From contig BDTH01000076.1 in the NCBI GenBank assembly GCA_002923195.1, positions 1 through 42,951 on the forward strand: 42,951 nt of DNA, read 5' to 3'. Both the position numbers and the translations under genes were made by a program. Under the pieces are notes generated by a model, which did not search any database, was not told the origin of the DNA, and saw only the letters and a program-made list of their open reading frames with translations. The stretch comes from a bacterium BMS3Abin15 (GTDB taxonomy: Bacteria; Patescibacteriota; Minisyncoccia; Moranbacterales; 2-12-FULL-40-10). Of the stretch, positions 1 to 42,951 are shown one piece after another; the stretch's first letter is position 1; each line of letters starts with the position of its first letter.

Positions 1-276
1 CATCCTCTAGGTCCCATTTGATCTTCAAAGCGCATTCTTCTTTTTCCCTCCTTAGCTCTTTGATTCTTTCCTTAATGCGTATCGGCGTTTCATCAGGATG
101 ACTTCCAGGTTTAGTGGATTTTGGCTTTAATCCGGATTCTCCGTATTTTCTGTAATCAGCCAGCCACCTCTCCAGACTATGAGGGCATACCTTAACTGCG
201 TCTGCCAGCCTAATCTCTCTGTTGTAGGCAGGCCAATACCCATCTCAACCTCTCTTCCTTTAATTGTTTTTGGCAT
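1..276 (-). pseudogene. N-terminal part of an IS481-like/HTH-integrase transposase, cut by the window edge, frame disrupted near its 5' end
   Basis: Minus strand translates ...NREIRLADAVKVCPHSLERWLADYRKYGESGLKPKSTKPGSHPDETPIRIKERIKELRREKEECALKIKWDLED (HTH of a transposase). The start ATG (276) reads MPKTIKGREVEM in another frame; GCCTGCCT looks like a 4-bp duplication plus an extra G. Confidence 0.7.
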
Positions 277-291
277 ATTTATACACATATA

Positions 292-311
292 CCAGAATAT
301 CGCTATTCTGG
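292..311. repeat. Short inverted repeat CCAGAAT-N6-ATTCTGG in the presumed IS end upstream of the transposase
   Basis: Read directly; lies in the noncoding part between transposase start and flanking DNA. Confidence 0.5.
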
Positions 312-490
312 AAAAACCGCCAAATGTATGTGGACATTACCTACTGCTATTGACTTTTTCCGAATTTTGATATACAACAGAGCATCGTCTTAAGATAGAT
401 GATTGCAATTTAACAAATACTGCTCTTAGCAGTATAAATTTCAAAAATAGCAACATGTTTGCAAAAACACTGTTGCAAAAGGAGGCAACT

Positions 491-1183
491 ATGAGTGATT
501 TAATGCTCGATGTTGACCAAGCTGGAGAATTAAAGGCTGCATTCAGGCGCGGAGACTGGACAAAGACTGAAGTAAAAAGCTGAGCGAGGGAACTATTCTT
601 ACTCAGGTTCGACAGGTCGTGCTTGGTAATGCCAAGATCGTTCAAGCTGAACTACTGGAATTTGTCGGCACGGCCATTATTTCTGCAATCGCCAAAAAGT
701 TCATCGCCAAGGATAACTTTATTGTCGACACCAGCAAGAAAGCAAAGGTGAAAATTTCCTATCTTGAAGATAATTTCCGGGAAAATTTCCTTGGCAAAAC
801 AGAAGAGGCAATACCGGAAATCGTCCTCCGCTATCACAAATTGCGGAAAAGTTCAGTTGATAAGCCAATCCTCGCTGAACTGGGTGGCAAGGAAAAAGCG
901 GAAACCACCCTCACTGAAATGTTCGCCCTTATGGAAAAACAGGGCAACGGCGAGAGTGGATGCCTACTTACTAACGGATACGCCAATATTTTCTATATCC
1001 ACGATGTAAATGGTGTGCTGTGGGCGGTTCGACTGCCGCTGGGACGATGGTGGCTGGAACCTGGATGCTAGCGGGGTTGTCAGTCCGGATGAGTGGGACG
1101 ATGGCCGCCGGGTGTTCTCCCGCAACTCCTCTGACACCCAGACTCAACAGACCCTTTGTTCCTTTGAAACTTTGGCCCTCTGA
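491..1183 (+). pseudogene. Frameshifted gene resembling CPR DGR target (variable) proteins
   Basis: AAAAGGAGG SD then MSDLMLDVDQAGELKAAFRRGDWTKTEVKS*; adding one A at the A-run near 576-581 gives ...EVKKLSEGTILTQVRQVVLGNAKIVQAELLE (ORF 619-1071). A second shift near 1030 restores DCRWDDGGWNLDASGVVSPDEWDDGRRVFSRNSSDTQTQQTLCSFETLAL*. Confidence 0.6.
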
Positions 1184-1234
1184 AATTTCTTTAAATTTCC
1201 AGGGGTCTTTTGTTTGCATAAATTTCGCCATTAG

Positions 1235-1243
1235 TGATATAAT
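1235..1243 (+). promoter_or_regulatory. Extended -10 promoter element TGATATAAT
   Basis: Exact TG-N-TATAAT upstream of the YbaK-like gene. Confidence 0.45.
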
Positions 1244-1304
1244 GAACTGAACTGGCAAAAGTCCGTCCTAGTCTCCCTTTTAAAAAGGGAGAGAAGATAA
1301 GATT

Positions 1305-1802
1305 ATGGCAATATCCAAGAAAATAATTAAATATCTTGATGATAATAAGTATAGGTATGAAGTTATCCAACATCGGACTACTTATACTGCTTGGGATACG
1401 GCCCAGACAGAGAAAGTAAAGCCGCAGGAAGTAGCCAAGTCCTTGGTTTTAAAAACTGATAAGGATTATATCGTGGCAGTTGTTCCATCAAATAAAAACT
1501 TGGACAAAAAAAAGCTTCTTAAAATTATAAATACTAAGAGAAAAAAGGAAGACAATAAATCAGTTAAGAAAGTTGAATTTGCCAAAGAGACCTGGATGAA
1601 AAAAAACATTGATGGCAAGGTTGGCGCCACCCCTCCATTTGCAGGAATCTTAAAAACGGATATTTATGTCGACAAGTCATTGTTAAACAGCAGTAAGATT
1701 TATCTCGGTTCTGGCGAATACGATGCTTCTATTAGAGTAAGTACGAAAGAATATCTCAAGAAGGAAAATCCTATTACCGGAAGTTTCAATATGAAAAAAT
1801 AA
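1305..1802 (+). CDS. YbaK/prolyl-tRNA deacylase-associated (aminoacyl-tRNA deacylase) domain protein
   Basis: Full ORF; family-like sequence (KSLVLKTDKDYIVAVVPSNKNLD...GATPPFAG...). Confidence 0.75.
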   Translation: MAISKKIIKYLDDNKYRYEVIQHRTTYTAWDTAQTEKVKPQEVAKSLVLKTDKDYIVAVVPSNKNLDKKKLLKIINTKRKKEDNKSVKKVEFAKETWMKKNIDGKVGATPPFAGILKTDIYVDKSLLNSSKIYLGSGEYDASIRVSTKEYLKKENPITGSFNMKK

Positions 1803-1818
1803 AGCTTTATAACGCTCT

Positions 1819-2550
1819 ATGGCTTACCAAATAAAACTGGAACAGTTTGAAGGTCCCCTGGATCTTCTTTTGAATTTAATTGAGGAGCAAAAGCTAGACA
1901 TCACTCGCGTAAGCCTATCCAAGGTAGCGGATCAATACCTGGAATACATTAGGAGCAAAGAAAATATCACTCTGGAAAATCTAGCCGATTTTCTTTCTGT
2001 CGCCTCCCGGCTTATTCTAATAAAGTCCAAGGCCCTACTCCCACTCCTAGAGTTTAGCCAGGAGGAGGAAGAGGATATTAAAGATTTAGAAAAACAACTA
2101 GCTGAATATAAAAGATTTAAGGATATTTCTAAGGAAGTAAAGAGGCTGGCTAATTCTAAAAGGGCTTGTTTCTCCAGGGAAGGGTATCTAGGCATCCAAT
2201 CATTTTTTTACCCTCCGAAAAATATTAATATTTTTGACCTTAAGAAAACATTTGTTAAGACATTAGGCGAGATCCCAATCATTGAAAAGTTGGAGGAGGA
2301 GATGGTTAAGGAAGTGATAACCATGGAAGAAAAAATCAATCATTTGCAGGAAGTACTGCGCGAAAAGATTGAAACATCATTCTCTGAAATTACTTCCAAT
2401 GCCAAAGATAAGATTGAGGTAGTAGTGTCATTTTTGGCGATATTAGAGCTGGTAAAGCAGAAATTAATCCAAGTGGAACAAACGGAATTATTTCAGGATA
2501 TTAAATTAAGGCATAATAATAACAATGAAACCCAAAGCACTAAATCCTAA
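1819..2550 (+). CDS. scpA: Segregation and condensation protein A
   Basis: N-term YQIKLEQFEGPLDLLLNLIEEQKLDI typical of ScpA; followed by scpB. Confidence 0.93.
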   Translation: MAYQIKLEQFEGPLDLLLNLIEEQKLDITRVSLSKVADQYLEYIRSKENITLENLADFLSVASRLILIKSKALLPLLEFSQEEEEDIKDLEKQLAEYKRFKDISKEVKRLANSKRACFSREGYLGIQSFFYPPKNINIFDLKKTFVKTLGEIPIIEKLEEEMVKEVITMEEKINHLQEVLREKIETSFSEITSNAKDKIEVVVSFLAILELVKQKLIQVEQTELFQDIKLRHNNNNETQSTKS

Positions 2551-2700
2551 ATCCCTGCCCGCCATCGCTGTGCTCAGGCATTGGCAGGCGGGCGAAACAA
2601 TATTAAAGCTCAAATATAAAAATCCAAAACATTTTGAAATTTAGATTTAGAAAATTTGAATTTGTTTAGTAATTAGAGTTTAGGGATTAGAATTTGTAAC
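2535..2700. repeat. Long imperfect inverted-repeat element filling the scpA-scpB gap
   Basis: CTAAATCCTAAATCC... opposite ...GAGTTTAGGGATTAGAATTTG; inner arms AAACAATATTAAAGCTCAAATATAAAAATCCAAAA / TTTTGAAATTTAGATTTAGAAAATTTGAATTTGTTT. Confidence 0.6.
2554..2594. repeat. GC-rich hairpin (REP-like), copy 1, nested in the AT-rich element
   Basis: CCTGCCCGCCATCGCTGTGCTCAGGCATTGGCAGGCGGGCG; second related copy at 39952-39990. Confidence 0.65.
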
Positions 2701-2703
2701 TAT

Positions 2704-3249
2704 ATGAATCAGGACAAGTTAAAATCAATAATAGAATCACTGCTGTTTGTCAGTGGTGAGCCGATAAAAATATCGCGCTTGGTTAAAATTTCCGGAGCGC
2801 CAAAACCAGAAATAGAAAATGCCATAATGGCACTGTCTAGCGAGTATGAGTCTCAGAACAGGGGATTGAGGATTGTTAAAAAGGAAAATCAGGTCCAAAT
2901 GGCAACCGGCCCAGAAAGTGCTCCTTACGTTCAGCAGTTGATTGAAGGAAAGTTGCAAGAAGAACTGTCTACAGCCTCTCTCGAAGTTGTATCAATTGTG
3001 GCTTACCGTGGTCCGATAACTCGGGCAAATATTGAATCTATTCGAGGGGTAAATTGTAGTTATACTCTGCGCAACCTTTTGATGAGAGGACTAATAGATA
3101 GAACGGAAAATCCTAAGGACGCCCGCGGATATGTTTACAGTATATCTTTTGACTTTTTGAAAAAATTAGGGATTGATGATGTTAAAAAACTGCCTGATCA
3201 CGAAATAATGTCAAAAGATGAAAGGATAGATAATATAATCCAATCATAA
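2704..3249 (+). CDS. scpB: Segregation and condensation protein B
   Basis: KLKSIIESLLFVSGEPIKISRLVKISG...EVVSIVAYRGPITRANIESIRGVN typical of ScpB. Confidence 0.93.
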   Translation: MNQDKLKSIIESLLFVSGEPIKISRLVKISGAPKPEIENAIMALSSEYESQNRGLRIVKKENQVQMATGPESAPYVQQLIEGKLQEELSTASLEVVSIVAYRGPITRANIESIRGVNCSYTLRNLLMRGLIDRTENPKDARGYVYSISFDFLKKLGIDDVKKLPDHEIMSKDERIDNIIQS

Positions 3250-3375
3250 ATTCTAATTCCCAAATTCTAAGCACGAAACAAACTATAATTATTTAAATTC
3301 AAATACCTTAAACTTTTAGAAAATTTGAAATTTGATATTGTTTAGGATTTAGATATTAGAATTTAGAGTTTTTAA
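3247..3375. repeat. Long imperfect inverted-repeat element filling the scpB-dacA gap
   Basis: AAATTCTAATTCCCAAATTCTAA... versus ...TTAGATATTAGAATTTAGAGTTT. Confidence 0.55.
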
Positions 3376-3381
3376 ATCATT

Positions 3382-4389
3382 ATGAATTTTATTTTAATTA
3401 TTTTAACTCTAACTTTCCCACTGGCTTCCTTTTTAGGATTCCAGAAAATGTATTCCTCTGCGGGAGAGGAAAAACAAGCGGAAATTTCAGAAAAGCTGGC
3501 TGATTCCGGCGGGGAGGTTAAAGGTGAAAATATTGCACAGAAAAGCGTACTTCCCGTTGTGCCATCCCGTCCCATAAGAAAGGAGGGGTATCCAGATCTT
3601 GTTGTGCCCGATGCGCACGCTTCCCTTATATTGGATGTGGATTCAGGAACAATCCTCCACTATAATAAAGGAAGAGAAAGGCGCCAGATCGCCTCTCTTA
3701 CAAAACTGATGACTGCTGTAATAGTGGTAGAGAAAATGTCAAATCTTGACGAGGTAGTAACTGTTGATGAAGAGGCGGTTTATGCCGATGGGACGAAAGT
3801 CGGATGTCCACGTTCCGGCTATTGCATAGGAAACCGGCTGAAAGTCGGAGAGAAAATAACGGCCAGGAATTTGCTTAAGGCAATGTTGATGAACAGTGCC
3901 AATGACGCGGCCATCGCTTTAGGAAAACACATTAGTGGCTCGCAGGAAAAATTTGCCAGACTAATGAATGATAGGGCTAAGGAATTAGGACTTAAGGACT
4001 CTAATTTTTGCACTCCGTCGGGATTGGAAATCGACGGGAAGGAAAAGGAGTGTTATTCTTCAGCCTACGACATCGCCCGCATCGCCGCCCATTCGATGAA
4101 GTATGCCATTATTTGGGAAGCTTTGCGTCTTCCTCCGCAGACGATATTTTCAGCTGACGGAAAATATTCCCACGACATATTAAACACCGACCAGGTATTG
4201 GATCAAATTCCAAACTGCCTAGGAGGTAAAACCGGATTTACTCCAATGGCCGGCAGGTCGTTGCTTTTGGCTGCTGGCGACAAGACAGGTGAACATAAAA
4301 TAATAGCAGTAGTATTAGATAATCCCTATCGTTGGCAAGATATTCCAATGATGATAAGTTGGGCATTTGAAGCCCATGAATGGCAATAA
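3382..4389 (+). CDS. D-alanyl-D-alanine carboxypeptidase (peptidase S11)
   Basis: SxxK motif ASLTKLMTA, SAND motif MNSANDAAIAL, KTGFTPMAG; N-terminal hydrophobic segment. Confidence 0.9.
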   Translation: MNFILIILTLTFPLASFLGFQKMYSSAGEEKQAEISEKLADSGGEVKGENIAQKSVLPVVPSRPIRKEGYPDLVVPDAHASLILDVDSGTILHYNKGRERRQIASLTKLMTAVIVVEKMSNLDEVVTVDEEAVYADGTKVGCPRSGYCIGNRLKVGEKITARNLLKAMLMNSANDAAIALGKHISGSQEKFARLMNDRAKELGLKDSNFCTPSGLEIDGKEKECYSSAYDIARIAAHSMKYAIIWEALRLPPQTIFSADGKYSHDILNTDQVLDQIPNCLGGKTGFTPMAGRSLLLAAGDKTGEHKIIAVVLDNPYRWQDIPMMISWAFEAHEWQ

Positions 4390-4392
4390 TAT

Positions 4393-4863
4393 AAATCCCC
4401 AATCGACGCAAATCTTTCCCCAATAATCACGAATATAAAAACATAAAATGCCAAAACTAATTCATCCAGAGCTAAGCTATAAAATAGTAGGTGCCTTATA
4501 TGCGGTATATAATTCAATAGGCAGTGGCTACCAAGAAAGATATTACCAAAGGGCATTGTCGAAAGAATTTAAAGATGAAAAAATAAAATTTAAGGAACAA
4601 TTGCCGATAAAGCTGGAATACAAAGGCGATAATTTAGGCATATACTATATAGATTTTCTAACAGAAGATAAGATAATTTTAGAAATAAAGAATTCTTCTA
4701 AGTTTTACCCAAAAGATATCAAACAAGCCCTGGGATATTTAAAGGCAAAAAATAAAGAGTTAGGCATACTTGCTTGTTTTGGAAAAAATGGGTTGATACA
4801 CAAAAGAATTTTAAAAGGAAATTAGAAATAATTCGTGATGAAATTGGTGTAGATTAGTGATTT
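4393..4863. repeat. Inverted repeats flanking the GxxExxY gene
   Basis: Left AAATCCCCAATC (4393-4404) vs right GATTAGTGATTT (4852-4863): 10/12 complementary. ATCACGAAT (4426-4434) vs ATTCGTGAT (4831-4839): 9/9. Confidence 0.65.
4448..4825 (+). CDS. GxxExxY protein (PD-(D/E)XK-like fold)
   Basis: LSYKIVGALYAVYNSIGSGYQERYYQRAL...IDFLTEDKIILEIKNSSKF...QALGYLKAKNKELGILACFGKNGL. Confidence 0.85.
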   Translation: MPKLIHPELSYKIVGALYAVYNSIGSGYQERYYQRALSKEFKDEKIKFKEQLPIKLEYKGDNLGIYYIDFLTEDKIILEIKNSSKFYPKDIKQALGYLKAKNKELGILACFGKNGLIHKRILKGN

Positions 4864-4869
4864 AATTCA

Positions 4870-5970
4870 ATGGAAATAGCACAGATACAAACAATTCCCA
4901 TGGTGATTAATGTTATGAAAGTTTTAGTTACGGGAGCTATAGCTTTCTTTTTGGCTTTTTTAATTACTCCATTTTGGACTAACGTTTTATATAGATTTAA
5001 AATAGGCATAAAGATAAAAGAAAAGTCGTATGATGGCGATAAATTGACGTTTGTGAATAAACTTCATGCGAGGAAGGCGGGGACTCCCACAATGGGAGGA
5101 GTTATAATCTGGGTTTCTGTTTTAATTCTGGTTTTTGCTTCTCATTATCTTTTCCCGATTTTTGCCAGGTGGACAGACATAAATTTTATTGCCCGCCTTG
5201 ATTTCTTAAGCCGTTCCCAAGTTTGGCTCCCACTTTTTGCATTAGTGACAGCCGGTGTTCTGGGGCTTTTTGATGACATCATGAGTATCCGCGGGTGGGG
5301 AAGCAATAAAGGAGGAGGGATGAAATTTGCTATGCGCTTTTGGTGGCTCTTCGCTATTGCCGGGGTTGGTGCCTGGTGGTTTTTCAGCAAGCTTGGATGG
5401 GATCAAATTCATATTCCAGCTGTGGGAGATTTCTCTATTGGATTTTGGTATGTTCCGTTGTTTGTTTTTGTAATCTTTTTTACGGCTTTTTCATCTAACG
5501 AAACTGACGGATTGGACGGGCTGAATGGCGGTGTGCTTCTTATGGCATTTGCGTCATTTACTATTATAGCTTTTCTTCAAAATAAGGTTGATATGGCAGC
5601 TTTTTGCGCCGCTATTTCAGGAACACTTCTGGCTTTCCTCTGGTTTAATATTTATCCGGCCAGGTTTTTTATGGGAGACACAGGAGCTATGGCTCTGGGG
5701 ACTACTTTGGGAGTAGTGGCTATGCTTACTAACTCAGTTTTAGTCTTATTTGTTATAATGGCTATTTATATACTAGAATCAGGAAGTGCCGCCGTACAGC
5801 TCTTGAGTAAAAAGTATCGGGGGAAGAAAATATTTTTGGCAGCGCCGATTCACCACCATTTTGAGGCTAAGGGCTGGCCGGAGCCTAAAATAGTTATGCG
5901 GGCCTGGATCTTTACCTCTGTCACTGCCCTTATTGGAGTAATTATTGGGATATTGGGAATGGGAAAGTAG
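4870..5970 (+). CDS. mraY: Phospho-N-acetylmuramoyl-pentapeptide-transferase
   Basis: KAGTPTMGGVIIW, NETDGLDGLNGG, FMGDTGAMALG, APIHHHFEAKGWPEPKIVMR. Confidence 0.95.
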   Translation: MEIAQIQTIPMVINVMKVLVTGAIAFFLAFLITPFWTNVLYRFKIGIKIKEKSYDGDKLTFVNKLHARKAGTPTMGGVIIWVSVLILVFASHYLFPIFARWTDINFIARLDFLSRSQVWLPLFALVTAGVLGLFDDIMSIRGWGSNKGGGMKFAMRFWWLFAIAGVGAWWFFSKLGWDQIHIPAVGDFSIGFWYVPLFVFVIFFTAFSSNETDGLDGLNGGVLLMAFASFTIIAFLQNKVDMAAFCAAISGTLLAFLWFNIYPARFFMGDTGAMALGTTLGVVAMLTNSVLVLFVIMAIYILESGSAAVQLLSKKYRGKKIFLAAPIHHHFEAKGWPEPKIVMRAWIFTSVTALIGVIIGILGMGK

Positions 5971-6009
5971 TTTATGGCTACTTTTTTTATTTCCACTTTT
6001 TTGGTAAAA

Positions 6010-6038
6010 TTGCAGTGATACCGCTAAAAAATTAGAAT
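6010..6038 (+). promoter_or_regulatory. Possible sigma70 promoter TTGCAG-N17-TAGAAT upstream of pgk
   Basis: Motif and spacing only. Confidence 0.3.
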
Positions 6039-6089
6039 GGAAAAAGTAGAGGATAGTTTTTATGTTAGGCGAAGAAAAACCGAAATAAA

Positions 6090-7151
6090 ATGATTTTAAA
6101 AAAAGTACAAGATGTAGAGTTGGTAAATAAGCGCGTTTTGTTGCGAGTGGATTTTAATGTGGCTTTAGAATATGGGCATATAAAGGAAAGCTTTAGAATT
6201 GAATCAGCCAGAGAAACAGTCGATTTTCTACTGAGCAAAAAAGCTAAAGTTGCCCTGGTGTCCCACCTGGGCCGTCCCAGCGGCACGATTAATTTAGGGT
6301 TTTCAATGGAACAGTTGAAAGGGGATGTAGAAAGAATTCTGGAAAAAGAAATAGAATTTGTTCCTAGTTGCACAGGAGAAGAAGTAAAAAAAGGATTGGA
6401 TAGTCTGAAAAGCGGAAGGGTTCTGCTTTTAGAAAACACAAGATTTTATGAGGAGGAGCAGTTGAATGATGAAAAGTTTGCCAAGGCTCTGGCGAAAAAT
6501 TTTGACATCTATGTTAATGACGCTTTCAGTGTTTGTCACAGGAGCCATGCGTCAATTGTTGGAGTAACTAAATTTTTACCGAGTTATGCAGGGTTGTGGA
6601 TGCAAAAGGAAGTAGAAAACTTAAATAGGGTGAAAAATAATCCTGACCGTCCGGCAACAGCCATTATTGGGGGAGCCAAAATAGAAACCAAGCTCCCAAT
6701 TATTAAAAACTTCATTGAGAGTTACGACCATGTTTTAGTGGGAGGGAGAGTAGCTTGTGAAGCTATTGATAGAGGGCTAAAGTTTGATGAGAAGGTTATA
6801 TTAGCTCAAGATTTTGCTGCTAACAGATATGATGTCGGACCGGAAACGATTAAGAAATTTAAAGAAATTGTTTCGCAGTCTAAGACTATAGTTTGGAACG
6901 GGCCACTAGGAAAGTTTGAGCATCCTCCGTATGACGAGGGGACCATAGGAGTTTTAGGCGCTGTAATTGAAAGTGGAGCCTTCTCGCTCGTGGGAGGAGG
7001 AGAATCAATTCAGGTACTTGAGGAAAATAATATGATGAATAAGATTTCTTTTGTTTCTACCGGCGGTGGCGCGTTGCTGGAATATTTAAGCGATGGTCCG
7101 ATGCCTGGGCTGGATGTGTTGAAATTTAATCCTGACAACATAGAAATATGA
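6090..7151 (+). CDS. pgk: Phosphoglycerate kinase
   Basis: LLRVDFNVAL, SHLGRPSG, LLENTRFY, NDAFSVCHRSHAS, NGPLGKFE, STGGGALLEYL. Confidence 0.93.
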   Translation: MILKKVQDVELVNKRVLLRVDFNVALEYGHIKESFRIESARETVDFLLSKKAKVALVSHLGRPSGTINLGFSMEQLKGDVERILEKEIEFVPSCTGEEVKKGLDSLKSGRVLLLENTRFYEEEQLNDEKFAKALAKNFDIYVNDAFSVCHRSHASIVGVTKFLPSYAGLWMQKEVENLNRVKNNPDRPATAIIGGAKIETKLPIIKNFIESYDHVLVGGRVACEAIDRGLKFDEKVILAQDFAANRYDVGPETIKKFKEIVSQSKTIVWNGPLGKFEHPPYDEGTIGVLGAVIESGAFSLVGGGESIQVLEENNMMNKISFVSTGGGALLEYLSDGPMPGLDVLKFNPDNIEI

Positions 7152-7708
7152 AAAAAGTTGTCGTAATTCATTGCTGGGAGGGATATCCGGAGTATTGCTG
7201 GTACCCTTATGTTAAAAAAACCCTTGAGAAAAAGGGTTATGAAGTTAATGTTCCGGCATTTCCTGAAACTGACTTGCCCAAACTTGATAAATGGCTGCCC
7301 AAATTACAGGAGGCTGTTGGTCAGCCAAGTGAAAATGTTATTTTGGTGGGACATAGCGTTGGATGTATCACAATTCTGCGATACCTGGAATCATTATCAG
7401 AAGATCAAAAAATTGGTGGAGCTATACTAGTTGCTGGATATATAGGCGATCTTGGATATGACGAGTTAAAGAATTTTTTTGATTCGCCGGTTAATTTTGA
7501 GAAAGCCAAGAGACATTGTGAAAATTTTATTGCTATTCATTCTGATAATGATCCATATGTGGATTTAAAGCACGCTGATATTTTTAAAAAAGAACTAGAT
7601 GCAGAAATAATAATAAAACACAATGCTAAGCATTTTTCCGGTCCGTCTGATAAGGAAGATTCTTGCACTGAATTGCCTGACGTTGTAGACAGTATAGAAA
7701 AATTATGA
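7148..7708 (+). CDS. RBBP9/YdeN-type alpha/beta serine hydrolase
   Basis: VVIHCWEGYPEYCWYPYVKKTLEKKGYEV..., GHSVG nucleophile elbow; ATGA overlap with pgk stop. Confidence 0.8.
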   Translation: MKKVVVIHCWEGYPEYCWYPYVKKTLEKKGYEVNVPAFPETDLPKLDKWLPKLQEAVGQPSENVILVGHSVGCITILRYLESLSEDQKIGGAILVAGYIGDLGYDELKNFFDSPVNFEKAKRHCENFIAIHSDNDPYVDLKHADIFKKELDAEIIIKHNAKHFSGPSDKEDSCTELPDVVDSIEKL

Positions 7709-8403
7709 AAAATAATAATAAAATTGCAGACAAAGTCTTAGTTGGAATCACTGGAAAAACAAATAAAGACTGGAAAGAAAAATTTAAAGAAATTGAAAAA
7801 TTTAAAATTACTAGAACAGCTTTATTTTTAGAATTATTTAAGAAGAAGCAAAGAGAGGAAATTTATAAAGCGCTCTTGAAATCAAGCATAAAAAAAATAC
7901 CACTGATCCATATCAGAAATGACATGTCCAGAAGCGAATTGAAATTTTTATGTGAGAAGTATAATAATCCCTGCCTCACCATTCATGAAAACAGTTTCAG
8001 ATATTTGAAAAAATGGAGTGGATACTATCAGAATCTTTTTTTAGAGATGAATACTGACAATTTCGTTTCTCGGCGCACAAAATTAAGAAAAATAGGAGGA
8101 TTTTGCGTTGACTTGGCTCATTTCAAAGTAGCAGAAGAAAAATGGTCTGAAGAATTCGAATATACTATCAGAAGAAGGAAAAATCCAAAACATTTTGACT
8201 GCAATCACCTGAGTGGCTATTCATACGAAAAAAACACCGATGTGCATAGTGTAAAAAATAAAAATGAATTTGATTACGTAAAAACCTTACCTAGATTTGT
8301 GTTCAGCAATGTTATTGCGATAGAGGTTTATAATAGCATCAAAGAGCAGCTGAAATTTAGGAAATATATACTAAGAATACTCAACAAAAAGTTCGATAAG
8401 TAG
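7705..8403 (+). CDS. Hypothetical protein, possibly a TIM-barrel (sugar phosphate isomerase-like)
   Basis: Complete ORF overlapping the upstream stop (ATGA); pattern LIHIRND...LTIHEN...GFCVDLAHFK...HFDCNHLSG suggests a barrel, not diagnostic. Confidence 0.5.
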   Translation: MKNNNKIADKVLVGITGKTNKDWKEKFKEIEKFKITRTALFLELFKKKQREEIYKALLKSSIKKIPLIHIRNDMSRSELKFLCEKYNNPCLTIHENSFRYLKKWSGYYQNLFLEMNTDNFVSRRTKLRKIGGFCVDLAHFKVAEEKWSEEFEYTIRRRKNPKHFDCNHLSGYSYEKNTDVHSVKNKNEFDYVKTLPRFVFSNVIAIEVYNSIKEQLKFRKYILRILNKKFDK

Positions 8404-8449
8404 CCTTTACTGATTTAGGGGGATGCACCGCGCGCCTCTTTTTGTTTTG

Positions 8450-8458
8450 TGATATAAT
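8450..8458 (+). promoter_or_regulatory. Extended -10 promoter TGATATAAT upstream of eno
   Basis: Same motif as at 1235-1243. Confidence 0.45.
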
Positions 8459-8493
8459 GGAAGGGTAAAAAGCGATGAATAAAGAGTAAAAAT

Positions 8494-9783
8494 ATGGCAA
8501 AAATAACTAGAATCAAGGGGAGGGAGATTTTGGATTCCCGGGGAAATCCGACTGTTGAGGCTGAGGTAGAACTGGAAAGCGGGGTAAAAGCCAGGGCGGC
8601 GGTTCCATCCGGGGCATCAACTGGTTCTCACGAGGCGTTAGAGTTGCGTGATAATGAACCTCGTTATGGCGGCAAGGGAGTTTCAAAAGCAGTTGCTAAT
8701 ATTAACGGGTCAATTCAAAAAGCGATTGTGGGAATGGACGCTAGTGATCAGAAAAAGGTTGACGAAAAAATGATAAAACTGGATGGTACGGAAAATAAGT
8801 CTAAATTGGGAGCCAACGCAATACTGGGAGTTTCGTTAGCTGTCTGCCGGGCTGCTTCTGCAGATAAAAACATTCCTCTCTACAAGCATATTGCTGAAAC
8901 TTTTAAATTTTCCTCTGTGCCTAAACTTCCAATTCCAATGTTTAATGTTTTAAATGGAGGAGAACATAGCGACTCGGGACTGAGCATCCAAGAATTTAAG
9001 ATAGTACCTATCAGAATTGAAAAATATTCTGAACAGCTAAGAGCCGGGAGTGAGATTTTTCATAGCCTTAAGAGGCTTCTGGATAAGGATGGCCACAGTA
9101 CGGGAGTGGGAGACGAGGGAGGATTTGCTCCTAAATTAGAAAGCAATGTCCAGGCGCTGGAATTTATTGTTGATGCGATTAAGGAGGCCGGATACAAACC
9201 GGGAGTAGAGATTAGTATTGGGTTAGATGCAGCGGCCAATTCCTTTTATGACAAAAACGAAAATCAATATGTTTTAAAGCCAGAAGGGGCAAATTTAAGC
9301 CGGGAGAGTTTAATTAATTTATATCGCGAATGGATTGATAAATATTATATCATTTCCATTGAAGACGGGCTTCAGGAAGAGGATTGGGAAGGATGGAAAG
9401 TTATGATGGAAAAGATTACGAAAAAACAAATTCTTTCTGGGTTTGATAACTCAATCTTGAAAGAAAACATGATTATTGGCGATGACTTATTAGTTACCAA
9501 TGTTAAGCGACTCCAAAAGGCTATTGATAATAAGGCTTGCAATAGTGTTTTGATTAAAGTAAATCAAATAGGATCACTTTCTGAAACAATTGACTGCATA
9601 AAACTGGCTAAGAAAAATAAAATGAACACTGTGATTTCTCATCGCTCTGGAGAAACTACTGACGATTTCATCGCCGATCTAGCGGTGGCAACTGGCGCTA
9701 ATTTCATCAAGACCGGATCTTTATCAAGAGGGGAAAGAATTTGCAAATATAATCAATTATTAAGAATAGAGGAAGAGATATAG
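8494..9783 (+). CDS. eno: Enolase
   Basis: KGREILDSRGNPTVEAEVEL, GVGDEGGFAP, SIEDGLQEEDWEGW, SHRSGETTDDFIADLAV. Confidence 0.97.
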   Translation: MAKITRIKGREILDSRGNPTVEAEVELESGVKARAAVPSGASTGSHEALELRDNEPRYGGKGVSKAVANINGSIQKAIVGMDASDQKKVDEKMIKLDGTENKSKLGANAILGVSLAVCRAASADKNIPLYKHIAETFKFSSVPKLPIPMFNVLNGGEHSDSGLSIQEFKIVPIRIEKYSEQLRAGSEIFHSLKRLLDKDGHSTGVGDEGGFAPKLESNVQALEFIVDAIKEAGYKPGVEISIGLDAAANSFYDKNENQYVLKPEGANLSRESLINLYREWIDKYYIISIEDGLQEEDWEGWKVMMEKITKKQILSGFDNSILKENMIIGDDLLVTNVKRLQKAIDNKACNSVLIKVNQIGSLSETIDCIKLAKKNKMNTVISHRSGETTDDFIADLAVATGANFIKTGSLSRGERICKYNQLLRIEEEI

Positions 9784-9784
9784 C

Positions 9785-9870
9785 TCTACTAATTACAAAT
9801 CAAGTACAAATATACGAATGTGAATTAAAAAATATTTGTAAATTTGTAAAAGATTTGTGGATTTGTAGGA
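9785..9870. repeat. Imperfect hairpin element, copy A, upstream of gpmI
   Basis: TCTACTAATTACAAATCAAGTACAAATATACGAAT...TTTGTAAAAGATTTGTGGATTTGTAGGA; aligns end to end with 16055-16137. Confidence 0.7.
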
Positions 9871-9903
9871 CAATATTGCGGAAAATGTATCTACTAATTT
9901 TTT

Positions 9904-11463
9904 ATGAATAATAAAAAACCTACTTTATTAATAATTCTTGACGGTTGGGGGGTGGCCCCGCCGTCTAAGAACAATGCAATAACATTAGCTAAAACGCCGA
10001 TTATTGATCGGCTTTCTAAAGCTTATCCTTCTACTACGCTTGGGGCGACAGGAAGAGATGTCGGGTTGGATGATAATCAAATGAGCGGCTCCGAAGCTGG
10101 ACACATGAATATAGGAGCAGGAAGAGTAGTAATTCAGGACTCGTATCATATTACTGAAAGCATAAAAAATGGAAGTTTCTTTAGCAATCCCGCTTTGAAA
10201 GGGGCTGTTAAGCATGCAAATAAAAATGGAAGTAAGCTTCATGTCATGGGCCTTATGGGAAACAGCGATAGCCCGCATAGTAATCCAGAGCACCTTAGAG
10301 CCCTTTTGAAGTTGGCGAAAGACAGTAATGTCAAAGAAGTTTATTGCCACTTGTTTACTGATGGAAGGGACTCTTATCCTCAAAGTGCGCTGGATCATCT
10401 TAAATATTTCAGGCAGATAATGAAGGAAGAGAAGGTGGGAAAAATTGCAACTATGTCTGGAAGATTTTATGCTATGGATCGGTCAAAAAATTGGGATCGA
10501 TTAGCCAAAGCTTACGACGCTATGGTTTTTTCCAATTCAGAAAAGGCTGGTTCGGCTGAGGAAGCAATTAATAACGCGTACAGTAAAAATTTAACAGACG
10601 AATATATTCTTCCCACAGTGATTTTGGATAACGGAAAGCCAGTTGCTCAAATAAAAAAAGGCGACAGTGTTATTTTTTATAATCTCCGTTCTGACAGAGC
10701 CAGGCAGTTTACAAAGTTGTTTGCAGCCACAAATGGAGAAAGAATAATCAGTGACAACATGCCTGTCATTGACAAGATTGACGACTTGTATTTTGCGGCC
10801 ATGACTGACTTTGGTCCTGATCTGAGTATTAATACCGCTTTTTCAGGACAAACTATTTTATCCACCCTGCCGATGATTCTTAAAAATGTGAAACAACTTT
10901 ATATCGCAGAAATGGAGAAGTACGCCCACCTGACATACTTTTTTAACGGTGGTTATCCTGATCCAGTAGGAGGAGAAGACAGAATGACTATACCTTCTCC
11001 AAAGATTGATAATTACGCTAAAATTCCGAAAATGTCAGCTGGAGCTATAACGGACAACGTGTTAAAATACATAAAAGAGGATAAATATGACTTTATTGCC
11101 ATAAATTTTGCTAACGCTGATATGGTGGGGCATAGCGGAGATTTCAAAGCGGTAATAAAAGCGGTGGAATTTATTGATAAACAGGTAGGAAGACTAACGG
11201 AGGTTGTCCTTGAAAGAGAAGGAAATTTAATTATTACAGCAGATCATGGCAACGCTGATAGAATGATTGATGTTATTGATGGAAAGGAAATGATATTCAG
11301 TTTTCATTCTAAAAATCCGGTTCCTTTCTGCGTTGTTAGTGACAGATTTAAAGGAAATAAATTAAGCTCAGGAATACTAGGCAATATTGCGCCTACGGTT
11401 TTGGATATTATGGGAATTGAAAAGCCAAAGGAAATGAGGTGCAAATCACTGCTGAATGGTTAA
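9904..11463 (+). CDS. gpmI: 2,3-bisphosphoglycerate-independent phosphoglycerate mutase
   Basis: LIILDGWGVAPPS, MSGSEAGHMNIGAGRVVIQD, HLFTDGRDSYPQSAL, ITADHGNADRM. Confidence 0.96.
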   Translation: MNNKKPTLLIILDGWGVAPPSKNNAITLAKTPIIDRLSKAYPSTTLGATGRDVGLDDNQMSGSEAGHMNIGAGRVVIQDSYHITESIKNGSFFSNPALKGAVKHANKNGSKLHVMGLMGNSDSPHSNPEHLRALLKLAKDSNVKEVYCHLFTDGRDSYPQSALDHLKYFRQIMKEEKVGKIATMSGRFYAMDRSKNWDRLAKAYDAMVFSNSEKAGSAEEAINNAYSKNLTDEYILPTVILDNGKPVAQIKKGDSVIFYNLRSDRARQFTKLFAATNGERIISDNMPVIDKIDDLYFAAMTDFGPDLSINTAFSGQTILSTLPMILKNVKQLYIAEMEKYAHLTYFFNGGYPDPVGGEDRMTIPSPKIDNYAKIPKMSAGAITDNVLKYIKEDKYDFIAINFANADMVGHSGDFKAVIKAVEFIDKQVGRLTEVVLEREGNLIITADHGNADRMIDVIDGKEMIFSFHSKNPVPFCVVSDRFKGNKLSSGILGNIAPTVLDIMGIEKPKEMRCKSLLNG

Positions 11464-11508
11464 GCCATTTTTAGTAGTTTAATAATGTAACAGCGTAAAA
11501 ACTTAAAA

Positions 11509-12528
11509 ATGAACCAAGTAATTTGCATAGGATCAGCGTCTAAGGATGTTTTTTTTCCTACTGCCAGGGGAATAATAACCAATACTCCTGAAGATTTAAC
11601 TTCCCAAAAAAAGATTTCTTTCGAACTGGGTGCTAAGTATCAGATTGAGGACCGCTATGAAGCGCCTGGAGGAGTAGCGGCTAATGTCTCTCAAGGATTG
11701 GCGAGATTGGGAATAAAAGCAGGTTGTTGCTCGAAAATTGGAGATGATAAATTGGGAATGTGGATCGTAGATGAATTAGAAAAAGAAAATGTCGACACTA
11801 GCCTTATCCAGGTGGAAAATAACTGCAAAAGCGATTTGTCCGCAATAATAGTCGATACCAACAGTGGCGATCACACGATATTTTTTAACAGGGACGCTAA
11901 TGAAAGGTTAGAAATTGTTCCTGAAAAAATAAAAAATACCGAATGGTTTTTTATAAGTGCATTGAATGGCAGTGTTAGAAAAAGTTGGGAAGAAAATCTT
12001 GAAGAGATTATTAAAATTGCCAAAAACGAAAATATTCATATCGCTTTCAATCCGGGACAGAGAAATATAAAGGACAATTCTGAAAAAGTTGCAAAGGCGG
12101 TTGAAAATAGCGAAGTGTTAATACTTAATAGGGATGAGGCAATTGAAATAGTATCTGGTTATAAGAAACAAATAACAGGCGATAAGGAATTTAACGACGA
12201 AAAGTTTTTAATAAAAGAATTGCAAAGTCTGGGCCCGAAAGTTGTATCTCTCACCGACGGAATAAGAGGTGCTTGGGCATGTGATGAAAATAATTTATAT
12301 TATACTAAGGCTTCGGGAAATAAGCCTGTTGAGACAACCGGAGCAGGCGATAGTTTTTCCAGTGGTTTTTTGGCTGCTTATATTCAAGGGAAAAGCATTG
12401 AAGAAGCGTTGAGGTGGGGAACTGCCAATGGTGGCAGCGTGGTTGGATTCTATGGAGCAAAAGACGGACTAATAAAAGAAAATGAAATGTTGGAAAAAAT
12501 TGAAAAAATAAAAATTGAAACATTATAA
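11509..12528 (+). CDS. PfkB-family carbohydrate kinase
   Basis: PGGVAANVSQGLARLG..., ETTGAGDSFSSGFLAAYI signature. Confidence 0.87.
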   Translation: MNQVICIGSASKDVFFPTARGIITNTPEDLTSQKKISFELGAKYQIEDRYEAPGGVAANVSQGLARLGIKAGCCSKIGDDKLGMWIVDELEKENVDTSLIQVENNCKSDLSAIIVDTNSGDHTIFFNRDANERLEIVPEKIKNTEWFFISALNGSVRKSWEENLEEIIKIAKNENIHIAFNPGQRNIKDNSEKVAKAVENSEVLILNRDEAIEIVSGYKKQITGDKEFNDEKFLIKELQSLGPKVVSLTDGIRGAWACDENNLYYTKASGNKPVETTGAGDSFSSGFLAAYIQGKSIEEALRWGTANGGSVVGFYGAKDGLIKENEMLEKIEKIKIETL

Positions 12529-12539
12529 CAACTATTTGT

Positions 12540-13808
12540 ATGTCTTTTTTTTCTAAAATTTTTAAAAGGAAGAGAAAATCCGAATTGGTTTTAGCTTTGG
12601 ATATTGGAACGGAAGTGGTCAAGGCTTTAATTTTTCAAACTGATCCAGAGACTGGCAAAGGAGTAGTTATAGGGGTGGGAAAGGTGCGTCAAAAAATAGG
12701 CAATATGCAAAGCGGTGCAGTTTCAGATATTTCAGGCGTAATTACTACTGCTCAAGAAGCTATCGACATTGCCAAGAGAAAATCGGGAGTCAAAAATATT
12801 AAAAAAGCTATAGTAGGAATTGCTGGCGAACTAGTAAAAGGAACTACCACTACTGTTCACTATGAGAGAATAAGGCCGGAGGTGAGGATTGATTTGCCCG
12901 AACTGAAGAATATCGTGCAAAAAGTGCAACAGAAGGCCTATGAAAGGATCAAAAAGCAGTTGGGCTGGGAAACAGGACAGGAGGAAATTGATATTAAGCT
13001 GATTAATGCAGCTATTGTGGATGTCAGAATTGACGGCTATCGGATATCTAATCCAATTGGATTTCAGGGACGTGATGTTTCTATAAGTGTGTTTAATGCT
13101 TATGCACCCATGATCCATTTAGGGGCGCTTCAGACCATTGCTGACGAACTTGAAATTGATTTAATTAGTATCGCAGCCGAGCCTTATGCAGTAGCTCGAT
13201 CGATAGGAATTGATAAAGACAATTTGGACTTCAGCGCCATATTTATCGATGTAGGAGGTGGAACGACCGACATAGCAGTGGTGAGGAACGGCGGACTAGA
13301 AGGCACGAAAATGTTTGCTTTGGGTGGGCGAGCCTTTACTAAGAGACTAGCCCATGAATTAGGAATTGATTTTAATGAAGCGGAAAGCTTGAAAATAAAA
13401 TATTCCCAAAATAGACTGGGAGCGGACGTTAGTGAAAAGGTGGAGCAATTCCTAGAAAGTGATTGCCAGATTTGGCTTAGTGGACTGGAGATTGCTTTAT
13501 CAGAGTTTTCAGAGTCCGATATGTTACCTTCAAAAATACTGCTTTGTGGCGGAGGGTCGGCTCTTCCAGGAATCAAAAAAGCCTTATCTTCCTCGGAGTG
13601 GGTCCAAAGTCTTCCATTCTCAAAGGCTCCTGTCATTAACTTTCTCCAACCTAGAGATATCATAAGAATTATAGATACCACTGGCGATTTAAAAAATCCC
13701 CAAGATGTTACCCCGATGGGTCTGGCAAACTTAACTCTAGACTTAGAGAGTGAAGAAAAAATGCTATCTGGCATTTTAAGAAGAGCGGTGTATGTAGTAC
13801 AGGATTAA
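12540..13808 (+). CDS. FtsA-like actin-fold ATPase (SHS2 domain)
   Basis: ALDIGTEVVKALI, IFIDVGGGTTDIAVV, LCGGGSALPGIKKAL; no ftsZ in the window. Confidence 0.8.
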   Translation: MSFFSKIFKRKRKSELVLALDIGTEVVKALIFQTDPETGKGVVIGVGKVRQKIGNMQSGAVSDISGVITTAQEAIDIAKRKSGVKNIKKAIVGIAGELVKGTTTTVHYERIRPEVRIDLPELKNIVQKVQQKAYERIKKQLGWETGQEEIDIKLINAAIVDVRIDGYRISNPIGFQGRDVSISVFNAYAPMIHLGALQTIADELEIDLISIAAEPYAVARSIGIDKDNLDFSAIFIDVGGGTTDIAVVRNGGLEGTKMFALGGRAFTKRLAHELGIDFNEAESLKIKYSQNRLGADVSEKVEQFLESDCQIWLSGLEIALSEFSESDMLPSKILLCGGGSALPGIKKALSSSEWVQSLPFSKAPVINFLQPRDIIRIIDTTGDLKNPQDVTPMGLANLTLDLESEEKMLSGILRRAVYVVQD

Positions 13809-13862
13809 TATAAATTACATCTGGATTCAATTCGAACATAATTAGGATTAAAATTAGTATAT

Positions 13863-15734
13863 ATGCATCAAACGTTCTATATAGACATCGATGAAGAAAT
13901 CACCTCAGCCATCGATCGTCTAAGAAAGTCGAAAACTAAAGAAAATATTTTTGTGGTTCCAAAAAGAGCTTTAATCTTACAAAGCGTCGTTAATTTGAGG
14001 CTACTTAAAAAAGAGGCCGGGAAATTAAAAAAACAAATCATGATCATTTCCCAAGATGAGCAAGGAAGAGCTTTGGCTGAAAAAGTCGGAATTTTTTCCC
14101 AGCAGTCGTTAGAAGGCGTAGAAGTTAAAGAGGAATTAAAAATCAAAGTACATCCTCAGATAAATAGCGAACGGCAAAAAAATCTAAACAAGAAAGTCAA
14201 AAAGAAAAGAAAGCTGGAAAATGTAGGCTCTAAAGATTTTTACGAAAAAGACAAAAAAACCATGGATGCCAAGAACTCATTGGAGGCGGAAAAAAAGGTT
14301 GTAGTCGGCAAGAAAAAAATAGAAGAAAAAAAAATACTTGTCAAAAAACAAGGCAGGGACCATGTAGTATCGGGCGTTGTGAAGTCTGTAGATTTTCCAT
14401 CCTCCTCCTTAAAATATCATCCCTCAAATGTAAAAAAAGTAAAAAGCGGGAGTGGTGGGGATTACGCAAAGTATAAAAAAGACATTGACCCCAGAAAAGA
14501 AGAGGAATTAAAAGAACTTTTCCAACTTGACAAGCATCAGGATCAGCCAAAGAAACAGTTGCAAGTATCAGTTCCAAAGAAAACAAAAAAGATTTTTATT
14601 TTATTTGGAATAGTAAGTGTTGCTGTAATTCTTTTGGTGGGCATATTTTTGATTTTTCCCAGGGCTAAAATTAGCATTCACATGTCATCAAATGTGCAGA
14701 CAATTGACTTGGAGATTAAGGGGAATAGTAATGCTGTTATCTCTGATCTGGAAGGAAGAAGCGTACCAGCTAGAGCAATCGAGAAGGATGCAGAAAGAAC
14801 TGAGTCGTTTAGTGCAACCGGGAGGAATGAAATCTCAGATCAGAAAACGAGGGGGACTATCGCCATTTACAATGAACATGGAACCTCTCCTCAGCCGTTA
14901 GTAGCTACTACAAGGTTTTTAACTCCAGATGGAAAACTATTCCGATTAGTTAAAGGTGTGACAGTGCCTGGCATGACTGAAGTGGATGGCAAACTAAAAC
15001 CGGGAGTCATTGAAGCAGAGGTAATAGCTGACCAACCGGGTGAGGAGTATAATATTGGCCCTAGCGATTTCTCTATTCCTGGGCTTAAAGGAAGTTCTAA
15101 ATATGAAAAATTTTATGCTCGTTCTGCTAGCTCCATGAGCGGAGGTGGATCAAAAGGTGATGAGGTTGTTATCATTTCACAGAAAGATATTGATAATGCA
15201 AGATCGAAGGTGGAAGCTAGTCTTATGGAAGAAATTAAAAATGAAATTCGAAATAATCTTCAAGGAGATGAAGTGTTCATAGAAGAAACAGCTGAGAAAA
15301 TCATTCTGGAATCAGATTCACCTGAAATTGGCATAACAACTGATTCATTCGAGTTTAAACTAAAAATAAGAGTAAGGGCCATAGTTTTCTCTGAAGAAAA
15401 ATTAAAAGACGTAGTGATGGACAGTTTTGATAAAAAATCTGATGAAAAATTGAATTCGCTAAAAATTGAATACGGGGAAGCGACTCCCGATTTCGATACC
15501 GGAATCATCAATATCAAGGTGCATGGAAAAGCTTTATTTGATCCGCTTATAGATACTGATAAGTTAAAAGCTGAGTTATTGGGAAATAATGAGGAACAAA
15601 TAAAAGAAATTTTAAATAATTATTCCCGGATAAAAGAGATAGAAGTGGAATTATGGCCCGAATTTTTATCAGGAAAAATTCCCCGGTATAAAAAACGGGT
15701 TGAAATAGAAATAATCCCCTCTAGTTTTGAATAA
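13863..15734 (+). CDS. Single-TM protein: cytoplasmic N-domain, Lys-rich linker, TM, large external domain (baseplate-J-like, tentative)
   Basis: N-term IDIDEEITSAIDRLRKSKTKENIFVVPKRALILQSVVNLRLLKKEA; TM IFILFGIVSVAVILLVGIFLIF; external RGTIAIYNEHGTSPQPLVATTRFLTPDGKLFRLVKGVTVPG. Confidence 0.6.
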   Translation: MHQTFYIDIDEEITSAIDRLRKSKTKENIFVVPKRALILQSVVNLRLLKKEAGKLKKQIMIISQDEQGRALAEKVGIFSQQSLEGVEVKEELKIKVHPQINSERQKNLNKKVKKKRKLENVGSKDFYEKDKKTMDAKNSLEAEKKVVVGKKKIEEKKILVKKQGRDHVVSGVVKSVDFPSSSLKYHPSNVKKVKSGSGGDYAKYKKDIDPRKEEELKELFQLDKHQDQPKKQLQVSVPKKTKKIFILFGIVSVAVILLVGIFLIFPRAKISIHMSSNVQTIDLEIKGNSNAVISDLEGRSVPARAIEKDAERTESFSATGRNEISDQKTRGTIAIYNEHGTSPQPLVATTRFLTPDGKLFRLVKGVTVPGMTEVDGKLKPGVIEAEVIADQPGEEYNIGPSDFSIPGLKGSSKYEKFYARSASSMSGGGSKGDEVVIISQKDIDNARSKVEASLMEEIKNEIRNNLQGDEVFIEETAEKIILESDSPEIGITTDSFEFKLKIRVRAIVFSEEKLKDVVMDSFDKKSDEKLNSLKIEYGEATPDFDTGIINIKVHGKALFDPLIDTDKLKAELLGNNEEQIKEILNNYSRIKEIEVELWPEFLSGKIPRYKKRVEIEIIPSSFE

Positions 15735-15782
15735 CAGAATTCAACAGACAGATAGCAATAAAATAAAATGACAGGGGGCTTG

Positions 15783-15812
15783 CCCCGTTAGAGGTGTGCA
15801 TCTCTAACGGGG
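15783..15812. repeat. Perfect 11-bp hairpin CCCCGTTAGAG-GTGTGCAT-CTCTAACGGGG
   Basis: Read directly; abuts the -35 box at 15813; no T-tract follows. Confidence 0.8.
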
Positions 15813-15841
15813 TTGACAATATTTTGATATATTGTTAATAT
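15813..15841 (+). promoter_or_regulatory. Near-consensus sigma70 promoter TTGACA-N17-TAATAT
   Basis: -35 at 15813-15818, -10 at 15836-15841, spacer exactly 17 nt. Confidence 0.75.
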
Positions 15842-15847
15842 GAAAAA

Positions 15848-16047
15848 CACGATAATTTAATATACAATTTTACCCCCACACCTATATTGATAACTGCACA
15901 TCTAATAATAACCATATTGTGGCGTTGGGGGTGAACACAATAATAGAGGTTTAACCTCTGAGCTTCAGGAATTAGGATAAGATTTTCGGATACCTCAATA
16001 GGGCATGCTTAGCATGCTTAATTGAGGCAAAGCTCCTCTATTTTTTT
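15848..16047 (+). ncRNA. Candidate structured noncoding RNA or leader (~200 nt), family unassigned
   Basis: Promoter at 5' side; helices ACCCCCA/TGGGGGT (15872-15878/15926-15932), AGAGG/CCTCT, GAGCTT/AAGCTC (15960-15965/16030-16035), CCTCAAT/ATTGAGG (15993-15999/16021-16027); TTTTTTT after CCTCTA at 16041. Confidence 0.55.
15942..16047 (+). terminator. Probable Rho-independent terminator of the candidate RNA
   Basis: AATAGAGG (15942-15949) can pair with CCTCTATT (16035-16042); U-run follows. Confidence 0.55.
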
Positions 16048-16054
16048 GTTTGTT

Positions 16055-16137
16055 TCTACTAATTACGAATTGTGTACGAATATACAAATAAATAATTCGT
16101 TATTGGTAAATTTGTAATCGATTTGTAATTTGTAGGA
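16055..16137. repeat. Imperfect hairpin element, copy B, upstream of infA
   Basis: TCTACTAATTACGAATTGTGTACGAATATACAAAT...GGTAAATTTGTAATCGATTTGTAATTTGTAGGA; aligns with 9785-9870. Confidence 0.7.
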
Positions 16138-16142
16138 AGTTT

Positions 16143-16355
16143 ATGGAAAAAGAAATAATTAAACTAGAAGGAACTATTGCGGAAACGTTGCCCAGCACCA
16201 CCTTTAAGGTTAAATTGGAAAACGGGCACGAAATACTGGCTCACATTTCAGGTAGAATGCGAGTCAACTATATTCGATTGCTTCCAGGAGATAAGGTAGA
16301 GGTAGAGATGAGTCCATATGATTTAACAAAAGGCAGAATAATAAAAAGATTATAA
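16143..16355 (+). CDS. infA: Translation initiation factor IF-1
   Basis: [59 protein letters not shown]. Confidence 0.96.
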
Positions 16356-16363
16356 ATAAAACT

Positions 16364-16434
16364 CACGAATTAAGAACTAATAAAAAGCGAATAAGAACGA
16401 ATATTCGCACCAATTAGTTTCTAATTCGTTCGTG
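16364..16434. repeat. Hairpin element between infA and rpmJ
   Basis: CACGAATTAAGAACTAAT (16364-16381) opposes ATTAGTTTCTAATTCGTTCGTG (16413-16434). Confidence 0.6.
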
Positions 16435-16449
16435 TTAGCGAGTTATTTT

Positions 16450-16563
16450 ATGAAAGTACGAGCATCAGTTAAAAAAATTTGCGCTAAATGCAAAATAGTC
16501 AAACGCAAGAGAAGACTCTATGTTATTTGTTCTAATCCTAAGCATAAACAGCGCCAAGGCTAG
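16450..16563 (+). CDS. rpmJ: 50S ribosomal protein L36
   Basis: Short ORF absent from the track: [37 protein letters not shown]. Confidence 0.96.
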
Positions 16564-16625
16564 TATGCGAAAAGCGCTCGCTCGCACTACGCACTCGCGA
16601 AATGCGAAAGCGCACATGCGAATAA
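16564..16625. repeat. GC-rich repeat/hairpin between rpmJ and rpsM
   Basis: ATGCGAAAAGCGCTCGCTCGCA...TGCGAAAGCGCACATGCGAA. Confidence 0.5.
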
Positions 16626-16670
16626 GTTCGTAGATTCGTATTTAATTCGTAGTTTCGTATCGGTATAATT

Positions 16671-17060
16671 ATGATAAGAATTGCGGGAATTAATATCCCC
16701 GATGACAAAAGAATAGAAATTGCCTTAACCTATATTCATGGAATAGGGAAGTCTTCAAGTGGGAAGATTTTAAGTAGTTTAAATATTAGCAGAGATACCC
16801 GAACAAAAGATTTAACATCAGAAGAAGCCAATAAACTTAGGGACGAGATAGAAAAGAAATACAGAGTAGAGGGGGAGCTTAAGCATGAAATTAAAACGAA
16901 CATTAAAAGATTAAAGGAGATCGGATGCTATCGAGGAATTAGGCACCAAAGGGGTCTTCCCGTAAGAGGCCAGAGAACCAAGACTAATAGCCGTACTGTT
17001 CGGGGAAATGTCAGAAGAACTATGGGAAGCGGAAGAAAACCGGGGGCAGAAAAAACATAA
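16671..17060 (+). CDS. rpsM: 30S ribosomal protein S13
   Basis: [30 protein letters not shown]...[19 protein letters not shown]. Confidence 0.97.
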
Positions 17061-17072
17061 TACTAATTACAT

Positions 17073-17516
17073 ATGGAAGAAATTAAGAAAGCTAAAGAAA
17101 AAGAAGGAACGGATCAAAAATCCGAGAGCGTTGAAGTACCGAAAAAAAAGAAAAGAAAAATCAGACATCATATTCAAAAAGGCCAGGCTCATATACAATG
17201 CACCTATAACAATACAGTGATAACCATAGCCGATATTAATGGCGCAGCTTTGGGATGGTCAAGTGCTGGACTTCTTGGATTTAAGGGAGCTAAGAAAGCT
17301 ACTCCGTATGCGGCCACTCAAATAGCGGCTGATGTAGCGGAGAAAGTTAAAAAGTATGGGATTAAAGAATTAGAAGTTTATGTTAAGGGAGTAGGAAGTG
17401 GAAGAGAAGCATCAATAAGATCATTGGCTAACAATGGCTTTAATTTAGTTTTAATAAAGGATATTACACCTATCCCCCATAATGGATGTCGCCCACGGAA
17501 ACCTAGAAGAGTATAA
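17073..17516 (+). CDS. rpsK: 30S ribosomal protein S11
   Basis: [30 protein letters not shown]...[18 protein letters not shown]. Confidence 0.97.
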
Positions 17517-17521
17517 AAATT

Positions 17522-18154
17522 ATGGCACGTAATTTAGATTCAAAATGTAAAAAATGCCGAAGAGCTGGAGAAAAGCTCTTTCTTAAAGGTGATCGTTGTG
17601 ATTCTTCTAAGTGCGCTATGGTGAGAAAGCCATACCCACCAGGAATGCATGGCAAGAGTTTTTCCCGAGGCCTCAGCGAATACGGAAAACAGTTGGCAAT
17701 GAAACAGAAAATAAAAAGAATTTATGGAATTATGGAGCGGCAATTCAGAAAGCATTTTAAAGAAGTTAAAAGAAAAACAGGTGTTATTGGGGATCTTCTG
17801 ATGGCACGTTTAGAGATGCGCTTAGATAATGTGGTTTATCGACTTGGCATTGCTGTTTCTAGAACTCTAGCACGTCAGCTTGTGAGTCACGGGTATATTA
17901 AAGTAAATGGGAAAATAACCAATATTCCGTCCTACGAAGTTAAAATAGGCGATACTATTTCTATTAATGAATTAAAAAAAGAAAAAAATTATTTAAAAAA
18001 TCAACTTCAAGTCCTGAACAGCAAAAAGAATTTTCCAAAATGGATTGAATTTGATGCGTCTAAGCTAGAGGGGAAGATTAAAGCAATGCCAAAAAGAGAA
18101 GATATTGATGCCAATGTTGATCCTCAAGTAGTTGTAGAGTATTACTCTAGATAA
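17522..18154 (+). CDS. rpsD: 30S ribosomal protein S4
   Basis: CKKCRRAGEKLFLKGDRC..., LEMRLDNVVYRLGIAVSRTLARQLVSHGYIKVNGK. Confidence 0.97.
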   Translation: MARNLDSKCKKCRRAGEKLFLKGDRCDSSKCAMVRKPYPPGMHGKSFSRGLSEYGKQLAMKQKIKRIYGIMERQFRKHFKEVKRKTGVIGDLLMARLEMRLDNVVYRLGIAVSRTLARQLVSHGYIKVNGKITNIPSYEVKIGDTISINELKKEKNYLKNQLQVLNSKKNFPKWIEFDASKLEGKIKAMPKREDIDANVDPQVVVEYYSR

Positions 18155-18202
18155 TAAAAATTTAAATTGTTTTATAGTGTTAATAATTATTAATATAAAA
18201 AA

Positions 18203-19186
18203 ATGACAACAATATCACTCCCCCAAAATCCAAAGTATACCGAAATTGACAAGAACAGCGGAAAATTTGAAATCCAGGGATGTTATCCTGGTTATGGAGC
18301 AACTATTGGAAATGCTCTTCGTCGAGTCTTACTTTCGTCATTAGAAGGGGCGGCCATAACCTCCATTAAAATTAAAGGGGTATCACATGAATTCTCTACC
18401 GTTCCTGGAATAATAGAGGATGTTATCCAAATTATTTTGAATATGAAGAAAATTCGTTTTAAAATGCATGGCGATAATTCAGTCAAGGTGACTCTGAAAT
18501 CCAAGAGTGAAGGGAAAATTACAGCCAAGGACATAAAGTGTCCCTCCGATGTTGAGGTAGTTAATGTTGATCAGATTATTGCTACCGTGAATGATAAAAA
18601 AACTGAAGTGGAGATGGAAATGGATATTTCCAATGGACTTGGATATATACCCGTAGAGCAACAGGAGAAGGAAAATAAGGAAATAGGCGTTATGGCGATT
18701 GATGCGATACACACTCCTGTAAAAAGAGTAAATTATAGTGTAGAAAATATGCGCGTGGGAAAAAGAACTGATTATGACAAGGTTACGTTGGAGGTAGTAA
18801 CTGATGGCAGCATTTCCCCACAGGACGCATTTGTTAAAGCAAGCCAGATTTTAGTAGACCAATTTTCTTCACTTCTTAAGATAGCATCCGAAAAAGAAAG
18901 TGAAAAAAAGGAGGCAAAAAAGGAGCCATTTTTGAAAACAGAAGAAATTAAAAAAGAAGAAGGAGATATTGAGATTGATGCACAAGAAACCGAAGTTACA
19001 GAACTTAAAAATCTATCCACCAGAACATTAAATGTTCTTGAGTCTAACAATATCAAAAAGGTTAAAGATATAACCCAATTAACAGAAGAAGAAATAAAGA
19101 ATCTTGAAGGCATGGGAGATAAGGGAATAAAAGAAATTAGAAAAACTATTGGGGATTTTGGATTAACACTTAAAAGTCACGAATAA
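18203..19186 (+). CDS. rpoA: RNA polymerase subunit alpha
   Basis: YPGYGATIGNALRRVLLSSLEGAAITSIKIKGVSHEFSTVPGIIEDV; C-terminal HhH domain. Confidence 0.97.
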   Translation: MTTISLPQNPKYTEIDKNSGKFEIQGCYPGYGATIGNALRRVLLSSLEGAAITSIKIKGVSHEFSTVPGIIEDVIQIILNMKKIRFKMHGDNSVKVTLKSKSEGKITAKDIKCPSDVEVVNVDQIIATVNDKKTEVEMEMDISNGLGYIPVEQQEKENKEIGVMAIDAIHTPVKRVNYSVENMRVGKRTDYDKVTLEVVTDGSISPQDAFVKASQILVDQFSSLLKIASEKESEKKEAKKEPFLKTEEIKKEEGDIEIDAQETEVTELKNLSTRTLNVLESNNIKKVKDITQLTEEEIKNLEGMGDKGIKEIRKTIGDFGLTLKSHE

Positions 19187-19284
19187 TCACGAATTTTGAT
19201 GAAAAAGGTAAACTTTTTCATCTCGCTAATCAACGCGAATAATTCGGGATAGTTGGAGACAGATTCGAGTAGATTAGCGATTTA
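19178..19284. repeat. Composite inverted-repeat element from the rpoA stop to the rplQ start
   Basis: CACGAAT x2; stem GATGAAAAA-GGTAAAC-TTTTTCATC (19198-19222); TCGCTAATC (19223-19231) / GATTAGCGA (19272-19280), perfect 9 bp. Confidence 0.65.
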
Positions 19285-19291
19285 TATCATT

Positions 19292-19657
19292 ATGAAGCAC
19301 AGAAAAACAGGTCGAAAATTAAGCAGAGTTAAGAGACAGCGAGAAGCGCTTATGAAAACGCTTCTGGGGAGTTTGATTATGTCCGAAAAAATTATTACTA
19401 CTGAAGCTAAAGCTAAAGAAGCAAAGTTATTAATTGATAAGATAATTAACAAAGCTAAAAAATCAAAAGCTGACAGCAAATTAAAAGTTTCAACAGTAAG
19501 AGGGTTAAAGAATAAGATTCCATCAGGGGCTGTTGATAAGCTCAGGGGTGATTTTCTGAATAAATTTAACAAAAGAAAAAGTGGCTACACAAGAGTTGTT
19601 AAGTTGCCTCCTAGAAAAAGCGACAGTGCCAAAATAGCAGTAATTGAATTTGTATAA
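19292..19657 (+). CDS. rplQ: 50S ribosomal protein L17
   Basis: MKHRKTGRKLSRVKRQREALMKTLLGSLI; start moved from 19253 to 19292 on homology to L17 N-termini. Confidence 0.95.
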   Translation: MKHRKTGRKLSRVKRQREALMKTLLGSLIMSEKIITTEAKAKEAKLLIDKIINKAKKSKADSKLKVSTVRGLKNKIPSGAVDKLRGDFLNKFNKRKSGYTRVVKLPPRKSDSAKIAVIEFV

Positions 19658-19661
19658 GCAT

Positions 19662-20051
19662 ATGAATAGAAAATATCACTCATTTAATGTTCGAGGGAAG
19701 ATTTTAGGCAGGATAGCAGTTGATATTGCTAAAGTTCTTAGCGGTAAGGGAAAAATTGATTTTTCGCCTCATATTGATGCTGGTGATTTTGCTGTAGTGA
19801 CTGATTCTGATGAAATTGCGGTAACGGGGAATAAGAGGGAAGGGAAAATGTATCACAGATTTAGCGGATATCCCGGGGGGATAACTTCAATTTCTCTTGG
19901 GGACCAAATTGAAAAAGATTCAAGAAAAGTCATAGAGAAGGCTGTATTCGGAATGCTTCCAAAAAACAGATTGAGAGGAAAGATGATGAAAAGACTTTTT
20001 ATTTACAAGAAGGATGATAAGCATAGTCACAAAGTTGACATTAAGCATTAA
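19662..20051 (+). CDS. rplM: 50S ribosomal protein L13
   Basis: MNRKYHSFNVRGKILGRIAVDIAKVLSGKGK...VFGMLPKNRLRGKMMKRLFIY. Confidence 0.95.
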   Translation: MNRKYHSFNVRGKILGRIAVDIAKVLSGKGKIDFSPHIDAGDFAVVTDSDEIAVTGNKREGKMYHRFSGYPGGITSISLGDQIEKDSRKVIEKAVFGMLPKNRLRGKMMKRLFIYKKDDKHSHKVDIKH

Positions 20052-20060
20052 TATTTTTAT

Positions 20061-20555
20061 ATGGCGGTAAAGAAATCTCAAGAAAAAACCCCCGCAAATA
20101 CTGAAGTTAAACCGAGCAAGGAAGAAAATAAGGAGAAGAAGAGTGTTGCCAAGAAAGACAAGTATTTTTATGCTGTAGGCAGAAGGAAAACAGCAGTTGC
20201 TCAAATTTTTCTGTACACAGGAGCAGGGCTTAAGAAAGATGGTTCAGTTGTGAATAATATGAGTGTAGAGAATTATTTTCCTACTTCAACAGAGCAAAGT
20301 ATATTTTTTGCTCCTGTTAAAGCTGTAGGATTGGAAGATAAATCGAGAGTTTCTGTTTTAGTTAGAGGCGGAGGAAAAAAAGGTCAAGTGGAAGCAGCTC
20401 GTCTTGGAATAGCTAGAGCCCTGGTTAAATTTGATGGGAATTTAAAAAAAACCCTCAAGGGTTTTGGTTTCTTAACTCGCGATGCGAGAAAGGTTGAGCG
20501 TAAGAAACCAGGTCTTAAGAAAGCTAGACGTGCTCCGCAATGGAAGAAGCGTTAG
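20061..20555 (+). CDS. rpsI: 30S ribosomal protein S9 with Lys-rich N-terminal extension
   Basis: YFYAVGRRKTAVAQIFLY...LTRDARKVERKKPGLKKARRAPQWKKR. Confidence 0.96.
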   Translation: MAVKKSQEKTPANTEVKPSKEENKEKKSVAKKDKYFYAVGRRKTAVAQIFLYTGAGLKKDGSVVNNMSVENYFPTSTEQSIFFAPVKAVGLEDKSRVSVLVRGGGKKGQVEAARLGIARALVKFDGNLKKTLKGFGFLTRDARKVERKKPGLKKARRAPQWKKR

Positions 20556-20581
20556 GATTTGTATATATTTTTAGATATTTT

Positions 20582-20608
20582 AAAACCCGACATATTGTCG
20601 GGTTTTTT
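20582..20608. terminator. Rho-independent terminator between convergent genes (potentially bidirectional)
   Basis: AAAACCCGAC-ATATT-GTCGGGTTTTTT. Confidence 0.9.
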
Positions 20609-20622
20609 GATGAACACTTCTT

Positions 20623-22089
20623 TTAATTACCTAATCCCAGAATCCCGGTTTTTTCTGGGAAATTAATGGAATATAAACTTGATTGTCCCTCGTTGGTGTC
20701 TGTAAAATATATTTTGCTTTCAAAGAAATCAGTTATAACATTGGAATTATTAGTGTTGAGTGTTGTAATGTTCGTTAGGTTTCTATTGTCTCGATGGTCA
20801 AGTTCAACGATTTTTAATTCTTTTCCTACAGTAAAAATTACATGCTCGTAGTCTTTTGACCACTGGACATTATTAATTTTTTCAGAGAAGCGGGTTATGT
20901 ATTTTATGTCATTTTCCTGACGTTGTGGCTGGACGTCCCATTCCCTAGTGAAATAAACATTAATTTCATTATTGGTCCAGTATAAAATCTTTTTTCCGTC
21001 GTTAGAAAAATGTATATTGGAAGCATCTTGAGATAATTCGCTGAAATATTTTTCCTTTTCCCCGTCATTGTAAATATATAATTTACCGATTTTATTGAGA
21101 ATTGCCAGTCTCTTTTCATCGAAAACGATAATTCGATAAGAAACATCACTCATGTCATTGGGGGGAGAAGTGGTAACCTGTGAAATTATTTTGTTATTCT
21201 CCGGATTAATTCTGTAAACTATGCCGCTAGGCAATTGAAAATAATATATGTCGCGTGAGGAAATATCGTAACCAGATATGTTTTCCGCAATAATATTTTT
21301 TTCGGAATCACTAAGACTCATCCTGTATAGATTATTTTCTGAAATGTAATATATCGAATCCTTGCGCACAGAATCCCAGCGAACATTTTTCAATTCATCA
21401 GACTTAGTTATATTCTCAAGATTTATTATCTCTTTTTTCTTTATGTCAGCTATAAAATAATTTTTTCTTTCCCCATTAAAAGTAGGAATAATTAATTTAT
21501 GAGATTGGGGAGACCACTCAATATTCTCTTTTTCTTTTTCAAAGTCTTCCTTATTGAATCTATAGTCAGTCGAAGAAAACACTATTTCTATTTCTTCCGA
21601 ATCTAGGTCTAATATTTTTACGGAAAAATTTTGATCTTCATTTTGAGTATAAGCAACAAGCTTTCTGTCGGGAGACATAAAGAATTTTTCCATACCTGAA
21701 GTATTATAATTTTTTTTAGCGTATTCTTTTCTAGTCAAAAGAACATTCCAGAACTCAGTAGAAATTCCACTGTGGATAGTTATTTTTTTTGACCAATCAT
21801 TGTAATCAGACAACTTTAATTCTAGCAGATACTCTCCTGGCCTAATCCCGTCGATATGATAAGAATTATTTATCGGATTTAATTTTTTACTGGAGACTTG
21901 TTTTCCGTCAAGAAAGACACCTACTTTCTGGGGGTTAGGTTTTATGGTGATCGATCCAGAGTAAATAAAAATACCCCTTTCGAAACTAAATCGATATCCA
22001 CGGGCATAAAAAATAACCACAGGGGTGGTGGCGATAAAAAGCAACACTAGGATCCAAAAGAATATTCGTCTGAATTTTTTACTAGCCAT
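20623..22089 (-). CDS. Membrane-anchored PEGA-domain / beta-propeller-like protein
   Basis: N-terminal TM; GSITIKPNPQKVGVFLDGKQVSSKKLNPINNSYHIDGIRPGEYLLEL is PEGA-like; repeated KIL/WSPQSHKL propeller-like segments. Confidence 0.65.
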   Translation of the reverse strand: MASKKFRRIFFWILVLLFIATTPVVIFYARGYRFSFERGIFIYSGSITIKPNPQKVGVFLDGKQVSSKKLNPINNSYHIDGIRPGEYLLELKLSDYNDWSKKITIHSGISTEFWNVLLTRKEYAKKNYNTSGMEKFFMSPDRKLVAYTQNEDQNFSVKILDLDSEEIEIVFSSTDYRFNKEDFEKEKENIEWSPQSHKLIIPTFNGERKNYFIADIKKKEIINLENITKSDELKNVRWDSVRKDSIYYISENNLYRMSLSDSEKNIIAENISGYDISSRDIYYFQLPSGIVYRINPENNKIISQVTTSPPNDMSDVSYRIIVFDEKRLAILNKIGKLYIYNDGEKEKYFSELSQDASNIHFSNDGKKILYWTNNEINVYFTREWDVQPQRQENDIKYITRFSEKINNVQWSKDYEHVIFTVGKELKIVELDHRDNRNLTNITTLNTNNSNVITDFFESKIYFTDTNEGQSSLYSINFPEKTGILGLGN

Positions 22090-22185
22090 ATTTTCTTGTG
22101 ATCATGATAGCCGAAAATATACACTTTGTCCAATTTTTTATTTTCCAATAAAGTTGTATAATTTAGATAAGTAATTAAAGCATCT

Positions 22186-23793
22186 ATGAGCTTCAGCTTC
22201 TATTCCGTTTTTCCATTTTTAGCATCACTAGTGATGGTATTTCTTAGTGTTTTTGTTTTTCTTAAAAAGAGAAAATCCCATGTCAATCAGGGACTCAGTT
22301 TTTTCGCTTTCGTTAGCTTTATATGGTTGTCCCAATATGCTATTTCATATTCAACAAGCTCTGAGGGAATGGCACTTCTTTGGTTAAAAATAGGATATAT
22401 CGGTGTAATACTATTCCCACCTGCATTTTCACTTTTTATTTATGCGTTTCTAAAGGTAACTCATTATAAAAAAATAATTTACTTTTATTTTGCGTTAAGC
22501 TCTATATTTATTTACTTACTCTGGGCTACTAATTATTTTATAAACGGCACACATAAGTATTTTTGGGGATATTATCCCAAAGCTGGCCCCTTGCATCCGT
22601 TCTTTTTAACCTTTTTCGTTGCCACGGTATCTATTTGTTTAATACTATTGTTTACAAGTTGGATAAAAGCAAAAAAGAAAAAATCATTACATACACACAG
22701 AATACTTTATTTATTTTTGGGATATACAATTTATGTTATAGGCGCCGTGGACTTCGTTCCTAATTACGGAATAGAGATTTATCCGTTTGGCTGGATATTT
22801 GCGATTTTTTTTGTATCCATTATTACTTATGCCATCCTTAAGTACCAGCTAATGGACATAAGGGTGGTAATAAAAAGAGCTTTCTTTTATTCAATAGGAA
22901 TAGCTTTAGTTAGCGGAACAATAGTGGGCATAAGCTTTCTGGGCAGTTGGTTTACAAGAAACATCCCCGGTTTCCAATTCTGGATAGTACCGGCAGTTGC
23001 TGGATTCTTCGCTTTTATGGTGGGTAACATTTTCTGGCAAAAATCCAAGGAAGTAGAAAAAGCCTACGAAATAGAAAAACAAGCCCATGAAGAGCTGAGG
23101 CGTTTAAGCAAGGCCAAGGACGAATTCACTTTAGTCACCCAGCACCACTTGCGGACACCCTTGAGCATCGTTAAGGGGCATTTATCTAATATTTTAGAGA
23201 GTGATAAGACACTCAGCGATAGTACTAGGGATAGTCTGAATAAAACTATTAATTCCACCAACCGACTCACCAACCTCGTTGACGAACTGATTGACATAAC
23301 CCAAATGGAAGTAGGTAAGGAGGTTTTCGATATTAATCCTGTCGATATTAAGGAAGTGATTAATAGCATAGCAATTGAACTAGATACTGAGATTAAAAAG
23401 AAAAAACTGGATATAGAAATTACTCCTCAAAACAGCTGGCCTCAAATACCAGCTGATCTGGCAAAAATAAAGATAGCCTTGTTTAATTTAATAGATAATT
23501 CTATTAAATATACGGAACAAGGGAAGGTAACTATCAAAGGCGAAAAGAAAGGCAATTACTTTCAAATATCTATCAAGGATACTGGAATAGGAATGGATTC
23601 GGAAAGCACCAAGGATATATTCTCTAAATACTTTGAGAGAGGGAATAAGGCTCAAAAACTCTATGCTACTGGCAGGGGCATTGGATTATTTATCGCTGCC
23701 AACATAGTTAAGGCTCATAATGGAAAAATCTATGCCAAAAGTGAAGGGATTAACAAGGGAAGTGAATTTGTGGTAGAGTTAAAAATTAACTAG
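22186..23793 (+). CDS. Multi-TM sensor histidine kinase (copy 1)
   Basis: N-terminal TM array; H-box TQHHLRTPLSIVKG; HATPase NLIDNSIKYTE, DTGIGM, TGRGIGLFIAANIVKAHNGKI. Confidence 0.9.
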   Translation: MSFSFYSVFPFLASLVMVFLSVFVFLKKRKSHVNQGLSFFAFVSFIWLSQYAISYSTSSEGMALLWLKIGYIGVILFPPAFSLFIYAFLKVTHYKKIIYFYFALSSIFIYLLWATNYFINGTHKYFWGYYPKAGPLHPFFLTFFVATVSICLILLFTSWIKAKKKKSLHTHRILYLFLGYTIYVIGAVDFVPNYGIEIYPFGWIFAIFFVSIITYAILKYQLMDIRVVIKRAFFYSIGIALVSGTIVGISFLGSWFTRNIPGFQFWIVPAVAGFFAFMVGNIFWQKSKEVEKAYEIEKQAHEELRRLSKAKDEFTLVTQHHLRTPLSIVKGHLSNILESDKTLSDSTRDSLNKTINSTNRLTNLVDELIDITQMEVGKEVFDINPVDIKEVINSIAIELDTEIKKKKLDIEITPQNSWPQIPADLAKIKIALFNLIDNSIKYTEQGKVTIKGEKKGNYFQISIKDTGIGMDSESTKDIFSKYFERGNKAQKLYATGRGIGLFIAANIVKAHNGKIYAKSEGINKGSEFVVELKIN

Positions 23794-23879
23794 ATGTATG
23801 TAAAAAAAATAAAGCATGACATTTTGTTATTTTTTAAAAATAATGTAAAATTAAGACGTTAAGTATTAAAATAAAAAAA

Positions 23880-25043
23880 ATGAAATATTTTCAGAAACAA
23901 AAAAATAACCTATCAGGCGCAACATGGATTTGGGCGGTTGTAATTGTTTTTTTAGTTGTGATACTGGTAGTAACCGTCGGAGCATTTTTCAAGAGGACAA
24001 CTAGCCTAAATACGGAAAAATCAAAACAAGAAGAATCTTCACGAACATCGCAGCAAATTTCTTATATTCGATCAGTTAAGGATAACGAAGAAATGTCATT
24101 GCTGGGAGCCCATGAATTTGCCATCAGGGACAATTATTTGTATGTGACCACCGTTAGAGATCATGGCTTGGAGATTATGGATATAACCAACCCGGCCAAC
24201 CCTAAGCATATTGGAGCATTTTTTGACAATGACGAAACTCTGATGAGAAAAATTCATAGCGTGGCTCTTTATAGTAATTATGCATTTCTAGGAAGTATGG
24301 AGGATAATGCCATACAAGTTCTTGATATTTCAAATCCCAAAAATATATTGCCCGTGAAGTCGCTTAAGCTAAATTTCAAAGGCATTCACGGAATGTCGAT
24401 ACATGGAAGCTATCTCTATATTGCCTATTCTTCTGATGATACGGTTGAAATAATTGATATTTCTGATCCGACGAATCCGAAGGTCGCTGTTACATTATCC
24501 GATAATGATCAGATGTCCCTAGGAGCTCCGCATGAGTTTTTATTTGTGGGTAGTTATGCTTATGTTATTTCCGGAACTGAAGGTATGGAGATACTGGATA
24601 TTTCCGATCCGACTAACCCAAAACATGTAGCGGCAGTAAAGGATAATGATAAAGTCGCGCTTAGCGGGGGACATGGCATGGATGTCGCGGGGAATTATAT
24701 TTATACCGCTAGTTATGTTGACGGTTTTGCAATTTTTGATATTACGAATCCACAAAACCCCGTCCAAGTAGCAAAGATAGATCCAACTGAAAATAATGGC
24801 CTTATATCAGCTGCAGATGTGGATGTTTCAGGCAAGTATGCGTTCGTTGTTTCTGAGGTGGGTAATGCCGTCGTTATGATTGATGTTTCTAATCCTGCAA
24901 ATCCAATTATTAAAGATATGATTAGGGATGATGGTTCTGGAGATATGTTTCTTTGGAATGGACATTACGTGGAAACCTACAATAATTATATTTATGTAGC
25001 TGGATTACAGGATGGATTCGGGATTGTAAAGATCTTGGAGTAA
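23880..25043 (+). CDS. LVIVD-repeat beta-propeller protein with N-terminal TM
   Basis: Repeats such as LDISNPKNILPV, IIDISDPTNPKVAV, LDISDPTNPKHVAA, FDITNPQNPVQVA, IDVSNPANPIIKD. Confidence 0.85.
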   Translation: MKYFQKQKNNLSGATWIWAVVIVFLVVILVVTVGAFFKRTTSLNTEKSKQEESSRTSQQISYIRSVKDNEEMSLLGAHEFAIRDNYLYVTTVRDHGLEIMDITNPANPKHIGAFFDNDETLMRKIHSVALYSNYAFLGSMEDNAIQVLDISNPKNILPVKSLKLNFKGIHGMSIHGSYLYIAYSSDDTVEIIDISDPTNPKVAVTLSDNDQMSLGAPHEFLFVGSYAYVISGTEGMEILDISDPTNPKHVAAVKDNDKVALSGGHGMDVAGNYIYTASYVDGFAIFDITNPQNPVQVAKIDPTENNGLISAADVDVSGKYAFVVSEVGNAVVMIDVSNPANPIIKDMIRDDGSGDMFLWNGHYVETYNNYIYVAGLQDGFGIVKILE

Positions 25044-25074
25044 TTAAGTAAAAATTGGAACAATACAATAAGAT

Positions 25075-26526
25075 ATGAAATACTCTGCTTGGCATATAAT
25101 TGCTTTTTTGTTTACCCTGATTGGCATTCTGGCGATACTTTTTGTGGTGGGCATATCCTTTTTCTTCCACCGCTTTAATGTTAATCAGGTGGTGAATGAC
25201 AAAATTACAGACCTGGAACTTATATCTAATACGATAGCCGGACCATCGTGGACGGTAAAAGAGTCTTATCCCGGAACTATAGAAAATACGTTTAGGGGAG
25301 TGTTGAAGATGCCAGGGGTAAAATTTATACGTCTAATTAGTTCCGAAAGCAATATAATTGAAAAAAGTGGCAACATAGATGAGGTAAATAATGTGAATAT
25401 TGATAACCTGCCATTGTTCAGTAGAGACGTTTCTGTCCGTGATGGGACGCTTGATGGAGAATTAATTAAGGAATTCAGCATAAAAACGAGAGATGGGAGT
25501 GATTTGTGGATGGGAGTTTCCTTAATAAATGTAAAGAAAAATATTTTATTTTCCGCAGTTTTGATGGGGATAGTCGCTATGGTGTTAATGACCATAACAA
25601 TCATGGTGGTATTTTTACTGGTTCGCTATGTATTTATGAGTCCGTTAGCAGTATTGATGAGTGCATTCGGAAAATTAAAAAATAGCGATTATGACGTTCA
25701 GTTGGGAAAAGCCAGGATTATTGAGATGCAAGAAGTGTTTGATTCGTTTAATCAGATGGTCGCCAAGGTAAAAGAAGCAGAAGTAAAACTAGCGGAAGAA
25801 CTGAAAAGAGCTAAGGAAATCGACCGCATGAAGTCAGAATTTATCTCCGTTGCCGCCCACCAGCTTCGCACCCCTCTTTCTGCCGTTAAGTGGACAATGA
25901 AAATGCTGATAGACGGAGATATCGGCCATCTGACCCATGAGCAGAGAACTTTTTTGATGCAGGGATACATAAGCAACGAGAGAATAATAAACTTAGTTAA
26001 CGATTTATTAAATGTAGCCAGGATTGAAGAAGGTCGTTTTGGATATAAATTTGCCATGATTCAGATAGAAGATTTGATTGAGAGCATAGTTCTTGACATT
26101 AAGCATAAAGTGAAGGAAAAGGAACTAGATTTCAAATTTGAAAGATCCGGACTTCCGAAACCGCCAAAAATTAAAATAGATCCTTCCAAGATGCGATTAG
26201 TTATACAGAATTTACTGGACAATGCCGTTAAATATACGCCCAAAAAGGGTAAGGTGACAATTTCCGTTAAGTATAGTAAACTGGGAGTAGAAGTGGCTAT
26301 TAAGGATACTGGCATGGGCATTCCTAAAGAACAGCAGAAACAGTTATTTACTAAATTTTTCCGGGGCAATAATGCTGTTAAATCGCAAACAGAGGGAACC
26401 GGCCTGGGACTTTTTATTGTAAAGAATATTGTCGAAAAGCATTATGGAAAAATATGGGCGGAGAGTGAAGAAAACAAAGGTACTACATTCCGCTTTACTA
26501 TTCCATTTCAAGCCGACATAGAATAA
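25075..26526 (+). CDS. HAMP-containing sensor histidine kinase
   Basis: Two TMs, HAMP-like segment, AAHQLRTPLSAVKW, NLLDNAVKYTP, GTGLGLFIVKNIVEKHYGKI. Confidence 0.92.
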   Translation: MKYSAWHIIAFLFTLIGILAILFVVGISFFFHRFNVNQVVNDKITDLELISNTIAGPSWTVKESYPGTIENTFRGVLKMPGVKFIRLISSESNIIEKSGNIDEVNNVNIDNLPLFSRDVSVRDGTLDGELIKEFSIKTRDGSDLWMGVSLINVKKNILFSAVLMGIVAMVLMTITIMVVFLLVRYVFMSPLAVLMSAFGKLKNSDYDVQLGKARIIEMQEVFDSFNQMVAKVKEAEVKLAEELKRAKEIDRMKSEFISVAAHQLRTPLSAVKWTMKMLIDGDIGHLTHEQRTFLMQGYISNERIINLVNDLLNVARIEEGRFGYKFAMIQIEDLIESIVLDIKHKVKEKELDFKFERSGLPKPPKIKIDPSKMRLVIQNLLDNAVKYTPKKGKVTISVKYSKLGVEVAIKDTGMGIPKEQQKQLFTKFFRGNNAVKSQTEGTGLGLFIVKNIVEKHYGKIWAESEENKGTTFRFTIPFQADIE

Positions 26527-26565
26527 CTAATAATTTTTTGAAAATTTAGCAAACTTAATAAAACT

Positions 26566-26591
26566 CTAATATTTTATAAATAAAATATTAG
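26566..26591. repeat. Perfect AT-rich palindrome upstream of the receiver-domain gene
   Basis: CTAATATTTTA-TAAA-TAAAATATTAG. Confidence 0.6.
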
Positions 26592-26608
26592 AAGTTCCAC
26601 TAAGAAAT

Positions 26609-27400
26609 ATGTCTAAGAAACAAAAAATATTAATCGTCGAAGACGAAAAAATTCTACTGGATGCTATAGCTAAAAAGCTCCAAAAAGAAGATTATGAAAT
26701 CGTCACTGCTTTGGATGGAGAAGAGGGGCTTGAAAAGATAGAGAAAGAAAGGCCTGATCTGATTCTTTTAGACATCTTGATGCCTAAGGTTAATGGCATA
26801 GAAGTTTTGGAGAAGATGCATAATGACGAAGAGCTTTCAAAAATACCTGTGATAATAATTTCCAACTCCGGACAGCCGGTAGAAATAGAGAAAGCGTTAT
26901 CTTTAGGCGTGAGAGATTATTTAGTCAAGGCCGAATTTGATCCTGACGAGGTGCTTAAGAAGGTAAACAACGTTCTTTTGGGAGAAGATAGTGGCTCCGG
27001 AGAATCAGAAAAAGGAAGTAATGCATCGAAAAAGGTGTTGATCATTGAGGATGATCAACTGCTACGCGATTTGTGCAGCCGAAAAATTATCTCAGAAGGC
27101 TTTAATGTGGAGACAGCCATTGATCCTAAGGTAGGATTAGATAAGGTAATAAAATTTAAACCCGATATTATTTTGTTAGATTTAGTTCTTCCAGGAATGA
27201 GCGGCTTTGATGTTCTAAAAGAGATAAAATCTAATTCTGATAAAGAAATAGCAAAAATACCGGTAATAATCCTTTCTAATTTGGGGCAGGAGTCGGATAT
27301 TAAAAAAGGAGAGGAGCTGGGAGCAGAGGATTACCTGATAAAAGCTACGACCACTACCGATGAAATTGTAAAAAAAGTAAAAAAGGTGCTGGGAGCTTAA
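26609..27400 (+). CDS. Response regulator with two receiver domains and no output domain
   Basis: ILIVEDEKILLDAI...LILLDILMPKVNG...DYLVKA; VLIIEDDQLLRDLC...IILLDLVLPGMSG...DYLIKA. Confidence 0.92.
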   Translation: MSKKQKILIVEDEKILLDAIAKKLQKEDYEIVTALDGEEGLEKIEKERPDLILLDILMPKVNGIEVLEKMHNDEELSKIPVIIISNSGQPVEIEKALSLGVRDYLVKAEFDPDEVLKKVNNVLLGEDSGSGESEKGSNASKKVLIIEDDQLLRDLCSRKIISEGFNVETAIDPKVGLDKVIKFKPDIILLDLVLPGMSGFDVLKEIKSNSDKEIAKIPVIILSNLGQESDIKKGEELGAEDYLIKATTTTDEIVKKVKKVLGA

Positions 27401-27419
27401 ATTAATATAAGGCTATATC

Positions 27420-27845
27420 ATGGATGAAAAACAAAATAAAACCGCGGTTTATTATGTGGAAGACGAGCCCGATTTGGTTGAGCTTTGTAAAATCGCATTT
27501 CAAATAAACGGATTTAATATGCAGAGTGTCGCAACGGGAGAAGGGGCGATGGAAGATGTAAAAAAAATCATAAACAAAGAAATTGATCCTCCCAGCGCAT
27601 TTATTCTTGATATTCTTCTGCCGGGTATCTCTGGAATGGATATTTTAAGGGAAATAAGAAAACATAAAGAACTTAATAGAATTCCGATCGTGCTGTTTAC
27701 CAACTATAGCGATAAAAAAATACGAGATGAAGCGGAAAATACGGAAAATACCGAGTACGTGTTAAAAACAGATGTTATACCAACCCAGCTGGTTAAGATT
27801 GTGTCTAAGAAAATAGAAGAATCCAAAGTAAAGTACAAGAAATAA
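27420..27845 (+). CDS. Single-receiver response regulator
   Basis: VYYVEDEPDLVELCK...AFILDILLPGISGMDILREI...VLKTD. Confidence 0.88.
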   Translation: MDEKQNKTAVYYVEDEPDLVELCKIAFQINGFNMQSVATGEGAMEDVKKIINKEIDPPSAFILDILLPGISGMDILREIRKHKELNRIPIVLFTNYSDKKIRDEAENTENTEYVLKTDVIPTQLVKIVSKKIEESKVKYKK

Positions 27846-27880
27846 CGTATATTTAATTAAGATTATCTATATCAAAAAAG

Positions 27881-27902
27881 AGCGGTGATGACCGCTTTTT
27901 TA
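27881..27902 (+). terminator. Rho-independent terminator
   Basis: AGCGGT-GATG-ACCGCT followed by T-tract. Confidence 0.85.
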
Positions 27903-28117
27903 TTTTAAAATTTTTCAAGATGCGATTTTTACCAATAGTGGGGCGCAGTATAACGATGTAATGACGGTTCGATTCTGCTTATCCTGGTACGTTGTAAAAC
28001 TTTTTAAAAATACGGTATAATTAAAGCAGTTAAGCTATATTTGGGCTTGGCTTCAGTATAGCTTTCCGTGTTTTTTTTAAACAAGGAATATCGGCCATAA
28101 ATTGGCAAGGAGGAGAG

Positions 28118-28336
28118 GTGACAATAAGTGAAATATTTGAATTAGGATGGCTTGTGATAAAAAATATTTTCGTATCATTCTTTGGGCCTATTGCCGAGAT
28201 GATATGGAGCCTAACCTATTCCTTCTGGTATTTATTGATTGAAACCCGTGATCCAGTACTTGTAGCTCTCTTGATTGTTCTGGCTTTAGTTACAGTGGTT
28301 GTTGTTTTTGAAAAAACTCCAAAGAAAACACAGTGA
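28118..28336 (+). CDS. Small membrane protein (72 aa), GTG start
   Basis: AAGGAGGAGA SD; TM DPVLVALLIVLALVTVVVVFE. Confidence 0.6.
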   Translation: MTISEIFELGWLVIKNIFVSFFGPIAEMIWSLTYSFWYLLIETRDPVLVALLIVLALVTVVVVFEKTPKKTQ

Positions 28337-28357
28337 GCGACAAATTGTCGCTCACTG
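28331..28357. repeat. Perfect inverted repeat over the stop codon of the small membrane gene
   Basis: CAGTGAGCGACAA-A-TTGTCGCTCACTG. Confidence 0.8.
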
Positions 28358-28384
28358 CATCTCAAAATTTGAACAATTTAAAAT

Positions 28385-29092
28385 ATGACCGACCTTAAAT
28401 TTTTAAGAAAAGAATTAAAATTAAAATCTGATCCAAGGAGAGCGAAGCTCTTGCAGGGATTTTTCAAGACTGGTCCTGGCGAATATGGAGAAGGAGATAT
28501 CTTTTTGGGCATTACTGTGCCAGAGGTGAGAAAAACCGCAACCAAATTCAATGAATTAAAATTTTCAGATGTAAAAAAACTACTGGGATCAAAAATTCAC
28601 GAGGAGCGTCTGACAGCCTTGCTTATCCTGGTTCATAATTTCAACATAGGAAATGAAGCTGAACGGAACAAAATATTCAAATTTTATTTAGCCAATACTA
28701 AAAACATAAATAACTGGGACTTAGTGGACTTATCGGCGCATAAAATAGTGGGGGAACATATCCTAGATAGATCAAGAAATATATTATACAAACTAGCCCG
28801 TTCAAAAAAATTGTGGGAAAAAAGAATATCAATAATTTCAACGTTTGCGTTCATAAGAGACAACGAGCTTAAGGATAGCTTAAAAATTTCAGAAATACTG
28901 CTTAATGACGACCATGATCTAATCCACAAAGCGGTTGGCTGGGTCTTGAGGGAGGTGGGAAAGAAGTCATTAGCAACGGAAGAAAAATTTTTAAAAAAAC
29001 ATTATAAAAAAATGCCCCGAACGATGCTAAGATACGCCATAGAAAAGTTTCCGGAGAAAAAAAGAAAAGCTTATTTAAAGGGGAATATCTAA
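28385..29092 (+). CDS. DNA alkylation repair protein (AlkD-like HEAT repeat)
   Basis: GITVPEVRKTATKF, HEERLTALLILVHNF, NNWDLVDLSAHKIVG, KAVGWVLREVGKKS, MPRTMLRYAIEKFPEKKRKAYL. Confidence 0.9.
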   Translation: MTDLKFLRKELKLKSDPRRAKLLQGFFKTGPGEYGEGDIFLGITVPEVRKTATKFNELKFSDVKKLLGSKIHEERLTALLILVHNFNIGNEAERNKIFKFYLANTKNINNWDLVDLSAHKIVGEHILDRSRNILYKLARSKKLWEKRISIISTFAFIRDNELKDSLKISEILLNDDHDLIHKAVGWVLREVGKKSLATEEKFLKKHYKKMPRTMLRYAIEKFPEKKRKAYLKGNI

Positions 29093-29108
29093 TTTTTTTA
29101 ATTGTATC

Positions 29109-29555
29109 ATGAAAACAGACTTAGTAATTGCAGGATATATTATTCATCAAGATAAAGCTCTGCTTATTCATCACAAGAAGCTGGACTCATGGCTTCCTGT
29201 TGGCGGGCATATTGATGAAAATGAAACACCCGACCAAGCATTGCTCCGCGAAATTAAAGAAGAAGTCGATATTGACGTAGAAATACTTAATAAAAGTGAT
29301 ATTCCTTTAGGCGGTAACACCAAGCGCAATCTTGCTACGCCTTTTTGTGTTAATATTCATTCAGTTGGAGACCACGACCATTGTTGTTTATTTTATGTCT
29401 GTAAAGCTATAAATCCGGAACAATTGAAAATAAATGAGGAATTAAAAAATTTTAAATGGTTTACGAAAGATGATTTAAATAAAAATCATGTTCCTGTTGA
29501 TGTAAGAAACATATGCTTAAGAGCTTTTGACTTATACAACAGTTTTTCAAAGTAG
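29109..29555 (+). CDS. NUDIX hydrolase
   Basis: GGHIDENETPDQALLREIKEEVDID Nudix box. Confidence 0.9.
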   Translation: MKTDLVIAGYIIHQDKALLIHHKKLDSWLPVGGHIDENETPDQALLREIKEEVDIDVEILNKSDIPLGGNTKRNLATPFCVNIHSVGDHDHCCLFYVCKAINPEQLKINEELKNFKWFTKDDLNKNHVPVDVRNICLRAFDLYNSFSK

Positions 29556-29605
29556 CACTTATCTAAAACGTTTAGCTAAATTTAATTAATAATTAAAATA
29601 AACCT

Positions 29606-29968
29606 ATGAGCTTATTAAAGCAATGGATTATAATCTCGCTGGTGATTTTTGCTGTCGCCTATATCGCTCCCGGAATAATGGTGGCCAATTTTACCACTGC
29701 CGTAGTTACGGCGGTAATTTTGGGACTTATCAACGCTTTCTTGCGTCCAATACTCATAATTTTCACGCTGCCCATTAATATTTTGACCTTGGGACTGTTT
29801 ACTTTCGTCATCAATGCCTTATTGGTTATGCTGACTGATAAATTAATCATAGGGTTTAGCGTGGCCAGCTTCGGGTGGGCGCTTATTTTAAGCTTGATAC
29901 TTTCTATCGTTAATTTCAGCATTAGCCACCGGGGAGAGAAATATGACGCGGAGAAATTCGGCAGTTAA
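29606..29968 (+). CDS. 4-TM phage-holin-superfamily-IV-like membrane protein
   Basis: VTAVILGLINAFLRPILIIFTLPINILTLGLFTFVINALLVMLTDKLI. Confidence 0.8.
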   Translation: MSLLKQWIIISLVIFAVAYIAPGIMVANFTTAVVTAVILGLINAFLRPILIIFTLPINILTLGLFTFVINALLVMLTDKLIIGFSVASFGWALILSLILSIVNFSISHRGEKYDAEKFGS

Positions 29969-29974
29969 ATAATA

Positions 29975-29994
29975 GTACATACCTTAGTACGTAC
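29975..29994. promoter_or_regulatory. Operator-like inverted repeat GTACATAC-N4-GTACGTAC
   Basis: Same architecture as 38214-38233; 6 nt upstream of the AbrB-like ORF. Confidence 0.55.
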
Positions 29995-30000
29995 TAAAAA

Positions 30001-30165
30001 ATGAAAAAATATATTAACAAGCTATCTAAAACTTCGAAGTATAGTTATTATCTTGTAATTCCCAAAGAAATTATTGACAAGTACGGCTGGAAAGAAAAAC
30101 AGAAGCTAGTCGTTAAAGATAAGGGAAGGGGAAAACTTGAAATACACGATTGGAGGAGAAAATAA
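30001..30165 (+). CDS. AbrB/SpoVT-like DNA-binding protein (54 aa)
   Basis: Short ORF absent from the track: MKKYINKLSKTSKYSYYLVIPKEIIDKYGWKEKQKLVVKDKGRGKLEIHDWRRK*. Confidence 0.65.
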   Translation: MKKYINKLSKTSKYSYYLVIPKEIIDKYGWKEKQKLVVKDKGRGKLEIHDWRRK

Positions 30166-30195
30166 ATTATATTTTAAGAATTGCAGCCTGATTTT

Positions 30196-31836
30196 ATGTC
30201 GCATATAAATGATTTTTTAGCCAGTGTGCATTATTTAAACCACCCGTATCTCTCCGGTTTGAGCGCGTTAATACTTTTGTCGTTGGGTGTTTTTGTTTTT
30301 TTAAAAAATAAAAAATCTGAGCTATACAGGGTCTTCTTTTGGTTGAATTTTACAATTGGCGTTTGGTTTTTTGGCAATGCTTTAGTTATGGCTAACTTTA
30401 AGAATACTGATCTTGCGATTTTTTGGTTCAAGGTTGCCTATGTGGGAGCGATCCTCATCTCCGCAACTTATTATCATTTTTACCTAGCTTACTTTAAAAG
30501 AAGCAAAACGGTTCTTTATTACTTTATCTATGCTATTGCCGCGTTAGAAATTGTTTATTTGTGGTTTTTTGCAGACCTAAAGCCGTTGTCTTATGTTTTG
30601 CCAAATGTAGGTTTGGTTTTTCCATGGATATCACATTTTTCCTATCTTTTAATTTTTGACATGCTTAAGTACATTGTCATTTCAATAGCGGTAGCAGTGT
30701 CTTTTTTAAAAGTATGCAGAAAAGAGATAAATTATTCTAAAAAGGATCAGTTGAAATGGCTAGCAATATTGTTTTTTGTACTCTCGCTCGGCGCGCTAGA
30801 ATGGATAACAGTATTTAATATACCGCTCCATATGGCGTGGATAGTAGTGCCCATCTTTTCCGCGTTTATGGCCTACGCCATTCTCAAATACCAGCTAATG
30901 GATGTAAAGGTAGTAATTAAGAAAGCTTTCTTCTACTCAATAGGAATGGCATTAGTCAGTTGTTCTATTGTAGGCATAAGCTTCCTGGGAAGTTGGTTTG
31001 CAAAAAACATCCCCGGCTTTCAGTTTTGGATAGTGCCAGCGGTTGCTGGATTTTTCGCCTTTATAGTTGGTAACATTTTCTGGCAAAAATCAAAGCAGGT
31101 GGAAAAAGCTTATGCAGTGGAAAAACAGGCTCGTGAAGAACTTCAAAATCTCGGTGAAGTGAAGGATCAATTCATTCTTGCTACTCAGCATCATCTGAGA
31201 ACGCCGCTAAGTATAATAAAAGGGTATCTCTCTACGGTTCTGGAGAGTAATAGTATTAATTCTGAAGATAGGCAACATTTGGACAGAACCCTGGAATCTA
31301 CAGATCGGCTTATAGGTACAGTCAATGAACTTCTGGATGTTGCTCAAATAGAAGTCGGGAAAAAGACTCTGGACATTAAACCTATTAATATAAAAAAATT
31401 GATAGAAGAAATAATTGGGGAACTTAGCAATGAAGCTAAGGAAAAGAATATTGAAATTGAAATATTTCCCAATAAGGATTGGCCCGATGTTATGGCTGAT
31501 AAGGAAAAAATTAAAATAGCGCTTACTAACCTCATTGATAATGCTGTGAAATATACTAAAGAAGGGGAAATAATAATAATGGGCAAAAAAACAAAAGACT
31601 GTTTCCAGATATCCATTAAGGATACGGGCATTGGCGTTGATCCCAAAAAAATAAAGACTATATTTTCCAAGTATTTCGAAAGAGGTAAAGAGGCCAAGAA
31701 AATATTCACCACTGGCAGAGGCATTGGTCTTTTTATCGCTGCCAATATAATTAAAGCTCATAATGGAAAAATCTACGCTAAGAGCCAAGGTGTCGGTAAA
31801 GGCAGTGAATTCATTATAGAATTACCAATAAAATAA
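30196..31836 (+). CDS. Multi-TM sensor histidine kinase (copy 2)
   Basis: Paralog of 22186-23793; TQHHLRTPLSIIKG, NLIDNAVKYTK, TGRGIGLFIAANIIKAHNGKI. ATG at 30196 preferred over TTG at 30181. Confidence 0.9.
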   Translation: MSHINDFLASVHYLNHPYLSGLSALILLSLGVFVFLKNKKSELYRVFFWLNFTIGVWFFGNALVMANFKNTDLAIFWFKVAYVGAILISATYYHFYLAYFKRSKTVLYYFIYAIAALEIVYLWFFADLKPLSYVLPNVGLVFPWISHFSYLLIFDMLKYIVISIAVAVSFLKVCRKEINYSKKDQLKWLAILFFVLSLGALEWITVFNIPLHMAWIVVPIFSAFMAYAILKYQLMDVKVVIKKAFFYSIGMALVSCSIVGISFLGSWFAKNIPGFQFWIVPAVAGFFAFIVGNIFWQKSKQVEKAYAVEKQAREELQNLGEVKDQFILATQHHLRTPLSIIKGYLSTVLESNSINSEDRQHLDRTLESTDRLIGTVNELLDVAQIEVGKKTLDIKPINIKKLIEEIIGELSNEAKEKNIEIEIFPNKDWPDVMADKEKIKIALTNLIDNAVKYTKEGEIIIMGKKTKDCFQISIKDTGIGVDPKKIKTIFSKYFERGKEAKKIFTTGRGIGLFIAANIIKAHNGKIYAKSQGVGKGSEFIIELPIK

Positions 31837-31859
31837 TTTATATTGTATAATTACGTATT

Positions 31860-32570
31860 ATGAGTAAATTAGTTTTTGACATCGAAACGGTCGGAGAGGA
31901 TTTTGATTCACTAGATAAGACCACTCAGGAGGTATTGACACGTTGGATTAAGAAGGAGTCAGTAAGCGATTCGGAATACAGGATTTCTCTTGAAGACTTG
32001 AAAAGCGGAATGGGTTTTTCGCCCTTGACTGGCGAAATTGTGGCCATGGGTGTTTTAGATGTGGAGAAAAGCAAGGGCGGAGTATATTACCAGGCGCCGG
32101 GCGAGAAAGTTGAAAATTTTGAAGAAGATGGAATAAAGTTTGAAGCGATGAGTGAAAAAGAGCTACTGGAAAAATTCTGGAACATAGCGGAAAAATACAC
32201 GGAATTTATCGATTTTAACGGCAAAAGCTTTGACGTTCCTTTTATAATGGTTAGGTCGGCTATTCACAAGGTCAAACCCTCAAAGAATTTAATGTCTAAC
32301 CGGTATCTGGGAAGCCAGAAATTTGATGCCAAACACGTGGATCTTTTGGATGAATTGACTTATTACGGAGCGGTGCGAAGAAAGGGAGGGCTGCATCTGT
32401 GGTGCCGGGCCTTCGGCATAAAAAGTCCCAAGGATGAAGGTGTAACCGGTGATGATGTAGGAAAGTTATTTAAAGAGAAAAAGTTCGCTGATATTGCCAA
32501 ATACAATGTAAGAGATCTCTATGCTACCAAGGAACTCTATGAATACTGGGATAAATACATAAGATTTTAA
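31860..32570 (+). CDS. Predicted 3'-5' exonuclease (DnaQ/PolB-like RNase H fold)
   Basis: LVFDIETVGEDF, FNGKSFDVPFIMVRS, YNVRDLYATKELYEYW. Confidence 0.8.
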   Translation: MSKLVFDIETVGEDFDSLDKTTQEVLTRWIKKESVSDSEYRISLEDLKSGMGFSPLTGEIVAMGVLDVEKSKGGVYYQAPGEKVENFEEDGIKFEAMSEKELLEKFWNIAEKYTEFIDFNGKSFDVPFIMVRSAIHKVKPSKNLMSNRYLGSQKFDAKHVDLLDELTYYGAVRRKGGLHLWCRAFGIKSPKDEGVTGDDVGKLFKEKKFADIAKYNVRDLYATKELYEYWDKYIRF

Positions 32571-32599
32571 TAAAATAAAAATATAACAAGGAGGTGTTT

Positions 32600-32773
32600 G
32601 TGAGAGAGACGAAAGTTTTTTACGGTTCAGCAGTAGAAGATTTGCGGATAGCTTTTTTAAAAAATAAAGATGTAATAACAGGGGATCTGGCAGTAGGTTA
32701 TTTCAACCCCGAGTCTCAACCTCCGCCGTTCGGATCACCCTCATGGGCTAATGATTACGGGATAGACGATTGA
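32600..32773 (+). CDS. Hypothetical small protein (57 aa), GTG start
   Basis: AAGGAGGTG SD; MRETKVFYGSAVEDLRIAFLKNKDVITGDLAVGYFNPESQPPPFGSPSWANDYGIDD*. Confidence 0.55.
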   Translation: MRETKVFYGSAVEDLRIAFLKNKDVITGDLAVGYFNPESQPPPFGSPSWANDYGIDD

Positions 32774-32792
32774 AAAATAAAGGGAGGTATGT

Positions 32793-33263
32793 ATGCTCAT
32801 AAAAGCATTAACCATATTGGCAATGTCAGTTATATTGATTATTTTCTCTTGCCCGATTTTAATAGCCGGTGAGGAAGAAATATTCGCTATGACTGAATGG
32901 AAAAAGGTCATCGACCTTGCAGAAAAAGAAAATACTAGATTGAGAAAAGAGGTCGAGGACGTTACTGATCTATTAGAGGGGAAAATAATTTGTGGCACCA
33001 ATGTTGTTGTTCCCAGCGCTAAGGTCAAAGACGAACTCACGGTTATCCTAAGCGAAGCAAAGAAGCTTATTGCTCAAAGTAAGCAAATGACTAATAATGT
33101 TTCTGTTGAAAACGAAACAGACCTCATGGATTTATCTGATAGGATGTCTAAAAAACTATTAATTGCCAACAACGGACACGTAATGATAGCGGAGGATATA
33201 AAAAAATTCAAAAGCCTTCCTCTGTGCGACAAGGCAGAAACTATTAAAAAATTGCGGATCTAA
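32793..33263 (+). CDS. Hypothetical exported coiled-coil protein
   Basis: GGGAGG SD; N-terminal signal/TM MLIKALTILAMSVILIIFSCPILIAGEEE. Confidence 0.6.
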   Translation: MLIKALTILAMSVILIIFSCPILIAGEEEIFAMTEWKKVIDLAEKENTRLRKEVEDVTDLLEGKIICGTNVVVPSAKVKDELTVILSEAKKLIAQSKQMTNNVSVENETDLMDLSDRMSKKLLIANNGHVMIAEDIKKFKSLPLCDKAETIKKLRI

Positions 33264-33304
33264 TTTCCCAAGGAGTTCTTATAAGATAAGAGGAGGAGTA
33301 AAAA

Positions 33305-33475
33305 ATGAAAAAAGACCCATTAAAGAAAGCAGTTGCTGCGGCAAAGTCATTTGAAAACACTCCGGCAGTTAAGGGCTATGGTGGTAAAAAAATAACAGGG
33401 GCGGTCTTTACGAGGTCTACAGCGGAGTCAGGTGAATTGGCAAGGGCAATTAGGAAGGCAACAGGAAAGGAATGA
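33305..33475 (+). CDS. Hypothetical small basic protein (56 aa)
   Basis: AGAGGAGGAG SD; MKKDPLKKAVAAAKSFENTPAVKGYGGKKITGAVFTRSTAESGELARAIRKATGKE*; strong terminator follows. Confidence 0.55.
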   Translation: MKKDPLKKAVAAAKSFENTPAVKGYGGKKITGAVFTRSTAESGELARAIRKATGKE

Positions 33476-33482
33476 ATGTTAT

Positions 33483-33518
33483 TCAGCGCAATTTTAACAA
33501 ATTGCGCTGATTTTTTTT
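33483..33518 (+). terminator. Strong Rho-independent terminator
   Basis: TCAGCGCAATTT-TAAC-AAATTGCGCTGA-TTTTTTTT (12-bp perfect stem). Confidence 0.95.
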
Positions 33519-33540
33519 AGAGTGTTATAATGATTAGACT

Positions 33541-34746
33541 ATGATAAAAACACAAGAACCATATACTCCTCTGGCTGATAAAATGAGGCCTGATAGCCTG
33601 GAAGACTTTTTCGGCCAGGAAGAATTAGTGGGAAAAAGCTCATATCTTAAAGGCGCTATTGAGACGGATCAGGTTCCGTCGATGATTTTTTGGGGTCCGC
33701 CGGGAAGTGGCAAAACCACTCTGGCCTCAATAGTAGCTAAAAAAACTGATTCGGATTTTCTTCAGCTTAGTGCAGTAACTAGCGGAGTAAAGGAGATAAG
33801 AAGCATAATTGACAGGGCTAAGGAAAATAAAAAAATAGGCAGAAAAACTGTTTTATTTGTTGATGAAATCCATCGCTGGAACAAATCCCAGCAAGATACT
33901 CTGCTTCCCCATGTCGAACAGGGAGTAATTATTTTAATTGGAGCCACCACTGAAAATCCCAGCTTTGAAGTGATTTCCGCTTTACTTTCGCGGGCCAGAG
34001 TTTTTGTTTTGCATAAATTAAGCGCTGGCGATATCGAAAAAATAATTCAGCGGTCGCTAAAAGATAAAGAAAAAGGGCTAGGAAAAGAAAATATCAAAAT
34101 AAATGAAAAAATAACAAAACTTATTGCCCAACTGTCTAACGGAGACGCCAGGGCAGCGCTTAATACTTTAGAATCTTGCGCCAATCAGAATAAAAAGATC
34201 ACGGAAGAATTAGTAAAGAAAGTTTTGCAAAAGTCGCATCTATTTTATGATAAAGGAGGAGAAGAACACTATAATATTATTTCCGCTCTGCACAAATCAA
34301 TGCGCGGCGGGGATGCTAATGCATCACTTTACTGGCTGGCCAGAATGCTGGAAGGCGGCGAAGATCCTATTTATGTGGCTCGCCGATTGGTACGATTTGC
34401 CTCAGAAGATATTGGGCTGGCTAATAACACAGCTCTTATTCTGGCCAATGCCGTTTTTGATGCTTGCCAAAAGTTAGGAATGCCGGAGTGTAATGTTCAT
34501 TTAGCACAGTGCGTAATTTACTTGGCAAAATCTAAGAAAGATATTTCCGCTTATCAGGGATACCATGAAGCCAAGAAAGACGTGGAAAAATTAGGCAACC
34601 TCCCCGTTCCTCTGCATATCAGAAATGCTCCAACGAAATTAATGAAAGATTTAAAATACGGAAAAGATTATAAGTACACTCCTAAAGAAGATAGTTCGGA
34701 GCAGGAGTATCTTCCTGAAGAAATAAAGAATAAGAAATATATTTAA
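33541..34746 (+). CDS. rarA: Replication-associated recombination protein A (AAA ATPase)
   Basis: PLADKMRPDSLEDFFGQEELVG, WGPPGSGKTTLA, FVDEIHRWNKSQQDTLLPHVEQG. Confidence 0.95.
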   Translation: MIKTQEPYTPLADKMRPDSLEDFFGQEELVGKSSYLKGAIETDQVPSMIFWGPPGSGKTTLASIVAKKTDSDFLQLSAVTSGVKEIRSIIDRAKENKKIGRKTVLFVDEIHRWNKSQQDTLLPHVEQGVIILIGATTENPSFEVISALLSRARVFVLHKLSAGDIEKIIQRSLKDKEKGLGKENIKINEKITKLIAQLSNGDARAALNTLESCANQNKKITEELVKKVLQKSHLFYDKGGEEHYNIISALHKSMRGGDANASLYWLARMLEGGEDPIYVARRLVRFASEDIGLANNTALILANAVFDACQKLGMPECNVHLAQCVIYLAKSKKDISAYQGYHEAKKDVEKLGNLPVPLHIRNAPTKLMKDLKYGKDYKYTPKEDSSEQEYLPEEIKNKKYI

Positions 34747-34755
34747 ACTTTTTAA

Positions 34756-34787
34756 TTTACTTCAGTATTCTAGTATACTAAAGTAAA
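34756..34787. promoter_or_regulatory. Palindromic operator-like site, copy 1, just upstream of ddl
   Basis: TTTACTTCAGTATTCT|AGTATACTAAAGTAAA: 14/16 symmetric positions. Confidence 0.6.
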
Positions 34788-34793
34788 AAATCC

Positions 34794-35894
34794 ATGAAGA
34801 GATTAAAAATTAGTTTGATATTCGGGGGTAAGAGCGGGGAGTATGAAGTTTCTCTGATTTCAGCCCGCTCAATTTATAACGCTCTGGATAAGAAAAAATA
34901 TAATATAAAATTAATTGGCATAGACAAATCTGGTATTTGGCATTTAGGTAATTCAAAAAACTTTTGGATCAGCCCGGAAAATCCGGAAAAAATAAAGCTG
35001 AATTTAAAAACTCCGAAAATTACAGCTGTAAATAAAAAAGACAAAGCATATTTAATTGATTTAGAAAACGGAAAAAATATTACGGACATTGATGTATTTT
35101 TCCCGATTACCCACGGTACTTTCGGGGAAGATGGTTGTTTACAGGGGTTCTTAGAGCTTCTGGACACTGCCTATGTCGGTTCGGGAGTCTTGGGATCATC
35201 AGTGGGAATGGATAAGGATATAATGAAACGCCTTTTTATAGAGGCCGGAATTTTAACCTGCAAATTCCAAACTCTTAATAAATCAAACGTAGGCAAAAAA
35301 AACATCAATAATATTATAAAGAAATTAAAATTCCCGATATTTGTAAAACCAGCCAATCTCGGTTCGTCAGTGGGAATTTCCAAAGCAGGTGATAAAAAAG
35401 AACTGAACAAGGCGATAAAGAACGCTTTCCAGTATGATAATAAAATTATCCTAGAAGAATGTGTTAATGGACGAGAAATTGAATGTTCTGTTTTAGGGAA
35501 TGAAAGGCCTATTGCTTCAGTTCCCGGAGAAATAAAATTAAAGCGTGGATTTTATTCATATGGCGCGAAATACATTGACGAAGATACGGCCGTTCCGGTG
35601 CCAAGAGCGGACTTAACCAGGAAAGAAATTAAAAAAATTCAGGACGTGGCAGTAAAGATTTTCAAAACTCTGGGATGTGAGGGAATGGGAAGAGTGGACT
35701 TTTTCTTAACGAAAAATGGAAAATTGTATGCCAATGAAATCAATACTTTGCCGGGATTTACCAGTGTCAGTATGTATCCTAAAATGTTTGAAGAATCCGG
35801 AATTCCGTATCCAAAATTACTAGACAAATTGATTCAGTTGGGAATGGAAAGGAAAAGGAGAAATGATAAACTAAGAAGAGATTTTCATCTTTGA
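34794..35894 (+). CDS. ddl: D-alanine--D-alanine ligase
   Basis: SLIFGGKSGEYEVSLISARSIYNAL, PITHGTFGEDGCLQGFLEL, FVKPANLGSSVGISK, NEINTLPGFTSVSMYPKMFEESG. Confidence 0.96.
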   Translation: MKRLKISLIFGGKSGEYEVSLISARSIYNALDKKKYNIKLIGIDKSGIWHLGNSKNFWISPENPEKIKLNLKTPKITAVNKKDKAYLIDLENGKNITDIDVFFPITHGTFGEDGCLQGFLELLDTAYVGSGVLGSSVGMDKDIMKRLFIEAGILTCKFQTLNKSNVGKKNINNIIKKLKFPIFVKPANLGSSVGISKAGDKKELNKAIKNAFQYDNKIILEECVNGREIECSVLGNERPIASVPGEIKLKRGFYSYGAKYIDEDTAVPVPRADLTRKEIKKIQDVAVKIFKTLGCEGMGRVDFFLTKNGKLYANEINTLPGFTSVSMYPKMFEESGIPYPKLLDKLIQLGMERKRRNDKLRRDFHL

Positions 35895-36023
35895 AAATAT
35901 ATTTTATTTCCATTATACGACATTTTACCGCGATCGCGAGATATTGTCACAAATTATTTTTTTTAGCACGTTTTGTATCAGTCACTGCAAGATATATTTC
36001 TTGAATCTAAGCTAGATTTTATC

Positions 36024-36051
36024 CACTTCAGTATTCTAGAATACTGAAGTG
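36024..36051. promoter_or_regulatory. Perfect 28-bp palindrome, operator-like site copy 2
   Basis: CACTTCAGTATTCT|AGAATACTGAAGTG; shares half-site ACTTCAGTATTCT with 34756-34787. Confidence 0.7.
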
Positions 36052-36116
36052 CCAATCTTAGTATTAATAGAGAACCAATCTGTATTTTTGCCAATATTGA
36101 CTGTTTAAAACGAAAC

Positions 36117-36140
36117 CTGCTAGACTAATAGCAGTTTTTT
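36117..36140 (+). terminator. Terminator/attenuator-like hairpin
   Basis: CTGCTA-GACTAA-TAGCAG-TTTTTT, between the palindrome and the gene cluster at 36197. Confidence 0.6.
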
Positions 36141-36196
36141 GGTTTCTTAACAATGAAATATACGTTAACCCTAAAAATGTACAAGGGAGGTAAAGG

Positions 36197-36505
36197 ATGA
36201 AATTTGGCCCCTGGGAAACACTAGCAACCGCCACAGTAATTTCAGCTGTTTTGATGTTTTTGTTTTTTTTGGCACTACATTTTAAAACAAGAAACAACAG
36301 AAAGAAGAAGGAAAATAAGGGGGAAAATATGGATGAGGGAACTGTGCTGAAAAAAGTTGTAAAGGCGGCACTTTCAAAGGAAACGTGCGTTACGGAAACT
36401 TTCGGCCCCAGAAACAAAATCATCGGAGCTACGGCCCTTACGAGATCAAAAGGAGTTGACATTGCGAAGGATATTAAAGAAGTTATGAAAGAAAGGTCTA
36501 TGTAA
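36197..36505 (+). CDS. Hypothetical small single-TM protein
   Basis: GGGAGG SD; TM TLATATVISAVLMFLFFLALHF. Confidence 0.6.
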   Translation: MKFGPWETLATATVISAVLMFLFFLALHFKTRNNRKKKENKGENMDEGTVLKKVVKAALSKETCVTETFGPRNKIIGATALTRSKGVDIAKDIKEVMKERSM

Positions 36506-36526
36506 AGACCTCAAAAGGAGGGGAAA

Positions 36527-37273
36527 ATGAGAAGAATTATCGACGCAAAAAGAAGTGTGATTGTAGCGGCTGATGTCGCTGATATAGAATCACTTAAGCA
36601 ATTGATTGCCTCAACAATTGAAGTTCCCGGTATTGGTGGCTACAAACTTGGCATTGAACTCGGACTTGGAGGTCTGGGTGAAGCAGCAACAGTTATTCAC
36701 AAGATGAGTGAGGGAGTTGGCAGGCATATCGCCGTGATTTACGATCATCAAAAAGCTGGCAACGACATTCCGCCTATGGGGGATAAGTTTGCACTTAAAC
36801 TAAGAGACTCTGGAATAGATGCTGCTATACTTTTCCCTTTTGCAGGGCCGGCGACGCAAAAACGGTGGACAGAGGCATGTGTTAAAGTAGGACTTGATGT
36901 TATTACTGGTGGAGTCATGACTCATGATGAATTTCTTGTCAGTGAGGGTGGATACATATCCGATGATGCCCCAGAGCGTATCTATAGACTAGCGACCGAG
37001 CTGGGCGTTCGACATTTTGTTGTTCCGGGAACGAAGATACACTGGGTCGAAAAAATAAATAAATTGCTGGATGAGTTAATTGGTTCCGACCAGTATGTAT
37101 TATATGCTCCTGGATTTATCGATCAGGGTGGAGATATTTCCGTCTGTGGCAATGCCGCTGGTGAAGAATGGCATGCAATTGTGGGTACAGCCATTTATGG
37201 AAAAGGTGAGCTTAATTCTCCGGATGAGATGCGCAAAGCCGCGGAGATCGTAACGAAACAGATTGCTGCTTAA
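36527..37273 (+). CDS. pyrF: Orotidine-5'-phosphate decarboxylase-like TIM barrel
   Basis: VIVAADVADIESLKQLI...GYKLGIELGLG...IYDHQKAGNDIP...FVVPGTKI...YAPGFIDQGGD; next to OPRT-like gene. Confidence 0.72.
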   Translation: MRRIIDAKRSVIVAADVADIESLKQLIASTIEVPGIGGYKLGIELGLGGLGEAATVIHKMSEGVGRHIAVIYDHQKAGNDIPPMGDKFALKLRDSGIDAAILFPFAGPATQKRWTEACVKVGLDVITGGVMTHDEFLVSEGGYISDDAPERIYRLATELGVRHFVVPGTKIHWVEKINKLLDELIGSDQYVLYAPGFIDQGGDISVCGNAAGEEWHAIVGTAIYGKGELNSPDEMRKAAEIVTKQIAA

Positions 37274-37342
37274 ATGCAAAAAAATCAATCGGTGGTGAAG
37301 ATAATCTCAAAACCACCGAAATTTTTTGGAAGGAGAGAAAAG

Positions 37343-38149
37343 ATGCACGAAGACGAAATAAAGAAAATATTTTCAGACGCCGACGCTATTATAACGGATG
37401 ACCACTTCGTCTATGCGCAGAAGTCCGACGGATGGTATCATGGGTCTGCTTATGTCAATAAAGATGCGATCTACCCATACACTAGAGTTATCAGTCCGCT
37501 GTGCAAAGAAATTGCTAACTACTTCAAAGATGCTGGTGTTGAAGTGGTTGTAGGACCAACAATAGGAGGGGTTAGTCTTTCTCAATGGGTGAGTTATCAT
37601 CTAGCTTCTTCTAATGACCAAAAAGAAGTTCTAGCGGTATTTGCCGAAGAAGAAGATGTATTTGATATTCATGAGATGCCCAGCGGAGATTTTGTAACGA
37701 TGCTTGCAACAGATTTTAAGCCCGTTACTATTACTAGCGTTAGATTACAAGAAAGGGGAATGTATCCACATGCTCTTGAAAAAGTTGTTTATAAGATCAA
37801 AGTTGGTACCAAGAGGATTTTCAAGCGTGGATATGATAAAGTTGTAAAAGGAAAAAAATGTCTTGTTGTCGAGGATATTATAAATTCTGGGGCTACAGTC
37901 CAAAAGACAATTAAGGCAATCAGAGACGCCGGGGGTGATGTTGTCGGGGTAGGCGCGTTATGTAATCGGAGCGGCGGCACGGTAAAGGGAGAAACTCTTA
38001 GTGTACCGGTGCTTCATTCACTTTTGAACATTCGTATGAGAATGATCAAGGAGGATGTCTGTCACATTTGTAGGGAAAAAGGCGAGAAATCGGTGCGTAC
38101 GGACCTAGGAAAAGGGAAGGAATTTCTTGTCCGAAAAGGATTGTTATAG
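37343..38149 (+). CDS. pyrE: Orotate phosphoribosyltransferase-like PRTase
   Basis: KKCLVVEDIINSGATVQKTIKAIRDAGGDVVGVGALCNR PRPP motif; SD AAGGAGAG before ATG 37343 supports this over the 37274 start. Confidence 0.72.
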   Translation: MHEDEIKKIFSDADAIITDDHFVYAQKSDGWYHGSAYVNKDAIYPYTRVISPLCKEIANYFKDAGVEVVVGPTIGGVSLSQWVSYHLASSNDQKEVLAVFAEEEDVFDIHEMPSGDFVTMLATDFKPVTITSVRLQERGMYPHALEKVVYKIKVGTKRIFKRGYDKVVKGKKCLVVEDIINSGATVQKTIKAIRDAGGDVVGVGALCNRSGGTVKGETLSVPVLHSLLNIRMRMIKEDVCHICREKGEKSVRTDLGKGKEFLVRKGLL

Positions 38150-38166
38150 AGTAGGAAAAAAATAAG

Positions 38167-38198
38167 AAAGGAGCAGATAAATATCTGCTCCTTTTAAT
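38167..38198 (+). terminator. Rho-independent terminator after pyrE-like gene
   Basis: AAAGGAGCAGAT-AAAT-ATCTGCTCCTTTT. Confidence 0.8.
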
Positions 38199-38213
38199 TT
38201 TATGTTCATGCGC

Positions 38214-38233
38214 GTACATACGGACGTATGTAC
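38214..38233. promoter_or_regulatory. Operator-like inverted repeat GTACATAC-N4-GTATGTAC
   Basis: Perfect 8-bp arms (10 bp with flanking C/G); matches 29975-29994. Confidence 0.55.
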
Positions 38234-38254
38234 GTAAAGAAAAAAAGAATAAGA

Positions 38255-38434
38255 TTAAGCGGACTTAACCTTCGACATTGTCTTAATACATTTGGTACAG
38301 ACTTTTTTTCTTTTTCCGTCTATTTTTTTTGTCTGAAGATTAACGTTAAATTTTCTCTTGGTGGCAACCTTGGAATGAGATACGGCAAATCCTGTTTGAG
38401 GTCCACGACCACATATGTCACAAACTCGACTCAT
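38255..38434 (-). CDS. rpmB: 50S ribosomal protein L28
   Basis: Short ORF absent from the track: [59 protein letters not shown]. Confidence 0.95.
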
Positions 38435-38440
38435 GAAATT

Positions 38441-38468
38441 AGTAACTCGTAACTAGTAACTCGTAACT
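38441..38468. repeat. Tandem heptamer array, 4 x (A/C)GTAACT
   Basis: AGTAACT CGTAACT AGTAACT CGTAACT. Confidence 0.9.
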
Positions 38469-38499
38469 AGCAATGAAATTTATCATAAGAGATATTTCT

Positions 38500-38527
38500 G
38501 ATTACTGATTACCGATTACTGATTACT
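38500..38527. repeat. Tandem heptamer array, 4 x GATTACY
   Basis: GATTACT GATTACC GATTACT GATTACT. Confidence 0.9.
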
Positions 38528-38587
38528 AAGTATATTTGATTAGTTACAAAATTCAGGTTATCATATAAATAAATTTTTGACAAGCAT

Positions 38588-39289
38588 ATGCCCGCAGAGA
38601 TTATATTAATAGTTTTTCAAGTAGCGATATTGATAATGTCGGTCGTCATTCATGAGGTTTCTCACGGAGTGTCCGCTTTGTGGTTGGGTGATCCGACTGC
38701 TAAATACGCCGGACGACTAACCCTTAATCCCCTGAAGCATCTGGATTTGTGGGGATCTTTTCTAGTACCCTTAATCATGATCTTAACCTTAGGCTTTGGA
38801 TTTGGCTGGGCTAAACCAGTACCGTATAATCCCTACAATCTGCGCGATCAGAAAAAGGGTCCTGCAATAGTTGGATTAGCTGGGCCACTTTCTAATATTG
38901 TCGTGGCTTTAATTTTTGGCTTAGGAGCCAGGTTTATTCCGCTAGGATCTGTTGTTAAGGTAGATATAATACAAAATTTAATGCAATTCAACTTTTCAGA
39001 TCTAGCCGTTGCCATCTCTGGATCTTTTGCCTCTATTTTCTTTCTGATTTTTGTAATGATAGTGTTTATTAATGTTATATTAGCCTTTTTCAATTTAATC
39101 CCCATACCCCCCTTAGACGGCTCTAAATTGCTATTTTCTATTATCCCACTTAGAACAGAAACGAAAATTATGTTGGAACAGTTCGGGTTTGTTTTTCTAT
39201 TAATGTTTATTTTCCTCTTTTCCGGATTATTAGGGAGTTTTCTAATAGGTGCTTTGTCGTTATTTTTCAGATATGTTGTCGGATTATAA
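38588..39289 (+). CDS. Site-2 protease family (M50) membrane metalloprotease
   Basis: VIHEVSHGVSALWLGDPTAKYAGRLTLNPLKHLD; NLIPIPPLDGSKLL. Confidence 0.93.
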   Translation: MPAEIILIVFQVAILIMSVVIHEVSHGVSALWLGDPTAKYAGRLTLNPLKHLDLWGSFLVPLIMILTLGFGFGWAKPVPYNPYNLRDQKKGPAIVGLAGPLSNIVVALIFGLGARFIPLGSVVKVDIIQNLMQFNFSDLAVAISGSFASIFFLIFVMIVFINVILAFFNLIPIPPLDGSKLLFSIIPLRTETKIMLEQFGFVFLLMFIFLFSGLLGSFLIGALSLFFRYVVGL

Positions 39290-39308
39290 GGCGCGATTAG
39301 TCGCTATA

Positions 39309-39337
39309 TTGACATTATTTTAGAAGTTTTGTATTAT
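39309..39337 (+). promoter_or_regulatory. Near-consensus sigma70 promoter TTGACA-N17-TATTAT for the str operon
   Basis: -35 39309-39314, 17-nt spacer, -10 39332-39337. Confidence 0.75.
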
Positions 39338-39398
39338 TAACTCTGCTAGCTATTTATATAAAAATTAAATATCAAAGTGCAAATCTCAAAATTTAGGT

Positions 39399-39497
39399 AT
39401 TCGCTCCGCTTATGGTTTGTTTTGAAGAGATTGTTGCGAGGCGATTCCGAAGTTTTGATTTTTTATTTTTAAATTTTTATTTTAAGCGAAAGCGAAT
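39399..39497 (+). promoter_or_regulatory. Inverted repeat in the str-operon leader ending at the rpsL start codon
   Basis: ATTCGCTCCGCTTA (39399-39412) opposes TAAGCGAAAGCGAAT (39483-39497); ATG at 39498. Confidence 0.55.
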
Positions 39498-39917
39498 ATG
39501 CCGACTATCAACCAATTGGTAAAAAAGAAAAGAAAATCCATCAAGAAAAAGTCAAAGTCTCCGGCTATGACCCATGTTTTTAATACTTTAAAAAACAGGC
39601 CAGTTAAGTCTCAGGGTCCATTCAAGAGAGGAGTTTGTATAAAAGTCGGGACTGTTACTCCCAGAAAGCCTAACTCAGCGCTCAGAAAGATCGCCAGAGT
39701 CCGCCTTACCAATGGAATGGAAGTAACAGCTTATATTCCCGGAATTGGACATAATCTGCAAGAGCATTCAATTGTAGTAATCCGCGGGGGAAGAGTGAAG
39801 GATCTTCCAGGTGTTAGATATCATGTTGTGAGAGGGGTTCTTGACACTGGGGGAACGGAAAATAGAAAAAGAGGACGAAGTAAATATGGAGCAAAAAGAC
39901 CCAAGGAAAGCAAATAA
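39498..39917 (+). CDS. rpsL: 30S ribosomal protein S12
   Basis: [13 protein letters not shown]...[27 protein letters not shown]. Confidence 0.98.
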
Positions 39918-39923
39918 TGATTT

Positions 39924-40050
39924 AAATCGCGAATCAACTCGAATTTAATCTCCTGCCCGCAATGCTTCGCAATGGCGTTGCAGGCGGGCGAATATTCGCG
40001 AATAATTATCAGAGATAATTAGTGAATTAATTAGCGTAAATTAGAGATTT
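39924..40050. repeat. AT-rich inverted-repeat element in the rpsL-rpsG gap
   Basis: AAATCGCGAATC... opposite ...AAATTAGAGATTT; ATTCGCGAAT; encloses a GC-rich hairpin. Confidence 0.55.
39952..39990. repeat. GC-rich hairpin (REP-like), copy 2, nested in the AT-rich element
   Basis: CCTGCCCGCAATGCTTCGCAATGGCGTTGCAGGCGGGCG; same ends as 2554-2594. Confidence 0.65.
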
Positions 40051-40058
40051 ATAACATC

Positions 40059-40526
40059 ATGCCGCGAAAAAAAAGAAAACATGTAAGGCATTGGAAAATA
40101 GACCCAAAGCATGGCAACATACTGGTTGGGCGTTTTATTGGTATCATGATGATTGATGGCAAAAAGGGAAAAGCGGAAAAAATTGTTTATGATTCTCTTG
40201 ATATTATTCACGAGCGCACTAAAAAAGGCGGACTCAATGTATTCGAACAAGCCATAAAAAATATTTCTCCTCTTCTGGAAATTAAATCAAGAAGGATTGG
40301 GGGAGCTAATTATCAGGTACCCATACAGGTTGCCGGAGATAGAAGGCAAACTTTGGCAATGAGGTGGATAAGAGATGCCTGCAGAGGAAAAAAAGGTAAA
40401 AAAATGGCAGATAAATTGGCTAGTGAATTAATAGATGCTTCTGATAAAACCGGAGCAGCCATGAAGAAGAGAGAAGATACTCATCGTATGGCAGAAGCCA
40501 ACAAGGCTTTTGCTCACTTTGCATAA
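40059..40526 (+). CDS. rpsG: 30S ribosomal protein S7
   Basis: ISPLLEIKSRRIGGANYQVPIQVAGDRRQTLAMRWI. Confidence 0.97.
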   Translation: MPRKKRKHVRHWKIDPKHGNILVGRFIGIMMIDGKKGKAEKIVYDSLDIIHERTKKGGLNVFEQAIKNISPLLEIKSRRIGGANYQVPIQVAGDRRQTLAMRWIRDACRGKKGKKMADKLASELIDASDKTGAAMKKREDTHRMAEANKAFAHFA

Positions 40527-40529
40527 GTT

Positions 40530-42611
40530 ATGGAAAAAAAGACACCAATAGATAGGCTAAGAAACATAGGGATTATTGCCCATATTGACGCCGGTAAAAC
40601 CACAGTTACCGAGCGTATTTTATATTACACCGGAATTACTCACAAGATCGGAGAAGTTCATGAGGGTGAAGCTACTATGGACTGGATGGAACAGGAAAGA
40701 GAAAGAGGGATTACCATTACTAGCGCCGCTACCACATGCTTCTGGAAAGACGTTCAAATTAATATTATTGATACCCCTGGACACGTTGACTTTACTGTTG
40801 AGGTAGAGAGATCTCTCAGGGTACTTGATGGAGGTGTAGTTATTTTAGACGGAAAAGAAGGTGTTGAGCCGCAATCAGAAACTGTTTGGCGCCAGGCGGA
40901 CAAATATAATGTCCCGAGAATATTTTTTATAAATAAAATAGATAAGGAGGGAGCAGACTTTAATTATTCAATTAATTCAGTTTGGGACAGACTGACTCCC
41001 CATGCAGTGGCCATTCAGATTCCTATAGGGGAACGTTCTAATTTTAAAGGAGTTGTGGATCTTGTAAAAATGAAGTCGTATACTTTTGATGGAGAAAAAG
41101 GGGAAAAGGTCGTAGAAGCTGAAGTGCCATCTGAATTGCTGGACAAAGCTAAAGAGTGGAGGGAAAAAATGGTGGAAAAAATAGCAGAAACTGATGATCA
41201 ACTGACAGAAAAATTTTTAGAAGGAAAGGAAATCTCCGAAGATGAATTAAGGAAAGCGCTAAGAAAAGCTACTATCGAAGCTAAAATATTTCCTGTTCTT
41301 ACTGGAACAGCTCTTCGTAATAAAGGAGTTCAATTAATTCTTGATGCAGTAATTGACTACTTTCCTTCGCCGATTGACATTCCTTCAGTAAAGGGGACTG
41401 ACGTTAAAACAGAAAAAGAAATCGAAAGAGAAGTTTCAGATGGTGAGCCATTTGCCGCCCTGGCCTTTAAAGTAGCTACTGATCCATTTGTAGGACAGCT
41501 TACATTTTTTAGAATTTACTCAGGAACAGTTAAGGCTGGTTCCTATGTTTATAATTCTACCAAAGATGAGAAGGAAAGAATTGGAAGAATTTTGCGTATG
41601 CACGCCAACCACAGGGAAGAAATTGAAGAACTCGGCGCCGGAGAGATCGGAGCGTTAGTTGGACTTAAGAGCACTACTACTGGAGACACTCTTTGTGACG
41701 AGGATAAGCCAATTATTCTTGAGTCAATAACTTTTCCTGAACCAGTTATAGATATCACCGTTGAGCCAAAGACCAAGGCTGATCAGGAAAAAATGGGTCT
41801 GGCACTTAAGAAGCTAGCAGAAGAGGATCCAACTTTCAGAGTTAGAGTTGATGAAGAAACAGGACAAACTATTATTTCTGGAATGGGAGAGCTTCATTTG
41901 GATATTATCGTGGATAGAATGAGGAGGGAGTTTAAAGTAGAGGCCAATATCGGACAGCCGCAGGTAGCTTATAGGGAAACTATTAAATCCAAAGCTGAAG
42001 CGGAAGGAAAATATATCCGCCAGTCGGGTGGTCGGGGACAGTATGGGCATTGTTGGCTTCGAGTTGAACCTCAAGAGCCTGGAGAAGGCTACGAATTCCT
42101 TAATGAGATTAAGGGCGGGGTTATCCCTCAAGAATTTATTCCGGCTGTAGAAAAAGGTATCAAGGAAGCTATGGATAATGGAGTATTGGCCGGATACCCA
42201 GTGGTTGATGTTAAAGCCGCGCTTTATGATGGCTCATTTCATGATGTAGACTCTTCAGAATCGGCTTTTAAAATTGCAGGATCTATGGCATTTCAAGAGG
42301 CAGCCAGAAGGGCCAAGCTAGTTTTATTAGAGCCAATAATGAAAGTAGAAGTAACCACCCCAGAGCGGTTTATGGGAGATGTGGTCGGAGATTTAAACTC
42401 TCGTCGAGGAATTATTAAAGAGATAAATGACAGAGGAGAAGGAAATGCTGCAGTCAAGGAAATCAGCGCAGAAGTTCCTTTGGCTTCCATGTTCGGTTAT
42501 GCCACCCAGCTTCGAAGCATGACTCAGGGAAGAGCTAATTACTCGATGGAATTCGGGCATTATAGCGAAGTCCCGAACAATGTAGCAGAGGAAATCGCGG
42601 GGAATAAATAA
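40530..42611 (+). CDS. fusA: Elongation factor G
   Basis: [47 protein letters not shown], full length. Confidence 0.98.
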
Positions 42612-42694
42612 CTATTGCAATGTATTGGATTTGTAATATAATAAAACCAGTATAAAATAGCGAACAAAAACGACTCCAAAATTCATAATCCATC

Positions 42695-42951
42695 ATGCGA
42701 ACAAGAAAAGAATTAATTAAATTTCAAAAATCCAAAACAAGAGTATTCTTGTTGTTGGTTTTTTCTTTTCTATTCCTGATTATTTTATCCATGCCGAATA
42801 ATGCCAGCGCTGACATTACTTCCAGCTTAGTTGGCCATTGGGAATTTGATGAAGGAACCGGCAATACAACAACGGCTGATTCTTCCGGAAGCGGTTATAC
42901 GGGCACCATGACTAATATGGAAAGCGGGGACTGGGTAACGGACGGAGTAGG
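42695..42951 (+). CDS. Secreted LamG/concanavalin-like protein, truncated at window end
   Basis: Signal-like TM then SSLVGHWEFDEGTGNTTTADSSGSGYTGTMTNMESGDWVTDGV. Confidence 0.75.
   Translation, partial: MRTRKELIKFQKSKTRVFLLLVFSFLFLIILSMPNNASADITSSLVGHWEFDEGTGNTTTADSSGSGYTGTMTNMESGDWVTDGV

What the first reader, a model, noticed from the sequence alone, without database searches (positions are those of the whole stretch)
15770..16050. Candidate new structured ncRNA (~200 nt) with its own consensus promoter and terminator
Seen: an 11-bp GC hairpin directly abuts TTGACA-N17-TAATAT. Downstream lies a ~60-nt hairpin closed by ACCCCCA/TGGGGGT, then an AGAGG-CCTCT hairpin, a GAGCTT/AAGCTC stem enclosing CCTCAAT/ATTGAGG, a duplicated GCATGCTTA, then CCTCTATTTTTTT. 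There is no evident ORF. AGAGG can pair either locally (15955-15959) or with the terminator strand (16035-16039), a switch-like arrangement upstream of the infA/ribosomal operon. I see no RNase P, tmRNA or SRP signature motifs.
Basis: partly seen in the sequence, partly recalled or inferred. Interest (0 to 1): 0.8.

Follow-up and report, generated by a model that had tools for sequence, protein, structure and literature searches.

The report
New infA-operon leader RNA in Moranbacteria
A folded RNA segment at the start of the messenger for initiation factor 1 and eight ribosomal or RNA-polymerase proteins is conserved across one order of ultra-small uncultured bacteria (Moranbacteria); it is probably a new self-regulating switch of ribosomal-protein production rather than a free-standing small RNA.

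Summary
They are not one RNA but three things.

(1) 15783-15812 and 15872-15932 are copies of two interspersed inverted-repeat families of this genome; they are not conserved parts of the RNA.

(2) 15942-16051 is the core of a real structured RNA without an Rfam match. Its closing helix P1 (AATAGAGG/CCTCTATT) covaries strongly (0 of 500 shuffles) and leads into a T-tract. It encloses an almost invariant motif, CANGAAYKWGGAWWG. Covariance models find it in 77 of 131 genomes of the order. At least 21 of 23 further genomes that scored weak or negative and have infA also carry it.

(3) It is a cis leader, not an independent ncRNA. 69 of 70 inspected whole-genome hits lie directly upstream of infA, usually about 35 nt after a consensus promoter. 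In 19 genomes the infA ATG is 0-15 nt beyond the element, so read-through is required.

Best mechanism (inferred): an autogenous ribosomal leader. A protein of the infA-rpmJ-rpsM-rpsK-rpsD-rpoA-rplQ-rplM-rpsI operon, most likely S4, binds the motif, stabilises P1 and causes premature termination or a translation block.

Novelty: a new family of a known kind. The ligand is unproven.

The parts
15783..15812 (.). Copy of an interspersed inverted repeat (CCCCGTTAGA...TCTAACGGGG); not conserved in the leaders of relatives
   Evidence: Similar copies at G000 C52, C60, C16, C48, C39; its right edge runs into the TTGACA of the promoter, as it does in L213
15813..15841 (+). Promoter TTGACA-N17-TAATAT of the infA operon
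   Evidence: 10 of 12 consensus matches with TG before the -10; an equivalent promoter about 30-47 nt upstream of the core in nearly all relatives
15872..15932 (.). Decayed copy of an interspersed inverted-repeat (MITE-like) element ACCCCCACACC...GGTGTGGGGGT inserted between promoter and conserved core; explains the 100-nt spacing here against about 36 nt in relatives
   Evidence: At least 11 further copies of 54-108 bp read out in the own genome
15942..15949 (+). P1 5' strand AATAGAGG of the conserved leader RNA
   Evidence: Covariance models R1/R2, helix 92% paired, 5 of 6 central pairs with double changes, 0 of 500 shuffles
15945..15959 (+). Local hairpin AGAGG-TTTAA-CCTCT, alternative to P1; specific to this genome
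   Evidence: Pair probability 0.67 against about 0.26 for P1; absent from relatives
15966..15980 (+). Conserved loop motif, consensus CANGAAYKWGGAWWG; presumed ligand site
   Evidence: C, G and the second G of GGA invariant in 65 of 65, most other fixed positions above 92%
15993..16027 (+). Variable accessory hairpin CCTCAAT/ATTGAGG with the duplicated GCATGCTTA
   Evidence: Present as non-homologous hairpins in some clades and missing in others
16035..16051 (+). P1 3' strand CCTCTATT plus T-tract (terminator-like end of the leader)
   Evidence: P1 covariation; T-tract retained in the relatives
16143..16355 (+). infA (IF-1), first gene of the controlled operon
   Evidence: 69 of 70 leader hits directly precede infA
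16450..20555 (+). rpmJ, rpsM, rpsK, rpsD (17522-18154, S4), rpoA, rplQ, rplM, rpsI: rest of the operon
   Evidence: the same nine genes follow the leader in 17 of 17 genomes examined

Best explanation
Window 15942-16051 is the conserved core of the 5' leader of the infA operon mRNA in the order that holds the Moranbacteria (Patescibacteria). It is a new ribosomal-leader type of cis-regulatory RNA. Transcription starts just after the -10 box at 15836-15841. The nascent leader folds so that P1 (AATAGAGG with CCTCTATT) closes a domain that displays the motif CANGAAYKWGGAWWG. P1 runs straight into a T-tract and so can act as a terminator. Proposed switch: when a ribosomal protein made by this operon is in excess, it binds the motif, stabilises the P1-closed form and stops transcription at the T-tract. 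Where infA starts within 15 nt of the element, the closed form would also block ribosome access. In this genome the local AGAGG/CCTCT hairpin could be the competing read-through form. S4 (rpsD) is the most likely ligand. Shown: conservation, P1 covariation, the fixed association with infA, the promoter and T-tract, and the need for read-through. Inferred: attenuation as the mechanism, binding by a ribosomal protein, and S4 as that protein.
For: Whole-genome covariance-model searches hit 77 of 131 genomes of the order; 69 of 70 inspected hits are directly upstream of infA on the same strand. Of 23 weak or negative same-order genomes in which infA was found, at least 21 have the element upstream of infA. 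Outside the order: one borderline hit among the rest of 384 class genomes and three weak hits not upstream of infA in 380 phylum genomes. P1 covaries: 80 double-change cells against 41 +/- 5 in shuffles, 0 of 500; sliding the partner destroys it. Compensated versions include ACAGAG/CTCTGT and AAAGGCAA/TTGCCTTT. The motif is nearly invariant. The consensus promoter lies at near-constant distance. infA ATG is 0-15 nt after the element in 19 of 69 genomes, with no Shine-Dalgarno there. Same nine-gene operon including rpsD in 17 of 17. Precedents: S4 leaders predicted before rpsM-rpsK-rpsD-rpoA-rplQ in Clostridia and Fusobacteriales (PMC7247131); attenuation by L10(L12)4 in B. subtilis (PMC4538822) and by L20 on the B. 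subtilis infC operon (PMC10931766).
Against: No transcript or binding data. The loop between the P1 strands is 50-110 nt, far longer than in a classical terminator, so P1 needs the inner domain to be an efficient terminator. The inner helix P2 is not well supported over the whole set (2.3 sd; 52% of cells paired). The motif has no match above background in 16S rRNA, so rRNA mimicry of the S4 site is not seen, and it lacks the GUAA of the Firmicutes and Fusobacteria S4 leaders. The operon also encodes L13 and L17, which are ligands of known or predicted leaders. G019 and G022 have infA without a recognisable leader.
Confidence: 0.6

Rival explanations
1. Translational ribosomal leader: the protein-bound P1 domain sits just before the infA start codon and blocks 30S loading; the T-tract is a U-rich ribosome stand-by site, not a terminator.
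For: infA starts 0-15 nt downstream in 19 of 69 genomes, and only 12 of 69 have a Shine-Dalgarno-like string before infA. S4 acts on translation in E. coli and B. subtilis (PMC10931766).
Against: The T-tract stays attached to P1 even where infA is 88-132 nt further on, including the window (91 nt), which suits a transcriptional role better.
Confidence: 0.2
2. Independent small RNA with its own promoter and terminator, acting in trans.
For: It has a promoter, a compact fold and a terminator-like end. Strong termination would release a short RNA of about 110-200 nt.
Against: It is always next to infA (69 of 70), with no room for another promoter before infA in 19 genomes, no Rfam match, and lineage-specific 5' and inner parts.
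Confidence: 0.07
3. Leader sensing something other than a ribosomal protein: IF1 itself, an RNA-polymerase or Nus-type antitermination complex, or a small molecule.
For: infA is the constant first gene. The motif is near-invariant, as in an aptamer, and shows no 16S mimicry.
Against: The element is confined to one ribosomal-protein operon, the usual pattern for ribosomal-protein autoregulation (criteria in PMC7247131). No copy scored above background near 16S genes, where a nut-like site would be expected.
Confidence: 0.12

Closest known systems
Ribosomal leaders (r-leaders) as defined by Eckert and Weinberg 2020 (PMC7247131)
   Same: Structured 5' UTR, covarying helix, consistently upstream of an operon of ribosomal-protein genes, lineage-restricted
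   Different: Different sequence and structure, and infA is first in the operon. Neither infA nor Patescibacteria, Parcubacteria or candidate phyla is mentioned in that paper's main text. Ligand unknown.
S4 leaders of Clostridia and Fusobacteriales (rpsM-rpsK-rpsD-rpoA-rplQ) and Alpha_RBS (RF00140)
   Same: The downstream operon contains rpsM, rpsK, rpsD, rpoA and rplQ
   Different: Placed before infA, not rpsM. No Alpha_RBS match at the element; weak Alpha_RBS matches lie at the rpsM start and reflect its coding sequence. The conserved motif lacks GUAA.
B. subtilis rplJL (L10) and infC-rpmI-rplT (L20) attenuators (PMC4538822, PMC10931766)
   Same: Promoter-proximal leader with a terminator-like helix and a proposed protein-stabilised off state; the L20 leader also precedes an initiation-factor gene
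   Different: No homology found. Here the terminator stem is the long-range closing helix of the conserved domain itself, and no antiterminator conserved across the order was found.

Membership tests
Ribosomal leader (cis-regulatory RNA class) | Consistently upstream of ribosomal-protein genes, same strand | tested here: met
   69 of 70 hits precede infA; same nine-gene operon in 17 of 17
Ribosomal leader (cis-regulatory RNA class) | Covarying conserved secondary structure | tested here: met
   P1: 92% of cells paired, double changes 80 against 41 in shuffles, 0 of 500; inner helix inconclusive
Ribosomal leader (cis-regulatory RNA class) | Co-transcribed with the operon | tested here: inconclusive
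   Only by anatomy: promoter upstream, ATG 0-15 nt after the element in 19 genomes; no RNA data
[quoted passage not shown]
   Needs binding and reporter assays
S4 leader with rRNA mimicry (Firmicutes/Fusobacteria type) | Conserved GUAA or other resemblance to the 16S S4 site | tested here: not met
   Motif CANGAAYKWGGAWWG has no GUAA; motif matrix finds nothing above background in 16S loci
Alpha_RBS (RF00140) | Rfam covariance-model match at the element | tested here: not met
   No gathering match in the window, none at the element in 20 relatives at E<=3
Intrinsic terminator | Stem directly followed by a T-tract | tested here: met
   P1 runs into CTATTTTT or similar in the relatives
Intrinsic terminator | Short loop closing the stem | tested here: not met
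   50-110 nt lie between the P1 strands; the standard pattern scan lists no + strand terminator here
6S, RNase P, tmRNA, SRP or any other Rfam family | Covariance-model match | tested here: not met
   No gathering match in the window; permissive searches give nothing credible at the element

The most novel reading that the evidence does not exclude
The leader is an aptamer for a ligand not known to autoregulate in any bacterium, such as IF1 itself, coupling initiation-factor level to production of ribosomal proteins and the RNA-polymerase alpha subunit, with the closing helix of the aptamer serving directly as the terminator.
Probability: 0.1. Interest if true: 0.8.

Novelty: new member of a known kind. 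Interest (0 to 1): 0.55.

Why it matters
Regulation in the Candidate Phyla Radiation is almost unstudied by experiment. This gives a concrete leader RNA with a motif, a structure and more than 90 members, tied to an operon that sets ribosome and RNA-polymerase production. It would show that even these reduced genomes keep feedback control of ribosomal proteins, with a lineage-specific RNA, and it can be tested in vitro with purified proteins without culturing the organism. It also supplies a ready alignment for a new RNA family.

Tried and rejected
- Independent ncRNA: rejected by the fixed infA context and the short gaps.
- Known Rfam family: none.
- S4 alpha-operon site: near-threshold Alpha_RBS matches proved to be the rpsM coding start.
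- Mimicry of the 16S h17/h18 S4 junction: looked promising by eye, but relatives' 16S and a motif-matrix scan gave nothing above background. 23S could not be tested because the stretches fetched held no recognisable 23S.
- One common inner helix P2 for all clades: only weak support; clade-specific versions look convincing by eye but were not proven.
- nut/boxA-like antitermination site near rRNA genes: no hit above background.
- The ~60-nt hairpin as part of the RNA: it is a repeat copy.
- Literature: no paper found on infA leaders in this group.

Full report
Setting. The window is contig C76 of a 1.22-Mb genome. Several related contigs are public Moranbacteria records: for example G032:C11, G054:C5 and G061:C34 have the same lengths as DBRS01000010.1, JAUSNP010000005.1 and JALVPE010000034.1. 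Downstream of the finding lies infA-rpmJ-rpsM-rpsK-rpsD-rpoA-rplQ-rplM-rpsI.

Observation. The fold is more stable than 200 shuffles (z = -3.2) and there is no ORF of 40 aa or more. No Rfam family matches.

What belongs and what does not. Searching the own genome showed that the ACCCCCA/TGGGGGT hairpin (15872-15932) is one decayed member of a family of short elements bounded by ACCCCCACACC and GGTGTGGGGGT. At least 11 other copies of 54-108 bp were read out. The 11-bp hairpin before the promoter (15783-15812) belongs to a second family, CCCCGTTAGA...TCTAACGGGG, whose edge carries TTGACA in several copies. Neither is seen in the leaders of relatives. The first insertion explains why this genome has 100 nt between the -10 box and the conserved core, where relatives have about 36.

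The conserved core. A DNA search in 57 relatives gave short matches, some of which turned out to sit upstream of infA. Ten sequences were aligned and made into covariance model R1. R1 found matches in 76 of 131 genomes of the order at E<=0.1. Model R2 from 66 rows (one row is a likely chance match) found 77 of 131 at E<=0.01. Of 70 hits inspected with flanks, 69 are directly upstream of infA on the same strand, nearly all with TTGACA-N16/18-TAnnnT about 30-47 nt before the core. The one exception, L167, is a short hairpin without the motif. Of 23 same-order genomes that had scored weak or negative and in which infA was found, at least 21 show the element before infA on closer search; G019 and G022 do not. 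In a class-wide draw of 384 genomes all hits but one borderline case are in the order. In a phylum-wide draw of 380 the three non-order hits are weak and not before infA. The element is therefore specific to this order.

Structure. P1 pairs AATAGAGG with CCTCTATT. In 78 aligned rows the central P1 helix is 92% paired, five of its six pairs have changes on both sides, and the whole-structure covariation exceeds all 500 shuffles and all slid controls (66-row version). Compensated variants seen directly include ACAGAG/CTCTGT, AAAGG/CCTTT, AGAAGGT/ACCTTC and AAAGGCAA/TTGCCTTT. One clade keeps a G-G mismatch inside P1. Inside lies a motif with consensus CANGAAYKWGGAWWG, three positions of it invariant in 65 of 65. 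Inner helices are clade-specific and only weakly supported overall. The alignments were fitted to the model, which favours the tested structure; the control shuffles and slides do not remove that bias wholly.

Cis, not trans. In 19 of 69 genomes the infA ATG follows the element by 0-15 nt with no Shine-Dalgarno in between, so infA can only be expressed by reading through the element. The T-tract remains with P1 when infA is 88-132 nt away, so it is not simply an infA ribosome-binding feature. In the window the P1-closed form and the form with the local AGAGG/CCTCT hairpin differ by 0.5 kcal/mol.

Mechanism. The pattern (structured leader, covariation, fixed place before a ribosomal-protein operon) meets the published criteria for a ribosomal leader (PMC7247131). 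All 17 operons examined contain the same nine genes, so the context cannot single out the ligand. S4 is favoured because it is the ligand, proven or predicted, of several unrelated leaders before the same genes in other bacteria; L17 and L13 are not excluded. The helix-plus-T-tract end favours transcription attenuation, as for L10 (PMC4538822) and L20 (PMC10931766) in B. subtilis. A translation block is possible in genomes with short gaps. No resemblance to 16S rRNA was found, and weak Alpha_RBS matches nearby are the rpsM coding start.

Verdict. A genuine new family of a known kind of regulatory RNA. Existence as a conserved cis leader: about 0.95. Ribosomal-protein autoregulation: about 0.65. 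S4 as ligand: about 0.35.

Noticed in passing
window 15872-15932; L026, L027, L028, L029, L030, L213, L218, L220, L222: Interspersed MITE-like family ACCCCCACACC(W)...(W)GGTGTGGGGGT, 54-108 bp, with variable interior, many copies in this 1.2-Mb genome; no transposase was looked for.
   Followed up: partly
window 15783-15818; L213, L214, L219, L221: Second inverted-repeat family CCCCGTTAGA...TCTAACGGGG whose outer edge is TTGACA; in L213 and in the window it forms the -35 box of a promoter, so a mobile repeat may be supplying promoters.
   Followed up: partly
region just after the -10 box in relatives (e.g. L134, L123, L152): The first ~25 transcribed bases carry a loosely conserved box resembling ACRTTnnGAAAAAnTnAATAG, which might pair with the T-tract as an antiterminator.
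   Followed up: partly
L264, L265, L275, L276: In family f3 the order of rpsM and rpsK is reversed although the leader and the rest of the operon are unchanged.
   Followed up: no
L039 and L044, about 100 nt upstream of infA: Other Paceibacterota have a different shared hairpin before infA (GGTCCAGCTAnTGGTnCTnGTTGTTGTTTTGTTT) after a similar promoter; possibly an unrelated leader for the same operon.
   Followed up: no
window 16062-16120, 16363-16445, 16621-16660: Gene gaps in this operon are filled with repeated ACGAAT-type words, also seen in relatives (L117, L121, L138).
   Followed up: no
L239 (G091), L247 (G022), L253 (G019): infA leaders that kept P1 but lost the motif (G091) or lack the whole element (G022, G019): natural loss cases useful for testing function.
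   Followed up: no
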